42,224 nucleotides of DNA from a virus, in the IMG/VR virus record IMGVR_UViG_3300043446_000360, positions 1 through 42,224 of that record; one strand, written 5' to 3'. Of the stretch, positions 1 to 42,224 are shown in pieces. The translations under genes and the position numbers were made by a program. Within the stretch, counting starts at the first letter, position 1. Each line of letters begins with the position of its first letter. The notes under the pieces are model-generated. The model was not told where the DNA came from. It did no database searches and was given only the letters and a program-made list of their open reading frames with translations.

Positions 1-40
1 ATAGATATCGTATTCGATAGAGGTTTATAAACTTGTGACA

Positions 41-481
41 TTACTCGCCTTTAATATAAGAACGCAACATCCAACCATGCTTTTCGTGAATGTCGATGCG
101 ATCTTGTAGGAAGTTAGCAATACCAACCTTGCCTGCTGCTTCAGCTGCACGATATGCTACTGTAAGATCAGCAATAACACGACCGTTATCCAAAAGCAGT
201 TTTGACATCATAGCACGACCAGTAGGAACGCTGAGTTCATCTTCTACTGATGATAGCTGTTGGAAACGTGAAAGTGAGCCTGGAACATAAGCATCCAGAG
301 TGCGGCAATGCTCAGCGATGGCATCAACCGCACCCCAGACCTCGGCGTAGAGATCACCCAAGAATGCGTGATACTCCGAGAAGTTTGATCCTTCTACGTT
401 CCAGTGATAGTTATGCGCTTTGAGATAAAACGCAAAGCTAGTCGCCTGTGCTTTCTTGAGTGCCTCTACGAGTTCGTCCAT
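41..481 (-). CDS. dps: Dps/ferritin-like protein
   Basis: This 146-residue protein belongs to the Dps family of ferritin-like, DNA-protecting, iron-oxidising dodecamers. The ferroxidase signature is visible: His26 in HWNV, His38 twelve residues later, then Asp53 and Glu57 in a DxxxE pair, matching the spacing of E. coli Dps His51, His63, Asp78 and Glu82. The position equal to E. coli Asp67 is glycine here, with Asp43 one residue on, so the iron site may be slightly altered. The C-terminal helix holds HEKHGWMLRSY, as usual in the family. The N-terminal DNA-binding tail of E. coli Dps is missing, and the length is short. It starts right after the stop of the Lys/Ala-rich gene at 483-770, which could supply DNA binding (inference). 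Dps-like genes occur in other T4-like phages, where they may protect DNA from oxidative damage. Confidence 0.88.
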   Translation of the reverse strand: MDELVEALKKAQATSFAFYLKAHNYHWNVEGSNFSEYHAFLGDLYAEVWGAVDAIAEHCRTLDAYVPGSLSRFQQLSSVEDELSVPTGRAMMSKLLLDNGRVIADLTVAYRAAEAAGKVGIANFLQDRIDIHEKHGWMLRSYIKGE

Positions 482-482
482 C

Positions 483-770
483 TTACTTCTTTCCCTTCTT
501 TACTGCCTTTTTAGGAGCAGCCTTAACTTTCGTTGACGAAGTCTTTTTAGGAGCTGCTTTCTTAGCAGGTGCTTTCTTAGCAGCAACTTTCTTAGTAGCT
601 GGAGCAGCCTGAGTAACAGCGTCCGTGATCTGTGGTTCTACCTTAGCTGGTGCTTCTGTAGCCTTGACTTCTTCAAGAGTTTCTGTCACCTTTTTCTTTG
701 GCCACCAAGCCCAGAGAAGAAACAGACCGCCAATAACAGCAAGACCCCAACCAATCATTTCATTAGTCAT
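483..770 (-). CDS. Membrane-anchored Lys/Ala-rich histone H1-like tail protein
   Basis: A 95-residue protein of unknown function. Residues about 5-23 form one hydrophobic membrane segment ending in AWWPKKK. A short acidic linker follows (about 29-52), and the last 40 residues are almost only Lys, Ala, Pro and Thr in KKAPAKK-type repeats, as in histone H1 tails or bacterial AlgP. From composition, the basic tail should bind nucleic acid or polyanions on the cytoplasmic side of a membrane; this is inference. The start ATG at 768-770 has an upstream GGAG. It sits 11 bases after the 1577-residue gene and abuts the Dps gene, so the two are probably cotranscribed. No catalytic motif is visible. Confidence 0.75.
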   Translation of the reverse strand: MTNEMIGWGLAVIGGLFLLWAWWPKKKVTETLEEVKATEAPAKVEPQITDAVTQAAPATKKVAAKKAPAKKAAPKKTSSTKVKAAPKKAVKKGKK

Positions 771-781
771 TCATTTTCTCC

Positions 782-3700
782 TTAACAATCCCATGCTCTA
801 CGCGACCAGTAATTTGCACTGGTCTTCTTAGTTAGATTACCCTGACCGCTTGAGCGAGCACAGTATGATCTCTTGCGTCCAGGTTGATCCTTCTTAATGC
901 TTAGTTTCTTATCGCCAAAGTTTACCTTCTTTACATTACCAGTTGAAGGATCACGAACGTAAACTTTGGATTTCTTTACGTCGCCTTTCATAGGCTTATT
1001 CAGAGGAACATCACGTCCTTGATATATAGCTTCGTTCATCGCTTCTTCTTGCGCATCAAGTGCAGCTTGAACTTCAGGATGATGTTCGAAACCTGATTGA
1101 ACTTCAATACCATAGTCGCGCGCGAACGGAGCAAGCTCAAATCCCGCAGCAAACGATTCATTCAGTTCTACTGATTCGCGAATACCACCGAGTGCTTTGC
1201 GGATAGAAGCTAGATTCTTTTGACCTAGATTTTCTTTTGACTGATCTACTTCGGTGCGAGTCTTTTTAATCATTGAAGAAGTATAATCAACTTTCTCAGG
1301 AGCAAATTTGGCTACAGCGATTTCGCCGGCAACAGATCCTTGACCAGGAGTTACTGACGCATAGTTCTGACGAATCGCGTCTGTTCCTACGAAGCGATTA
1401 GCAGGATCTGCTCTGTTTCCAGATACTGGTTCTGATCCTGTATATGCTTCGCTAGCCGATTTCACTTTCTTTGTAAGATCTGCGCGAAGCTCTTTGTTCG
1501 TAAGATCACTATATGGTGTCTTACCAGTTGGGTGTGTATGCTGTTCGTTCTTAGGGTGCCAAGCATGGAAACTCTTGACACGCTTTACTCTTTTCGCTAG
1601 AGGAACTGCATCGTGAGTGGTCATGTTCTGTTCGAACACTTTCTTGTTGCTCTTACCAGAATCAATACCACGAACAGGAGTGCTGCTTAGTGGTGCTTCA
1701 TTTTCTGTTACGCCAACTTTCGAAGCTTGATTTGGCTTCATCCAATCGCGTGGGCGAACCATAGACTTAGGTGTTTTCTTTCCTGGGGGCAGTTTCTTTA
1801 CAGCTCCAGCAAAGTCTTGCTTTGCTTTTTCAAGATCAGCAGACTGAACAGCCTTAGACTTTTCCCATGGCTTCAGATAGTTCTTAGGTCTTGCTAGTTG
1901 TCCGAACATCTTGTTTGGATCATAGTCGCGACCCTTGACGTTTCCGCGAGCCATGCTACGAACACCACCTTCGTTCACATATTCTTCTTTCTTAACTGCT
2001 CTTTCCTGCTTTTCTTTAGCAACACCAGCGTCACGGAACTTCTTAACTCTGTTCCATGCCTTATCACCCTTACCCTTATCTCCAGGCATTAACCAGCCAG
2101 CTTTCTTTTGTGCGGCTTGCTTTGCTCTGTAGAGTAGTGCTGATGAGATTTCATTGACAGTTTCTTCGTTGGTTGTATGAGTTACAACACGTTCGCCTTT
2201 ATCATTATAGTGTCCGTGAGTTGTAACTCGCTTACCGTCTTTGTATGTCGTAGACTGGAATCCAACCTTACCGCCCTTATCCTTAGCAACTTTGCCAAGG
2301 ATTTTCTTAGCAGCTGCGTGACGCTCAGGATATACAGACTCATTCTTAGGAGTCTTACCGGCTTTCTTCATTGAGATAGCAATCGCAGCCTGTTGTGCTG
2401 GATTAGCAGCTTCTTTAGGAACGCAGTTAGGAACACTGCGTCCACCTTTCATTTTCATACCAACTTGCTTGTAGTCTTTCCAGCATGGCGCGTCTTCATT
2501 AGTCTGTGAAGCCTTTAGAGCTGCATCTGTAGGAGCACCTTTTGATCCAGGCTTACGCATACGCTCACCTGAACCAGCTTTGATACGTGCGCGCTTTGCG
2601 TGAATGTTATCCCAAAGTCCGCGCTTTTCTTGCATATCTGTTTCCTCGCTACGGCAGTTCCACTTTCTAAGTGCTTTATTGATTCTTGAGTTTGGATCGC
2701 GCGCAGTCTTAGCTGATGTCAATCTTTTCTTCATTCCGCCCATACGAGCACAGAATGAAGCACGACGACCAGCAGCTTTTCCACCTTTCTTTAGTTTAGA
2801 AGGCGGAGTTGTTACTGGTGCCTTGAGATTGCTACCGGTTGTTCTATTATAGTGATCGCGACCTTTTTGTGTTAGACCACCTGATGGGCTTTGATAACCT
2901 TTACCATCTTCTGCAAGATCGTGTTCAATTTCTTCTTTCGTAGTTTTCTTTTTGAATGAAGAAAACTTTACGACATTACCTTTTTTCTTTTGCACTTTAT
3001 CTTGCTTGTAGCTCATAGGAACGTTGGTATTATCCGGACTTGGTGCCAGTTTTCCACTCTTATCAATCACAGCAAATCTTGGAGCTCCACCTTTTACGTC
3101 AAAGTGTGTGCCTTTTTGTTTGTCATAGAATCGTGCAGTATTACCATGATATGCAACTGCGTCTGCACCTGATGCTTTTGGATGAACACCTTTCTTAGCA
3201 CCAAACCAATTGCGCAGCATATCGTTCGTATCAATTTCGTGTGGACCAACAATACCTTTCTTATGAAGAAGTCTTGTTGCTAACTTGGTCTTGATGACTT
3301 CGCCTTCTGTAAGATCTTTGTCTAGTTCAGCAGCTTTTCCGCCAGCAATAAATGAATTGACGCGAGAAAACGCTTCGTTGATATCTTCGTTCTGCTCATA
3401 ACCACGAGCAAACACTTCGAAGATAACACTTACATCAACGCCAGACTTTTCTGCTTTATTAAGAAGTGAAAGAGCTTCTTTCTGAACTACGTTGTAGCGA
3501 ACACGAGAATAAGTTGCTGGATCTTTAGTCGTCAGATCAATTAGCTTATCGAGTAGATCAGCCAGTTTCTCACGGAGCTTTGGGCTCTGTAGTGCGAATT
3601 TCTTTGACGAACGCAGCGCACGACGATAGTTCTGTAGCTCTTCCTGATCTACGAGACCAAGACGAAGTAGCAGATCAACTTTCTGCGAGAGCGGACGTGA

Positions 3701-5515
3701 TTTATTAGGATCTGTTGGACGATCTTCGTCTTTCGCTACTTCAGCGATACGACGAACTCCTGGCGGCTCATCGTTATCATAAGCAGAAGTTGTGCGCGAA
3801 CGCCCAACACCAAGATAAAACTCTTTGAACTGACGACCGCCGAGCGAAATCCCTTTCTTCTGATGTTTTACACCATGAGCAAGAACATCACGGAACGATG
3901 CGAGTGATTTACCAGCTTGGATTGTGAACTCATGCTTATCTGCTGGCAGACGCAGAGCGTCGAACTTAGCAAGCAACTTCTTAGCGTCAGCGATTGAGAT
4001 ATGCGCCTTATGTCTATCGGCAAACACAGTTTCATGCTCACCGCGTGAGTTTACTACCTTGCGCATTTGATAGATAATGTTCGTATCGCCAGCGTCACGA
4101 GCGTCTTTGTCGTCTGCAGACTTACGTCCTTCATGCACATATTCTTCGTCGTTGCGAGCATAGTGCATCAGTTTCTTATTAACATGCAAATGCGACTGTG
4201 TTGGATTTTGTGCCTGACGATCGTTAAGTGTAGGATCTGTATCTAGCGTATTGAGCTTGGTTGCATCAACGTTCAGTGGCGAGTCGTGAGCAGCGTCAGC
4301 CTTTGTCTTTTCCCAGTCAGCAACAGAAATGCCGCGACGCGCAGCCTGGATCTTATCTGTTGCCTTATCTCTAGCCGAGCCTTCCTTACCCTTTTCTGCT
4401 TCAACGATGTATGATTCTTTAACATCACGAGCTTTCGCTACGTTGACTTGTGCTTTCTTACGAACAGCTGGAATGAGTCTTTTTGATATCTTTTCCACAG
4501 CGCTCTTTAGTCCTTTCCCAAAACGATTGACAAGCGCATTATCTACGGCAATGCGCTGTGAACGTGATAGTGAGTTATAATCGAGATTCTTTTTGCCTGT
4601 TGCGCGCTTGCGAAGGATCATCAACGCAGCCTTACGTGCGCGCATACGGAGACGTTGTGAAGCTGGCATCTGTTTTGCTTTGATCTGACGCAAACGAGCG
4701 AGACGCTTAGACATCCCCTTCATACGCTGAGATAATTTCTGACGAGCCTGAGCAGAAAGAACTTTTCCTTCGTGAATTTCATTATTGTCGCTATCTTCAC
4801 CGTCGAGAATCAGATCTAACATAAGTGCATCTGAATCATCAAGATCAAGATCTACGCCGTCAATAGCTCTTTCGATTTCTGTGTCTGATGGAAGCGGAAC
4901 TTCATCTTCGTGTTCGTCGTTTTCTACGATAAACGAAATGAACTTTTCGTCAAGGGCGTAATCCATGACATCTTCTCCTAGTAGGGCTCGACGAACAGCG
5001 GTGAACATATTCTTAGCTTGTGCCGCCTTAAGGGTGTTGGGTGCGCCGCGTAGAAACTCAGCGACTTTATCATCTTTGGCAAGAGCGCGCATTTTGCTCG
5101 CTGACATACCAGACACGTCGTCGGCGTCTGGATCACGTTCGCCAGCGGACTTAACTTCGATTTGCTCAAAGTTGTATTCTTTACCGTTATACTTTGTGAG
5201 CAGCTTCGTAAACTCAGGAACACGATCCGAACCAGCGAACATCGTGACGTGAGTATATCCTTCTTTATCCAGCTGCTTAAGAACTTCGATAACTGTGCGA
5301 GCGTTCGACTTTTTTACGAGCGAACCAAAGGCTGCTCGCGCGAACGCGACTTTCTTATCGTATTGTAGGGGATCTTTTGCGCCGACTGAGTGCGATAGAT
5401 AAACGCGAGGAGCAGCACCAACTTGACGAGCATAAGCAACCAGCTTGTTTACAAGCAGCTGGTGTCCAGTCGTAGGGGGATTCATTCTCCCGAACGTGAA
5501 AACAACTTTCTTCAT
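782..5515 (-). CDS. Giant modular virion-type protein with N-terminal nucleotidyltransferase
   Basis: A 1577-residue protein. Residues 1-160 form a nucleotidyltransferase of the NMN/pantetheine-phosphate adenylyltransferase fold: FGRMNPPTTGH gives the (H/T)xGH motif at 15-18, GSDR lies near 95-98, and SASKMR at 138-143 matches the family's ISSTxxR motif. The rest is a chain of modules that recur in structural proteins of T4-like marine phages: a very basic helical segment (about 255-365), a helical module ending in AFSRVNSFIAGG, and three Cys-bounded cassettes (SFCARMGGMKK to KWNC; APCWKDYKQVGM to VPNCVPK; and SYCARSSG to the last residue, Cys). A TATAAATA late promoter at 5590-5597 points at it, and GAGGA precedes the ATG. 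It may be a virion protein, perhaps matured by the prohead protease (inference). No single function can be assigned. The N-terminal domain could act in NAD metabolism or be a packaged enzyme. Confidence 0.85.
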   Translation of the reverse strand: MKKVVFTFGRMNPPTTGHQLLVNKLVAYARQVGAAPRVYLSHSVGAKDPLQYDKKVAFARAAFGSLVKKSNARTVIEVLKQLDKEGYTHVTMFAGSDRVPEFTKLLTKYNGKEYNFEQIEVKSAGERDPDADDVSGMSASKMRALAKDDKVAEFLRGAPNTLKAAQAKNMFTAVRRALLGEDVMDYALDEKFISFIVENDEHEDEVPLPSDTEIERAIDGVDLDLDDSDALMLDLILDGEDSDNNEIHEGKVLSAQARQKLSQRMKGMSKRLARLRQIKAKQMPASQRLRMRARKAALMILRKRATGKKNLDYNSLSRSQRIAVDNALVNRFGKGLKSAVEKISKRLIPAVRKKAQVNVAKARDVKESYIVEAEKGKEGSARDKATDKIQAARRGISVADWEKTKADAAHDSPLNVDATKLNTLDTDPTLNDRQAQNPTQSHLHVNKKLMHYARNDEEYVHEGRKSADDKDARDAGDTNIIYQMRKVVNSRGEHETVFADRHKAHISIADAKKLLAKFDALRLPADKHEFTIQAGKSLASFRDVLAHGVKHQKKGISLGGRQFKEFYLGVGRSRTTSAYDNDEPPGVRRIAEVAKDEDRPTDPNKSRPLSQKVDLLLRLGLVDQEELQNYRRALRSSKKFALQSPKLREKLADLLDKLIDLTTKDPATYSRVRYNVVQKEALSLLNKAEKSGVDVSVIFEVFARGYEQNEDINEAFSRVNSFIAGGKAAELDKDLTEGEVIKTKLATRLLHKKGIVGPHEIDTNDMLRNWFGAKKGVHPKASGADAVAYHGNTARFYDKQKGTHFDVKGGAPRFAVIDKSGKLAPSPDNTNVPMSYKQDKVQKKKGNVVKFSSFKKKTTKEEIEHDLAEDGKGYQSPSGGLTQKGRDHYNRTTGSNLKAPVTTPPSKLKKGGKAAGRRASFCARMGGMKKRLTSAKTARDPNSRINKALRKWNCRSEETDMQEKRGLWDNIHAKRARIKAGSGERMRKPGSKGAPTDAALKASQTNEDAPCWKDYKQVGMKMKGGRSVPNCVPKEAANPAQQAAIAISMKKAGKTPKNESVYPERHAAAKKILGKVAKDKGGKVGFQSTTYKDGKRVTTHGHYNDKGERVVTHTTNEETVNEISSALLYRAKQAAQKKAGWLMPGDKGKGDKAWNRVKKFRDAGVAKEKQERAVKKEEYVNEGGVRSMARGNVKGRDYDPNKMFGQLARPKNYLKPWEKSKAVQSADLEKAKQDFAGAVKKLPPGKKTPKSMVRPRDWMKPNQASKVGVTENEAPLSSTPVRGIDSGKSNKKVFEQNMTTHDAVPLAKRVKRVKSFHAWHPKNEQHTHPTGKTPYSDLTNKELRADLTKKVKSASEAYTGSEPVSGNRADPANRFVGTDAIRQNYASVTPGQGSVAGEIAVAKFAPEKVDYTSSMIKKTRTEVDQSKENLGQKNLASIRKALGGIRESVELNESFAAGFELAPFARDYGIEVQSGFEHHPEVQAALDAQEEAMNEAIYQGRDVPLNKPMKGDVKKSKVYVRDPSTGNVKKVNFGDKKLSIKKDQPGRKRSYCARSSGQGNLTKKTSANYWSRRAWDC

Positions 5516-5556
5516 CGTATCCTCGCGGGTTTGCCTTAGCCTTACCGCATATGAGT

Positions 5557-5589
5557 AGAGAGCAGGACTGCCTTAGCTTTCTGCTCTCT
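5557..5589 (-). other. Inverted repeat in leader of the giant gene
   Basis: A perfect 9-base inverted repeat (AGAGAGCAG at 5557-5565 and CTGCTCTCT at 5581-5589) with a 15-base loop. It has no T-run on either strand, so a plain intrinsic terminator is unlikely. It lies directly downstream of the TATAAATA element at 5590-5597, so it would form at the extreme 5' end of the late mRNA and could protect it or pause polymerase. Confidence 0.5.
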
Positions 5590-5597
5590 TATTTATA
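5590..5597 (-). promoter_or_regulatory. Late promoter TATAAATA (T4 gp55 type)
   Basis: An exact match to the T4 late -10 element TATAAATA on the minus strand, 75 bases upstream of the 1577-residue structural gene. The late sigma gp55 is encoded at 35695-36231. The predicted start site is near 5584. Confidence 0.7.
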
Positions 5598-5605
5598 AAA
5601 AAGTC

Positions 5606-5634
5606 TTGACAACTTCGCAATTCACCATTATAAT
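5606..5634 (+). promoter_or_regulatory. Perfect consensus sigma70 promoter on the plus strand
   Basis: TTGACA at 5606-5611, a 17-base spacer and TATAAT at 5629-5634, facing right. There is no plus-strand gene downstream. The transcript would run antisense to the genes at 5643-7697. The flanks (AAGTCTTGAC upstream, GTTACGAAG downstream) recur at the only other plus-strand promoter, 38560-38588. Confidence 0.65.
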
Positions 5635-5642
5635 GAGTAGTG

Positions 5643-5789
5643 TTACGAAGCGGCAGTATTACCTTTTGCTTTAGCAATCAACTTAGCAACCCATGCTGGC
5701 TGAGACAGGAAGTTCCATCCAACGATGAGTCCTGCTACGAAACCAATTACCAGCGGTGATGTTGCGATATTCCAGATACCTTCTACCAT
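5643..5789 (-). CDS. Small single-span membrane protein
   Basis: A 48-residue protein starting MVEGIWNIATSPLVIGFVAG. Residues about 10-28 form one hydrophobic span (SPLVIGFVAGLIVGWNFL), and the tail ends in basic KLIAKAKG. The ATG at 5787-5789 follows directly after the stop codon of the ligase-like gene (5791-5793), so translation is probably coupled. The function is unknown. It could be a small envelope or lysis-related protein, but nothing in the sequence decides. The plus-strand promoter at 5606-5634 would make RNA antisense to it. Confidence 0.65.
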   Translation of the reverse strand: MVEGIWNIATSPLVIGFVAGLIVGWNFLSQPAWVAKLIAKAKGNTAAS

Positions 5790-5790
5790 C

Positions 5791-7023
5791 TTACTTCTCC
5801 CATCCCTTGATAATGTCTGGACTGAAATTAGCTTGGCTGAATCCCAGACGATCCACCAGCTTTACGGCTCCACCTGTCAAATGATCTACAGCCACGTATC
5901 CCTCAGGTGATGTCACTTTGAGACCCTGACGAGTGCGCAGAAACGTATTGATTGCAGCAGCTGAATTCATCTTAGCAATAATCATCATCTTAGCATCAAC
6001 AACTAGATTCATAAAGTCAAAGATAGATTTCAGCTGGATTAGTGGTGTGCGAATGATAGGCCCAAACGCCTGTATCTTTTTTGCTTTTACAGAGTTCTTA
6101 CCAGCAACAGTCTTTTTCTTATCTTCTTCTTTCTGATAGTAATCATTCATGTAGTGAATAAACCCAGCAACGTGATGCACTGTGTTACCAATCTTTTCAC
6201 CCGCACGAACCTTACTGTTATTGTATGTCTTGATGCGCATCAGCAAGTCTGCGTCCTGATGAAACGCATTCACAGCTTCTGCAGGTAGTTTTTGTAAGAT
6301 TTTTCCAGCTTCTGATAGAATCTTGTTGAATGCAGCTGTTTCTTTTGCAGTAAACGTAGCAGATCCGCTGACGTCTTTGTAGTTCGCATCATCCATCCAG
6401 ATAGTGCCAACTTGATTCAGCTTCTCAACGATACCTTTACCGAACGATGCTTTCATAGATTCAAAGCTATCGCCTTCGTATGTTGTATGCCAAACAACAC
6501 CAACGCTAGCTCTTGCGATAATTTTACCAAGAGCAGATCCGATAGGAACAGCATACACGATTGTGTTAGGTTGGAACGTATAATACTTTTCCCCGTCGAT
6601 GACTTCTGTGCGAACGTCACCTTTAGTGAACATCAGATCTCCCTGATAGACACCAGATTTGATACCTAGTTTCTTAAACTCGCGAAGAGCCACACTAAAC
6701 TTGTCAGCCAGTTCGCCGCTAAGATCAGCGTCGATATCTGCTTGTGTCTTGTAGATTTTAGGATTCTTGTTGAAGATACCTTTCTTAGCAACAAAAAACT
6801 TATCATCACGGGGATCTATGCCAGCAAAGATAGCAGGAGCTCCATCCCACTTAACTGTTGCTGCAACTTTCTTAGTCGTATGACCACCAAGCATCTCGCG
6901 CATCTGGATCAGAAAGTTAAAGATCTGCTTCGCACCAGTAACGCCATCGTTGAGGATTAGATCCTCGATGTGCTCCATGTGTAGATTCTTTTCTTCAGCG
7001 ATGAACGTTGATAACTTTTTCAT
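5791..7023 (-). CDS. Ligase-like nucleotidyltransferase with capsid-targeting N-terminus
   Basis: A 410-residue protein that I read as a member of the DNA/RNA ligase-like nucleotidyltransferase superfamily. VKWDG at 57-61 fits motif I (KxDG, with Lys58 as the candidate AMP-accepting lysine), GDLM at 128-131 and EGYV at 374-377 fit internal motifs, and AVKLVDR about 386-392 fits motif V. Similar proteins of unknown role are common in T4-like cyanophages (a DUF-type family). The N-terminus, MKKLSTFIAE followed by E, resembles the T4 internal-protein capsid-targeting peptide (MKTYQEFIAE) that is cut after Glu by the prohead protease, so it may be packaged and injected (inference). It overlaps the nuclease-like gene upstream by 4 bases (ATGA), so the two are probably made together. 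The substrate, DNA or RNA, cannot be told. Confidence 0.65.
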   Translation of the reverse strand: MKKLSTFIAEEKNLHMEHIEDLILNDGVTGAKQIFNFLIQMREMLGGHTTKKVAATVKWDGAPAIFAGIDPRDDKFFVAKKGIFNKNPKIYKTQADIDADLSGELADKFSVALREFKKLGIKSGVYQGDLMFTKGDVRTEVIDGEKYYTFQPNTIVYAVPIGSALGKIIARASVGVVWHTTYEGDSFESMKASFGKGIVEKLNQVGTIWMDDANYKDVSGSATFTAKETAAFNKILSEAGKILQKLPAEAVNAFHQDADLLMRIKTYNNSKVRAGEKIGNTVHHVAGFIHYMNDYYQKEEDKKKTVAGKNSVKAKKIQAFGPIIRTPLIQLKSIFDFMNLVVDAKMMIIAKMNSAAAINTFLRTRQGLKVTSPEGYVAVDHLTGGAVKLVDRLGFSQANFSPDIIKGWEK

Positions 7024-7697
7024 TTAATAGCTTTCTTGATTGCCTTAACATCTTTCTCGATGTCGATAGCTGAAGCAGTCACAGTTCCCTTAATTGATAG
7101 GGCGATGAGGAATCCATATGAAGTCTTTGAGCGATACTTCACGCGCGAGCGAGCTTGGATCTTAGCTGAAAACTTAGAAGTTCCGAGTCCAAGAACGTCT
7201 TTCTGGAAATGATACAGACCAGCTTTACCAATCTGAATGTATGGCGTCTTACGATCTTTGGCGTAGTGTTCGCCGACAGATGCTGTAGGAAACTCGGCGT
7301 ATAGATTACCCAGACGCTTTAGATCTACGTCGTAGTTCTTACCGTGCGGAGCAGGCCAGTTCTTGTTGACGAAGTCGATGAGTGACTTATATGTTTTGTT
7401 GTCAGCAGTTACAGGAACCGTTTCCATCTGCTTTGCTGTATTGGGATACTTGCGTTTTGTGTTTTCTGACAGCTGCCATTTCTTGTTGATATATTTCAGC
7501 TCTGCCTGACCAAAGAACGCACCTTTGTCTTTTTTGATCTCAATGCTAATTTCTTTACCTTTAGCATCGTAGATATAAGCATCAGGGTCGTCAGCTGATG
7601 ATCCAGCCGTCGTAGCATTTGGATCCATCAGTCCGTTTTCTTTTAGAATATTTGCGATAGTAGCTTCGTATTCGAAACCGCCTGTTGCTTTTGCCAT
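7020..7697 (-). CDS. PD-(D/E)XK nuclease-like protein
   Basis: A 225-residue protein. Its N-terminal third carries a textbook nuclease core: Glu11 in a first helix, Pro38-Asp39 in DPDAYIY, then EIKK with Glu53 and Lys55 on the next strand, i.e. PD-x13-ExK. This is the arrangement of restriction-type and Holliday-junction-type metal-dependent nucleases. The remainder is rich in Lys and aromatic residues and matches nothing I recognise. It starts at an ATG preceded by AGGAGACTCC, and an AATAAATA late-type element lies 23 bases upstream, so it is probably late. The stop overlaps the start of the ligase-like gene by 4 bases. A coupled nuclease and ligase suggests cut-and-seal processing of nucleic acid during packaging, injection or repair (inference). 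Confidence 0.6.
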   Translation of the reverse strand: MAKATGGFEYEATIANILKENGLMDPNATTAGSSADDPDAYIYDAKGKEISIEIKKDKGAFFGQAELKYINKKWQLSENTKRKYPNTAKQMETVPVTADNKTYKSLIDFVNKNWPAPHGKNYDVDLKRLGNLYAEFPTASVGEHYAKDRKTPYIQIGKAGLYHFQKDVLGLGTSKFSAKIQARSRVKYRSKTSYGFLIALSIKGTVTASAIDIEKDVKAIKKAIK

Positions 7698-7719
7698 TGG
7701 AGTCTCCTGTTCGTGAGAC

Positions 7720-7727
7720 TATTTATT
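7720..7727 (-). promoter_or_regulatory. Late-type promoter AATAAATA
   Basis: AATAAATA on the minus strand is one base from the T4 late consensus TATAAATA. It lies just downstream of the terminator at 7733-7761. The predicted start near 7714 leaves a 17-base leader that contains the AGGAG ribosome binding site of the nuclease-like gene. Confidence 0.55.
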
Positions 7728-7732
7728 AAACG

Positions 7733-7761
7733 AAAAGGGGAGCGGCACCACACCGCTCCCC
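7733..7761 (-). terminator. Intrinsic terminator
   Basis: On the minus strand GGGGAGCGG, a 7-base loop, then CCGCTCCCC (perfect 9-base stem) followed by TTTTCGTTT. It lies in the gap upstream of the peptidase lipoprotein's end and separates that gene's downstream flank from the nuclease-like gene. Confidence 0.85.
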
Positions 7762-7793
7762 GACTGATGATGAAAAACGCACCCCCTTAATCA

Positions 7794-8633
7794 TCAGCCA
7801 ATCTTGCGATATCCTAGCACATAGTTTGCAGGATAATAAGCGACATTGACTTCCTTGCGCTGGTTACCACCAAGCACTAGGATATAACGGACTCCTTCGA
7901 CGACCTCTTCGCCAACATAGAATCCAACGTGACCAGCGAACTGGTTACGACCACGAGAGAACACAACGATATCGCCGTATTCGGGATGACGAGTCACGCT
8001 TCCGTATTGCAGGAAGCTACGAGCTTGAAGTGAATTCGTACCTTCAAATCCACTTTGCTTTAGAATAGTGTTAACGAATGCTGCGCACCAAGCGACCGAT
8101 AGCGGATCTACGTTTAGTGCTTGTTTCAGTTCTGTTCTGTTTCGCACAGCATGTTTGCCTTCCCAGTTCTTTGCTATCGCTACAGGCTTTTGCATTCCGT
8201 TGTTGTTGAACAAACTAAATGAAGACTGAAACGAAGAACTAGAATTAGACTTTCTAAAGAACGCAGCACCAGAATCGTCTTCGCTAGGCGAAGCTGTTAC
8301 GATATCATTTCTACTTGTAGCTATTGTTTGTGGCTTTGCTGCGAGTTTGGTATGATCAGGTACAGTTACGTTGGGATCCAACGGACTTTTCTGTACCATA
8401 GCCACTGCGGGCTTCCTGAACTGACAATAGTAAGAATATCTTTCTTTACCAGGAAGTAGACTTTGATTACAGAGTATCTCAGCTTGAGATAGATTCACTC
8501 TACGTTTCGGCTCTTTGAACTTAGCCGATGAGTTAGTTGTTGACGCAACAGATTTGTTATTCTCTACAACCGATGTAGATGCAGCGCATCCACTTAAAAT
8601 TAGAGCTGTTGCAATTATGGTTAGATATTTCAT
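7794..8633 (-). CDS. Lipoprotein with NlpC/P60- or CHAP-like peptidase domain (TIGR02594 type)
   Basis: A 279-residue protein. Residues 1-16 are a lipoprotein signal peptide ending in the lipobox LSGC (Cys16), so it should be lipid-anchored in the bacterial envelope. A long Ser/Thr/Asn-rich linker (about 20-145) follows. The C-terminal domain is a papain-like cysteine peptidase: WCAAF with Cys183, GHVGF with His235 and GGNQ with Asn257 form the likely triad. Such domains cut peptidoglycan peptides. The gene lies left of an RlpA-like lipoprotein gene and just before a strong terminator. Two lipid-anchored wall enzymes made by a phage suggest a role in lysis, spanin-like disruption or entry exclusion (inference). 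AGGAG precedes the ATG. Confidence 0.75.
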   Translation of the reverse strand: MKYLTIIATALILSGCAASTSVVENNKSVASTTNSSAKFKEPKRRVNLSQAEILCNQSLLPGKERYSYYCQFRKPAVAMVQKSPLDPNVTVPDHTKLAAKPQTIATSRNDIVTASPSEDDSGAAFFRKSNSSSSFQSSFSLFNNNGMQKPVAIAKNWEGKHAVRNRTELKQALNVDPLSVAWCAAFVNTILKQSGFEGTNSLQARSFLQYGSVTRHPEYGDIVVFSRGRNQFAGHVGFYVGEEVVEGVRYILVLGGNQRKEVNVAYYPANYVLGYRKIG

Positions 8634-8685
8634 AGTATCTCCTATTTTTGCTTTCGCTACGAAAGGAAGACCTTCATTACAAATG

Positions 8686-9051
8686 TTATCTAGACGTTAG
8701 TTCTTCGACAAACAATCGTGTTCGCCCTTTGTTTATAAATCCCAACTGTTGGGCACCTCCTCTTGAAATGTCTAGATCCACGCCTTTCGTAAATGGACCA
8801 CGATCATTAACTCGGACAACTATGGACCTGTTGTTGTCTGGGTTAGATACTCGCAAGACAGTTCCGAATGGAAGAGTCTTATGAGCAGCCGTTAGTCCGT
8901 TTGGGTTGAACTTTTCACCGCTGGCAGTTTTAGTGCCGTGCATATACCAAGTCGCATTTACATGATAAGATCTGTTTGCGGTTTCATTCGACAAAGTGGT
9001 ACACCCACTAAGCATGCTTAGTAGGAATACCGTCAGGGCTATTTTGCGCAT
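8686..9051 (-). CDS. RlpA-like double-psi beta-barrel lipoprotein
   Basis: A 121-residue protein with a lipoprotein signal (LSGC, Cys17) followed by a complete RlpA-type double-psi beta-barrel: ATWYMHGTKTASGE, LTAAHKTLPFGT, then VRVNDRGPF and DLDIS. Bacterial RlpA proteins are septal lytic transglycosylases acting on naked glycan strands. The conserved catalytic pattern (Glu in ASGE, His in TAAHKTLP, Asp in NDRGPF) is intact. The SPOR domain of long RlpA proteins is absent. The ATG at 9049-9051 has no Shine-Dalgarno sequence and lies 5 bases from a TAAATA late-type element, so the message may be leaderless. It probably works with the peptidase lipoprotein downstream in degrading the wall. Confidence 0.85.
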   Translation of the reverse strand: MRKIALTVFLLSMLSGCTTLSNETANRSYHVNATWYMHGTKTASGEKFNPNGLTAAHKTLPFGTVLRVSNPDNNRSIVVRVNDRGPFTKGVDLDISRGGAQQLGFINKGRTRLFVEELTSR

Positions 9052-9055
9052 TACC

Positions 9056-9062
9056 TATTTAG
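9056..9062 (-). promoter_or_regulatory. Late-type -10 (CTAAATA) abutting a start codon
   Basis: CTAAATA on the minus strand lies 5 bases before the ATG of the RlpA-like gene and 7 bases after the tRNA 3' end. It is a partial match to TATAAATA. A T4-like start distance would place +1 at the ATG. Confidence 0.4.
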
Positions 9063-9068
9063 GGTTTT

Positions 9069-9144
9069 TGGTGCTCCCAGAGGGACTCGAACCCCCGATC
9101 AAGCCGTTATGAGCGGCTGGCTTTAGCCACTAAGCTATGAGAGC
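9069..9144 (-). tRNA. tRNA with anticodon CAU (Met or Ile2)
   Basis: A complete 76-base cloverleaf on the minus strand with the 3' CCA encoded. Acceptor arm GCTCTCA/TGGGAGC, D-stem GCTT/AAGC, anticodon stem AGCCG/CGGCT around loop CTCATAA, and T-arm GGGGG TTCGAGT CCCTC all pair. The anticodon is CAU. The D-arm and the TTGATC variable region look more like tRNA-Ile2 (lysidine-modified CAU) than elongator Met, but this cannot be settled by eye. Its first 10 bases overlap the end of the glutaredoxin gene. Confidence 0.92.
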
Positions 9145-9359
9145 GAGTTGTAATGGGAAAGAAGAACGTCATAACCGCCAGTCACTTCTTTGTTAACGAT
9201 GATGTATGGAACAGTTCGCACATTCGGGAACTGCTCCATAAACTCATCACGAGTAATATCACGACCAATCTTAATCTCATCATACTGATCGCCTTTACTA
9301 TTCATAAGTTCTTTAGCACGATCGCACCAAGGACAATTATCTTTACTATAGATCACCAT
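9135..9359 (-). CDS. Glutaredoxin
   Basis: A 74-residue glutaredoxin (T4 nrdC-like role). The active site is C9-P-W-C12 near the N-terminus, TVP with the cis-proline at 49-51, and GGYD at 61-64 for glutathione binding. It should reduce disulfides of ribonucleotide reductase or other enzymes in the cytoplasm. The start is ATG 9357-9359, because a longer reading (to 9422) adds 21 residues with no family match. The start overlaps the end of the metallopeptidase-like gene by 14 bases. The last three codons and TAG stop lie inside the acceptor stem and position 8-10 of the tRNA gene, so tRNA processing would cut this message. Confidence 0.9.
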   Translation of the reverse strand: MVIYSKDNCPWCDRAKELMNSKGDQYDEIKIGRDITRDEFMEQFPNVRTVPYIIVNKEVTGGYDVLLSHYNSLS

Positions 9360-9888
9360 TGTCACTATACAATACTCCAGTCTTTTGTTTGAAATGATAT
9401 CCGTGAGTTTTTTTCCACTCACTTAGAATAACTTCTTGATCACGTCTTGCTTCAACTTCCCAAGGCAAATTGAAATAGTTGATCTTGCCTGGACCATCAG
9501 ACTTGATCATCTTGTTTTTCCATTTGCAATAGTCGGCTTGTATCGCAAGATCTTTTAGATCGCCTGTTGCATACTGTCGAATGTGGACGATTTCGTGAGC
9601 TAGAACTCTGTAGAGCATTCTATCTTTAAGATAGTTGCAGAGTTCCATGTCATAACTTCTAGGTCGATGATTATCATCTTCCCAGATTACAGAACCATAG
9701 AACTTGGTGTTCTTTAGTCCTTCTTCCAATGTGATGTTTAGAACAATGTTATTCGCTAGTCGAGTTCCTAGTGTATAACCAAGCATCCATCTAGCAGCAT
9801 TCTTTACCAGTTTACGTTTACGAGCGTTTCCGCCCGTGATATGAATTTCCGCCGTATTGTTGGCGTATTCCAAAGCCTCTGGGATCAT
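9346..9888 (-). CDS. HExxH metallopeptidase-like protein (SprT-like)
   Basis: A 180-residue protein with a zinc-metalloprotease motif: LAHEIVHIRQY places His98, Glu99 and His102, and PWEVEAR at 142-148 offers Glu as a third ligand. This pattern fits SprT-like or related phage metallopeptidase-like proteins, whose targets are unknown. The start is the ATG at 9886-9888, preceded by GGGAGG at good distance. The 41 extra residues of the longer frame overlap a promoter and lack support. A TTGACG-17-TATGAT promoter lies at 9916-9944, so it is early. It overlaps the glutaredoxin start. Confidence 0.6.
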   Translation of the reverse strand: MIPEALEYANNTAEIHITGGNARKRKLVKNAARWMLGYTLGTRLANNIVLNITLEEGLKNTKFYGSVIWEDDNHRPRSYDMELCNYLKDRMLYRVLAHEIVHIRQYATGDLKDLAIQADYCKWKNKMIKSDGPGKINYFNLPWEVEARRDQEVILSEWKKTHGYHFKQKTGVLYSDNGDL

Positions 9889-9915
9889 GGCACCTCCCTT
9901 ATTGCTTATTGGACT

Positions 9916-9944
9916 ATCATACTCTAAAGGCGTGTTTTCGTCAA
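9916..9944 (-). promoter_or_regulatory. Sigma70-type early promoter (metallopeptidase/glutaredoxin/tRNA)
   Basis: Minus strand CTTGACG, a 17-base spacer, then TATGAT, placing +1 about 20 bases upstream of the GGGAGG site of the metallopeptidase-like gene. Same architecture as the other early promoters in this window. Confidence 0.65.
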
Positions 9945-9961
9945 GAACGCTATTATTTAGC

Positions 9962-11386
9962 CTAGCCGAATTTGAGCTTGCTAAACTTGTTTTTTGGCTT
10001 ATTGCGCTCACGGTCTTCCATCCCGAACTTGGTATTGTCCATCACAGCCTCGGATCGGCGGGTTTTGCCACCACGGCTATCATCAATCAGATCATCTTGG
10101 GCAGATTCTTCAAGATCAAACAGGCGCATCTTGACGCGGTCAACGCCCACGAAAAAACGCTTGTTTTCGCCAGGATCGCTATAGCGATTTTTGAGCTGTT
10201 TGACAAGAAGCTGACCACGCTCATCCATATCCTCGTCACGAACAAGAGCAATCATAAAGTCAGCAGTCGCAGGCAAACCAAACGACTCGGAAGTATCTTC
10301 AAGCCCAGGATCGTTGTTAGAGTATCCAGAACGAGTTGTTTGAGTAGCAGAAACGATTGGGAGATTACGTTCGACGGCAAGACCACGAAGTTCTTCTGCG
10401 ATAGCTTTGACGTAAGTGTAGCTGTTTACGTTAGATCCTGTTTTGATACGCGACGAGCAACAGATATTGAGATAGTCGATATAGATGATGTCGGGTACAA
10501 AGTTGCGCTTGAGATTCAACTCATTCAACACATGACGGAAGTGACCTACGTGCGCAGAAGCAGTAGGATATTCCTTGATAATCAGTTTGCCTTGTGTCTT
10601 GGTCTTGAGACGAGCAATCTTGTTTTCGTAAAGTTCGCGCGGTAGTTGCTTGATATCTTCGGTAGCTATGTTGAGCAGATTAGCGTCGATACGCTCCGCG
10701 ATCTTTTCTTCAGCCATCTCCATAGTGATATACAGAACGTTCTTACCCATAGAAAGATTAGCTGCTGCGAAGTGACACATCGCGAGCGTTTTACCAACAC
10801 CTGTACCAGCTAGGATAATGTTGAGTGACTTACGAGATAGTCCACCGCGAGTGATCTTGTTCATCAGATCAATATCGAATGGAACCTTTTCTTCGACGCG
10901 ATGATAGTAGTCGAAGCGATCTTCGAAGTCATCAATGAAGTCGTGACCAATATGACTATCGAAAGATACACCAAGAGCTTCAGATAGAATCTCAGGAATA
11001 GAGTTCTTGGTTCTGTTATGATCTTTACCGTCAAGGATAGCGATACTATCCATAACTGCATTGAACACAGCGCGCTCTTGGCAGAATGCTTCTGTCGATT
11101 CTAGTAGCCATGTAGGATCACTTGGCTCTGGCTCGACAAGATTGCGAACCAGATCCATAGAACGCTTATGTTCTTCTTCACTTAGATTAGTGCTAGACTC
11201 AATCTCAATCCCAATAGCTTCACGAGTCGGACGAGAGTTATACTTAGACATGAAATCATTGATACGCTTGAACACGACACGTTCTGACGAATCACTGAAA
11301 TATTCTTCTTTTAGAAATGGTAACGTCTTGCGGGCAAAGTCGTCATTATGAACTAGATTTTTCAGAATCGTTAGTTCGATCCTCAT
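9962..11386 (-). CDS. 41: Replicative DNA helicase (T4 gp41, DnaB family)
   Basis: A 474-residue hexameric 5'-3' replicative helicase that unwinds the fork and works with primase. Walker A GTGVGKT is at 194-200, Walker B IIYIDYL lies about 110 residues later, and the RecA-like core also shows SATQTTRSGY. The length matches T4 gp41 (475). The start is ATG 11384-11386 (MRIELTILKN) with AAGGA upstream. A longer frame adds a 21-residue hydrophobic run inside the preceding gene and is not credible. The first 41 bases overlap the end of the 115-residue gene, fitting tight cotranscription from the uvsX promoter: uvsX, two small genes, then 41. Confidence 0.95.
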   Translation of the reverse strand: MRIELTILKNLVHNDDFARKTLPFLKEEYFSDSSERVVFKRINDFMSKYNSRPTREAIGIEIESSTNLSEEEHKRSMDLVRNLVEPEPSDPTWLLESTEAFCQERAVFNAVMDSIAILDGKDHNRTKNSIPEILSEALGVSFDSHIGHDFIDDFEDRFDYYHRVEEKVPFDIDLMNKITRGGLSRKSLNIILAGTGVGKTLAMCHFAAANLSMGKNVLYITMEMAEEKIAERIDANLLNIATEDIKQLPRELYENKIARLKTKTQGKLIIKEYPTASAHVGHFRHVLNELNLKRNFVPDIIYIDYLNICCSSRIKTGSNVNSYTYVKAIAEELRGLAVERNLPIVSATQTTRSGYSNNDPGLEDTSESFGLPATADFMIALVRDEDMDERGQLLVKQLKNRYSDPGENKRFFVGVDRVKMRLFDLEESAQDDLIDDSRGGKTRRSEAVMDNTKFGMEDRERNKPKNKFSKLKFG

Positions 11387-11693
11387 TCCCAATCCTTCCC
11401 GTTTGTTTGAGCAAAATATCAAAAAGAATAGATGCAATAGTATCTTCAAATCTACTCTTGATACTATCCGTCAACATTTCTTCAGCAATGAATGACTCTA
11501 CGATGTGATAGTTAAACTTAAGAAGCGCGTCACCGTTTTCTTCTGGCTCTTCGTTTACTTTCAGATTTTCGTAGTGATATACCATACCTTCAAACTCCCC
11601 TTCTTCGATGCGAATGCAAACGAAGTTAGGTACATCTGTTCGTTCGATATGACTGTAGCTAGGTGCTACGGGATTCTCAACGACGCTTGCCAT
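11346..11693 (-). CDS. Conserved phage protein between uvsX and 41
   Basis: A 115-residue acidic protein of unknown function. The N-terminal half is beta-rich (PNFVCIRIEEGEFEGMVYHY), and the C-terminal half is helical with an acidic/Ser tail. Short genes of this kind sit between uvsX and gene 41 in T4-like marine phages (from memory). It overlaps the 68-residue gene by 17 bases and gene 41 by 41 bases, so it belongs to the uvsX operon. A role near the replisome is only a guess from position. Confidence 0.7.
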   Translation of the reverse strand: MASVVENPVAPSYSHIERTDVPNFVCIRIEEGEFEGMVYHYENLKVNEEPEENGDALLKFNYHIVESFIAEEMLTDSIKSRFEDTIASILFDILLKQTGRIGNEDRTNDSEKSSS

Positions 11694-11883
11694 TTTGAAT
11701 CACCTTGATACCCATTGTGTAGTTTTCAGCAGCAGCTTCTGCCCAACTTTGACTCTTTTCAATATACTTTTCTGTCATAATATACTTACCATCTTCAAAG
11801 AAGTCCACATGAAAGCTACCTTCTGATTTGTGAACTTCTGCTTTCCTTTTACCGTCATCGCTAACGTATTCACTGATCAGCAT
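11677..11883 (-). CDS. Small conserved phage protein in uvsX operon
   Basis: A 68-residue protein starting MLISEYVSDDGKRKAEVHKS, with alternating charged and aromatic residues consistent with a small beta fold and a C-terminal helix (AWAEAAAENY-like SWAEAAAENYTMG). The function is unknown. The start is ATG 11881-11883, directly preceded by GGAGGAAG, an excellent ribosome binding site inside the end of uvsX (overlap 14 bases). The longer frame to 12000 lies wholly within uvsX and is rejected. Confidence 0.7.
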   Translation of the reverse strand: MLISEYVSDDGKRKAEVHKSEGSFHVDFFEDGKYIMTEKYIEKSQSWAEAAAENYTMGIKVIQNGKRR

Positions 11884-12919
11884 CTTCTTCCTCCGAAAGA
11901 ATTGCGCCGTGCGCGATTGAATACTTTTCCTTGATGAAAGTAGCAAAGTCAGTTTCCTTGAAGATTTTCTTCCAGAAATCTGCGTTGTCAACGATATCAC
12001 CTGCTCTCATGTTAGGAGCAAGGACTTCTCCTGTTTCTTTATCTACTCTAGCATACCAACCAACTTTAGGCTTAACAATATAACCGCCATCAATAGCCAC
12101 ATCCAGTAGACCGCTCCAGCGATTAATACCTCCCTCATAGTTGATCGTAATAGGGATCTTGGACTTTTCTTTGACATAGCGTGATTTCTCCACGTTAATC
12201 ACAAAGTGATATCCTTGGATACCATCAGAGTCCTTATCTTGCTGACGACCAAGAATCCAGATGTTATCTGAACCGTAGTAAGAACCAGTACCACCGCCGA
12301 CGATATCCTTAGGATACAAACCGATTTCCTTATATGTATGATTCACGACTACCATAGGGATATCCTTGAGCGTCAGGTAAGGTGTGATCATACGGAACAA
12401 CGACTTGAGCTGTTTCGCGCGAGACATATCAGCGACTGACTTTTCGTTCAGCGCATCTTCCACTTCCTTCTTGGAAGCTAGATTACCAATCGAGTCGATG
12501 ACGATCATAACGTGTTCGCCACGCTCAAGACCAGTCAGCTGTTTCATAATGTCAAACTTCAGCTGCTCTACGTCCATGACAGGCGTATGAACAACAGAGT
12601 CGAATGGGATACCAAATGTGTTGAAATATGACTGCGGTGTACCAAACTCTGAATCATAGAAAAGAATAACACCATCAGAATACTTCTTGAGGAACGCAGA
12701 AGCCATAAGCAATGCGAAACCTGTCTTGAAGTGCTTGGATGGACCAGCGAGCATAGTGATACCAGGAACAAGTCCACCATCAACTGAGCCAGACAACGCA
12801 ACGTTGATCATAGGCACGGATGTCGGAATGGTATCTTTCTTAGTGAAGATCTTAGAATCTTCGAGCGTGGCTGTAAAAGCGATAGTTGAGTTCTTAATCA
12901 GTTTTTCTTTAAGTGACAT
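11870..12919 (-). CDS. uvsX: UvsX RecA-like recombinase
   Basis: A 349-residue strand-exchange protein for recombination-dependent replication and repair. The Walker A motif is GPSKHFKT at 59-66, close to the unusual GPSKSFKS form of T4 UvsX. Walker B MIVIDSI is present, and VVVNHTYKEIG resembles the L2-side of RecA-like folds. The C-terminus is acidic (EEEDADQ), as in RecA/UvsX proteins. It is driven by its own early promoter at 12938-12966. Partners here are UvsY (38072-38509) and UvsW (36577-38082), encoded far away. Confidence 0.96.
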   Translation of the reverse strand: MSLKEKLIKNSTIAFTATLEDSKIFTKKDTIPTSVPMINVALSGSVDGGLVPGITMLAGPSKHFKTGFALLMASAFLKKYSDGVILFYDSEFGTPQSYFNTFGIPFDSVVHTPVMDVEQLKFDIMKQLTGLERGEHVMIVIDSIGNLASKKEVEDALNEKSVADMSRAKQLKSLFRMITPYLTLKDIPMVVVNHTYKEIGLYPKDIVGGGTGSYYGSDNIWILGRQQDKDSDGIQGYHFVINVEKSRYVKEKSKIPITINYEGGINRWSGLLDVAIDGGYIVKPKVGWYARVDKETGEVLAPNMRAGDIVDNADFWKKIFKETDFATFIKEKYSIAHGAILSEEEDADQ

Positions 12920-12937
12920 ACTTCACCTCCAATGATC

Positions 12938-12966
12938 ATATTAGCGTATAACTGTGTAATTGTCAA
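12938..12966 (-). promoter_or_regulatory. Early promoter of uvsX
   Basis: TTGACA, a 17-base spacer, then TAATAT on the minus strand, preceded by AGAAGTC. The TGA stop of the upstream membrane protein gene (12963-12965) is embedded in the -35 hexamer. Confidence 0.75.
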
Positions 12967-13781
12967 GACTTCTTTTCTAGCACAACTGGTTCCCATAGAT
13001 CCCCATCCGTAGTAACAGCTTCTATTCTATCGACATCTAGCTTTAGGTTCTTACTTGCTGCGATAATCATCAACACAGCCAAAGGATCAACGACAAGAAC
13101 AAGTAGCAGGATCATAGCACGGATAGCTGCTTCTAGATCACGCTCGCTACCTTCGCCATAGATCATTTCTGCCACATAACGAATAGGACCAACTTCTAGC
13201 TTGATAGCACGAGTCGCAGCCATAAGCGGAGCTTTCTCATCAAGTAGTGTGTCGATATTTTTCTGTGCATCTTTCATTTCAGCTGCAATCTGATCGCGCT
13301 CTTTCTTTTGCTGAGTGCGAACTTGCATAGCTGTTTGTGCGCGATTGTTCCTGTCGATGATAGCGTCGATGGCTTTATCCATCTGTGCAAGTTGCTGTTC
13401 TCCTCGCGTGATGCGCGCACGCTCGCGCGCGAGGGAGCCGTCGATACGTTCTATCTTCGCAGCTACGTCTCCCACAGGAGCAGTCTGCTCGAGATGTGCT
13501 TTGGATAAGAAACCAAAGATACCCATGCTAGTGATAAGCATGAGAACAAGAAGCGCGATAGTGAAATAGGATTTGAGTAGAAACGGAACGTGACGCCAGT
13601 TTCTGTAAAGCCATGAAGCAAGAACGATCTTACCGAACTCTAGTGTTCCACCAAGAATCACTACAGCCCAGTAGGCTCCAGCGAAGATAGCTGTGAGACC
13701 TGTGACTGAATACCAAGCAGCAACGACGGAGAGTGCAATCCCCGTCGTCATAATGAGTGCTCTATCGAAACTAAACGTCAT
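12963..13781 (-). CDS. Inner-membrane protein with central coiled coil
   Basis: A 272-residue protein with likely membrane spans near 10-30, 34-56, 72-93 and 220-243. Between the third and fourth spans lies a charged region (about 104-190), strongly heptad-like and rich in Arg, Gln and Glu, that should form a coiled coil in the cytoplasm or periplasm. I recall similar membrane proteins in other T4-like marine phages, without known function. It begins within the end of the 73-residue gene upstream and ends in the uvsX promoter. Its placement among replication genes could hint at membrane attachment of the replication complex or host-envelope control, but that is speculation. Confidence 0.75.
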   Translation of the reverse strand: MTFSFDRALIMTTGIALSVVAAWYSVTGLTAIFAGAYWAVVILGGTLEFGKIVLASWLYRNWRHVPFLLKSYFTIALLVLMLITSMGIFGFLSKAHLEQTAPVGDVAAKIERIDGSLARERARITRGEQQLAQMDKAIDAIIDRNNRAQTAMQVRTQQKKERDQIAAEMKDAQKNIDTLLDEKAPLMAATRAIKLEVGPIRYVAEMIYGEGSERDLEAAIRAMILLLVLVVDPLAVLMIIAASKNLKLDVDRIEAVTTDGDLWEPVVLEKKS

Positions 13782-13992
13782 TCTTCTTTAGTGTTCTTCC
13801 GAATGTCGGATTGTGCTGTGCTCGGATCTGGGTGTTTTCCCAAGTCCAGCACTCACCAGTATCATCCTGAAAGCAAACCCAAAGCCAATGATGCTCTGTC
13901 CCATAATCTACTAAGAAATGTGCAAGCGCCTTACCCTTTGGTGTATCGAGTGGGATAGGCGGATCAAGTTGTAACATCTTATTGCTCATCAT
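13771..13992 (-). CDS. Small conserved phage protein, Trp-rich
   Basis: A 73-residue protein of unknown function with a distinctive core: PPIPLDTPKGKALAHFLVDY, then HHWLWVCFQDDTGECWTW. I recognise this pattern from other T4-like marine phages, always as hypothetical. The start is the ATG at 13990-13992, which overlaps the upstream stop (ATGATGA) and has AGAGG at proper distance. The longer frame to 14037 lies in the upstream gene. The Trp-rich strand pattern suggests a small beta-barrel, but nothing more can be said. Confidence 0.7.
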   Translation of the reverse strand: MMSNKMLQLDPPIPLDTPKGKALAHFLVDYGTEHHWLWVCFQDDTGECWTWENTQIRAQHNPTFGRTLKKNDV

Positions 13993-14276
13993 AAACCTCT
14001 TGTAGTTTTCAACACCTTTTCTAACATCTCCTGACACTTCTCTTTACGATTAGGCCAGTGAATATAAGCCTTGTCTGCCGTTTTGATTAGATTGTTCAGC
14101 AGCGGAACAATGATAGACTCGAGAACTTTGATTTTCTGAGCCAGCTCTTCTTCCTTTTCTGTAAGAGCTTGATGCTTTTCGTCAAGAGCTTGAAGCACAT
14201 CATGCTTAATTTCATGCTCATCGACTCCAGTAAAACCAAAGTCAAAACCAAGATATTCTTGTGGAACTTTTACCAC
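13989..14276 (-). CDS. Small helical phage protein (GTG start)
   Basis: A 95-residue protein, mostly helical and highly charged. Residues about 20-55 (HEIKHDVLQALDEKHQALTE onward) have heptad character, and YIHWPNRKEKCQEM near the end is shared with hypothetical proteins of other T4-like phages (from memory). The start codon is GTG at 14274-14276, supported by GAGGAG seven bases upstream inside the end of the PP-loop gene (overlap 7 bases). The function is unknown. Confidence 0.7.
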   Translation of the reverse strand: MVKVPQEYLGFDFGFTGVDEHEIKHDVLQALDEKHQALTEKEEELAQKIKVLESIIVPLLNNLIKTADKAYIHWPNRKEKCQEMLEKVLKTTRGL

Positions 14277-15043
14277 AGCTCTGCTCCTCTATTAGCCCAG
14301 TCACGACAAACGTCCATAACTCGTTTACGATTGTTGAAGTTCAATCTAGGATTAGGTAGAACTTCTTTTTCGAATAGCTTATCTATTCCTGATCCAAGCT
14401 GCAAGTTGATATGTTTCTTTACACCACCAACTTGCTTGAACTCAGGGAACGCTTCGACTACATGATGTTTCTGATAAGGCTGATTCAACTCATACCAGTC
14501 TTTGCTCATAAAGAACTTAGCCACGTCTGGATCAAGATACGGAGCAATGAATCGTTTCTTGTTCAGCTCTTCTGCGATTCGTTTATGCCACAGATATCCA
14601 GCGCGACTGTTAGCACCAAAGTAGTCTCTACGAAACTCGTCGAACTTATCTTTCGTATGCTTGTAGTGAATGTTTGCTTTCTTAGATACACCATAGTATC
14701 CATCAGCAGCCCATCCACTTAGAACTTCATGCTCTTTGATCTGAGGATACACATACAGAAACGGAAAGCAGCACTCGAAGTGCGTTTTCTTTTCGCAGTA
14801 TACCTCTTTAGCCAAACGAATGAAGTCTTGCTCTATGTTATCAGTTGGAACTACAACAACGCAATAGTCCCATCCCATATTCTTTGCGATATCGACTGCT
14901 TTTTGCGAATCATATGACGGCTGACCATCGAGATGAAACGTGTATGCAGTTATCTTTTTTCCTAGTCTGTGTGCAGCAAAAGCAACAGATACACTATCTA
15001 CACCGCCAGAGAGTAGGACAGCTACGTTCTTTTCACCAGACAT
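14270..15043 (-). CDS. PP-loop ATPase, asparagine-synthetase-like
   Basis: A 257-residue enzyme with the PP-loop SGGVDS at 12-17, which binds ATP pyrophosphate and adenylates a substrate. LSGWAADGYYG and IAPYLDPDV match the synthetase half of asparagine synthetase B, but the glutaminase half is absent, so ammonia donor and acceptor are unknown. A conserved run of Cys residues (VYCEK, FECCFP) lies mid-protein. The preferred start is ATG 15041-15043 (MSGEKNVAV), 33 bases after the polymerase stop with GAGAAG upstream. A longer frame to 15121 would overlap gp43. Such stand-alone phage enzymes may modify a small molecule, a protein or a base; this cannot be told here. Confidence 0.75.
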   Translation of the reverse strand: MSGEKNVAVLLSGGVDSVSVAFAAHRLGKKITAYTFHLDGQPSYDSQKAVDIAKNMGWDYCVVVVPTDNIEQDFIRLAKEVYCEKKTHFECCFPFLYVYPQIKEHEVLSGWAADGYYGVSKKANIHYKHTKDKFDEFRRDYFGANSRAGYLWHKRIAEELNKKRFIAPYLDPDVAKFFMSKDWYELNQPYQKHHVVEAFPEFKQVGGVKKHINLQLGSGIDKLFEKEVLPNPRLNFNNRKRVMDVCRDWANRGAELW

Positions 15044-15075
15044 AGCGTCCACTTCTCTAACCAAGATACTATCAA

Positions 15076-17589
15076 TCACGAAAAGAAATCCTCTAGTGTG
15101 CTTTGCTTTTCTGAGTGCCAATTGATAGTCGATAGAATAGCATTCAGCGGAGCCATGAACGCTTTCTCGAACTGAGTATCATAGTCAATATAGCTATCCA
15201 GCTTGAACTCAGCTGGCAAAGCGGAAAAGGCACAAATCACATTATCATGAAGCGGATTAGGCATCTTCAGATACGAGAATCGAATCTTTTCGCCATCTTT
15301 GATAAGCTCATACTTCTTCTGGAGCTTGAGTTGCTTAATCTTGTTATTGTATGACAGAGCACCACGAACATGAATAGGAACGCTCTTCTTTTCGCGTTCA
15401 TATTTAGTTAGATCTTGAACAGAACGCGGAAACGCAACTTCTTCGAACGATAGCTTATAGAATTTGTTTTTGAACTCGGCGATGAACTTATGCAGCTCTT
15501 CTTCAGGCTGAGTCATGATGATGTTAAGTGCTTGCTTAATAGCTTCGCGACACACAGCAGGAGTTGATGACTTGACTGCTTCGATCCCCATGATTTTCAG
15601 TTTAGGCTTGGTATAACGAACGCCTTCAGAATCGTGGACGTTGAGGATGTATCGTTTCTTCGCAGTCCAGATACCACGATCAGCGATAACCTCACGCTTC
15701 ATATTCATTTTTTGCTGGAACGCTTCCATCCGATCAGCAAGATCCTGATAGATACGATCAATAACTGGTTCAATCTTCTGGCTAGCCATCTTGTCCAAAA
15801 AGTTAACGATCTTTTGCTTCTCATCCTCAGAATAACTATGCTGATCTCCTCGTATCTTAAACACTTGGCGTACCAGCTGATCAAAACAGATATAAAGTGA
15901 ATCCGTATCCGAAGCAATAACATAATCGTAGTCCTTGGTTTTCAATACTCCATTCAAATACTTATTCATCTCGTTTTCAGCCCAGCGAATAGATAGCTGA
16001 CCACCGAGAGTAATGGCAGTTGCTTGATTGATATCAAAGAAACGGAAGTGTGGATTACCAATCGCACCGTAAGCTGAGTTCAGCTGAACTTTCTTAGCAA
16101 GCTGCATATTCTTGTATCGAGAGATATCTTTAGACGCTTGCTTAGATTTGGTCTTTTCATACTCCTTCTGCGCAGCGATCATCTTTTCTTTGTAAACGAC
16201 GCGATCGTTATACATGCGTTCCATGATCTCAGGCAAGAATCCTTGACGAGCTTTGCTGAAGAAGCAGCCGTTTGCAGCAAGACCATATCCATCTGGAACT
16301 TCTGGAGTATATCCTTCGAGTAACTCATCAACAGTTACTTCAATCTTTTGTGCGTCGCCACGAGTATCGCGAAGCAGCGTTTCGGGGCTGATATTATACT
16401 GCATGATAAGATGTGGATACAGAGAGTTCAAATCGAACGACATAACCCAGTCGTATCCACCAGGAACAGGTTCTTTGACGTGAGCGCCAACATATGCTTC
16501 ATGCTTAGATCCGCCGCCCTCGATAGGAACTGCGATACGTTGTTTGTAGAGATGGTTGTGAATGATAACGTCCCACATACGAACTTGTGTGAACACGTCC
16601 ATGAGCGTGACTTTCGCATCATACGCGAGCGCGAGAGCCATGTCAATCAACTTCATCTTGTCGTCTAGTTTCTCAACGAGCTCAACGTCTCGAATGTTAT
16701 ACTCGATGAACTTCTGGAAATCGTTCATGTAGAACTCATGCAGCGTTTCATACTCGTCGTATGATAACTTACGTTCGCCAAGTTCTACGAATCCGATGTG
16801 ATCTAGCTTGTAGCTTTCTTGCTGAGTGTATGTGAACTTCTGATACATCTCAAGATAGTCGAGAGTAGCAACACCGCCAATATTATAGACTGTTTCTTCT
16901 TTGAACTTCGTGCGCACGCGACGTTCTTTGATAATTTTCCAAGGTGAAAAACGCTTGGCCTCACTATCGCCAAGCACAGCGCTCATGCGACGAACAAGAT
17001 ACGGAATATCGAAGAACGTGACGTTCCAGCCAGTCACGATGTCTGGATACTCGTTGCTCCACTCGCTCAAGAACTTGATGAACAGTTCCTTCTCGTTGTT
17101 GCATTGATAGTATCGCACGTCATCGCGCTTTACTTCGAAGTCGCCGTATCCCCAAACGTGGAAGATGCCGTCTTTCTTCAGAGTGATAGCGGTTACAGTA
17201 TCAGATGCGCGTTCTACAGTAGGAAAACCAAACTCTGAGCTAACCTCGATGTCGATATATGCAACGTTGATTAGCTCGCGATCGTATGCGATTTCGTTGG
17301 GATACTCTTCGTTGAGATACGCATAGAGAAAACGTGGCATACCATATAGCTTGAAGTTGCTCACATCATCATAGCGAGCTATGAAGTCTTTCGCGTCTCG
17401 CATAGATTCGAATGGCATAGGATCAAGCGAAAGCCCACGGATGTCTTTCCATGCAGCGTCTTCGCGCTTGGATGGGAGAAACAACGTGGGCTGATAGGGA
17501 ATCTTTTCTTGGAAAGGGCGTCCGCGGTCGTAACCGCGAACGAGAATGTTGTTACCGTATTCGAGAGCGTTGGTGTAGAACTTTGACAT
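15076..17589 (-). CDS. 43: DNA polymerase gp43 (family B)
   Basis: An 837-residue replicative polymerase with 3'-5' exonuclease. Exo I is DIE at 113-115, Exo II is NVTFFDIPYLVRR, polymerase motif A is DLNSLYPHLI, motif B is KKVQLNSAYGAIGN and motif C is ASDTDSLYI, all intact. It is somewhat shorter than T4 gp43 (898), like cyanophage polymerases. The last residues, QSTLEDFF plus Ser, form a clamp-binding peptide that fits the PIP-box pattern Qxx(L)xxFF (829-836) for tethering to gp45. It has its own early promoter at 17595-17623. Confidence 0.97.
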   Translation of the reverse strand: MSKFYTNALEYGNNILVRGYDRGRPFQEKIPYQPTLFLPSKREDAAWKDIRGLSLDPMPFESMRDAKDFIARYDDVSNFKLYGMPRFLYAYLNEEYPNEIAYDRELINVAYIDIEVSSEFGFPTVERASDTVTAITLKKDGIFHVWGYGDFEVKRDDVRYYQCNNEKELFIKFLSEWSNEYPDIVTGWNVTFFDIPYLVRRMSAVLGDSEAKRFSPWKIIKERRVRTKFKEETVYNIGGVATLDYLEMYQKFTYTQQESYKLDHIGFVELGERKLSYDEYETLHEFYMNDFQKFIEYNIRDVELVEKLDDKMKLIDMALALAYDAKVTLMDVFTQVRMWDVIIHNHLYKQRIAVPIEGGGSKHEAYVGAHVKEPVPGGYDWVMSFDLNSLYPHLIMQYNISPETLLRDTRGDAQKIEVTVDELLEGYTPEVPDGYGLAANGCFFSKARQGFLPEIMERMYNDRVVYKEKMIAAQKEYEKTKSKQASKDISRYKNMQLAKKVQLNSAYGAIGNPHFRFFDINQATAITLGGQLSIRWAENEMNKYLNGVLKTKDYDYVIASDTDSLYICFDQLVRQVFKIRGDQHSYSEDEKQKIVNFLDKMASQKIEPVIDRIYQDLADRMEAFQQKMNMKREVIADRGIWTAKKRYILNVHDSEGVRYTKPKLKIMGIEAVKSSTPAVCREAIKQALNIIMTQPEEELHKFIAEFKNKFYKLSFEEVAFPRSVQDLTKYEREKKSVPIHVRGALSYNNKIKQLKLQKKYELIKDGEKIRFSYLKMPNPLHDNVICAFSALPAEFKLDSYIDYDTQFEKAFMAPLNAILSTINWHSEKQSTLEDFFS

Positions 17590-17594
17590 AGCTT

Positions 17595-17623
17595 ATAGTA
17601 CCATATTATGATACAGCTGTCAA
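17595..17623 (-). promoter_or_regulatory. Early promoter of gene 43
   Basis: TTGACA, a 17-base spacer and TACTAT on the minus strand. The -35 lies inside the last codons of the upstream gene and the -10 just after its stop. +1 falls next to the polymerase ATG, so the leader is very short. Confidence 0.7.
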
Positions 17624-17929
17624 GATCCCTTTCTTGGGTAGAACTAACATTGATCCAAAGTTCTGCTGATAAGCAGCTTCGATCTGATCGTCAGGCTCGT
17701 AAGTGAAAAGCACATTGCGCGAGTCGAGCATGATATCCTTGTTCTTAGCCATAGGAATATAATCGACAAGAGCCATGTTGGCTTTACCTGCTGCTCCAGG
17801 CTGAAGCATAACAGCAGCAGGCTTAGACACCTTGATCACATTACTCACGATACTCACTTTACCTACGATTTCGTCTCCATTCAAAAGACGAAGCATCATA
17901 ATAGCAGAAACATTCTGTGCATTATCCAT
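17606..17929 (-). CDS. Sm-like fold phage protein (putative)
   Basis: A 107-residue protein. SAIMMLRLLNGDEIVGKVSI near residues 8-27 looks like the first strand pair of an Sm/Lsm-type barrel (hydrophobic strand, NGDEI turn, G-x-V strand), and the DSRNVLFTYEP segment resembles the second Sm motif. Proteins of this type occur in T4-like marine phages next to gene 43. A role in RNA binding is an inference only. A second protein with the same start (MNNGDDLLVQLIG) is encoded at 36231-36614. It lies between the holin-like gene and gp43 promoter. Confidence 0.6.
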   Translation of the reverse strand: MDNAQNVSAIMMLRLLNGDEIVGKVSIVSNVIKVSKPAAVMLQPGAAGKANMALVDYIPMAKNKDIMLDSRNVLFTYEPDDQIEAAYQQNFGSMLVLPKKGILTAVS

Positions 17930-17938
17930 GATACATCC

Positions 17939-18418
17939 TTACTTTGTTACACCTTGGATCTTTTCTTGACCGCGGGACCATGCGGCGATACCAAGGACGG
18001 CACCCATTGCGAGATGGAATAGACCAGCGCCTTGCAGCGTCAGAGGATTCCATTGTGTCATCGGTGACTTTGTGAGAACCTGAGCGATTGACCACATGAC
18101 TGGAAAGATAGCCATGTCAAGCACGCAGATAACCATATAGCACCAACCCATTGCTGGACGCCACTTCTTGACCATCCAGTCTTCATTCTGCTTTGCGTGT
18201 TCTGCTTCCCACTGCTTTTTCTCAAGTTCAATCTTTGCAAGCTGAGCTGCTTCGGATAACTGAGGAGCAGCTGGTGCAGCTGCGTAGCTGCTGCGTGGAG
18301 AAGGATCTACCCAATTAGTTTGAATAGAAGCACCAGCACCTTTCGTAGCAGGCGGAAGCTGATCCATCGCTGGCTTTGGTGCTGGTTCGTCTGTGTCGAT
18401 TGAAAAACGTGGCATCAT
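17939..18418 (-). CDS. Holin-like protein (GTA 3TM holin type)
   Basis: A 159-residue protein with a Pro/Ala-rich soluble N-terminal part (1-60), a charged helix (about 60-85, LAKIELEKKQWEAEHAKQNE), then WRPAMGWCYMVICVLDMAIF and a second span AGLFHLAMGAVLGIAAWSRG. The KKWRP plus paired membrane segments match the three-span holin family seen in gene transfer agents and alphaproteobacterial phages. Holins open the inner membrane for the endolysin. The start ATG overlaps the endolysin stop (TAATG), a normal lysis-cassette layout, although here the endolysin gene comes first. Confidence in the holin role is moderate. Confidence 0.65.
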   Translation of the reverse strand: MMPRFSIDTDEPAPKPAMDQLPPATKGAGASIQTNWVDPSPRSSYAAAPAAPQLSEAAQLAKIELEKKQWEAEHAKQNEDWMVKKWRPAMGWCYMVICVLDMAIFPVMWSIAQVLTKSPMTQWNPLTLQGAGLFHLAMGAVLGIAAWSRGQEKIQGVTK

Positions 18419-19038
18419 TAACCTCCAAAGATTTCTAAGGCTGCTTCATAATGATGCTTGCGATCTTCTAGACCGATTGTTCCACCGTTGATTTTCTTTG
18501 TGACTGTAAGGATATCACCCTTATCAGCCCACTGATTAAGTTCACGGGAATCCCAGAACCAACCAGCTGACCAAGCTGCACCTTCTTCTGTTTCCAACCA
18601 CTCAGTTGCTTCAGCAAGATCCATGTTCATGTCAGAAGCGAATGCTTGATAGTTGCTCTTACCTGTTAGCTGGATAAGACCGCGACCGCAGTAGCGATAG
18701 CCATCACCAGACTCAACAGAACCATTACCCATTCTATTTGCGTAGACGAGATTTGCGATCTTTTGTGGATTCTTTGCATACTCGTTAGGATTCTTTCCAC
18801 GGAAATACTTAGGGAACACCTTGAGAAGTGTTTCGGCTCTGTAGTTTAGATTTTCTTTTCTTGCTCTTAATCCACCTGATTCATGACCAACTTGAGCGAG
18901 AAACATAGAAATACGTTGTGGCGTATTAATCTCGTAGAACTCCATCACTTCATTCAGGGGTTCCACAAACGGTTCGATGATGTTTTCGTCTGTATCTTCA
19001 AAGAACTCGTTTAGTTGCTCAAATGTTACTAATGCCAT
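18418..19038 (-). CDS. Endolysin, glycoside hydrolase 19 (chitinase-like muramidase)
   Basis: A 206-residue GH19-type endolysin that cleaves peptidoglycan glycan strands at lysis. FLAQVGHESGG at 47-56 carries the catalytic Glu53, a second acidic residue is available in KENLNYRAE, and GRGLIQLTGKSNY forms the substrate-binding core. WNSREL-like WDSRELNQWAD and TKKINGG follow as in the family. There is no signal peptide, so release depends on the holin-like protein encoded directly downstream. The ATG at 19036-19038 has a strong GGAGG, and a GCTAAATA late element lies at 19059-19066. Confidence 0.92.
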   Translation of the reverse strand: MALVTFEQLNEFFEDTDENIIEPFVEPLNEVMEFYEINTPQRISMFLAQVGHESGGLRARKENLNYRAETLLKVFPKYFRGKNPNEYAKNPQKIANLVYANRMGNGSVESGDGYRYCGRGLIQLTGKSNYQAFASDMNMDLAEATEWLETEEGAAWSAGWFWDSRELNQWADKGDILTVTKKINGGTIGLEDRKHHYEAALEIFGG

Positions 19039-19058
19039 GAGTGCCTCCTTTCGGAAGC

Positions 19059-19066
19059 TATTTAGC
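19059..19066 (-). promoter_or_regulatory. Late-type promoter GCTAAATA (lysis cassette)
   Basis: GCTAAATA on the minus strand is a partial match to the T4 late -10 TATAAATA. Predicted +1 near 19053 leaves a 15-base leader holding GGAGG before the endolysin ATG, which fits late expression of lysis genes. Confidence 0.5.
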
Positions 19067-19110
19067 CGTAGAAACGATTTTTCATCATCGTGCGAAGTAG
19101 AGTCTTAAAC

Positions 19111-19281
19111 TCAACGAAAAGACTGACTAGGGATGCCATTTGATTTCCAATACTGCTGGAGTGCGACGTGTGCGATGTCATAACGTGTTAATCCGAGATC
19201 GTATAGTTCTTTGTCTGACAGACGTGAAAGTTCTGCGATTGTTCTATAGTATCTGTATGTGTTTTTGATCCAGTTGATCAT
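19111..19281 (-). CDS. DUF1127 small protein
   Basis: A 56-residue protein, nearly all DUF1127: NTYRYYRTIAELSRLSDKEL then YDLGLTRYDIAHVA, with the conserved LSDxxLxDLGLxRxDI pattern. DUF1127 proteins are small Arg-rich proteins abundant in alphaproteobacteria and have been tied to RNA turnover and phosphate or stress adaptation. The true start is ATG 19279-19281 with GGAGAC upstream. A longer frame to 19332 runs through the terminator at 19293-19328. A host-like regulator in a T4-like phage is unusual and may modify host RNA metabolism (inference). Confidence 0.85.
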   Translation of the reverse strand: MINWIKNTYRYYRTIAELSRLSDKELYDLGLTRYDIAHVALQQYWKSNGIPSQSFR

Positions 19282-19292
19282 ATGAGTCTCCT

Positions 19293-19328
19293 TAAATGAA
19301 AATAGCTGGGCAGCGCGAACTGCCCAGC
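19293..19328 (-). terminator. Terminator after hsp20
   Basis: Minus strand GCTGGGCAG, a 6-base loop and CTGCCCAGC (perfect 9-base stem, 19305-19328), followed by TATTTTCATTT. It lies 27 bases after the Hsp20 stop. Confidence 0.8.
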
Positions 19329-19354
19329 GCATAATCTAGTCGAATGTCAATAGA

Positions 19355-19822
19355 TTAGTCTTTGATGTCGATTTTCTTAGGCTTCTTGTGCTCAGGAATG
19401 AAGTTCTCGAGCCACACCTTAAGAATGCCGTTAACCATTTCTGCGTTCTTAATTTCTACAGAATCAGCAAGAGTGAACGTGCGAGTGAATGCGCGTTCTG
19501 CGATACCCTTGTAGAAGTAATACGCATTGGCACTATCGAGATCGCTGGCATCTTTAGTCTTACCAGCGATAGTCAGCTTGCCACCATCAAGAGTGATTTC
19601 AAGATCAGTCTTTGCGAAACCAGCAACAGCCAGCTCGATGACATACTTGTCATCTGCAACCTTCTTGATGTTATAAGGCGGATAACCTGGAACATTCTTA
19701 CCCAGAGATTCTAGCTGATCCGTGAGAGCCTTAAAACTCTTGTCGAATCCGATAGAGAATGGATCGAATGAAGCAAAAGGTGAGGGGATGCGAGCGAGCT
19801 GCTCGTAGTCGTTCTTAGCCAT
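19355..19822 (-). CDS. Small heat-shock protein Hsp20 (IbpA-like)
   Basis: A 155-residue alpha-crystallin-domain chaperone. Residues about 48-145 carry the domain: PPYNIKKVADDKYVIELAVAG at its start, KGIAERAFTRTF in the middle and NGILKVWL near the end, followed by the IxI-like tail KIDI. It should bind unfolding proteins as an ATP-independent holdase. Hsp20 genes are common in T4-like marine phages, possibly helping virion assembly. It has a private early promoter (19882-19910) and terminator (19293-19328), so it is a one-gene unit. Confidence 0.95.
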   Translation of the reverse strand: MAKNDYEQLARIPSPFASFDPFSIGFDKSFKALTDQLESLGKNVPGYPPYNIKKVADDKYVIELAVAGFAKTDLEITLDGGKLTIAGKTKDASDLDSANAYYFYKGIAERAFTRTFTLADSVEIKNAEMVNGILKVWLENFIPEHKKPKKIDIKD

Positions 19823-19881
19823 AGTAATGTCTCCTATTAAGCGAGATTAAGTTTCGTGACCCTTACGGCGTCACATGAGTA

Positions 19882-19910
19882 TATATAAGCGGTGCAACAT
19901 AAAATGTCAA
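19882..19910 (-). promoter_or_regulatory. Early promoter of hsp20
   Basis: TTGACA, a 17-base spacer and TATATA on the minus strand. The TGA stop of regA (19907-19909) is contained in the -35 hexamer. Confidence 0.72.
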
Positions 19911-20314
19911 GTCTCAGATCGTTTTTTACCGATGTTATACTTGGCTTCTAGTTTCCACTCATGCTTTTCCTTATGCGCCAAAATCTTAATCTGATTCAGC
20001 GGCGCAACCGGCTCCTTCGTGCGCTCAGTATCCACAATATCAATCAGCTCCCATTCGGCAAGCAGATTGGCAATCGTGTTGCGACGAGCCTTATCTTCGT
20101 CTGAGAAGTTAGTAGGCTTACCATCGAGCGCAAACAACTCTTTGAAATGCACGATATAGTAACGACCCTGCTTGTGCAGGATGTGACATGACTGAAACAA
20201 TACCTTATCGCGTCTCGAAGCGACTCCGATACGAGTAAGTGTTTCGCGAATCTTTAGGAAATCTTCGGCGGAGCGCAGCTTTACTTCCACCATACTTTCA
20301 ACCGATGCGTTCAT
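19907..20314 (-). CDS. regA: RegA translational repressor
   Basis: A 135-residue homolog of T4 RegA, which binds ribosome-binding sites of early mRNAs and shuts off their translation. Family hallmarks are VEVKLRSAEDFLKIRETLTR, IGVASRRDKVLFQSCHILHK and HFKELFALDG. T4 RegA has 122 residues. The ATG at 20312-20314 overlaps the gp62 stop (ATGA). The in-frame Met8 lacks a ribosome binding site, so the longer start is chosen even though T4-like proteins begin near Met8. It sits in the usual 45-44-62-regA order. Confidence 0.95.
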   Translation of the reverse strand: MNASVESMVEVKLRSAEDFLKIRETLTRIGVASRRDKVLFQSCHILHKQGRYYIVHFKELFALDGKPTNFSDEDKARRNTIANLLAEWELIDIVDTERTKEPVAPLNQIKILAHKEKHEWKLEAKYNIGKKRSET

Positions 20315-20703
20315 CCTTTTCCACCTTTGTCGAGTGCTACCTCGATCATGGCAAGCTGTTCATCGGTCAAAACCCTGAGAGCGTCCTCAGCCTTCGAACG
20401 ACCATAGCCGAAATACTCCATGATCATCTCAACGGCTGCGTCAGGTTCTTGTTTTTTCCACTTAGCGAACCTTTTACGCTTCCGCAGGCTATTTAGCAAA
20501 AACTCATACTGCCACTTATACTCAGCAGTAGGACGCATATTCATTTCATTGGCAAAAAGGATAGAATCCTGATGATAAGATAGCGAACGATTAGTCAGAT
20601 ATGGTTTGTACCCCTTTTCAGCTAACTCATCGTTAGCTGTTCCGCGCATCAAGTTTTTCTTGGTATAGCTGACGCTATCGACGAAGATGAACGGATTACT
20701 CAT
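20311..20703 (-). CDS. 62: Clamp loader small subunit gp62
   Basis: A 130-residue gp62 homolog. NPFIFVDSVSYTKKNLM at the start, LTNRSLSYHQDSILFANEMN in the middle and FAKWKK plus GRSKAEDALRVL later match the family. It forms the one-subunit partner of the gp44 tetramer that opens gp45 on DNA. It is shorter than T4 gp62 (187) and close to cyanophage versions. In T4 the gene directly follows 44. Here two extra genes are inserted between them. Confidence 0.93.
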   Translation of the reverse strand: MSNPFIFVDSVSYTKKNLMRGTANDELAEKGYKPYLTNRSLSYHQDSILFANEMNMRPTAEYKWQYEFLLNSLRKRKRFAKWKKQEPDAAVEMIMEYFGYGRSKAEDALRVLTDEQLAMIEVALDKGGKG

Positions 20704-20704
20704 T

Positions 20705-21280
20705 TCAATCCTTGTTAGCTTTGATTGAGATTTCTTTGTTGATCAGTGCGATCAGCAAATCACGACCGATCTTGCGTTCGATCATCGGAAGAACGTCTTC
20801 GACGATAGAAGTGATCGACAGTTCGTTGATCTGCTCACGCAATTGGAAATCTCGACCTAGCTTGTTTTCACCGGCTTCCATCCACTTGAATCTGTAGCCG
20901 TATTCTTTCTGCATTCTATCTTGAAGGAACGTTTCAGCTTTAGTTATATCTTCTTTCGAGATGAACAGCATTCGACAATACACATTGTCGATATTGTAGC
21001 CTTGCTTATTAAGCCAACGACCGCATGAATGACTGCTACTCGGAATACCTCTTACACCAGAGTTGACATTCCAGACACGACCTTCTACATTGTTTGCTTT
21101 ACCAATATAACCAATATCCGCGTCGATGATATCAGTTACTTTCTTATCCGAGATCTGATAGATACCAGACACTTTCTGATCTGGATGGAATGTACCACTC
21201 GACTTGATTACTGATAACGGAAGCCACTCTGTCCATGCAGAAGGATCTTCTACGATGTCCAATGCGTTACTCTTAGCCAT
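20705..21280 (-). CDS. GIY-YIG-like nuclease-related protein
   Basis: A 191-residue protein. The N-terminal half holds a GIY-YIG-type core: SGIYQI (Gly39, Ile40, Tyr41), GYIGKANN (Tyr58, Ile59, Gly60) and GRVW with Arg68 at the position of the family's catalytic arginine. The needed downstream Glu could be in KAETFLQ. No separate DNA-binding domain is obvious, so it could be a homing-type endonuclease or a degenerate relative. The start is ATG 21278-21280, preceded by GGAG at six bases. An upstream in-frame ATG has no ribosome binding site. Its place between 44 and 62 is consistent with a mobile insertion (inference). Confidence 0.6.
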   Translation of the reverse strand: MAKSNALDIVEDPSAWTEWLPLSVIKSSGTFHPDQKVSGIYQISDKKVTDIIDADIGYIGKANNVEGRVWNVNSGVRGIPSSSHSCGRWLNKQGYNIDNVYCRMLFISKEDITKAETFLQDRMQKEYGYRFKWMEAGENKLGRDFQLREQINELSITSIVEDVLPMIERKIGRDLLIALINKEISIKANKD

Positions 21281-21281
21281 T

Positions 21282-21977
21282 TCATTCTCCATCATATAGG
21301 GTGTTCGTCGTCAAGCGATTATACTTGAAGCGAACTGTCACAGGCACTTTCTTGTTCCCAGCGAAGATCGAAGGTTTTGACCAGTCAATCTTAACATTAG
21401 GAAAGTTATCAGCCCAATCACGAAAGATACCCTCATAGCGTTCTGGACTGATATCTACATAATCTTGTGAATCGTTGGATGTCGCGATACCTTTCAGCTT
21501 GATGTAGGCTTTACCTGTTCGAGCAAGCTGGAGATAGAAGTCAACATCCTCAAACAAATCAATCCGATCATATCGGGCTGACTTTACTCTACTCGTATAG
21601 TGTAGCACGAACTTGCTCAAACCGCTAGTCCATTCTTCACGTCCATTGGAAAATGCTCTTGGATGATCGCTGATCATAGCCAAGTTCTGATATCGCGTAA
21701 ACATTTTGCCTGCTTTGCGATAAAAGGCTTGGAAGTCCTCGAATGTGGCAGATTGGCTAGTGCATACGCCATTTTCATAGCGGGTGAACTTGCAGTCGTC
21801 ATCGACCATAACAAACATTGGCTCGTTGTTCTTGATAGCCATATCAACGATCAGCTGTCGTTTCTGAGAGATTGGGAGCTGATCATCGATTACCCTGACG
21901 CTATCCCTGAGCTGCTCAGGAAGAGAGTCGTATGTTGTTTTTACGACGCCACGTGTCGGGATGTAGATAGGTATCAT
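21282..21977 (-). CDS. Glycosyltransferase-like protein (TET/JBP-associated type)
   Basis: A 231-residue protein with a GT-A-like start: PIYIPTRG at 3-10, SQKRQLIVDMA at 37-47 and MVDDDCKF with the metal-binding DDD at 59-61. ERYEGIF and DLFEDVDFYLQL later resemble the acceptor side. This pattern matches glycosyltransferase-like proteins that phages encode next to base-modifying enzymes, where they add sugars to hydroxymethylated bases. No TET/JBP or hydroxymethylase gene is visible in this window, so the acceptor is unknown. It overlaps the gp44 stop by 4 bases and is translated with it. Confidence 0.6.
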   Translation of the reverse strand: MIPIYIPTRGVVKTTYDSLPEQLRDSVRVIDDQLPISQKRQLIVDMAIKNNEPMFVMVDDDCKFTRYENGVCTSQSATFEDFQAFYRKAGKMFTRYQNLAMISDHPRAFSNGREEWTSGLSKFVLHYTSRVKSARYDRIDLFEDVDFYLQLARTGKAYIKLKGIATSNDSQDYVDISPERYEGIFRDWADNFPNVKIDWSKPSIFAGNKKVPVTVRFKYNRLTTNTLYDGE

Positions 21978-22912
21978 TTGAACTCACAGTCGATCATAAT
22001 CTGCGTCATGCAAGCAGCCAAGTTGATTTCTTGGTCTACAACGAACGCAGCCTTGTATTGATAATCTGCCAAGATTATGACGAGTGGAGCTATAGACTCA
22101 GGTTTCATAACTGTGCTGGCTGTGTCATATAGCTTACGAAACAGAACGTTCACATCCATGCTTGCATTCTGCGCAATCCACTTACGCATGTTCTCAAACT
22201 CGCCAGCCTTGAGATACTTGACAAGCTCTTTGATCTCGACGTTATCGACAGAAGCTAGGATACCTGTGTCGATAGTTCCGCGAGCGCTGTATCGCTGCAA
22301 CTCATTGAGGACACGACGCCAATCTGGGAAGTGCTTCATAATCACTTCAGCCAGAACTTTCTTATCGTAACCCACGTTCTCTTGATCTAGGATCCCGCAC
22401 GTGCGCGCGAGGAACTGTTTTGCAAGCTCAGCCTTTTCCTTAGCGCCAATCTTGAACTCGACTACAGAGCATCGAGAATGCAAAGGATCGATGATACGAT
22501 TGACAAAATTACATGTAAGGATAAAGCCGCAGTTCGAAGAGAACTCTTCCATAAAATTGCGAAGAGCAGGTTGAGTGGAATTAGCGTTAAGGTAATCAGC
22601 TTCGTCAAGGATAACATACTTTCTGCCGCCGCCAAACGATACGGTTGCAGCAAAGTTTCTAATATCGACGCGAAGAGTGTCAATGTTTCCATTCATTGAT
22701 CCGTTGATGACGATGTAGTCTGCGTCGATTTCTTCGAGCATCGCACGAGCAACTGTAGTTTTGCCAACACCAGCACTACCAGAGAGAAGAAGATTTGGAA
22801 TATTACCATCGTTCACAAACTGTTGGAATGTTGCTTTGAGATCCTCAGGTAGAACGCAATCTGCGATCTTACGAGGACGATACTTTTCAACCCAGAGAAA
22901 TTCTTCGCGCAT
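21974..22912 (-). CDS. 44: Clamp loader large subunit gp44 (AAA+)
   Basis: A 312-residue AAA+ ATPase. WVEKYRPRKIAD at the start, Walker A GSAGVGKT at 45-52, Walker B ILDEADYL at 101-108 and the SRC motif in LHSRCSVVEF are all intact. Four copies with one gp62 load the gp45 clamp. Length fits T4 gp44 (319). It is separated from gp45 by a strong terminator, so it may depend on readthrough from the gp45 promoter. Confidence 0.97.
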   Translation of the reverse strand: MREEFLWVEKYRPRKIADCVLPEDLKATFQQFVNDGNIPNLLLSGSAGVGKTTVARAMLEEIDADYIVINGSMNGNIDTLRVDIRNFAATVSFGGGRKYVILDEADYLNANSTQPALRNFMEEFSSNCGFILTCNFVNRIIDPLHSRCSVVEFKIGAKEKAELAKQFLARTCGILDQENVGYDKKVLAEVIMKHFPDWRRVLNELQRYSARGTIDTGILASVDNVEIKELVKYLKAGEFENMRKWIAQNASMDVNVLFRKLYDTASTVMKPESIAPLVIILADYQYKAAFVVDQEINLAACMTQIMIDCEFK

Positions 22913-22923
22913 CGTGGCTCCAT

Positions 22924-22956
22924 AACATAAAAGGGAAGGGGAGCCGAAGCTCCCCT
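22924..22956 (-). terminator. UUCG-tetraloop terminator between 45 and 44
   Basis: Minus strand AGGGGAGC, TTCG, GCTCCCCT (perfect 8-base stem closed by a C-UUCG-G loop, 22937-22956), followed by TCCCTTTTATG. It should cut or attenuate transcription after gp45, giving more clamp than loader. Confidence 0.8.
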
Positions 22957-22960
22957 AGAA

Positions 22961-23629
22961 TCATTCACCGTATTTGCTACCTTGTTCAGTAGCAATCCAA
23001 TATTCAACGTCACCAGTCTTAGATGCGAAGTGGGAAATACCCTTTGACGAAACGCGAACTTCATAGTCGCGGTTCAACAGCTTGAGATTGTCGATCTTGA
23101 AGATCATACGATAGTTAGCTTCAGCTTTTCCTACTTCATACATGAAGGTGTTCGAGCCTTCATTACGCGAATCCAGCGCAGCAAGATACGCGACGTTTCC
23201 ACGTCCGACGAGAGCAAGCTCAGGCAAACCCAGAACACCCGCAGCTCGAAGCGCACTCTGCAGAGCAGCTGCTTCCAGAGTGAAGCTAATCTCTGTTGAA
23301 GGAAGAGTGATTTCCTTAGCAGGAGGAGCTTGGATAAGATCGCTCTTAGCATAGCGGATGTTTGCTTTAGCTTTACCATTTGTGATTGCTACGTTGTCGT
23401 CGTTGAGAGTAAGATCAGCATCTTCGAACATCGACACAGTCGAGATAAACTGTGTTAGATCGTAGATAGCAAATTCCTTATCGAACGATTCAGTAACATT
23501 AGCCTTCGCAAGAACAGTTTTCTGAGGCGATACGGTTTTCTGCACCTTACCTGCCTGGAAGATCAACGAAGGATTGATACTGGCAAAGTTCTTAAGGATC
23601 TCTGTAGTTTCTTTGGAAAGTTTCATCAT
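22961..23629 (-). CDS. 45: Sliding clamp gp45
   Basis: A 222-residue trimeric processivity clamp, also the coactivator of late transcription with gp55 in T4. MKLSKETTEILKNFASINPS, FEDADLTLNDDNVAI and KLLNRDYEVRVSSKG are typical of T4-like clamps. Length equals T4 gp45 (228) within a few residues. Its own early promoter lies at 23652-23680. Both gp43, through a C-terminal PIP-box, and probably gp55 dock on it. Confidence 0.95.
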   Translation of the reverse strand: MMKLSKETTEILKNFASINPSLIFQAGKVQKTVSPQKTVLAKANVTESFDKEFAIYDLTQFISTVSMFEDADLTLNDDNVAITNGKAKANIRYAKSDLIQAPPAKEITLPSTEISFTLEAAALQSALRAAGVLGLPELALVGRGNVAYLAALDSRNEGSNTFMYEVGKAEANYRMIFKIDNLKLLNRDYEVRVSSKGISHFASKTGDVEYWIATEQGSKYGE

Positions 23630-23651
23630 GTAGACTCCTATCTATATTGTA

Positions 23652-23680
23652 AGTGTATCACTTGTATGTATGCTTGTCAA
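23652..23680 (-). promoter_or_regulatory. Early promoter of gene 45
   Basis: TTGACA, a 17-base spacer and TACACT on the minus strand. The TGA stop of the upstream 73-residue gene (23677-23679) is part of the -35 hexamer. Confidence 0.7.
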
Positions 23681-23898
23681 GACGGTTTTTGCATCTTGTC
23701 AAAGATTTCTTTTGGCGTTTCTTTGCAAGCCAAAGTCTTACCGCTTTTGAGAACGATAGCAGTTACGTCTGGACGATCATCAGCCAAGGTAAGAATGGCT
23801 GATGAACGCTTGCGCATATATCTTTCCATAACGATAATCTCGGTAGGATCGATCCAGAGTTCGTAATTCTCTTCGGGATGAGTGAGTTCAATCAACAT
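23677..23898 (-). CDS. Small hypothetical protein
   Basis: A 73-residue protein of unknown function. It is mostly beta with alternating strands (ELWIDPTEIIVMERY, AILTL, AIVLKSGKTLACKE) and a C-terminal helix (PKEIFDKM). The layout is loosely like FlbD-type small proteins, but I would not assign it. Its ATG overlaps the glycosyltransferase stop (TAATG) and its TGA is inside the gp45 promoter, so it is tightly packed between both. Confidence 0.65.
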   Translation of the reverse strand: MLIELTHPEENYELWIDPTEIIVMERYMRKRSSAILTLADDRPDVTAIVLKSGKTLACKETPKEIFDKMQKPS

Positions 23899-24764
23899 TA
23901 CTTTTTCTTCGCGAGTTTGTTTGGCATAGCTGCTTCGTCAGCAGTTGCGCCAGCGCCAATCTGAGCCAAGTCGATGAGCGAGCCACCAAACATATAGGAA
24001 CCCATGTGCTGGAGCTTCATCCACGGACACAGCCATGTCTTGATACCAATAGCCCAAGCCTTCTGACAGAACCAATAATCTTCTGACAGATAACGCTTTG
24101 ACTCAGGATCAACTTCCGCTTGGAAAGCCATCAGAATCTCACGCGAACCATCGAAGTGTTCTGTGCGAACATGATCTGGGCGATACATATACTGAGGATA
24201 AGCAGCTTGGAACTTCTCAAGTGCTTCGCGCTGGATCATCATGAAACCAGTACCGCCTTCAAGAACTTCGACAGGCTCGTCGAGTGCGATTGTGCTCGTA
24301 CCTTCCTTAGGATTGAACACGTAGTCGCCAACATACTTTTCCAAGTTGTTTGGATCTTTGTCAGCGTATCCCTTATCGACTGCGCGCTTGATCTTTTCCC
24401 AAGCAATGCACTTCTTAGGATACGGACCACACACGATATGCTTGTCTGATCCTTGAGCAGCGATAACCGAAAGCGCGATAACGTCATTCGGATCAAAGCC
24501 AATGTCAGAGTCAATGAACATCAGATGTGTGCAATCCGAGCGAAGGAACTCATCGACTAGATAGTTTCTTGCTCGGGTGATAAGTGATTCGTTGAAGAGA
24601 TAGAAGAAGCGAACGTCCATACCGTATTGGGTTGCAAGTGCTGCAAGATCGGCTGTGGACTTACAATACTGTCCGCCGCAGATACCGCCATACATTGGGG
24701 TTGCGACGAAGATTTTGCGTTTACGCAGTTCTTCAATAGATACTGAAATCTCAATTGCTGCCAT
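23898..24764 (-). CDS. GT-A family glycosyltransferase (putative)
   Basis: A 288-residue protein with a GT-A-type fold signature: IFVATPMYGG at 18-27, then LMFIDSDIGFDP with the metal/nucleotide-sugar DxD motif at 85-87 (Asp85-Ser-Asp87), and EGGTGFMMIQREAL plus SEDYWFCQKA as acceptor/catalytic segments. It resembles ANP1/MNN9/VAN1-type and phage glycosyltransferases. The sugar acceptor may be DNA, a capsid protein or host surface glycan; the sequence does not say. A poorly matched TTGACT sits upstream, so the promoter is unclear. GGAG precedes the ATG. Confidence 0.72.
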   Translation of the reverse strand: MAAIEISVSIEELRKRKIFVATPMYGGICGGQYCKSTADLAALATQYGMDVRFFYLFNESLITRARNYLVDEFLRSDCTHLMFIDSDIGFDPNDVIALSVIAAQGSDKHIVCGPYPKKCIAWEKIKRAVDKGYADKDPNNLEKYVGDYVFNPKEGTSTIALDEPVEVLEGGTGFMMIQREALEKFQAAYPQYMYRPDHVRTEHFDGSREILMAFQAEVDPESKRYLSEDYWFCQKAWAIGIKTWLCPWMKLQHMGSYMFGGSLIDLAQIGAGATADEAAMPNKLAKKK

Positions 24765-24802
24765 GATTACTCCAAATGTTATTGATATTGTATATAGTCA
24801 AG

Positions 24803-25042
24803 TCAGAGAGACTCAGCGATCTCGGCTTGTTTCTTTCTCCATCGAACGACAGCAGCTTGCTTCTTCATTCGACGCTTGATCGAACGCTTAGTAAAGTGTT
24901 CATGCTCGGCGAGATCACGCAATAGGTTTTCACGCTGAACTTTCTTCTTCAAAATGCGTAATGCACCGTTCACATCATTATTGCGAACAGTGACGGAAAT
25001 TCCCTTGAGATGCTCCCAAGGTTCACGGGTATCAGTAGCCAA
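24803..25042 (-). CDS. rpsU: Ribosomal protein bS21 homolog
   Basis: A 79-residue protein that matches bacterial ribosomal protein bS21: ISVTVRNNDVNGALRILKKK, then HEHFTKRSIKRRMKKQAAVV. bS21 sits at the 30S platform near the anti-Shine-Dalgarno helix, so a phage copy could swap into host ribosomes and favour phage mRNAs. The start codon is TTG at 25040-25042, supported by GGAG six bases upstream, with no better ATG in frame. A terminator-like hairpin precedes it. Confidence 0.9.
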   Translation of the reverse strand: MATDTREPWEHLKGISVTVRNNDVNGALRILKKKVQRENLLRDLAEHEHFTKRSIKRRMKKQAAVVRWRKKQAEIAESL

Positions 25043-25052
25043 TTATTACTCC

Positions 25053-25104
25053 ATAGATTATAAAGAGAGGGAGGGTGAAAGGAAAGGAAAGCCCCTCCCC
25101 CTCT
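25053..25104 (-). terminator. GC-rich hairpin, probable terminator after the winged-helix gene
   Basis: On the minus strand AGAGGGGGAGGG and CCCTCCCTCT pair with a two-base bulge around a 16-base loop (25066-25104), then CTCTTTATAAT. The U-tract is short, so it may be a weak terminator or attenuator before the bS21 gene. Confidence 0.5.
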
Positions 25105-25111
25105 ATATAGC

Positions 25112-25375
25112 TTAGGCTGCGTGTGAGAAAGCTTCGCTACCCATCACAGCATAAGCAAGCGCGACCATACGGCGCGAAGGAGTGCCGAGACGATACTTAG
25201 TCGTCACTTCGCCCTTCGAGTTAGTGCGCTCATTCAGATAGATTGCATGACCAGCGGCGCGGAGTTCGCAGATCACGTTGTGCGGCTTCGCAACGCCATA
25301 GCGAGCAGAAATCTGCGAAGCGGTAAGTTCTTCGCCATTCTTGAGAGCGGCGAGGATTGATGCAGTCTTAGACAT
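25112..25375 (-). CDS. Winged-helix DNA-binding protein (putative)
   Basis: An 87-residue basic protein. Residues about 5-45 form a helix-turn-helix (SILAALKNGEELTASQISAR, then YGVAKPHNVICELRAAGHAI), and 46-66 (LNERTNSKGEVTTKYRLG) look like the beta wing. It is probably a small transcription regulator of phage or host genes. It lies 36 bases after the CobS-like AAA+ gene and may be cotranscribed with it from 26642-26670. Confidence 0.75.
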   Translation of the reverse strand: MSKTASILAALKNGEELTASQISARYGVAKPHNVICELRAAGHAIYLNERTNSKGEVTTKYRLGTPSRRMVALAYAVMGSEAFSHAA

Positions 25376-25411
25376 ATTATAGATACTCCATAGGTGGTGG
25401 TAAAATTAGAC

Positions 25412-26611
25412 TCAGAAAGAAACTTCCTGAGTCTTCTCCGCTGTATCTACAGCAGGAGTCTCGGGGACGGGATTGATCGTAGGATCAACCTTAGCATAGA
25501 GATCGAGGAACGCAGTCTTCGTCTCTTCGTCGAAACGGTTAATGCACAAGCGAATCGCTTTCATCTTGTCACCGATCATGCGGTACGTCTGTGCAATATG
25601 AACAAGGCGACGAGTTGAGATAAGCTCGTCGATCGCGCCTTCAGTGAAGGACTTGCGAATGATATCGGACCAGTCGGTCAAGTGATTGACGAACGCCTTA
25701 TCATCTTCAGTCATTGTATCATCACTGAGATAATTCGTCAAGATCTTTTTCTCGATAGCAGGAGTCGGATATTCCTGCTCGACTGTGATCGGGAAACGCT
25801 CGAGCCAAGCATCGTCGAGCATCGTAGCAGCAACGTAGCGACCGTCGTCAGAACCACGACCCTTCGTGTTGGCTGTGACGATCACGTTGAAACCAGCAGC
25901 AGCTTCGATGATCTCGCCAGTCTTCTTCATGAAGTATGGCTTACCTTCGAGAATACCTTGCAGACACATAGCCTTGCCGGGATCAGCACGGTCAGCTTCG
26001 TCGATGAGAAGCACAGCACCAATTTCCATTGCGCGAAGCACTGGACCCTTCATGAACTTAGTTTCGCCTTCGATGAGACGGAAACCGCCAATCAAATCGT
26101 CTTCGTCAGTCTCACGCGACATCTGCACACGAATCATCGGACGCTTGACTTTGGCGCAGACCTGCTCGACCATGAAAGTCTTGCCGTTTCCAGAATGACC
26201 AGAGATGAACACAGGGAAGAACTTACCAGAGCTGATGATCTTCTCGATCATCTTGAACTCGCCAAACGGAACGTAGTTCTTATCCTTAGAAGGAATCTGT
26301 GCATAGTCATGCTCTGACTGAGCGTTAGGATCGAACTTCTTAGGAGCCACAGGATTCTCGCGACGGATAGAAATGGGAACAATGTCAGCAGCCATAGCTG
26401 CGATAGATTCTGAATCAGTCGCTTCGTATGCGGGGAGCTTATACTGCGCACGACCGGCGCGATGTTCTGGCTTAAAGATCCAGCCGTGATCTGCATTCGA
26501 GAAACCGTTCTCGACTGCGAACGCAGTGATATCCTTAGCAGCGATAATAGCCTGAGAGCCAAACGCACGAGTCGCGGCTTCCAGGAACTTAGTTTGATTT
26601 GCCTTCAACAT
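25412..26611 (-). CDS. cobS: CobS-like MoxR-type AAA+ ATPase
   Basis: A 399-residue AAA+ ATPase of the MoxR/CobS group. Walker A is GHSGNGKT at 138-145, Walker B is LLIDEADR at 201-208, and VTANTKGRGSDDGRY contains sensor 1. CobS with CobT forms the cobalt chelatase motor in B12 synthesis, but in phages these proteins occur without the large CobN subunit, so a chaperone-like remodelling role with the VWA protein encoded at 26897-29218 is more likely. It has a perfect consensus promoter at 26642-26670. Confidence 0.85.
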   Translation of the reverse strand: MLKANQTKFLEAATRAFGSQAIIAAKDITAFAVENGFSNADHGWIFKPEHRAGRAQYKLPAYEATDSESIAAMAADIVPISIRRENPVAPKKFDPNAQSEHDYAQIPSKDKNYVPFGEFKMIEKIISSGKFFPVFISGHSGNGKTFMVEQVCAKVKRPMIRVQMSRETDEDDLIGGFRLIEGETKFMKGPVLRAMEIGAVLLIDEADRADPGKAMCLQGILEGKPYFMKKTGEIIEAAAGFNVIVTANTKGRGSDDGRYVAATMLDDAWLERFPITVEQEYPTPAIEKKILTNYLSDDTMTEDDKAFVNHLTDWSDIIRKSFTEGAIDELISTRRLVHIAQTYRMIGDKMKAIRLCINRFDEETKTAFLDLYAKVDPTINPVPETPAVDTAEKTQEVSF

Positions 26612-26641
26612 TTGCCTTCACCTTTCCTCATCATATAACTT

Positions 26642-26670
26642 ATTATAGCTCGAGGCAGAGCAGTTGTCAA
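26642..26670 (-). promoter_or_regulatory. Consensus early promoter of cobS-like gene
   Basis: TTGACA, a 17-base spacer and TATAAT on the minus strand, a perfect sigma70 consensus, two bases after the stop of the 50-residue gene. Confidence 0.8.
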
Positions 26671-26671
26671 G

Positions 26672-26824
26672 TCACATTCTCTCGATAGTCGGCTTGCCTA
26701 CCAATCCACCAAGAGTCAGCAGATGACGCATGAACGCGAATGCGTCCTTAAGATAGCTGAACGTGGCAGACTTATCCTGCAGCAGCTTATCTTCGCCTTT
26801 GATCGTGTAGGTTACCTTGAACAT
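26672..26824 (-). CDS. Small protein between cobS- and cobT-like genes
   Basis: A 50-residue protein, MFKVTYTIKGEDKLLQDKSA at its start and ending GKPTIERM. It has one short beta hairpin followed by a helix (SYLKDAFAFMRHLLTLG). The function is unknown. It has its own perfect promoter at 26852-26880 and ATG at 26822-26824, with an AGGAGAC-type site upstream, so it is very likely real although short. It may assist the AAA+/VWA pair between which it lies. Confidence 0.65.
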   Translation of the reverse strand: MFKVTYTIKGEDKLLQDKSATFSYLKDAFAFMRHLLTLGGLVGKPTIERM

Positions 26825-26851
26825 CTGCCTGTCTCCTATCATCATATTATC

Positions 26852-26880
26852 ATTATAGGGGGTTGGCGGGGAGTTGTCAA
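26852..26880 (-). promoter_or_regulatory. Consensus early promoter of the 50-residue gene
   Basis: TTGACA, a 17-base spacer and TATAAT on the minus strand, just downstream of the VWA gene stop at 26897. +1 is near 26845. Confidence 0.8.
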
Positions 26881-26896
26881 GGGCTCCCCGCCAAGA

Positions 26897-29218
26897 TTAT
26901 GCAGCGATTTTCTCAATGAACTTGCCAAGAATCGCACGGCTTGCGCCACGCTTATTCTGAGCGCCAATAAACGCTCTGGCAAGCTGACCTTTCTTCAGAT
27001 CTTTGGCTTCTTCGAACTGAGCCTTTTGGGCTTGCAGATTCTTGCCACCCTGAACGATGTAGAACTCATCGAAGTTGAGCATACCAGGAAGCACAGCACC
27101 GTCTTTCTTCTTACGCCATTTTTCCTGGAACGCAACACCTTCAGTGTATGAGAGATAACGATAAGAAACGTGGCGGACATCGTAAGGACCACTTACGATA
27201 TAGAAACCAACGAACGTAGCATCCTGCGAAGCACGAACAGTTCGCGCGAACATGGCAGTGATCTTGTGTGAACCGTCGAAGTTGATCATCGTCTGGATGC
27301 GCGACTCTTCATCAACAAAGATGTAAGAGTAGTGACGGCTACCAGAAGTCGGGAACGTTTCGCCAGAACGATGACCACTGAGCTTGCCACGATAGAAAGC
27401 TGAGTGATTGCTCTCGCCATCAGTGATGCAGACGAAGTTCATGATCTGAATCTTCTTTTCCTTGCGGAACTTAGCCATCAGATCACGCGACACAAGGATC
27501 GCATCGTTGAGCGGAGTTCCACTCAAACCAAGGAACTCCAAGAAGTGACCGTATGCAGCACCAGAAGCTTCGTCAATGAACACACCAGGACGACGCATTT
27601 CAGTTTTCTCATCAGGTTCGTTTTCGTAACGACGAGCAGAAAGCAGCAACGTGCCAACCATCGTGTTGAAGTCCTTGAGCGACATATCTTCATGGAAGAA
27701 CTCCAGAAGGTGGAAGCCCATATCAGGGAACACGAAGTGTTTGTCGACCAAACGATTGTTGATCTTACTGAACAACGCTTCCTTAGCCATACGACGCGGA
27801 CTTTCTATATGACGTTGGCCACGATCAAACTGAGTAGCAGCCTGCGTGAAACCATAGATACGATGCGGAATACCAACACGACGACAGAACATCGTCAGGC
27901 AGATCAGCTGATCCATGGCACCACGATAGTTGCTAGACATTGAGCCAGACATATCGAGAATCGCAACGATTCCGTGATTCTTGCCAGTAGGCTCAATCGT
28001 GAGTCGCTTGAAGATATCATCGTTGAACTTATAGCTATGCAGCTTGTTCACGTCGATAACGCCAGTCTTGGCTTGCTTGCTACGGCTATACGCAACAGCA
28101 GCTTTCTTCATCTCGAACTCTTTGACCATATAGTTGATCGCGGTGTTGTTCTCAGAACGGAAACGATTGAGCAGCCAAGTGCGATAGTCGACTAGCTTCT
28201 GTTTGTGCCTTGCGTTGGCGAAATCTGTTTCAACAGCAGTCAGAACTTCTTTGTAACCAACAGTGAAAGGCTCGTGCGCGAGATCCTTCGGGAACGTGAT
28301 ATAGCGGAACTCGCGACCAGTGAGCGACTGATCGAGCAGTTCTTCCATACGATCGTTCATAGCACGATCAGTCTTGGACTCGTCAGGATCCATCATAGGC
28401 TTAGAGCCAGATCCGCCTTCTTTACCAGACTGACCGCGCAGATCTTTCTGCTCGTCTTCGTCGTCAGAAGCTTTTTCAGCTTCTTCAGATTCGCCTTCTG
28501 TAAAGTCATCGGCTTCATCGTCGAAGTCGTCAGAGTCTTCGAACTCATCAGAATCGTCGCCGTCTTCAGCTTTCTGCTTCAGTTTGAACTCTTCTTCTTG
28601 CTCGTTCTGCTCTTCACGCTTTTTCTTGGCATAAGCCAGCAGATCTTCGGCGAGCTTAACAACGTCATCGAACGTGATAGTCTGTTCTGCACGACGCACG
28701 AACACCCGCTCTTCGTCATTGAACTTGAGACGCAGACGAGTACCGAGCTTGAAGTAGAGATTGATACGATCAATCAACGGCAGAGCGTCGAGATCTTCGC
28801 TCTTGACGCCAAAGAAATCTTGCTCGTGCAGCCAGTCATAACCGTCGATGAAATCTTTGCGTGAGCCAGGGAAACGTGTCTTGATCTTGCGTTCGATACG
28901 AGCATCTTCAACGACGTTCATATAGCCTTGGAACGTCTGAGCCGTGCGAGCAGATTGCTCTTCTTCTTTCACTTTGTCGATAGCACCCTTCCAGCCATCA
29001 GCCGGAGTCTCGAGCGCATGACCGACTTCGTGAAGAACGAGCATGTGATATAGAGTCTCAGTCATTTCGCGCCACATAGGCAAAGCCAGAACGCGATTCT
29101 TCACATCGAAATAAGCCGTCTTGATCGGCTTGTGTTCGACCATGATATTCTCAGCAGCCAGCAGCTTGGCGAGCTTGTCGAGCGCTCCGCCAGGAGTTAC
29201 AGTCTTAACTTCAGCCAT
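26897..29218 (-). CDS. cobT: CobT-like VWA protein with HExxH motif
   Basis: A 773-residue protein. LVLHEVGHALE at 61-70 holds a zinc-protease-like HExxH (His63, Glu64, His67) with NVVEDARIE at 101-109 as a candidate third ligand. A highly acidic stretch follows (about 205-260), then a VWA domain whose MIDAS is LDMSGSMS (Asp422, Ser424, Ser426) with CITDGESNHS further on. The VWA plus acidic layout is that of CobT, partner of the CobS-like AAA+ ATPase. The metalloprotease-like N-terminus is extra compared with classic CobT. The start is ATG 29216-29218 with GGAGA upstream. An upstream in-frame ATG (29236) falls at the predicted transcription start and is rejected. Confidence 0.85.
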   Translation of the reverse strand: MAEVKTVTPGGALDKLAKLLAAENIMVEHKPIKTAYFDVKNRVLALPMWREMTETLYHMLVLHEVGHALETPADGWKGAIDKVKEEEQSARTAQTFQGYMNVVEDARIERKIKTRFPGSRKDFIDGYDWLHEQDFFGVKSEDLDALPLIDRINLYFKLGTRLRLKFNDEERVFVRRAEQTITFDDVVKLAEDLLAYAKKKREEQNEQEEEFKLKQKAEDGDDSDEFEDSDDFDDEADDFTEGESEEAEKASDDEDEQKDLRGQSGKEGGSGSKPMMDPDESKTDRAMNDRMEELLDQSLTGREFRYITFPKDLAHEPFTVGYKEVLTAVETDFANARHKQKLVDYRTWLLNRFRSENNTAINYMVKEFEMKKAAVAYSRSKQAKTGVIDVNKLHSYKFNDDIFKRLTIEPTGKNHGIVAILDMSGSMSSNYRGAMDQLICLTMFCRRVGIPHRIYGFTQAATQFDRGQRHIESPRRMAKEALFSKINNRLVDKHFVFPDMGFHLLEFFHEDMSLKDFNTMVGTLLLSARRYENEPDEKTEMRRPGVFIDEASGAAYGHFLEFLGLSGTPLNDAILVSRDLMAKFRKEKKIQIMNFVCITDGESNHSAFYRGKLSGHRSGETFPTSGSRHYSYIFVDEESRIQTMINFDGSHKITAMFARTVRASQDATFVGFYIVSGPYDVRHVSYRYLSYTEGVAFQEKWRKKKDGAVLPGMLNFDEFYIVQGGKNLQAQKAQFEEAKDLKKGQLARAFIGAQNKRGASRAILGKFIEKIAA

Positions 29219-29242
29219 TGAACTCTCCTTCATCATTTACTA

Positions 29243-29271
29243 ATGATAGCTGGTTGGCGCACAGTTGTCAA
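29243..29271 (-). promoter_or_regulatory. Early promoter of cobT-like gene
   Basis: TTGACA, a 17-base spacer and TATCAT on the minus strand. The TGA stop of the upstream 55-residue gene (29268-29270) is part of the -35 hexamer. Confidence 0.75.
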
Positions 29272-29435
29272 GGGTTCCAGTGAATATCAACTTGCCACAG
29301 AGTCGTGGCGTCATTATATGTAGGATTCGTTAGAACTTTCTTGCCAATTGACTTGTAGAACAGAGCGAGATTTCTCGCTCCGTGTTGCGTGAAGGCAGAA
29401 AACGTTCTAACGTCTTTCTTGGGTTTTCGTGCCAT
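29268..29435 (-). CDS. Small basic hypothetical protein
   Basis: A 55-residue basic protein starting MARKPKKDVRTFSAFTQHGA and ending WQVDIHWNP. No family is recognised. The start is ATG 29433-29435, which overlaps the stop of the two-span membrane gene (TAATG). The longer frame to 29492 lies inside that gene. Part of a four-gene early cluster from the promoter at 29817-29845. Confidence 0.6.
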   Translation of the reverse strand: MARKPKKDVRTFSAFTQHGARNLALFYKSIGKKVLTNPTYNDATTLWQVDIHWNP

Positions 29436-29596
29436 TACTTTCCGGTCCTCATGAACAGCAAGAGCAGAGCGATACCAACGCCAATCTCCCACGAAAAAGC
29501 CATGCTAATCAACACAGTGCCACCAATAAACAGCACCAGATTGAAGATGATACCAGCCATTGCGTCTTTGGCGAGTTCTTTCTCAAGCGGACTCAT
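29435..29596 (-). CDS. Small two-span membrane protein
   Basis: A 53-residue protein starting MSPLEKELAKDAMAGIIFNL and ending RTGK. Two hydrophobic stretches (about 14-33 and 36-49) separated by a short FSWE turn suggest a helical hairpin in the inner membrane. It overlaps its neighbours on both sides (14 bases upstream, 3 bases downstream), which supports a real coding gene. The function is unknown. Confidence 0.6.
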   Translation of the reverse strand: MSPLEKELAKDAMAGIIFNLVLFIGGTVLISMAFSWEIGVGIALLLLFMRTGK

Positions 29597-29789
29597 TCTC
29601 AACCTCCACGGCTTCGATGCCAGATTCAGCCATCATGTAATAATCGGGCACAGTCATCGACGTATTCTCGGCGTTGACACTACGAATGCGCTCTTTGGCT
29701 TCTTCGTAGGTGTCGTATGTTTCTTGCCAATACTCACGACCCCAGCCACGCTCAGACTCGACGAGTTGGATACGATACTTGATAGCCAT
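29583..29789 (-). CDS. Small hypothetical protein
   Basis: A 68-residue acidic protein starting MAIKYRIQLVESERGWGREY. One beta strand is followed by a helix (TYEEAKERIRSVNAE) and an acidic tail. No family is recognised. The start is ATG 29787-29789 because the promoter at 29817-29845 places +1 near 29810, at the alternative upstream ATG. Confidence 0.65.
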   Translation of the reverse strand: MAIKYRIQLVESERGWGREYWQETYDTYEEAKERIRSVNAENTSMTVPDYYMMAESGIEAVEVENESA

Positions 29790-29816
29790 TTCCACTTTTC
29801 CTTTCATCATATATTC

Positions 29817-29845
29817 ATTCTAGCGGGCTTTGCGGTGATTGTCAA
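29817..29845 (-). promoter_or_regulatory. Early promoter of small-gene cluster
   Basis: TTGACA, a 17-base spacer and TAGAAT on the minus strand, 28 bases upstream of the ATG at 29789. Confidence 0.75.
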
Positions 29846-29849
29846 GCCC

Positions 29850-30197
29850 TTAGAAAACGCCCGTCCAGCGGACGCGATCTAAGGTTAAATCCAGCACATT
29901 ACCACGAGCGAAGTTCTTGGCAGGAGCGCGCCAGCTAGCCGCCTTGAGGATATCGCCGCGCTGGAACTTGCCATCATCTTCGAGCATCACGAACGAATGG
30001 ACGCTGGTATTACCACCAGCTTGCCCAGTGATAACCTTGGCGAACTTGCGATGGATTTCGTAGGTGATGCCATCATTGAATTCCTTGATCATGCTTTCGC
30101 GGATCGGATCACCGCGCTTGGACCAGCCAGCATAGTCTGCCTTGATGTGCTCAACATAGTTGTTAAGCGCATATGTCATCTGCGGATTAACAGTCAT
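29850..30197 (-). CDS. Hypothetical protein
   Basis: A 115-residue protein of unknown function starting MTVNPQMTYALNNYVEHIKA. The first 50 residues are helical, the rest beta-rich and ending RVRWTGVF. AGGAG lies upstream of ATG 30195-30197; an adjacent GTG is also possible. It follows the 72-residue gene closely and should share its promoter. Confidence 0.7.
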   Translation of the reverse strand: MTVNPQMTYALNNYVEHIKADYAGWSKRGDPIRESMIKEFNDGITYEIHRKFAKVITGQAGGNTSVHSFVMLEDDGKFQRGDILKAASWRAPAKNFARGNVLDLTLDRVRWTGVF

Positions 30198-30208
30198 CAC
30201 AGTTCTCC

Positions 30209-30427
30209 TTAAGCGGCTTCGTTGAGAATCACTGAAGCGAGATCTTCATCGCCAGTCAGTTCAGTCAGATCGTCTAGGAGACCGTCGAACGACCAGTATC
30301 CGTTTCCACAATGATTCTTGATTGACATCTGATAGAGAGCTTCAACCGTTTCATTGTTCAAGCCGTCGCCGTGGCGTTTACAAGCGGCAGCAAGATTCAC
30401 ATACATCTGGGCTTCATGGATATTCAT
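30209..30427 (-). CDS. Small acidic hypothetical protein
   Basis: A 72-residue, mostly helical acidic protein starting MNIHEAQMYVNLAAACKRHG. GYWSFDGLLDDLTELTGDED near the end is acidic and could mimic DNA or bind a basic partner, but this is only compositional. It is the first gene after the promoter at 30458-30486. Confidence 0.65.
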   Translation of the reverse strand: MNIHEAQMYVNLAAACKRHGDGLNNETVEALYQMSIKNHCGNGYWSFDGLLDDLTELTGDEDLASVILNEAA

Positions 30428-30457
30428 ATCAACTTTCCTTTTCCAACTTATATACTA

Positions 30458-30486
30458 ATTCTAGCTCGTTTAGGGCTAGTTGTCAA
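30458..30486 (-). promoter_or_regulatory. Early promoter after the recombination operon
   Basis: TTGACA, a 17-base spacer and TAGAAT on the minus strand, directly downstream of the terminator at 30498-30527, so it restarts transcription after the long operon. Confidence 0.77.
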
Positions 30487-30497
30487 GGGCTAAAAAC

Positions 30498-30527
30498 GAA
30501 AAAAAGCCCCTGTAAAAACAGAGGCTT
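30498..30527 (-). terminator. Strong intrinsic terminator of uvsY-cmoA operon
   Basis: Minus strand AAGCCTCTG, a TTTTTA loop and CAGGGGCTT (9-base stem with one G-T pair), then a run of Ts. It ends the operon that begins before uvsY. Confidence 0.85.
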
Positions 30528-30565
30528 ATTCCTAAGTGACTGATATTGCTGAGGTAACTTTTTTT

Positions 30566-30582
30566 GTAACAGACTCTGTTAC
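30566..30582. repeat. 17-base palindrome GTAACAGACTCTGTTAC
   Basis: A perfect 8-base inverted repeat around one central base, in the short gap after the CmoA-like gene, next to another GTTAC copy. It is followed by As on the minus strand, so it is not an intrinsic terminator there. It looks like a dimeric repressor site, or an RNA hairpin. Confidence 0.45.
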
Positions 30583-30587
30583 GTTCG

Positions 30588-31271
30588 TTACGGAGCTTTT
30601 AACGCAATGAAGCCGGTGAAGGCGTGATTTTGCCAGAAGGTATCTACCGCTTCGAAGCCAGCGTGTTTGCACATATTGACGAGTTCCTGACGGGTGCTGG
30701 GCTTTGTCATGTGACGGAGTTGCTTTTCTTTGTCCATAATGTCGTCGGTCGTAAACGTGCGACGCTTGAAGTCGTAATAGGTAAACGTGCGAATCTCGTG
30801 GATGCGAACATTATCAGGCATTGTCTTTTCTGCAAACACGAAAGCTCCGCCTGGATTCAATCCATCATAGACAGAGTTGATAACTCGTTTGCGTTGCTGA
30901 TGCGTCATGAACTGTAGCGTGAAGATACTGGTAATGTAAGAACAGTTCACGAAGTGATACTGATCAACGTCACCACGGAAGTATGTCAGATTGTGGTAAT
31001 TCCTTTCGTCTTCTTCATACGTCTTATAGAAGTCTGGTTCAATTTCTACGCCGTCATAAAATGCTTCAGGCGCGAACGTATTCTGAGCGATCATGCTCTT
31101 GAGCATCTTACCCGTCGAGCAACCAATATCGACTACGGTAGTTCCGTTCTCAACAAAGTATTGTGAGATATCGACGATGTCTTGCCACAGATCGTTGTAT
31201 CCACGGATCGATGTGTCGATATGAGTATCAAAGCCTTCTTCGCGTGTGGCAAATGTGAACTTACCTGTCAT
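30588..31271 (-). CDS. CmoA-like SAM-dependent enzyme
   Basis: A 227-residue class I SAM-binding enzyme close to CmoA, the carboxy-SAM synthase of bacteria. Shared features are SIRGY at 21-25 (E. coli SVPGY), DIGCSTG at 48-54, GDV at 100-102, FTLQFM, YDGLNPGGAF at 135-144, AEK, YDFKR and the C-terminal KHAGF. In E. coli CmoA, Arg199 binds the carboxylate of carboxy-SAM. The aligned stretch here is Lys181-Glu182-Lys183, so the Arg itself is not conserved and the product may be carboxy-SAM or a methylated target. It overlaps the C5-cytosine methyltransferase stop by 4 bases and ends the operon. CmoB, the tRNA partner, is not in the window. Confidence 0.75.
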   Translation of the reverse strand: MTGKFTFATREEGFDTHIDTSIRGYNDLWQDIVDISQYFVENGTTVVDIGCSTGKMLKSMIAQNTFAPEAFYDGVEIEPDFYKTYEEDERNYHNLTYFRGDVDQYHFVNCSYITSIFTLQFMTHQQRKRVINSVYDGLNPGGAFVFAEKTMPDNVRIHEIRTFTYYDFKRRTFTTDDIMDKEKQLRHMTKPSTRQELVNMCKHAGFEAVDTFWQNHAFTGFIALKAP

Positions 31272-32407
31272 TGCAATTCCTTGTATGGCTTGAGGATATT
31301 TTCGTAGATAGAAGTGGCAAGAGCTGACATCATCTTAGGAGCTACCATTCGTCCGATACGTTCTGCCTGCTGATCGAATGTGCCAGTCAGCTCGTAGTCA
31401 TCAGGTAGACTCATGATACGCTTCATTTCTTTAATTGTCAACTTCCTATTTGCAGCATAGTGCATAACACCAGAGGCACCACGTTGCTGTCCCATCTGCG
31501 TGAGTGTAGGCGATGGTTTATTAGGAGCTGGACGTTTCATGTTGAAACAAGATGTCTTGCCGTTCAGTGGTCCTGGTTTCAATACCTTAACAGGATTGAA
31601 TGGCATAGTTTCAACGAACTTCTTTTGGAAACTTGTTTCACAGAAGTCCAGGAGCATTTGAACTTCTGCAGGATCATTGTCGATCCCTTCGATTGCGCTG
31701 GCGATTGATACACCATCGCTTGTTGTAGGCATTGGATAAACTCGACGAGCGAGTTCATACTCCTCCAGCCCCAGAGCCGTGAACACATCATTCCTAATCC
31801 CCACAAAAAATGTTCTCATGCGGCTCTGGGGCACCCCAAACTTCGACGCATCCATCACTTGATATACCATCTTATATCCTGGCGCGATGCGTTCGAAGCC
31901 TGTTACGAAATCTCTGAGTTTCTCAATCGCGGCGCGAGACGTGATTCCCTCGACGTTTTCCGCTACGATTACCTTAGGTTGGATATCTTCTGCAATTCGT
32001 ATATATTCAAGGAACAGATCTTCAATGTTCTTTACAACTTTACCATCAGAATACTTTTTCTCGCGATTCCATCCCTTCTTACCTTTACCAGAAGAAGAAA
32101 ACGCAGAACACGGCGGCGATCCGTCGAGGATATCAAGCTCACCTTTCTTCAGATTACCAATCTTAAGCAGATCGTCACCAGTGATGTTCTTGATATCTCC
32201 CAGGATTACTTTCGTGTCGGGAAAGTTGCACGAGTAGGTAGCGACAGCTTCCTCAACGAACTCGTTGATCGCAACAACTTTCCCGCCTGCTAGCCTATAT
32301 CCTGTTGAAGATCCTCCTCCTCCCGCGAACGTCGAGACCACCGTAAACAATTCGCGAGCAGATGACTTTCGCACATCTTCAATAGTATATGGCTGATAGT
32401 TACTCAT
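31268..32407 (-). CDS. C5-cytosine DNA methyltransferase with altered motif X
   Basis: A 379-residue cytosine-C5 DNA methyltransferase. Motif I is FAGGGGSSTG at 27-36, motif IV GSPPCS with catalytic Cys100, motif VI ENV at 150-152, motif VIII QSRMR at 194-198, and motif IX spans RKLTIKEM to SLPDDY. The target-recognition stretch between VIII and IX is short, so a short site is expected. In motif X the usual QIGNxVxP reads RIGRMVAP, so the conserved Asn is Arg353. From memory, changing that Asn to Lys or Arg lets M.MpeI use carboxy-SAM. It overlaps the deformylase stop and the CmoA-like start by 4 bases each. It could also simply protect phage DNA by methylation. Confidence 0.93.
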   Translation of the reverse strand: MSNYQPYTIEDVRKSSARELFTVVSTFAGGGGSSTGYRLAGGKVVAINEFVEEAVATYSCNFPDTKVILGDIKNITGDDLLKIGNLKKGELDILDGSPPCSAFSSSGKGKKGWNREKKYSDGKVVKNIEDLFLEYIRIAEDIQPKVIVAENVEGITSRAAIEKLRDFVTGFERIAPGYKMVYQVMDASKFGVPQSRMRTFFVGIRNDVFTALGLEEYELARRVYPMPTTSDGVSIASAIEGIDNDPAEVQMLLDFCETSFQKKFVETMPFNPVKVLKPGPLNGKTSCFNMKRPAPNKPSPTLTQMGQQRGASGVMHYAANRKLTIKEMKRIMSLPDDYELTGTFDQQAERIGRMVAPKMMSALATSIYENILKPYKELQ

Positions 32408-32937
32408 GCTGATCTTAACTTCCGATCTGCTCTTGCTTTGAAATTACGAGCTTGGTCTAAGTGGTAACGATTAGCACGGGTTTGATAAGTAATTCCGTTG
32501 AGGTGATCGTATTCGTGCTGGAACACTCGTGCTGTGTAGCCTTCGTAGCGCACTGTATCAGCCTCCCCGTTCCATCCGCGATATCGAACACGAATACCTC
32601 GCGGGCGTTTGATTTTGATAAACAGTCCTGGATAACTGACACATCCTTCTTCATAGACTACTGTTTCCTCATCATAATGTAAAATGAAAGGATTGAATAC
32701 ACCAATGATTTCATTCGGCGTCGACGGATTACCAATAACGAAAGCGCGAGTCATGATACCAAGTTGAGGAGCAGCAAGACCTACTCCTTTTTCTTCAATC
32801 ATCTTATCGCGCAGAAGTTCATACAATTCTTTGGCATGAATGACTGTGCCGTCTTCCATCGTATAGCCAGTCTCGAATACGAACTCTGGGCACGTTTCTT
32901 TTAGTCTTGGATCGCTACCTTTTAACAATTGAATCAT
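32404..32937 (-). CDS. def: Peptide deformylase
   Basis: A 177-residue peptide deformylase that removes the formyl group from new N-termini. All three motifs are present: GVGLAAPQ at 51-58, EGCVS with the metal-binding Cys99, and HEYDH at 141-145. Phage deformylases are usually short, lacking the C-terminal helix of bacterial ones; this one keeps a basic C-terminal helix (ARNFKARADRKLRSA). It overlaps gp46 and the C5 methyltransferase by 4 bases each. Its place in a recombination/modification operon is unusual. Confidence 0.95.
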   Translation of the reverse strand: MIQLLKGSDPRLKETCPEFVFETGYTMEDGTVIHAKELYELLRDKMIEEKGVGLAAPQLGIMTRAFVIGNPSTPNEIIGVFNPFILHYDEETVVYEEGCVSYPGLFIKIKRPRGIRVRYRGWNGEADTVRYEGYTARVFQHEYDHLNGITYQTRANRYHLDQARNFKARADRKLRSA

Positions 32938-34640
32938 GATACTATCCTACTAAAGTTTTTCTGTTTTGTAAAGCGCAAAATGTTACTGAACTTATCATGA
33001 AGAACATCGCCTTTGTGTGAGATAACGAAGATATTGGTATCTTCAAGATTATGGATTAGTTTTAGAAACTCATCACAACCGTTGGCATCAAGCGAAGCAT
33101 CGAACACTTCGTCGAGAATCAACAGATTGGTACTGACGCTGTTTTTCATGCGCGCGATAGATCGCCATGTGAAAAGCAAAGCCAAGTCGATACGCATCTT
33201 CTCACCTTCGCTGAACGAATCGTAAGTAAAGTCGTCGCGATGTCGTGAAAGAATACGTTCTTCGAATGACTCGTTGAGTTCGAACTTCACAAAGAAGTCC
33301 ATAGCGGCGAGGTATTTATTCACCAACGTATTGATGACTGGTATGTATTGCTTGATGATGCGTGACTTGATACCACTGTCGCGTAGGATAACTGTAGCCA
33401 GCTCAAACATTTCTTTGTCGCGAAGGACACGTTCTTTTACTGAAAGAAAGTTCCCAAGATCACTACGGAGTGTCGTGATAGCGTCTTCTGTATAGGTTGA
33501 TTCCGTTTTGTTAAGACTGTCGATTTCTTTGTTGTAAACAGAGATCTCTTTTTGATAGACTTTGATGTTGTTCTGTTTAGTGCTAAGTTCACTTTGCTTG
33601 CTAGATATGTGTCGCTGTAAGTCCGATATTTCCGCCAACGTGCGTTCTGTTTTTGCGAGCTCGTCAGACAGCTTTTCAAGGGCGGCTTCGACTTCTTCGA
33701 TCGCTTTTTCTTTCTCATCTAGCTTTTCCCTCTTAATAGCTTGATCTATGTGCTGTGTGCAAGTAGGGCATTCGTCGTTTTCAGTATAGAACTTGATAGT
33801 CTTACGTGCGTTTGCTTTCTTAGATTCTAAACTTTTTTCTAGCGCAAGGATCTTTTGAACGCGAGCATTAACTGCATCGCGATCACCTAGTCCATCCATG
33901 AGCTCTTCAATGGTAGATCCCAATACAGCCGCGAGCGCTTCCTCGCGAGCAATATTCTCTTGAGCCTGCTTGATACGTTTCTGGAAATCTTCAATCTTCT
34001 CGGCTCGCTTTTCATCAAGCTCTGTGCGAAGTTTTTCTTGCGCTTTGATACCTTCCTGCGTGTAGAGGATGTCTTGCTCATTGAGTTTATACTCCTCGCG
34101 ATTAGTTGCTACGCGATCTTTGAGAAGAAGTGCCATCGAGGAAAAGACGCGGATATCTAACAGATCCTCGATGACTTCACGACGAACGTTCGTAGTCAGT
34201 TGCATGAACGGAACGAACGACGACGAGCCAAGAATCACAATCTGTGTGAATGACTTCATACTTAACTTGAGAATATGTTTCTCAAGCATTTCCTGATAGT
34301 CACGCGCAGCTGCGTCTTGGTCAATCAGTACCCCATCTTCTATAATCTCAAATATATTTGGTTTGATTCCACGTCTAATGAGATACTGATGATCATGTGT
34401 GGAAAACTCAATCTCAACGAGCACATCACGCCCGTTGACTGAGTTGATAAGTTGATCTTTCTTTACCTTACGAAACGGCTTACCATATAAACCAAAGCAA
34501 AGCGCATCAAGCATCGTCGACTTACCGGCTCCGTTCTCACCTACGATAAGAGTAGAGTCGTTTTCGTTTAGCTTGATTTCAGTAAAGGCGTTACCAGTAG
34601 AAAGAAAGTTTTTCCAACGAACTTTGGTAAAATGAATCAT
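32934..34640 (-). CDS. 46: Recombination nuclease subunit gp46 (Rad50/SbcC-like)
   Basis: A 568-residue SMC-like ATPase. Walker A GENGAGKST is at 34-42, a long coiled coil carries the zinc hook CPTC near its apex, the ABC signature is SEGEKMRIDLAL and Walker B is LLILDEVFD. With gp47 it makes the end-processing complex that creates 3' single strands for UvsX, and degrades host DNA. It overlaps gp47 and deformylase by 4 bases. Confidence 0.96.
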   Translation of the reverse strand: MIHFTKVRWKNFLSTGNAFTEIKLNENDSTLIVGENGAGKSTMLDALCFGLYGKPFRKVKKDQLINSVNGRDVLVEIEFSTHDHQYLIRRGIKPNIFEIIEDGVLIDQDAAARDYQEMLEKHILKLSMKSFTQIVILGSSSFVPFMQLTTNVRREVIEDLLDIRVFSSMALLLKDRVATNREEYKLNEQDILYTQEGIKAQEKLRTELDEKRAEKIEDFQKRIKQAQENIAREEALAAVLGSTIEELMDGLGDRDAVNARVQKILALEKSLESKKANARKTIKFYTENDECPTCTQHIDQAIKREKLDEKEKAIEEVEAALEKLSDELAKTERTLAEISDLQRHISSKQSELSTKQNNIKVYQKEISVYNKEIDSLNKTESTYTEDAITTLRSDLGNFLSVKERVLRDKEMFELATVILRDSGIKSRIIKQYIPVINTLVNKYLAAMDFFVKFELNESFEERILSRHRDDFTYDSFSEGEKMRIDLALLFTWRSIARMKNSVSTNLLILDEVFDASLDANGCDEFLKLIHNLEDTNIFVISHKGDVLHDKFSNILRFTKQKNFSRIVS

Positions 34641-35698
34641 TCTGTTTCCATTTGAAGAGCTTCATGATATAGTGAACGCATCAATTTGTCAAGCTCTTTG
34701 TTATCAACATTGGACTCAATCGTATCAATATACTTAGAAAGGATAGTGAGAGTATCTTCGGCTTCGTTGAGCAAATCCTGTTCGTCGATAGCATCCATGT
34801 TACGATGATCTTCAACGATCACAACTTCGATTGGACCTGCCTCATATAATTTAGTCGTGAACAGGTCGAAGTTCATGGGATTGTCTTTGTTCTGCACGAT
34901 CAGCTTCACATAACATCCGCCATACTTTTTCCAATCTCGATCTAGCAGATCTTCGGTACTCATTCCCTTATCGTTGTACCATAGCTTGCGGAACATCTTG
35001 TAAGGATTTTCTACAAATTCCAGTTCACGAGTTTCAGTATCCAAGATATGGAATCCCTTAGGGTCATCGTAGTCGCTCCAAGTAAATTCAGCATGGCTAC
35101 CAAGATAATGAATGTTACCAGCAGTGGAACGGTGATGATAGTGACCAGAGCATACCAAATCAAACCGATCAAAAAGAACGCGGTCATCACCATGACTGAC
35201 CGGAGAACCTCGATACATCTCAAAGCCCGCGAGCTCCAAGTGTCCCAAAGCGATTTGAGCATTCGTTTCACCAATGAGTTTGAGGGTGGCTTCGCGGTTG
35301 TCCTCACAAATCCACGGTATGAAAAGTATGGGAACACCGTCGAATGTTACTTCTGTTGCTGATTCATAGATACGAAAGTCGTTCCCATAGATTTCTCGAA
35401 TGGAGTTGACTGAATTCGTATTCTTGAAATAGGTGTCGTGGTTTCCGATGATGAGATAGGGACGGATCTCTCTTCTATGGAGAGGTGATATAAAATCGTC
35501 GCGCAGACGTTTAGCTGTGTTGATGTTGAGATATTTGCGACGATCAACCAGATCACCGAGATGGATAACAGTATCAATGCTATGAGCGTCGAGATACGGA
35601 AAGAAAATGTCATCGAGAAACTTCTTGTTGTTGTCAAGGAAAGCGAGCTGGTCGTTACGAACGCCCCAGTGCGTATCCGTAATCAGAGCGATCTTCAT
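34637..35698 (-). CDS. 47: Recombination nuclease subunit gp47 (Mre11/SbcD-like)
   Basis: A 353-residue metallophosphoesterase nuclease. The metal motifs are ITDTHWG (Asp8, His10), HLGDLVDRR about 46-54, IIGNHDTY and CSGHYHHR. It is the nuclease of the gp46/gp47 complex. It overlaps gp55 upstream and gp46 downstream by 4 bases each. Confidence 0.96.
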   Translation of the reverse strand: MKIALITDTHWGVRNDQLAFLDNNKKFLDDIFFPYLDAHSIDTVIHLGDLVDRRKYLNINTAKRLRDDFISPLHRREIRPYLIIGNHDTYFKNTNSVNSIREIYGNDFRIYESATEVTFDGVPILFIPWICEDNREATLKLIGETNAQIALGHLELAGFEMYRGSPVSHGDDRVLFDRFDLVCSGHYHHRSTAGNIHYLGSHAEFTWSDYDDPKGFHILDTETRELEFVENPYKMFRKLWYNDKGMSTEDLLDRDWKKYGGCYVKLIVQNKDNPMNFDLFTTKLYEAGPIEVVIVEDHRNMDAIDEQDLLNEAEDTLTILSKYIDTIESNVDNKELDKLMRSLYHEALQMETE

Positions 35699-36231
35699 GC
35701 TGTAGCTTTCTTGCTCCCACGTTTGATACCCTTACTGTTTTCAAAGTCAGCCATGAACTTTTCCATCTGTTCCTTAGACCACTCACCATACTTGATGTCA
35801 GTATCATAGTTGTTGCTACGATCACCTTCCTGCGACTCAGAAGTTTCACCCATGATATTAGCATACTCGATAGCAGCATACTTGGTATACAGATGTTTCT
35901 TTTCCTTTTGAATACGTCGAATGAAAGCGAAGTAGATGATCTGTGTGAAGTATGCGAAAGGATTCTGCGACTTGGCTGGATCAAAGTTATTGATGTAGAG
36001 CAAACAGTTCTCAATACCATCTGAGATCATCTCTTCGCGGAACGTATAGTTAGCAAAGTTCGGACGATACGCAAGGTGAGTTGCGATCTTCATGATACAC
36101 TCACCGATATATGATGGGATACGTGGAGTTTGCTTTCCAGTGGCTTTAGCTTCATCAACACCAGCTTTGAACTCAACCATTGCAGCATAGAGTTCTTTGT
36201 TGTTGACATAATGTGTCTTGGGCTTTTTCAT
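35695..36231 (-). CDS. 55: Late sigma factor gp55
   Basis: A 178-residue T4 gp55-type sigma factor that directs host RNA polymerase to TATAAATA late promoters with help of the gp45 clamp. FREEMISDGIENCLLYINNF, DPAKSQNPFAYFTQIIYFAF and RRIQKEKK match sigma region 2 as kept in gp55. The exact TATAAATA elements at 5590 and 39746 are its likely targets. Its ATG overlaps the stop of the Sm-like gene (TAATG). Confidence 0.95.
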   Translation of the reverse strand: MKKPKTHYVNNKELYAAMVEFKAGVDEAKATGKQTPRIPSYIGECIMKIATHLAYRPNFANYTFREEMISDGIENCLLYINNFDPAKSQNPFAYFTQIIYFAFIRRIQKEKKHLYTKYAAIEYANIMGETSESQEGDRSNNYDTDIKYGEWSKEQMEKFMADFENSKGIKRGSKKATA

Positions 36232-36614
36232 TAGTGAATAGATCCTGAATTATTTGCCACGTTGAACATAGACAACAAGTTTCTAGTCATCTGTTTTTGG
36301 CGTTCTTCTATCTTAGCTCGAGCTTCTCTGTTCTGATCTAAGATCGTATTGAGATACTTTTGAGCTATCATATCATCAACTATCATATATGTCAAGATGT
36401 TATTCTTAGCAATACGAACTTTTTCTTCCATCAGACTCTCGAACGGAATCCAGCGCATGATAGAAGTCGTAACAGTCATTGTAGCAACAGATGGCATAAG
36501 TTCGACACGATATGGCTGTGTTACCCAAAGGCATTCTTCATCGTCGCCGATGAGTTGGACGAGCAAGTCGTCACCGTTATTCATCTTCACAAAATAAACT
36601 TCGCCCTGTTCCAT
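36231..36614 (-). CDS. Sm-like fold phage protein (putative)
   Basis: A 127-residue protein. EVYFVKMNNGDDLLVQLIGD at 4-23 resembles the first Sm/Lsm strand pair, and RIAKNNILTYMIVDD a second. The C-terminal 50 residues are helical (KYLNTILDQNREARAKIEER). Similar genes lie near gp55 in T4-like marine phages (from memory). The start is ATG 36612-36614 with GGAG upstream. The longer frame runs back into uvsW. A second Sm-like protein is encoded at 17606-17929. Role unknown. Confidence 0.6.
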   Translation of the reverse strand: MEQGEVYFVKMNNGDDLLVQLIGDDEECLWVTQPYRVELMPSVATMTVTTSIMRWIPFESLMEEKVRIAKNNILTYMIVDDMIAQKYLNTILDQNREARAKIEERQKQMTRNLLSMFNVANNSGSIH

Positions 36615-38082
36615 TATCGCTCCTGAGCTTAATGTTGTGTAGTTCGTAAGGGAATCCTTCGGAACTATACATCTTAACACGTTCTATCAGATGATTCAGT
36701 GTGTAGTTCTTTTTCTTATTGTGCGTCAGATCATCAGCAATGTCGAACAGCGTCATACTATCTTTGGTATCTGAGATACGAAGCCCGCGCCCAATAGATT
36801 GTAGTGTTCTGATGCGACTCTTGGTTGGGCTTGCAAAGATTACGTTATGAAGGTTCTTGATATTTATGCCTGTTGAGAATGTTCCGTAAGAAGCAACGAT
36901 GATCGCGTCGTTTTCTTTCTCAACGATACCACGGATAGCTTCACGTTCTTCACCATCGACTCCACCATGCACGAAGAACACTTTGCGTTCGCCAGCTTTA
37001 TCGCGAATCATGTCATGGAGAACTTCGCCGTGCTTCTCGACGTAAGCATACAGGATTAGTGTATTCCCCCTGAGAGATACAGCAAGATTACGAATGAATT
37101 GATTGCGAGGTTTATAAGAAATAATGTGCTCGACTTCATCTTGGTAGGTTCCACCAACCAGTTTCTTACGTTCTTCTGTAGGATGACTGAGGACGAGAAC
37201 TTTGACTTTGATTGCTGCAAGTTTACCACTGTCGATCAGCTCCTTCGTGTCGATGATCTTATGTGTAGGACCAAACAAACCCGTAAGCACTAACTCATTC
37301 ACTTGAGAACCGTCTAGTGTTCCAGTCATACCAAAACGATACTTGACGTCTGTAGCATTAGTCATAATCTTAGTGAGTGACTGCGCTTTGAACAAATGCG
37401 CTTCGTCACCGATGATCACATCAAAGTGTTCGAAATACGATTTAGGAAGTTCGTGAACCGATTGCCATGTTGATATTGTAACTGGCTTTGAAGAGAGCTT
37501 GTCTTGTCCTCCAAAGACCAAATGAACTCCATTGTCAACATCAAACCCGTAGTCAGCAAAATCAGAACGGAGCTGATGCACCAGAGAAATAGTCGGCACA
37601 AGAATAAGAGTGCGACTTTGAAAGTTATCATGATAAAACCTCGTAATAAGATAAGCAATTAGGGATTTACCAGAAGCCGTAGGACTGACAAGAATACCTC
37701 GATTAGACCTAACAGCAAGAGCAAAAGCGCGTAGTTGATGCTCATGAGGATCAAAAGGTAAACCGATTGATTCAGAAAATTCTTTAGCTTCGACAAGTGA
37801 GAACTCCTCTGTCATCGTTAGTTCTGGATCAATATCTAATGTGTATCCACGTTCTTCACAGAAGTTAGATACTTCCTGAACAAGACCAGCATAGATCGAC
37901 ATATTGCGTGAGTTCAGCAAACGGATCTTTCCGTCCCACACGCGAGCTTTATACTTTGGTGAGAACTTAGCACCAGGAACTTCAAACGTCAAATGATCTG
38001 ACAGCTCGCGCGCGATACCCATGTCTCCTTCGACACGCATCCATGCTTCATTGACTTTGACGAGCTTAAGATCAGAATCCAT
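36577..38082 (-). CDS. uvsW: UvsW helicase
   Basis: A 501-residue SF2 DNA/RNA helicase, matching T4 UvsW (503). Walker A SPTASGKS lies at 133-140, DEAH at 226-229, GMTGTL for motif III, and QSIGRGLR for motif VI. It unwinds R-loops and branched recombination intermediates and so moves replication from origin- to recombination-dependent mode. The chosen ATG (38080-38082) overlaps the uvsY end by 11 bases. A 15-residue longer start is possible but inside uvsY. Confidence 0.96.
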   Translation of the reverse strand: MDSDLKLVKVNEAWMRVEGDMGIARELSDHLTFEVPGAKFSPKYKARVWDGKIRLLNSRNMSIYAGLVQEVSNFCEERGYTLDIDPELTMTEEFSLVEAKEFSESIGLPFDPHEHQLRAFALAVRSNRGILVSPTASGKSLIAYLITRFYHDNFQSRTLILVPTISLVHQLRSDFADYGFDVDNGVHLVFGGQDKLSSKPVTISTWQSVHELPKSYFEHFDVIIGDEAHLFKAQSLTKIMTNATDVKYRFGMTGTLDGSQVNELVLTGLFGPTHKIIDTKELIDSGKLAAIKVKVLVLSHPTEERKKLVGGTYQDEVEHIISYKPRNQFIRNLAVSLRGNTLILYAYVEKHGEVLHDMIRDKAGERKVFFVHGGVDGEEREAIRGIVEKENDAIIVASYGTFSTGINIKNLHNVIFASPTKSRIRTLQSIGRGLRISDTKDSMTLFDIADDLTHNKKKNYTLNHLIERVKMYSSEGFPYELHNIKLRSDNGTGRSLFCEDE

Positions 38083-38509
38083 TGGTAAACTTTCTCCACT
38101 CAATGGCTGACTTGATATCATAACCACGCTTATGAATACATTTCATGATCTCAACGATCACTTCTACCTTTTCTTCAAGCAGAGCTATACGTTCATCCAT
38201 ACGAACTAGATCGCCGTCGGCGTCGATGTATCCCTGCACTTCGTTCTTAAGAACTTTGTTGAGGAAGGGAGCACGCCCAATACGTTCTAGATCTTCTGGA
38301 TTGTTGAGATTGCCAAGATAGTAATCGCGGAGTGTGCTGTAGTGTGACTTCTTTTTAATCATAGCCGAACGCAACTGACTGCGCGTTTCACTCAGCAGGC
38401 GATTATACTTGGCGTGGAGGGATGAGATGTTGAGGGATTCTTTGTCCAAGTTGAGGTCGTCATACTTGGCGTCTTTATCCCACATTTCGTAGATTTCATC
38501 GAGCTTCAT
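38072..38509 (-). CDS. uvsY: UvsY recombination mediator
   Basis: A 145-residue homolog of T4 UvsY (137), which loads UvsX on gp32-coated single strands. It is helical throughout, with DEIYEMWDKDAKYD at the start, HSKY-like HAKYNRLLSETRSQLR and the segment AIEWRKFTNG at the end. It has its own promoter at 38516-38544 and opens the long operon. Confidence 0.92.
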   Translation of the reverse strand: MKLDEIYEMWDKDAKYDDLNLDKESLNISSLHAKYNRLLSETRSQLRSAMIKKKSHYSTLRDYYLGNLNNPEDLERIGRAPFLNKVLKNEVQGYIDADGDLVRMDERIALLEEKVEVIVEIMKCIHKRGYDIKSAIEWRKFTNGF

Positions 38510-38515
38510 GTTGAT

Positions 38516-38544
38516 ATAGTACCATAATATGAACTGACTGTCAA
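38516..38544 (-). promoter_or_regulatory. Early promoter of uvsY operon
   Basis: TTGACA, a 17-base spacer and TACTAT on the minus strand. It is back-to-back with the plus-strand promoter at 38560-38588 and drives nine genes down to the terminator at 30498-30527. Confidence 0.75.
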
Positions 38545-38559
38545 GATCATAATTAAGTC

Positions 38560-38588
38560 TTGACGAACGTAATGTTACGCGATATAAT
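38560..38588 (+). promoter_or_regulatory. Near-consensus sigma70 promoter on the plus strand
   Basis: TTGACG at 38560-38565, a 17-base spacer and TATAAT at 38583-38588, facing right. No plus-strand gene follows. RNA would be antisense to the tail, capsid and scaffold genes. Flanks are shared with 5606-5634. Confidence 0.6.
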
Positions 38589-38610
38589 ACTGAGTGTTAC
38601 GAAGGGTTAA

Positions 38611-39159
38611 TCATTCTTCGAGCTGATACTTACGATAACGGAACGTAACAGTGGCTTCCATATACTCAATCGTAGTATTGGTAGAAACGAACGCCAACTC
38701 CGTAAGTCCAATAGGAAAGCAATCATAGAAAAAGATATTCTTGTTCACGTTCTTGGCTGCGGTTAGAACAGAAAGCACGGCGTCTGACATATACGTTGTA
38801 TAGTAACCAACAGAACGAGTACCAGCCATTTGATAGTTGTTAATGTCTTTCGACAGAGCACGAGTTTGACCAAGATTGTCTGGATGTCCAAGCGCCTCAA
38901 TCCACTTCTGAATCTCGAAATAGTTCTTTAGATCTTCATCGACTTTGAATGTGATGACTAATGGCTCGTATGTGATACGATCGCCAGGGCGTGGAAGAGA
39001 AGCAAATGGAGTTGGGGTTTCTGCTACGCCAATTGATACTGCAGGAATAGCAACGCCCTGACAGAAATAGTTTACGCCTGGAAGACGCTTGATTGAGAAT
39101 CGAAAGCCGTTTTGACCAAGAAAGTTAATGTTAGATGGCTGTGAGTCGATTGCTGACAT
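38611..39159 (-). CDS. Tail tube-like protein (T4 gp19 family)
   Basis: A 182-residue protein with the layout of T4 gp19-type tail tube proteins: FLGQNGFRFSIKRLPGVNYF, VAIPAVSIGVAETPTPFASL, then GDRITYEPLVITFKVDED, EIQKWIEALGHP and a C-terminal strand pair ending ATVTFRYRKYQLEE. Length is close to gp19 (163). It lies next to capsid genes rather than beside a sheath gene, so it may be a second tube/baseplate-associated paralog. The function is inferred from fold-level similarity. Confidence 0.65.
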   Translation of the reverse strand: MSAIDSQPSNINFLGQNGFRFSIKRLPGVNYFCQGVAIPAVSIGVAETPTPFASLPRPGDRITYEPLVITFKVDEDLKNYFEIQKWIEALGHPDNLGQTRALSKDINNYQMAGTRSVGYYTTYMSDAVLSVLTAAKNVNKNIFFYDCFPIGLTELAFVSTNTTIEYMEATVTFRYRKYQLEE

Positions 39160-39740
39160 TAGAAGTTCTTTCTTTTGTTAAGCGAAGCGACAAGTTTCAT
39201 CTTGTAGATTTCTTTTCCAGCCTTGTCAGTTTTCAAGAATCCTGCGATAGCTTCTTTTTCGCTTACATGTGTTTCTTCTGGATCACGCGGATCTAGATTT
39301 ATAGCTTTACCACGATACCATCCGTAGATAGATACACCACGTTCTTTAGCAAGATTTTGCCAAATCTTTTGTCCACCTGGAGAATGACTTTTTCCGACAA
39401 GAGCTACTGCGTGACCAGACTCTAGAATCTTGCGATATACAACATGTGCTTTAGGACCACGTCCTGTAGAATCTGCTGTGTCGATGGTATAGACTTTTTT
39501 AGGATTGAGCATACCTGTAACAGTAAGTTGCACGATTCCAGTATCTCTATCTATGGCATAGTAGAGATCAAATGCTTCAATCTTGCGGTGATAAAGATCT
39601 GTGCTAGAATCAATTCTGATGAGTTTCTTACCAGCTTTTTTAAGATCTAGTTTGTGACCAGTTTCATAAGAAAACTTCTGCCCTCTCCTAATTGATGTTA
39701 GGAGTGGAGCTTCGCTTAAGAACTGTGTGAATGATTTCAT
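39159..39740 (-). CDS. Internal/virion protein with capsid-targeting N-terminus, GNAT-like
   Basis: A 193-residue protein. The first residues MKSFTQFLSE followed by Ala closely resemble the capsid-targeting peptide of T4 internal proteins (MKTYQEFIAE followed by Ala), which the prohead protease removes after Glu. The middle (GRGPKAHVVYRKILESGHAV, then SHSPGGQKIWQNLAKERGV and YGWYRGKAINL) resembles an acetyltransferase (GNAT-type) fold. The start is ATG 39738-39740, with a TATAAATA element at 39746-39753 and no Shine-Dalgarno sequence, so the message may be leaderless. It may be an enzyme injected with the DNA (inference). Confidence 0.65.
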   Translation of the reverse strand: MKSFTQFLSEAPLLTSIRRGQKFSYETGHKLDLKKAGKKLIRIDSSTDLYHRKIEAFDLYYAIDRDTGIVQLTVTGMLNPKKVYTIDTADSTGRGPKAHVVYRKILESGHAVALVGKSHSPGGQKIWQNLAKERGVSIYGWYRGKAINLDPRDPEETHVSEKEAIAGFLKTDKAGKEIYKMKLVASLNKRKNF

Positions 39741-39745
39741 ATGAC

Positions 39746-39753
39746 TATTTATA
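39746..39753 (-). promoter_or_regulatory. Late promoter TATAAATA abutting a start codon
   Basis: An exact T4 late -10 element on the minus strand between the gp23 terminator and the internal-protein gene. The ATG lies 6 bases after it, which is where a T4 late transcript would start. Confidence 0.65.
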
Positions 39754-39754
39754 T

Positions 39755-39781
39755 GAAAAAAGGGGGACCCGAAGATCCCCC
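39755..39781 (-). terminator. UUCG-tetraloop terminator after gp23
   Basis: Minus strand GGGGGATC, TTCG, GGTCCCCC followed by a run of Ts (8-base stem with one G-T pair and the extra-stable C-UUCG-G loop), 53 bases after the gp23 stop. Confidence 0.9.
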
Positions 39782-39833
39782 AGTTTGCGGTTTGAACCCG
39801 TCTTATTATCCCCTCCCACATGGAGGGTTGAAC

Positions 39834-41237
39834 TTACATCAGGTTTGAAACCTTGACGAAGCGGTAGTAGACGTTGTAACCCTTGGTGTTTGGTGCACCA
39901 ATAGCGCCGTCGGCTGAAGAAGTTGCGAATGGGTTTGCAACCATTCCGTAACGTGTCTTGAAGCCGATCTTAGGCTGGAACGAATCCTGACCGATAGCGC
40001 GAACCATCTGGAGAGGAACGTATGGGCAGTAGAACAGACCGGCGTCGAATGCAGAAGCACCCTTATAGCCGAGTGTGAAATACTGCTGACCAGCTGACGA
40101 AGCGAAGTAAGGATCAATATAAACCTTAATACGTCCGTTCAGAACACCAGCGAAGGTGTTGCCTGTGTCGTCTACGTTGAGGTTGTTAGCAAGAGCTGGA
40201 GTGTAGTCCAGAACGCCAGCCATCTGAAGAGCTGAAGCAACGTCGGATCCGCAGATCAGAACGTTACCCTTACCTCTACGAGTTGCCTTAGCAATCTGGT
40301 TAGACTCGCGTTCGATCTGGAATAGCAGACCCTTGAACTTTTCTACCATCCAACGTCCGTTTGAGTCAACGTCCAGGTTGAACGTACCAGCAGTTGTTAC
40401 GTTTTCCTGAGCACCAGCCGAAGCTGTGTAGTTGATTGTACGAACAACTTCACGGTTGATTTCCGTTAGGATTTCAGCAGCGAGGATGTTTGAAAGTTCT
40501 GTTTCAGCGTCAAGACCGTGGATAGCCTTAAGGTCCTGTGCCAGTTCCATTGTGTATTCTGCCTTGAGGGCGCGTGAAACTGCTGTTACCGCTACCTTCT
40601 CAATGCTGAATGCCATTTCCTGGAAGTTACCGCCAGCAGCAGTACCGTCACCAAGACGTTCTGCAGCAGTGCGTGACATACCAGTTGAAACGGTATAAGA
40701 ACCAGATGTTGCAGCTGAAGCGCGAAGTGTTGGGTCAGAAGCTTCCTGAACACGACCTGTTGAAGTGTTACCAACAACGAGACGTGAAGCTGTGTTACCA
40801 GCAGCTGAACCAGAGAACGTTGTGTTAGCTTCGTTGAAGAGAGCTTCCGTTCCGCCCTGTGTGCTGTAACGTGAACGCATTGCGAAGATCAGGCCTGTTG
40901 GACCTGTCATTGGCTGAACGCCGCAGAGATCGTATGCGATCAGGTTAGGCATCGAACGACGAACCAGTGAAATAAGAACTGGATCGAATGTGTCGATAGC
41001 GCCGTCAGATGCTGTGGATGACGAAGCACCCATGCTGTTTGTTGGAGCAGCTTCGCCCAGTAGTGTTGGTGCGCGATAACCGCCTGAACCAAAACCATCT
41101 TCACGAGCTGACTTTTCCTGGTTTTCCAGAAGCTGTGCAACTACGCTACGACGATGTGCATCCTTAATTGGAGCCAGATCAGGATGTTCCAGGACTGGCT
41201 GCCACTTTTTCTGAACTGCCTCATTCAGAGATTGCAT
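39834..41237 (-). CDS. 23: Major capsid protein gp23
   Basis: A 467-residue major capsid protein of the T4 family (HK97 fold). LVRRSMPNLIAYDLCGVQPM, GPTGLIFAMRSRYSTQGG and QNIAKATRRGKGN-like NQIAKATRRGKGNVLICGSD are hallmark segments. The prohead protease site (L/I-x-E) fits Leu60-Gly61-Glu62 before Ala63, near the known T4 cut after Glu65. It lies directly after gp22, and a strong terminator follows. Confidence 0.97.
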   Translation of the reverse strand: MQSLNEAVQKKWQPVLEHPDLAPIKDAHRRSVVAQLLENQEKSAREDGFGSGGYRAPTLLGEAAPTNSMGASSSTASDGAIDTFDPVLISLVRRSMPNLIAYDLCGVQPMTGPTGLIFAMRSRYSTQGGTEALFNEANTTFSGSAAGNTASRLVVGNTSTGRVQEASDPTLRASAATSGSYTVSTGMSRTAAERLGDGTAAGGNFQEMAFSIEKVAVTAVSRALKAEYTMELAQDLKAIHGLDAETELSNILAAEILTEINREVVRTINYTASAGAQENVTTAGTFNLDVDSNGRWMVEKFKGLLFQIERESNQIAKATRRGKGNVLICGSDVASALQMAGVLDYTPALANNLNVDDTGNTFAGVLNGRIKVYIDPYFASSAGQQYFTLGYKGASAFDAGLFYCPYVPLQMVRAIGQDSFQPKIGFKTRYGMVANPFATSSADGAIGAPNTKGYNVYYRFVKVSNLM

Positions 41238-41257
41238 TTTAATTCTCCTTGTTATTA

Positions 41258-42211
41258 TTACTTTTTGATGCCGCGAGTAATCGCGTTCATATAAGCAGCC
41301 ATCTCAACTGGAACCTGCTTTTCAGCGCCCTCTTCTAGGTCGCCCACTGGTTCCTCATCGAAAGATACTGATTCTGACAAAGGACTGGCCTTGCCCTTTG
41401 TTGGGAAGTAACTTTCACGAAGTGTAGCAATCTTGTTCTTATACGAATCAACGCTTTCGAACTCGACTGCTTCAGAAAGTGACTGCAGCTTTGCAACTTG
41501 CGTATCTGTCAGGCCTTCTGAAACTTGAGCGAACGCCATTCCGCGTTCGAATTCTTTAATCTTAGCTGTAAGCTCAACATTCTTTTCAATTTCTTCGTTG
41601 ATAGCAGCTTCAAGAGTTTCAACCTTACCGGCAAGCTCTTCAGCAACTTCAACTGCTTCGTCTGGAATGTCGATGTAGTGTGATTCAAACAGACCCTTAA
41701 GACCTGACATGAATGACTCTACGATTTCAGCCTTAAGACCACGTTCAATGGCTACAGAGTTTTCCTGCATCCAGTTTTCAACAACGTAGTCAAGATACTG
41801 ATCAACACGCTCAACGAGTTCTTCGCTGACTGTTGATACTTCTTCTGTTAGGGAGTCGTCGAACTTAGCTTCGACTGCTTCGAGCTGCTCGTTTACCTTT
41901 GAAAGAACAGCTGCTGTATATACTTCTGTTGCCTTAGCAATGAACTCTTCTGATACTTCTGTACCAGCAAAGATTGCCTTGATGTCGTCTGAAACGTCAA
42001 TGTCTTCAGCTGTAATACGAACTGAAGACTCGCCAATTGAACGCTGCTTTGGATCAACAGAATTACCCTGTTGTGGGTTTGTCTTGTCACCCTTGAACGC
42101 TGCATCGTAGAAAGCAGAAACGTCAGCTTTCTTAAGACCAGATAGTGTATCAACGATCGAGTTGATCATTCCTACCTTTGTATATGGCTTTACACTTGAG
42201 CCCTGAAGCAT
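41258..42211 (-). CDS. 22: Prohead core scaffold gp22 (5' end uncertain or partial)
   Basis: A 317-residue acidic, heptad-rich protein typical of gp22, the main scaffold core removed by the prohead protease. YVVENWMQENSVAIERGLKA then IVESFMSGLKGLFESH match T4 gp22 (LAKEWLAENKLAVDKGIKAE, ESMLGGLKELF). Several L-x-E sites suit gp21 cleavage. The frame stays open to the window edge (42224), so the true start may lie outside. Within it, Met15 (ATG 42167-42169, MINSIVDTLSGLKK) follows AAAGGTAGGA and is a good alternative start. It is larger than T4 gp22 (269). Confidence 0.9.
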   Translation of the reverse strand: MLQGSSVKPYTKVGMINSIVDTLSGLKKADVSAFYDAAFKGDKTNPQQGNSVDPKQRSIGESSVRITAEDIDVSDDIKAIFAGTEVSEEFIAKATEVYTAAVLSKVNEQLEAVEAKFDDSLTEEVSTVSEELVERVDQYLDYVVENWMQENSVAIERGLKAEIVESFMSGLKGLFESHYIDIPDEAVEVAEELAGKVETLEAAINEEIEKNVELTAKIKEFERGMAFAQVSEGLTDTQVAKLQSLSEAVEFESVDSYKNKIATLRESYFPTKGKASPLSESVSFDEEPVGDLEEGAEKQVPVEMAAYMNAITRGIKK

Positions 42212-42224
42212 AGGCCCTGACTTT

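Follow-up and report, generated by a model that had tools for sequence, protein, structure and literature searches.

The window analysed here, i.e., a virus record of 42,224 bases taken as a whole (a fragment of 42 kb), carries on its minus strand a single uninterrupted ORF that runs from an ATG start at 5515 to 782 and encodes a product of 1577 amino acids. Judged by its gene content the window phage is T4-like, with genes for a gp43-type DNA polymerase, UvsX, a DnaB-type helicase, a RegA-type repressor, a clamp and clamp loader, SbcCD-like (gp46/47-type) subunits, a late sigma factor, gp22 and gp23. Its DNA polymerase shares ca. 52% identity with Synechococcus phage DNA polymerases, and several accessory proteins are similar to those of pelagiphage HTVC008M and methylophage Melnitz. 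The genes considered below are as follows (CTS, capsid-targeting sequence; a slash marks a cleavage-like position):

782-5515, minus strand: the whole gene, a proposed head-cargo polyprotein (one ORF, with eight full-length fused homologs)
5791-7023, minus strand: the upstream gene, for a DUF6267 protein of 410 aa (CTS MKKLSTFIAEE and ligase-like motifs)
39834-41237, minus strand: major capsid protein gp23 (LLGE62/A aligned with FLTE/A of T4)
41258-42211, minus strand: head scaffold gp22, possibly extending beyond the window edge (eight phi-x-E-[AGS] sites)

Moreover, positions 41-481, downstream of the 1577-aa gene, encode a Dps/ferritin-like protein (Ferritin, E=1e-23) that is kept in most relatives, and positions 39159-39740, beside gp23, encode a protein with the CTS-like N-terminus MKSFTQFLSEA that might be a candidate cargo.

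The fused protein was found at full length in eight metagenomic contigs (1205-1463 aa, 66-75% identity), and three further contigs carry partial or divergent copies, giving 11 relatives in total. Since eight other contigs carry the full-length fusion, misassembly was ruled out as its origin and the gene is taken to be real. When the fused homologs were aligned, the N-terminal half appeared well conserved, and the C-terminal half was seen to gain and lose whole cassettes. In one divergent relative (L010, 7986-10733) the head is a divergent nucleotidyltransferase (LGRFQPPHKEH) followed by the same downstream modules, which, as read from the alignment, is a case of head swapping with respect to the window protein.

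The N-terminal part of the window protein comprises an enzyme domain with two motifs, i.e.:

4973-5515, minus strand: HIGH-type nucleotidyltransferase domain, residues 1-181 (phrog_3041 and phrog_395; AF2 pLDDT 89.8; VIA-align)
5462-5491, minus strand: GRMNPPTTGH, residues 9-18, the T/HxGH nucleotide-binding motif (R10, P13 and H18 invariant in 45 sequences)
5087-5104, minus strand: SASKMR, residues 138-143, an ISSTxxR-type motif (R143 invariant, S138 and K141 at least 90%, in 45 sequences)

Residues 1-184 matched the PHROG "cytidyltransferase" families phrog_3041 (E=2.5e-59) and phrog_395 (E=4e-38). A PDB profile search by sequence with the enzyme alignment returned only chance Hsp70 matches and weak NMNAT/RibF matches, and structure comparison was therefore required for this domain. 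In the AF2 model, built from 45 sequences, residues 1-180 mostly exceeded a pLDDT of 93, except for a loop at ca. 121-140. Foldseek and VIA-align found phosphopantetheine and nicotinate-mononucleotide adenylyltransferases as its neighbours, with VIA-align yielding a near tie between PPAT (3pxu; Z of 14.8 over 152 residues, rmsd 2.8) and NadD (Z of 13.9). Both the Rossmann-like fold and the two motifs that define HIGH-type nucleotidyltransferases (CTP_transf_like) are present, and since they are retained, the nucleotide pocket of the modelled head looks intact. A fold without such a pocket, which the preliminary description of this DNA had named as an argument against its own reading, was encountered neither with AF2, nor with structure comparison, nor at the level of the motifs. 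Its claim of an intact adenylyltransferase-like head in a 1577-aa protein is likewise borne out by the intact ORF, the PHROG matches, the pLDDT of ca. 90 and both motifs.

The identity of the acceptor is a separate matter. The window protein did not match PF01467, which 5 of the 12 members of alignment A1 reached at E<=1 (best 7.7e-07) and for which the Melnitz protein scores above the cut-off. The NCBIfam NMNAT equivalog models gave no match for the window protein and ca. 18 bits for its relatives (versus a cut-off of 341), and an NMN/NaMN-specific assignment by equivalog model was rejected on account of these scores. The earlier designation as an NMN/pantetheine-phosphate adenylyltransferase thus stands for the fold, with its tie between PPAT and NadD, and is not established for NMN as the substrate. 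As PPAT and NadD match the modelled head equally well, its fold cannot name the acceptor, and synthesis of NAD or of a dinucleotide is a reasonable guess.

The remainder of the window protein consists of small, mostly basic modules between low-confidence, partly acidic linkers, in which the following features were delineated:

4922-4942, minus strand: FISFIVE, residues 192-198, an internal CTS-like and prohead-protease-like site where the enzyme domain ends, with no second such motif in the window protein
4769-4921, minus strand: acidic linker, residues 199-249, net charge -20 over 51 residues, ending in IHE/G
4400-4768, minus strand: strongly basic module, residues 250-372, net charge +29 over 123 residues, ending in IVE/A
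3860-4084, minus strand: small alpha/beta module, residues 478-552 (AF2 pLDDT ca. 70-86, the best-folded part of residues 378-1577)
3311-3487, minus strand: DUF5824-like helical module, residues ca. 677-735, ending in LTE/G (DUF5824 in relatives)
2660-2893, minus strand: DUF6321, residues 875-952 (Pfam, E=5.2e-20)
2654-2752, minus strand: Cys cassette 1, C922-C954 (cysteine pair; the end of DUF6321)
2507-2620, minus strand: basic GLWDNIH...RKPG cassette, residues 966-1003 (phrog_16028 at 963-1002)
2423-2485, minus strand: Cys cassette 2, C1011-C1031 (CWxxY...PNC; cysteine pair)
785-1030, minus strand: C-terminal basic module, residues 1496-1577, after MNE/A (a separate gene in HTVC008M)
785-862, minus strand: Cys cassette 3, C1552-C1577, with Cys as the last residue (cysteine pair)

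The three Cys-bounded cassettes had been described exactly, since the window protein has only six cysteines, at 922 and 954, 1011 and 1031, and 1552 and 1577 (the final residue); in the relatives of the fused protein, too, cysteines occur only in such pairs. The DUF5824-like module spans KAEKSG...ARVNSF in relatives, and a cassette resembling GLWDNIH...RKPG is also found in a separate HTVC008M protein. At the level of Pfam, PHROG and NCBIfam, one enzyme domain and no second catalytic domain was recognised in the window protein, and its non-enzyme part holds no recognisable capsid or tail structural domains. The earlier mention of structural-type modules extending over more than 1400 residues is thus only loosely right, as it fits the small modules but no capsid or tail domain. 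Domain-wise structure prediction, which had been suggested as a check, was confident for the head; for residues 378-1577 (nine sequences) AF2 mostly remained below a pLDDT of 50 and was confident at ca. 478-552 only, so that the module limits are uncertain over most of this region.

Virion mass spectrometry has detected the homologous enzyme in cyanophages S-SCSM1, S-SZBM1 and S-CREM2, with S-CBWM1 being cited as well, and NMNAT-like proteins in cyanophage virions are thus already known (PMC9602691, PMC9146016, PMC10665884), with the caveat from the authors of one of the proteomes that such proteins may merely persist in the purified suspension. The virion-detected enzymes of S-SCSM1, S-SZBM1 and S-CREM2 all start with a T4-type CTS (MKNFSSFLTEA in S-CREM2, MKSFLQFLKEA in S-SCSM1 and MRFRQFIIEA in S-SZBM1), the corresponding N-terminus of T4 ipII and ipIII being MKTYQEFIAEA. 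In the T4 CTS, residues 4 and 7 direct prohead targeting and residues 8 and 10 direct processing (PMC9026906), and our CTS motif captures these four positions. Using the S-CREM2 genome and its published virion proteome with coordinates (PMC10665884), this motif, as a loose regex defined post hoc with the sequences already in view, was found within the first 30 residues of 7 of 52 virion proteins versus 1 of 167 others (Fisher p=2e-4). Six of these seven are non-structural, i.e., a SAM hydrolase (MKDFDSFLEE), a Cas9-like nuclease (FASFMAEA), a kinase (VKRFDAFLTEE), gp13 (MKDLHSFLTEQ), gp136 (MQTFSMFFSED) and the cytidylyltransferase (MKNFSSFLTEA). The SAM hydrolase and the kinase carry the CTS-like motif at the N-terminus itself, and the Cas9-annotated, HNH-type virion protein (S-CREM2 record L017, 7704-10313) carries LRFASFMAEA near its N-terminus.

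Among the IMG/VR relatives with the enzyme, the motif lies at most 30 residues before the enzyme in 40 of 79, where ca. 2-3 would be expected, or in 12 of 40 clusters after clustering at 65% identity; several more of the 79 have degenerate versions. The window protein itself starts with MKKVVFTFGRM and has no N-terminal CTS, and an upstream start site supplying one was looked for and excluded, as no in-frame upstream start adds it. A FISFIVE-type motif was found exactly once per protein in 11 of 11 homologs, at residue 192 (or 202 in the divergent L010), and in the wider set of 79 relatives 24 of 40 body motifs fall at residues 160-260 counted from the enzyme start. Moreover, cassette 2 also occurs in the virion-detected proteins gp160 of S-CREM2 and ORF139 of S-SZBM1, whose genes lie near the enzyme gene. 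By analogy with these relatives, whose enzyme is detected in published proteomes and whose homologs are CTS-tagged, the earlier proposal of virion delivery is well supported for this kind of protein. As a further observation, ORF93 of S-SCSM1 (L101, 31627-31836), a small and virion-annotated protein, shows a resemblance to an AQQ-type (DUF3008-like) cassette and has a CTS-like C-terminus (RTFKEFLEYIE).

Several module junctions of the window protein carry phi-x-E sites, i.e., FIVE198, IHE249/G, IVE372/A, VHE462/G, LTE737/G, LNE1453/S and MNE1495/A. Across the nine full-length proteins, the pattern phi-x-E-[A/G/K] holds at 249, 462 and 737 in 9 of 9, sites 198 and 372 keep phi-x-E, site 1453 is conserved, and site 1495 is present in most members. 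In gp23 of the window phage, LLGE62/A corresponds to FLTE/A of T4 gp23 and probably reflects the cleavage pattern of this phage. The window protein contains 10 phi-x-E-[AGS] sites versus 4.6 in shuffled sequence (p=0.018), a modest excess, and its density of 0.63 per 100 aa shows no excess over the 0.55 of other window proteins; density was accordingly abandoned as proof of processing, as control ORFs were equally dense. The adjoining of conserved sites and variable linkers reached weak significance (p=0.026). We infer cutting from the conserved junction sites, yet with an overall site density that is not above that of control proteins. Given that FISFIVE closes off the enzyme domain in all relatives, the enzyme may be bracketed by cut sites.

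The same modules also occur as genes of their own. In Melnitz, the neighbouring gene encodes a basic module like residues 250-372 (start MKKFSELTSELIE), and in HTVC008M the basic module is also a separate gene, with the C-terminal module being the next gene. Three contigs (L045, L055 and L062) encode the DUF5824 module by itself, in a gene of ca. 84 aa that directly follows the enzyme gene and starts with a separate CTS (MIKFSQYVTED, MIRFSQYITEA or MKFKEFLDEK). Because other phages encode and tag these modules separately, the window protein appears to consist of joined pieces. The polyprotein option raised in the preliminary description is therefore supported by the architecture and the stand-alone tagged modules, with cleavage being predicted from the sites.

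The DUF6267 protein encoded upstream shows covalent-nucleotidyltransferase-like or ligase-like motifs (KWDGAP, QGD, EGYV and KLVDR). Neither hhalign against T4 Rnl2 nor a sequence-based PDB search for solved structures yielded a match, and a ligase role is therefore read from the motifs. In five contigs (L061, L069, L087, L093 and L100) DUF6267 is fused to the adenylyltransferase domain, which hints at a joint function, and DUF6267 is a likely second injected enzyme.

We propose that this T4-like phage probably uses the 1577-aa protein as a cargo polyprotein inside its head, to be cut there and injected, and for the window protein we infer packaging, cutting, ejection, early action in the host and substrate as follows. 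The polyprotein would be drawn into the assembling prohead via interactions like those of the T4 internal proteins, with the internal FISFIVE as the likely packaging signal, or else through co-packaging with the tagged DUF6267 product. A gp21-type prohead protease would then cut after phi-x-E at junctions 198, 249, 372, 462, 737, 1453 and 1495, freeing a nucleotidyltransferase of ca. 195 residues along with a number of small, basic modules with paired cysteines, which would remain on the packaged DNA and accompany it into the host. The enzyme could thus be active at once in the new cell, ahead of phage gene expression, where it would most likely transfer AMP onto a mononucleotide or a pantetheine-like acceptor, with NMN/NaMN as our preferred guess.

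The location of homologs in virions, the fit of strongly basic modules with DNA binding and a site density not above that of control proteins would also suit a protein that is packaged and injected as one uncut chain, either like T4 Alt save for end trimming, or like the described "polyvalent" injected multidomain proteins (PMC5512222), with the enzyme tethered to DNA-binding modules. We regard an uncut chain as a credible but rather unlikely alternative, because phi-x-E-[A/G] is conserved at several module junctions, the modules occur as separate tagged genes, and close relatives differ in length by whole cassettes. It seems distinctly improbable that the enzyme is an intracellular auxiliary metabolic enzyme (of NAD or CoA metabolism) made in infection, with an assembly-related or neutral tail. 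The lack of an N-terminal CTS in the window protein and the label of auxiliary cytidylyltransferase that cyanophage homologs usually receive (PMC9146016) would agree with it, but homologs are repeatedly detected in virions and CTS-tagged, and one tail cassette occurs in virion proteins.

Two further proposals concern function and are compatible with packaging. An injected enzyme could rebuild NAD+ against NAD-depleting immunity, a role that early delivery would suit and that the NMNAT-like fold brings to mind, given that NAD+ reconstitution by phages is a known counter-defence (PMC12774641). However, PPAT matches the head equally well, NMNAT equivalog scores are far under the cut-off, and the PHROG-annotated ORFs of the 42 kb fragment (whose small ORFs were covered in part) include no NAD-salvage partner, so that counter-defence, which the preliminary description also raised, is a possibility that we consider quite unlikely. 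Early in infection, the enzyme and the ligase-like DUF6267 might act jointly on nucleic-acid ends or on a nucleotide cofactor. This is suggested by DUF6267 being located upstream, CTS-tagged, endowed with ligase-like motifs and, in five contigs, fused to the enzyme, but would be rather unlikely in view of its failure to match T4 Rnl2 by hhalign or any solved structure by sequence, and of no DUF6267 gene having been noted in an unsystematic look beside the S-CREM2 enzyme gene.

If the proposed polyprotein is indeed cut inside the head, it would offer a phage an unusual route for delivering numerous small proteins in fixed proportions, and its junctions would be testable in proteome data that exist for relatives. 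The literature examined repeatedly reports NMNAT-like enzymes in cyanophage virions and gives no explanation of how they enter; a T4-type CTS on these enzymes and on other non-structural virion proteins would provide a simple entry mechanism, and would allow injected effectors to be predicted from sequence. No literature on a cyanophage CTS or on head polyproteins of this kind was found in a search that most subscription papers fell outside, which makes this weak evidence of novelty. It is plausible, albeit less likely than not, that T4-like phages of aquatic bacteria deliver cargo by a general scheme of "tag, fuse and cut", in which a CTS and prohead-protease sites allow cargo modules to be swapped between stand-alone genes and giant polyproteins of the head, the 1577-aa protein being an extreme case with ca. 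ten pieces released into the head. On that same tentative reading, the cargo would include the nucleotidyltransferase, the ligase-like DUF6267, the SAM hydrolase, the kinase, the Cas9-like nuclease and the basic Cys-paired cassettes.

Compared with known systems, the head shares its fold and its T/HxGH-type and SxSxxR motifs with bacterial CoaD (PPAT) and with NadD and archaeal NMNAT, at ca. 9-19% identity in structural alignments, from which acceptor specificity is not assignable. The polyvalent proteins known from phages and conjugative elements (PMC5512222) are also long and multidomain and are believed to enter along with DNA by injection, perhaps with proteolytic processing, whereas the window protein has one recognisable enzyme domain rather than several catalytic ones and would be processed by a prohead protease rather than a zincin-like peptidase, with a shared domain not having been demonstrated. 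With T4 IPI-IPIII and Alt, which are CTS-targeted, gp21-processed and ejected, the relatives of the window protein share the N-terminal [FY]xx[F][LI]xE and detection in virions, and the window phage likewise has a gp23 with a cleavage-like site (LLGE/A). The window protein is far larger than the T4 internal proteins, contains many modules and a nucleotidyltransferase enzyme, and has its CTS-like motif inside the chain, this short motif being the only shared sequence feature; its mechanism may be analogous to that of T4-type internal head proteins, though the window protein lacks their N-terminal CTS. The virion NMNAT/cytidylyltransferase of cyanophages (S-SCSM1 ORF91, S-SZBM1 ORF140 and S-CREM2 gp154; phrog_3041/phrog_395) is a protein of 286-409 aa with separate cassette genes, in contrast to a fusion of 1577 aa without an N-terminal CTS; its enzyme domain is homologous to that of the window protein, and genes for cassette proteins lie nearby.

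Follow-up and report, generated by a model that had tools for sequence, protein, structure and literature searches.

A DUF6267 ligase-like protein with a T4-type capsid-targeting-like leader and an exchangeable, nuclease-like neighbour

Introduction

Do a nuclease-like and a ligase-like protein encoded by overlapping phage genes act as one unit, or is each kept for a purpose of its own? The question arises from the window analysed here, which is the whole 42,224-nucleotide stretch of IMG/VR record IMGVR_UViG_3300043446_000360. A first-pass annotation read the two proteins, termed here NUC and LIG, as cut and seal activities in fixed ratio, serving packaging or acting after injection. Both genes lie on the minus strand and start with ATG.

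7020..7697, minus strand: NUC, PD-(D/E)XK nuclease-like protein, 225 aa (ORF, predicted fold)
5791..7023, minus strand: LIG, DUF6267 ligase-like nucleotidyltransferase, 410 aa (ORF, Pfam, predicted fold)
7020..7023, minus strand: ATGA shared by the end of NUC and the start of LIG (ORF reading)
7720..7726, minus strand: late-promoter-like ATAAATA, 23 nt upstream of NUC (motif search)
7737..7761, minus strand: intrinsic-terminator-like hairpin ahead of NUC, 11 pairs followed by TTTTC

The overlap supports translational coupling, as had been proposed, and the two genes sit behind a terminator-like hairpin and a late-promoter-like site. ATAAATA occurs five times in the window where 5.55 occurrences would be expected. 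By count, T4-late-promoter-like sites are therefore not enriched, and for the site before NUC position alone argues.

LIG resembles ATP-dependent RNA ligases

LIG belongs to Pfam DUF6267 (PF19782; E 7.5e-103), a family of unknown function, and tblastn finds matches in 463 of 50,697 phage records. The KxDG, EGYV and motif V-like segments pointed out earlier are literal in LIG and conserved across 52 relatives.

6841..6852, minus strand: ligase motif I, K58-W-D-G; K58 and D60 invariant (n = 52)
6637..6645, minus strand: motif III-like Q127-G128-D129; Q127 and G128 invariant, D129 conserved in at least 90% (n = 52)
5893..5904, minus strand: motif IV, E374-G-Y-V; E374 and G375 invariant (n = 52)
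5848..5862, minus strand: motif V-like K388-L-V-D-R; K388 and R392 conserved in at least 90% (n = 52)

The alignment reaches down to about 22% identity with the catalytic residues still kept. Q127-G128-D129 probably corresponds to ligase motif III, and H15-x-x-H18 is also conserved.

The AlphaFold2 model of LIG (pLDDT 87.4) contains a ligase nucleotidyltransferase core and a long helical insertion at residues 226-355; residues 1-13 are disordered (pLDDT below 50). In structural alignment, where the aligner draws solely on Foldseek's own candidate list, nucleic-acid ligases account for all 50 rows listed (Z 6.6 to 9.2). The best match among them is a Naegleria RNA ligase (6vt3, Z 9.2), and T. 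brucei REL1 (Z 9.0) and T4 Rnl2 (Z 8.1) are also matched. Foldseek itself gave no match below E 0.1 for this model against the PDB, and searching PDB sequences with the DUF6267 profile gave none either. T4 Rnl2 was considered as a direct sequence relative, which is unsupported (hhalign E 0.25 against the single sequence). The OB-fold domain that follows the nucleotidyltransferase domain in DNA ligases is absent from LIG. The protein ends 22 residues past K388 and so has no extra C-terminal domain, unlike full-length ligases. Judged by motifs I, IV and V and by the predicted fold, LIG is a candidate member of the ATP-dependent ligase/capping nucleotidyltransferase superfamily, and its modelled fold resembles RNA ligases more than DNA ligases.

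NUC has a predicted restriction-endonuclease fold

The PD...ExK signature reported for NUC is likewise literal, and its residues are invariant among 47 aligned relatives, as is Q64.

7581..7583, minus strand: D39 of P38-D39; invariant in 47 sequences
7533..7541, minus strand: E53-I-K55; E53 and K55 invariant in 47 sequences

NUC has no Pfam match above the cut-off and none in NCBIfam; it matches phrog_26930 (E 1.9e-26), whose function is unknown. The AlphaFold2 model (pLDDT 92.0) contains the expected nuclease core. Foldseek against the PDB gave no significant match for this model, and the best structural alignment is with HhaI endonuclease (6uke; Z 11.1, rmsd 3.8, 178 aligned residues); HinP1I scores Z 5.4. 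With D..(D/E)xK placed in a modelled restriction-endonuclease fold, NUC is a predicted PD-(D/E)XK nuclease. Cutting and sealing of a common substrate is not supported by the models, in which LIG is nearest RNA ligases and NUC has the fold of DNA-cutting enzymes.

The NUC family had no plasmid match. Its sole genome-contig match (L191), filed under Nonlabens, carries P-TIM40-like phage genes and was rejected as a cellular home. Because a single peptide pattern served for the genome scan, absence elsewhere is weak evidence.

The gene upstream of DUF6267 is exchangeable

Neighbourhoods were compared for 82 DUF6267 proteins (the best 80 of at least 600 matched stretches, plus the window and L001; L010 and L001 share one contig) and for the best 80 of 104 NUC relatives. 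Adjacency recurs, as DUF6267 lies within 300 nt downstream of the nuclease in 24 of these 80 NUC loci. However, the idea of a fixed pair does not hold. The upstream neighbours of DUF6267 fall into 20 sequence clusters, found in 71 of those 82 loci, and the nuclease is often found without DUF6267; in several loci it follows the gp41 helicase or precedes CYT, described below, with no DUF6267 nearby.

When the 20 clusters were compared with NUC by hhalign, the matches were its own cluster 5, cluster 6 (5e-25) and part of cluster 10 (4e-5). The remaining clusters gave no hhalign homology to NUC, and a D..SxK-like pattern in them was seen only by eye or as invariant columns. PADLOC, applied to 22 upstream proteins, matched one family to a type II restriction enzyme model (E 4e-14) and gave one weak PycC match (0.0093). 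A P-SSM2 'tRNA ligase' encoded near a nuclease gene was considered as a stand-in for the ligase and rejected, since its matches are to class II tRNA synthetases.

LIG begins with a capsid-targeting-like leader

6994..7023, minus strand: T4-type capsid-targeting-like leader, LIG residues 1-10, MKKLSTFIAE (position profile, T4 control)
39159..39740, minus strand: second leader-bearing gene (MKSFTQFLSEA), between gp23 and gene 38611-39159 (leader motif)

In 68 of the 82 DUF6267 proteins (best 80 of at least 600, plus the window and L001), a Met stands exactly 14 residues ahead of the first conserved His. These 68 yield 47 distinct sequences, in which the only positions with little variation are 4 (F/L, one S), 7 (F/Y, two H, one I), 8 (L/I, one V) and 10 (E in 47 of 47). 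The profile leaves aside 14 of the 82, of which ten are leader-like at another length or spacing, two (L038 and L073) are disturbed and two (L050 and L074) are unanchored. The constrained positions are those reported for T4 IPIII. According to the available text of PMC9026906, the first 10 residues of IPIII suffice, positions 4 and 7 serving targeting and 8 and 10 processing; EcoRI, Staphylococcus nuclease and other proteins, when fused, were packaged and delivered. By its sequence pattern, LIG is a candidate T4-type internal head protein, and it may reach the host cell along with phage DNA.

The leader motif was also counted directly. It marks 2 of 214 T4 genes, ipII and ipIII. In 160 loci with DUF6267 left out, it follows 131 of 2696 N-terminal Mets versus 13 of 7991 internal Mets, a contrast whose Fisher p ignores kinship among the sequences. 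The counting motif was composed after inspecting DUF6267 N-termini, so the motif-free position profile is the less biased test. Another leader-bearing gene is present in 62 of 80 DUF6267 loci (best 80 of at least 600), and 26 further clusters around DUF6267 or NUC bear the leader, some of them HAD-like or P-loop kinase-like. In the window itself, CYT and NUC lack it. Nine cyanophage-type DUF6267 proteins also lack it, so packaging cannot be general to the DUF6267 family; the leader rule used in that comparison also scored L056, L073, L128 and L139 as 'none', despite leader-like starts with other spacing. The window terminates at a gp22-like scaffold gene. Phage C48C1, whose DUF6267 protein bears the leader, has an annotated head maturation protease.

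CYT links the neighbourhood to virions

782..5515, minus strand: CYT, cytidylyltransferase/NMNAT-like N-terminus and long tail including DUF6321, 1577 aa (phrog, Pfam)
5590..5597, minus strand: TATAAATA ahead of CYT (exact-site search)
39746-39753: TATAAATA at the second leader-bearing gene (exact-site search)

The usual downstream neighbour of DUF6267 is CYT (phrog_3041, E 2.5e-59; DUF6321, E 5.2e-20). DUF6267-like and CYT-like parts are joined in phrog_455 and are sometimes one polypeptide. TATAAATA has two exact sites in the window against 0.91 expected.

In the published reports, CYT was detected by mass spectrometry in virions of S-CREM2, S-SZBM1 and S-SCSM1, and the CYT N-termini of all three bear the leader. 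The S-CREM2 and S-SCSM1 authors caution that virion CYT may be carry-over. The virion lists published for S-CREM2 and S-SZBM1 do not include their DUF6267 frames, which lack the leader; this is weakly consistent with leader-dependent packaging. S-SZBM1_139 appears in the virion list with no such leader, so a leader is unnecessary for virion detection. A literature search found no virion proteome for a leader-bearing DUF6267. The available text of the cyanophage CYT papers discusses NAD-related or cell-wall roles, and mentions neither the leader nor DUF6267.

A possible head-packaged repair ligase as the best reading

The best reading, to which we give an even chance, is that LIG is a repair ligase packaged in the head and injected, with an exchangeable and often restriction-enzyme-like neighbour. 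LIG would act as a covalent nucleotidyltransferase like the ATP-dependent ligases, with a fold nearest nick-sealing RNA ligases, and would be made late in this phage clade. Residues 1-10 would act as a T4-type capsid targeting sequence that pulls it into the prohead, and a gp21-type protease would clip it after E10. The clipped protein may then enter the host together with the DNA and seal breaks that early host defence has made in nucleic acids, ahead of phage gene expression; RNA, such as tRNA, is a likelier substrate than DNA. NUC would be a DNA nuclease of restriction-endonuclease fold co-translated with LIG, and one occupant of a fast-changing slot whose products may often be DNA-cutting or end-processing enzymes. 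Of the earlier proposal, the link to virions or injection survives, through a leader that it did not mention; the two-gene unit does not.

A wider and more tentative claim, which we consider rather doubtful, is that many marine and freshwater T4-like phages use the T4-type leader to pack an exchangeable head kit of nucleic-acid enzymes. The kit would comprise the DUF6267 ligase, restriction-enzyme-like nucleases, HAD-like phosphatases, P-loop kinases and an NMNAT-like enzyme. Once injected, it could cut foreign or host DNA, and heal the ends of phage nucleic acid and seal them, before any phage gene is read.

According to the available text of PMC9026906, T4 injects a handful of internal proteins, few of which have a defined role; IPI acts against a restriction enzyme and Alt on RNA polymerase. 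Should the leader function as it does in T4, the proteins that a common group of aquatic phages injects could be read from sequence, and DUF6267 would become a family of candidate injected repair ligases. Clades that have the leader and clades that lack it would offer a natural comparison for early phage-delivered proteins, and the leader would permit direct tests of the phage cargo that enters a cell in the first minutes.

Alternative explanations

NUC and LIG may instead be a late DNA-processing pair, in which NUC would nick or resolve branched DNA of the phage while it is replicated late and packaged, LIG would seal the products inside the cell, and the leader would be incidental or a sign of a role in head assembly. 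NUC does resemble Holliday junction resolvases (Hjc-type, Z up to 5.8 over 110 residues; sequence comparisons E 0.033 and 0.36, with E11, D39 and E53-x-K55 lined up), and the gene overlap, the late-promoter-like site and the loci behind the gp41 helicase are as this explanation would have them. However, it is improbable, given the nearness of the LIG fold to RNA ligases, the unrelated proteins in the upstream slot of most DUF6267 loci surveyed, and a leader that is maintained on LIG and recurs on other clusters.

Less probable still is virion-delivered restriction, in which NUC-like slot proteins attack unmodified host or rival DNA early and LIG mends the damage. Phage DNA would be shielded by its own methylation or further modification, and the window encodes a methyltransferase as well as a TET-associated glycosyltransferase (profile match).

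31268-32407: C5 cytosine methyltransferase (PF00145, 4.7e-52)

A TET dioxygenase was not matched in the window, and the control likewise gave none. The HhaI and type II restriction enzyme matches favour this explanation, as do the 2 of 56 distinct complete NUC proteins that carry the leader. Against it, the window's NUC is leaderless, and no methyltransferase was seen beside it among the ORFs of 3.5-10.5 kb (part profile-scanned, the rest judged by eye). GCGC is not avoided (149 sites versus 153.2 expected), which fits either protection or a different NUC specificity.

We rate just as low the possibility that LIG is a non-catalytic internal head protein whose ligase fold is kept solely to bind nucleic acid. 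The helical insertion and the early end after motif V would suit such a protein, but loss of activity should loosen the catalytic residues, and these are kept in LIG relatives. Finally, a chance or unrelated N-terminal helix in place of a targeting sequence is the least probable account: leader function is predicted from sequence with a motif drawn from the family itself, but the motif-free constraint coincides with four T4 IPIII positions, the T4 control returned two known internal proteins, and published virion data include three CYT proteins that bear the leader.

Comparison with known systems

T4 IPII and IPIII share with LIG a ten-residue N-terminal leader, the same four constrained positions and E at the clip site. 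As here, the cargo changes fast among phages related to T4; however, T4 IPs are small basic proteins, none termed a ligase in the available text (PMC9026906), whereas the cargo here would include a conserved enzyme-like domain.

Like LIG, the Naegleria RNA ligase, T4 Rnl2 and T. brucei REL1 have a nucleotidyltransferase core with KxDG, EG and a motif V lysine. The Naegleria enzyme is of the Rnl5 type. LIG differs from Rnl5, Rnl2 and REL1 in H15-x-x-H18, the insertion at 226-355, the missing C-terminal domain and the head-targeting-like leader, and it gives no sequence-level match to T4 Rnl2.

NUC shares the D..ExK core and, across most of its length, the fold of HhaI and HinP1I; it differs in sequence, with 13% identity, and in having no adjoining methyltransferase. 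Archaeal Hjc aligns with its N-terminal E, D and ExK, but NUC has about 100 additional residues and a better match to HhaI.

The virion-associated NMNAT/cytidylyltransferase of cyanophages directly adjoins DUF6267, as CYT does here. Jumbo-phage Rnl2-HNH endonuclease fusions also join a nuclease to an RNA ligase, and the available text of PMC7824862 proposes that the nuclease attacks DNA and the ligase repairs RNA. NUC and LIG differ from these fusions in nuclease fold, separate genes, an exchangeable partner and a head-targeting-like leader.

Gene Pair and Sequence Families

The window carries T4-type gp23 and scaffold genes and is therefore regarded as a fragment of a T4-like phage. Within it, the genes for NUC, a PD-(D/E)XK nuclease-like protein, and LIG, a DUF6267 ligase-like nucleotidyltransferase, share ATGA; CYT, the cytidylyltransferase/NMNAT-like usual downstream neighbour of DUF6267, follows.

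Features of the window
7697..7020, minus: NUC, 225 aa
7023..5791, minus: LIG, 410 aa
782-5515, minus: CYT, 1577 aa, long tail with DUF6321
7761-7737, minus: strong terminator-like hairpin preceding NUC
7726-7720, minus: ATAAATA preceding NUC
39159-39821 (start at 39740), minus: second leader gene (MKSFTQFLSEA), directly after gp23; a hairpin and TATAAATA precede it
31268-32407 and 21282-21977, minus: C5 cytosine methyltransferase and TET-associated glycosyltransferase

The open reading frames, the ATGA, and literal motif residues read from the sequence (P38-D39 and E53-I-K55 in NUC; K58-W-D-G, E374-G-Y-V, and K388-L-V-D-R in LIG) confirm the overlapping nuclease-like and ligase-like genes reported in the first-pass annotation. 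LIG matches Pfam DUF6267 (E 7.5e-103) and phrog_455, the second half of whose profile matches CYT. DUF6267 has tblastn matches in 463 of 50,697 phage records, chiefly cyanophages. In 52 aligned DUF6267 proteins, reaching ~22% identity to LIG, H15, H18, K58, D60, K81, Q127, G128, P152, N153, Y157, H179, E374, and G375 are invariant, and K388 is at least 90% conserved; the invariant H15-x-x-H18 lies immediately C-terminal to the leader described below. Invariant residues among 47 aligned NUC proteins include E11, D39, E53, K55, and Q64. Just before the NUC gene lie a CHAP-domain protein (7794-8633, minus) and a lytic-transglycosylase-like (DPBB) protein (8686-9051, minus), both with lipoprotein-like N-termini.

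TATAAATA sits 75 nt before CYT and also just before the second leader gene. The window holds five ATAAATA sites against 5.55 by chance, so it is their placement, rather than their number, that points to late promoters. The methyltransferase and glycosyltransferase genes suggest that the phage modifies its own cytosines. GGCC (10 vs. 46 expected) and GTAC (27 vs. 112 expected) are strongly avoided across the whole window.

Predicted Folds

LIG was modelled by AlphaFold2 with a mean pLDDT of 87.4, residues 1-13 scoring below 50. The best Foldseek match in the PDB had E 0.15, and ligases were present in the list. Run on the first 1000 Foldseek chains, a structural aligner listed 50 matches, all nucleic-acid ligases, including Naegleria RNA ligase (6vt3; Z 9.2, rmsd 3.6, 189 aligned), T. 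brucei REL1 (1xdn; Z 9.0), and T4 Rnl2 (2hvq; Z 8.1); human DNA ligase 1 scored Z ~7, in a range (<8) that, by the aligner's own caution, may reflect just a common arrangement. The model favours RNA ends as the LIG substrate, with DNA nicks possible. In a comparison with predicted viral structures, LIG best matches a 591-aa S-PM2 protein named for its cytidyltransferase domain; since this protein aligns with LIG over 405 columns (32% identity), it points to a DUF6267-CYT joint protein.

The NUC model (mean pLDDT 92.0) gave nothing significant in Foldseek. The structural aligner ranked HhaI first (6uke; Z 11.1, rmsd 3.8, 178 aligned), followed by Holliday junction resolvases (Z up to 5.8) and HinP1I (Z 5.4). 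The NUC profile also matched resolvases weakly among PDB sequences (E 0.033 and 0.36), with the E, D, and ExK positions aligned; this is no more than a hint, since a porin chain reached E 0.025 in that list. NUC is probably a DNA nuclease. Structure prediction thus supports the nuclease and ligase nucleotidyltransferase folds first proposed from motifs. Some NUC relatives are embedded in larger proteins (595-750 aa) whose N-terminal region is unrelated (L098, L099, and L100, from about 4720, plus strand).

A Capsid Targeting-Like Leader

A short segment precedes the first conserved His in most DUF6267 proteins, and in 68 of 82 (from the best 80 of at least 600 matched stretches, plus two) a Met lies exactly 14 residues ahead of it. 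Across 47 distinct segments, positions 2, 3, 5, 6, and 9 vary, whereas position 4 takes F or L (S once), position 7 F or Y (H twice, I once), and position 8 L or I (V once); position 10 is always E. LIG begins with MKKLSTFIAE; T4 IPII and IPIII begin with MKTYQEFIAE. According to the available part of PMC9026906, the ten N-terminal residues of IPIII are enough for packing, residues 4 and 7 chiefly govern targeting and 8 and 10 processing, the IPII propeptide is identical, and T4 packages and delivers fusions including EcoRI endonuclease and Staphylococcus nuclease. The four constrained positions in DUF6267 leaders are those reported to govern IPIII targeting and processing.

A search motif built from these positions matched two of 214 called T4 genes, ipII and ipIII; it does not match ipI, which begins less regularly. 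Across 160 viral-contig loci, excluding DUF6267, it matched 131 of 2696 Mets within the first 41 residues vs. 13 of 7991 past residue 60, and the other leader genes formed 26 clusters. At least one such gene occurs in 62 of 80 DUF6267 loci (the best 80 of at least 600 matched stretches). In 150 kb of phage C48C1, six of 176 called genes have the motif: DUF6267 and three others lie inside 61.8-68.4 kb, and the two outside look accidental. A tree built from 59 DUF6267 cores requires four changes of leader state; the window falls in a 44-row set (leader by rule in 42, differently spaced in two), and nine cyanophage-type rows, all leaderless, group together. Two NUC proteins out of 56 that are distinct and complete carry the leader, but window NUC lacks it.

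A Pfam search with the second leader gene (39159-39821) gave nothing above cut-off. Segments of the CYT tail, RGLWDNIHAKR and CWKxYxQxG, occur elsewhere as small separate leader-bearing proteins (for example, L011:5533-6288 and L025:1854-2354). From its sequence, CYT may combine internal head proteins, either fused or as a polyprotein.

Published virion proteins include the S-CREM2 cytidylyltransferase ORF154 (PMC10665884, available part), which begins MKNFSSFLTEAD, and S-SZBM1_140 (PMC9146016, available part), which begins MRFRQFIIEA, with one residue fewer ahead of the first aromatic residue. S-SCSM1 ORF91 is reported from virions (PMC9602691, available part); we take it to be the cytidylyltransferase frame beginning MKSFLQFLKEAA in that genome. 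The leaderless DUF6267 frames, S-CREM2 58914-59762 and S-SZBM1_141, are absent from the virion lists in PMC10665884 and PMC9146016. The S-SZBM1 list also contains S-SZBM1_139, which has no such leader. The authors of PMC10665884 and PMC9602691 caution, in the text available, that CYT may be carried over. For S-CREM1, 14 virion proteins are reported, with no table of them in the available main text (PMC9964418).

An Exchangeable Upstream Gene

Adjacency of NUC and DUF6267 recurs in other phages. Among the best 80 of 104 NUC relatives, DUF6267 starts within 300 nt downstream in 24, lies farther along in 13, and is absent in 36; seven loci end too early. The order NUC, DUF6267, cytidylyltransferase occurs in S-8S53 and P-TIM40. 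P-TIM40-like cyanophage genes (RecA-like, gp41-like, NUC, DUF6267, CYT) are also present on a contig filed as Nonlabens xiamenensis (L191). In P-SSM2, a small gene stands between NUC and cytidylyltransferase, and DUF6267 has a match elsewhere in the genome. The gene named tRNA ligase in P-SSM2 (L086:8993-9796) was rejected as a ligase; it matches class II tRNA synthetases (PF00152).

Conversely, the gene upstream of DUF6267 (the slot) encodes at least 150 aa in 71 of 82 loci (best 80 of at least 600 stretches, plus two) and falls into 20 sequence clusters. Fifteen members are HAD-like by eye from a DxD start (Pfam gives DUF2608 alone, 0.0011), and two belong to a cluster of which one member, L050, is P-loop kinase or zeta-toxin-like (AAA_33, 1.2e-13). 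A type II restriction enzyme model matches one family (4e-14). Two clusters relate to NUC, cluster 6 as a distant relative (5e-25) and cluster 10 through a shared core (4e-5). In S-RSM4, S-CAM4, and P-HM2, other large genes fill the slot, followed by cytidylyltransferase. Given these varied occupants, LIG and CYT form the constant core, next to which the upstream gene can be exchanged. The earlier interpretation of a nuclease and ligase acting in fixed ratio therefore stands in part: the models support both folds and the coupling is real (ATGA overlap; 24 of 80 loci), but the pair is not fixed (20 upstream clusters; 36 of 80 NUC loci without DUF6267).

Proposed Role and Comparison With Known Systems

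We infer that, late in infection, NUC and LIG would be co-translated, and the leader would bring LIG into the prohead core, with a putative clip after E10. LIG would remain in the head and enter the next host along with the DNA, where it could at once rejoin nucleic acid that early host defences had cut. The slot product may sometimes be packaged too, as a few NUC relatives carry the leader. The leader makes the vague "packaging or injection" idea of the first-pass annotation specific and testable.

A literature search found no paper mentioning DUF6267, PF19782, or phrog_455, and titles and abstract openings on capsid targeting (cyanophage, marine phage, ligase, injection) and virion NMNAT described nothing like a leader-bearing DUF6267. 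Leader use for varied cargo by T4-like phages has already been proposed (PMC9026906, available part). Packaged NAD-related enzymes and RNA repair are treated in PMC9503650, whose available part does not mention DUF6267. In jumbo phages, fusion of RNA ligases with an HNH nuclease has already been described, as a prediction (PMC7824862, available part). What appears to be new is the DUF6267 ligase fold combined with a leader and an exchangeable slot.

Follow-up and report, generated by a model that had tools for sequence, protein, structure and literature searches.

The stretch of DNA analysed here (the window) is the 42,224-nucleotide IMG/VR virus record IMGVR_UViG_3300043446_000360, positions 1 to 42,224; this linear record is probably a fragment, and is part of a T4-like phage. 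Its DNA polymerase belongs to the T4-like marine type and is approximately 52% identical to Synechococcus phage homologues. The window carries homologues of all three genes of the CmoA–CmoX–CmoY system of Synechococcus phage S-B43 (SpCmoA, SpCmoX and SpCmoY; Table 1), which was characterised by enzymology, crystal structure determination and analysis of phage DNA (Nat Commun, 7 December 2025, PMC12783734). In S-B43, CmoA produces carboxy-SAM (Cx-SAM), CmoX moves its carboxymethyl group onto C5 of cytosine in GC sites, with Arg350 holding the carboxylate of the cofactor, and CmoY attaches glycine to the carboxymethyl group (PMC12783734). Wild-type SpCmoX uses Cx-SAM only and does not accept SAM, SpCmoA synthesises Cx-SAM faster than E. 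coli CmoA does, and virion DNA contains the glycine amide, with free 5-carboxymethylcytosine not detected (PMC12783734).

Table 1. Features of the CmoA–CmoX–CmoY genes and their surroundings in the window
Feature	Position	Strand	Basis
CmoY, ATP-dependent ligase, asparagine-synthetase family, 269 aa, GTG start	14270..15079	-	PF00733 (E 5.2e-15); 51% identity to SpCmoY over 267 aa
T4-type DNA polymerase (context)	15076..17589	-	directly upstream of CmoY, overlapping it
TAGT-family (TET-associated) glycosyltransferase, beside clamp-loader gene	21282-21977	-	PF20691 (E 2.7e-8), PHROG 842
CmoA, predicted carboxy-SAM synthase, 227 aa	30588..31271	-	TIGR00740 (E 5.9e-27); 4GEK (E 1.3e-21); 50% identity to SpCmoA over full length
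ATGA overlap of CmoX stop and CmoA start, 4 bases	31268..31271	-	ORF coordinates, sequence
CmoX, predicted DNA cytosine C5-carboxymethyltransferase, 379 aa	31268..32407	-	PF00145 (E 4.7e-52); 8YF3 (E 2.5e-104); 49% identity to SpCmoX, full-length alignment
Arg353 codon CGA in motif X IGRMV	31349..31351	-	aligns with SpCmoX R350
Peptide deformylase (context; outside the pathway)	32404..32937	-	PF01327 (E 1.1e-33)

The closest solved structure to the window CmoX is 8YF3, the CmoX of S-B43, a natural DNA C5-carboxymethyltransferase (PMC12783734), which aligns with residues 6-373. The catalytic SPPC motif occupies residues 97-100, with Cys100 as the nucleophile, and SpCmoX residues F25, E47, F48, D69, C98 and R350 correspond to F27, E49, F50, D71, C100 and R353 of the window enzyme; these six cofactor-binding or catalytic positions are invariant in an alignment of four CmoX enzymes. 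A sequence-only reading of this DNA had drawn attention to an Arg in motif X (codon 353, within QQAERIGRMVAPKMM) and to a 4-base overlap between the methyltransferase gene and a CmoA-like gene. Both are present as described; the same Arg occurs in motif X of 8YF3 (RVGRMVPPLMM), and the ATGA on the coding strand at the CmoX–CmoA junction suggests translational coupling. The peptide deformylase gene lies directly upstream of CmoX and also overlaps it by 4 bases. In sequence alignment the target region resembles that of SpCmoX, whilst dinucleotide counts in the window yielded no useful signal on GC specificity. Replacement of the motif X Asn by a basic residue is known from the engineered variant M.MpeI N374K, in which that residue reads the carboxylate of Cx-SAM (PMC12783734); M.MpeI N374K is CG-preferring, whereas the window CmoX, with Arg, is natural, belongs to another subfamily and is presumably GC-specific.

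The best family models for the CmoA-like reading frame are TIGR00740 and PRK15451. It falls below the cut-offs of both (94.9 of 193.3 bits for the TIGR00740 equivalog), as is expected for a diverged phage form; having missed the cut-off for cellular equivalogs, the window CmoA is classed with the phage type represented by SpCmoA. E. coli CmoA, which works with CmoB in the tRNA cmo5U pathway, belongs to the same family (28% identity). The sequence-only reading had doubted the function of the window protein, as it has a Lys-Glu-Lys stretch where E. coli CmoA has Arg199. The stretch does align (QKRSMLE in E. coli CmoA, DKEKQLR in the window and DKEKELR in SpCmoA; the E. coli sequence was entered by hand and agrees with the 4GEK chain), the exact partner of Arg199 being the Glu of Lys-Glu-Lys, Glu182. 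The doubt itself falls, since the biochemically active SpCmoA shares Lys-Glu-Lys, and the residue at this position thus does not define the phage type of CmoA. Of 205 homologues, 200 retain the Glu, and 201 have an Arg four residues further on; it is possible that Arg and Glu have exchanged places one helical turn apart in the phage enzymes.

A search of the window for asparagine-synthetase domains revealed a third member of the set, CmoY, which is absent from the sequence-only reading. Its start is best read as the GTG at 15079, overlapping the stop of the DNA polymerase gene by 4 bases, approximately 15 kb from the CmoA–CmoX pair. In S-B43, CmoY lies between CmoA and CmoX, and the order in the window, CmoX followed by CmoA, also differs. 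The two systems nonetheless have in common 49-51% identity over the full length of all three proteins, the motif X Arg, the active-site and cofactor residues, and the Lys-Glu-Lys of CmoA. The displaced arrangement recurs in G002, a record of 157,580 bases in which CmoX, CmoA and CmoY are 91%, 77% and 88% identical to those of the window and CmoY lies directly after the DNA polymerase, approximately 16 kb from CmoA–CmoX. CmoY homologues were also found in G004 and G006. A scan of genome contigs returned only two Endozoicomonas loci.

Motif X Arg is a constant feature of the close relatives of the window CmoX. It was found at all 212 related loci with a readable motif X in a first survey and, the two genes being usually adjacent, a chance occurrence is excluded. 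In a search starting from CmoX, Arg was present in each of the 80 best viral contigs, and CmoA in the fetched DNA of 65; a search starting from CmoA found an Arg-type CmoX at all 78 new loci. The closest non-Arg relatives found, approximately 43% identical to the window CmoX, form the enzyme family of Methylophilales phage Melnitz (L226 and L232-L311), which provides a natural contrast: here motif X has Leu (IGLMV; 80/80), a TET/JBP oxygenase is a neighbour at 64 of 80 loci, and CmoA was seen near none of the 80. This family is predicted to follow a route from 5-methylcytosine to 5-hydroxymethylcytosine. In the group around the LoVEphage enzyme, motif X has Met (20 of 20 with a readable motif); CmoA was seen at none of its 22 loci, and the Met form does not go with TET either. 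The sequence-only reading had named a lack of correlation between motif X Arg and CmoA-like neighbours as grounds for refuting its proposal; the counts (65/80, against 0/80 for Leu and 0/22 for Met) instead favour that proposal. The corresponding Fisher value, 8e-35, cannot be read as a true probability, the sequences being related, and the counts are not independent events, since the Arg-type loci are mostly one family; on the tree the Arg label needs only two changes.

Two Staphylococcus phages are an exception: the C5 methyltransferase that neighbours their CmoA comes from another lineage and lacks the motif X Arg, so that Arg is a strong but not a necessary mark of association with CmoA. 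In these phages (SPbeta-like, L398:5983-7682; vB-SscS-F1, L399:5950-8468) the methyltransferase is of the HhaI/MpeI type with motif X VVGGVINQLHL, and in vB-SscS-F1 a CmoY-like gene lies between CmoA and the methyltransferase. These enzymes are possibly an independent carboxymethyltransferase lineage; such loci would escape the published survey, which demanded SPPC and Arg350 (PMC12783734). In Alcaligenes phage Afa-NA1 (L400) a CmoA-like gene lies approximately 2.5 kb from a DNA adenine methylase, and no annotated C5 methyltransferase was present within the 12.7 kb fetched; this CmoA-like protein might conceivably act in carboxymethylation of adenine.

Several further loci vary the arrangement. 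In three of them (L201, L202 and L213) a CmoY homologue is accompanied by two distant proteins, one CmoA-like (approximately 83-86 bits) and the other a C5 methyltransferase, the motif X of which in L201 is VGRAMS, with Arg; from their sequences these are judged to be a diverged form of the CmoA–CmoX–CmoY system. In Erwinia phage Alexandra and Yersinia phage fHe-Yen9-02 (L231 and L402) the CmoX-like gene continues, immediately behind SPPC, into a large in-frame insertion; this resembles an intein that divides the catalytic motif. The contig IMGVR_UViG_3300017755_000017 has two CmoX genes, one beside CmoA (L129) and one alone (L065), which perhaps reflects two site specificities.

Taken together, the window very probably encodes a complete CmoA–CmoX–CmoY pathway of DNA hypermodification. 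Points that weigh against this reading are the distance of CmoY from the CmoA–CmoX pair, the CmoA score beneath the equivalog cut-off, and the mostly single-family origin of the Arg-type loci. The evidence from the window comprises its gene content, full-length homology of approximately 50%, conserved catalytic and cofactor residues, and the co-occurrence described above; each reaction has been demonstrated for homologues elsewhere. By analogy with these, CmoA would convert SAM and prephenate to carboxy-SAM. CmoX would then flip the cytosine out and attack C6 through Cys100; the carboxymethyl group would pass to C5, and Arg353 would bind the carboxylate of carboxy-SAM. CmoY would activate the carboxylate with ATP and join glycine to it, giving 5-glycylcarboxymethylcytosine. 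The modified sites are probably GC, and the modification should block host restriction enzymes. We infer that the window proteins carry out the same reactions as their homologues, with the same reserve for the site preference, the amine and the protective role; identities of approximately 50% leave more than one recognised site or amine possible. The proposal of the sequence-only reading, that an Arg-type C5 methyltransferase and a CmoA-like enzyme together make 5-carboxymethylcytosine, is therefore upheld by the biochemically demonstrated S-B43 pair, approximately 50% identical. Its suggestion of 5-carboxymethylcytosine as the end product has to be revised: given the CmoY homologue, the pathway probably runs on to the glycine amide.

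The alternative with most in its favour, albeit an unlikely one, is that carboxymethylcytosine is made and CmoY uses another amine, either a different amino acid or ammonia, giving a different amide. The published ligase family is diverse, with several clusters to which no amine has been assigned (PMC12783734), but the window CmoY resembles SpCmoY along nearly its full length and a domain search found no glutaminase domain in it. It is decidedly improbable that free 5-carboxymethylcytosine is the end product, with CmoY inactive or serving another role. The complete phages S-CRM01 (L001) and RN05-S (L003) have CmoA and CmoX and gave no match to CmoY or PF00733, so a phage can have the first two steps without the third, and free 5-carboxymethylcytosine or the action of another ligase is predicted there; the CmoY of the window, however, is intact, including its PP-loop (SGGVDS), and is conserved in relatives. 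Least credible of all, and rejected, is an ordinary 5-methylcytosine methyltransferase with a drifted motif X beside an unrelated methyltransferase, the possibility held open by the sequence-only reading: CmoA-like proteins do sit in a large methyltransferase superfamily, and CmoA was not seen in the fetched DNA of 15 of the 80 Arg-type loci, but several of these end close to the gene and at least one (L065) shares its contig with a second CmoX that is beside CmoA, the homologous SpCmoX with the same Arg refuses SAM (PMC12783734), and Arg is universal in the family and goes with CmoA, as Leu does with TET and Met with neither.

The TAGT-family glycosyltransferase of the window raises the question of a further decoration. 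No TET oxygenase was seen within the 42 kb window. A role for the TAGT enzyme in sugaring the CmoX/CmoY product, which would give a glycosylated carboxymethylcytosine amide not yet known, seems to us improbable: one record (G029) has CmoX, CmoA and TAGT together, as do G037 and G038, but most of the CmoX phages checked have no TAGT. TAGT as a fixed part of the CmoX system is not supported, a PF20691 search having found it in none of 33 records (CmoX phages and one Leu-type control), negatives that are incomplete since the search missed a weaker TAGT match in G002 that was found by hmmscan.

G002 has a TET/JBP oxygenase clustered with a nucleotidyltransferase and this TAGT-like gene (L380:6546-10696), and its only C5 methyltransferase is its CmoX. 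Action of this TET-like oxygenase on 5-carboxymethylcytosine is nonetheless a weakened proposal. None of four complete phages whose oxygenases are its closest relatives contains a C5 methyltransferase (PF00145), and Caulobacter phage Cr30 is amongst the phages that carry a relative of the oxygenase but no such methyltransferase; a separate pathway, perhaps thymine-based, is therefore likelier, and the same observation weighs against the action of TAGT on the CmoX/CmoY product. The TAGT enzyme of the window may instead decorate DNA in a second pathway.

Since DNA carboxymethylation was published for S-B43 in December 2025, the idea itself is not new; what the window adds is a complete three-gene set whose enzymes have diverged by approximately 50% from those studied. 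The relocation of CmoY to a position beside the DNA polymerase means that a search for the ligase needs the whole genome, and not just the neighbourhood of CmoX. Motif X Arg, Leu or Met, read together with a CmoA neighbour, a TET neighbour or neither, offers a sequence rule that separates phage DNA carboxymethylation from methylation. The system would place a carboxyl handle on DNA that is then converted to an amide, and so belongs to a line of phage DNA modification chemistry first recognised in December 2025.
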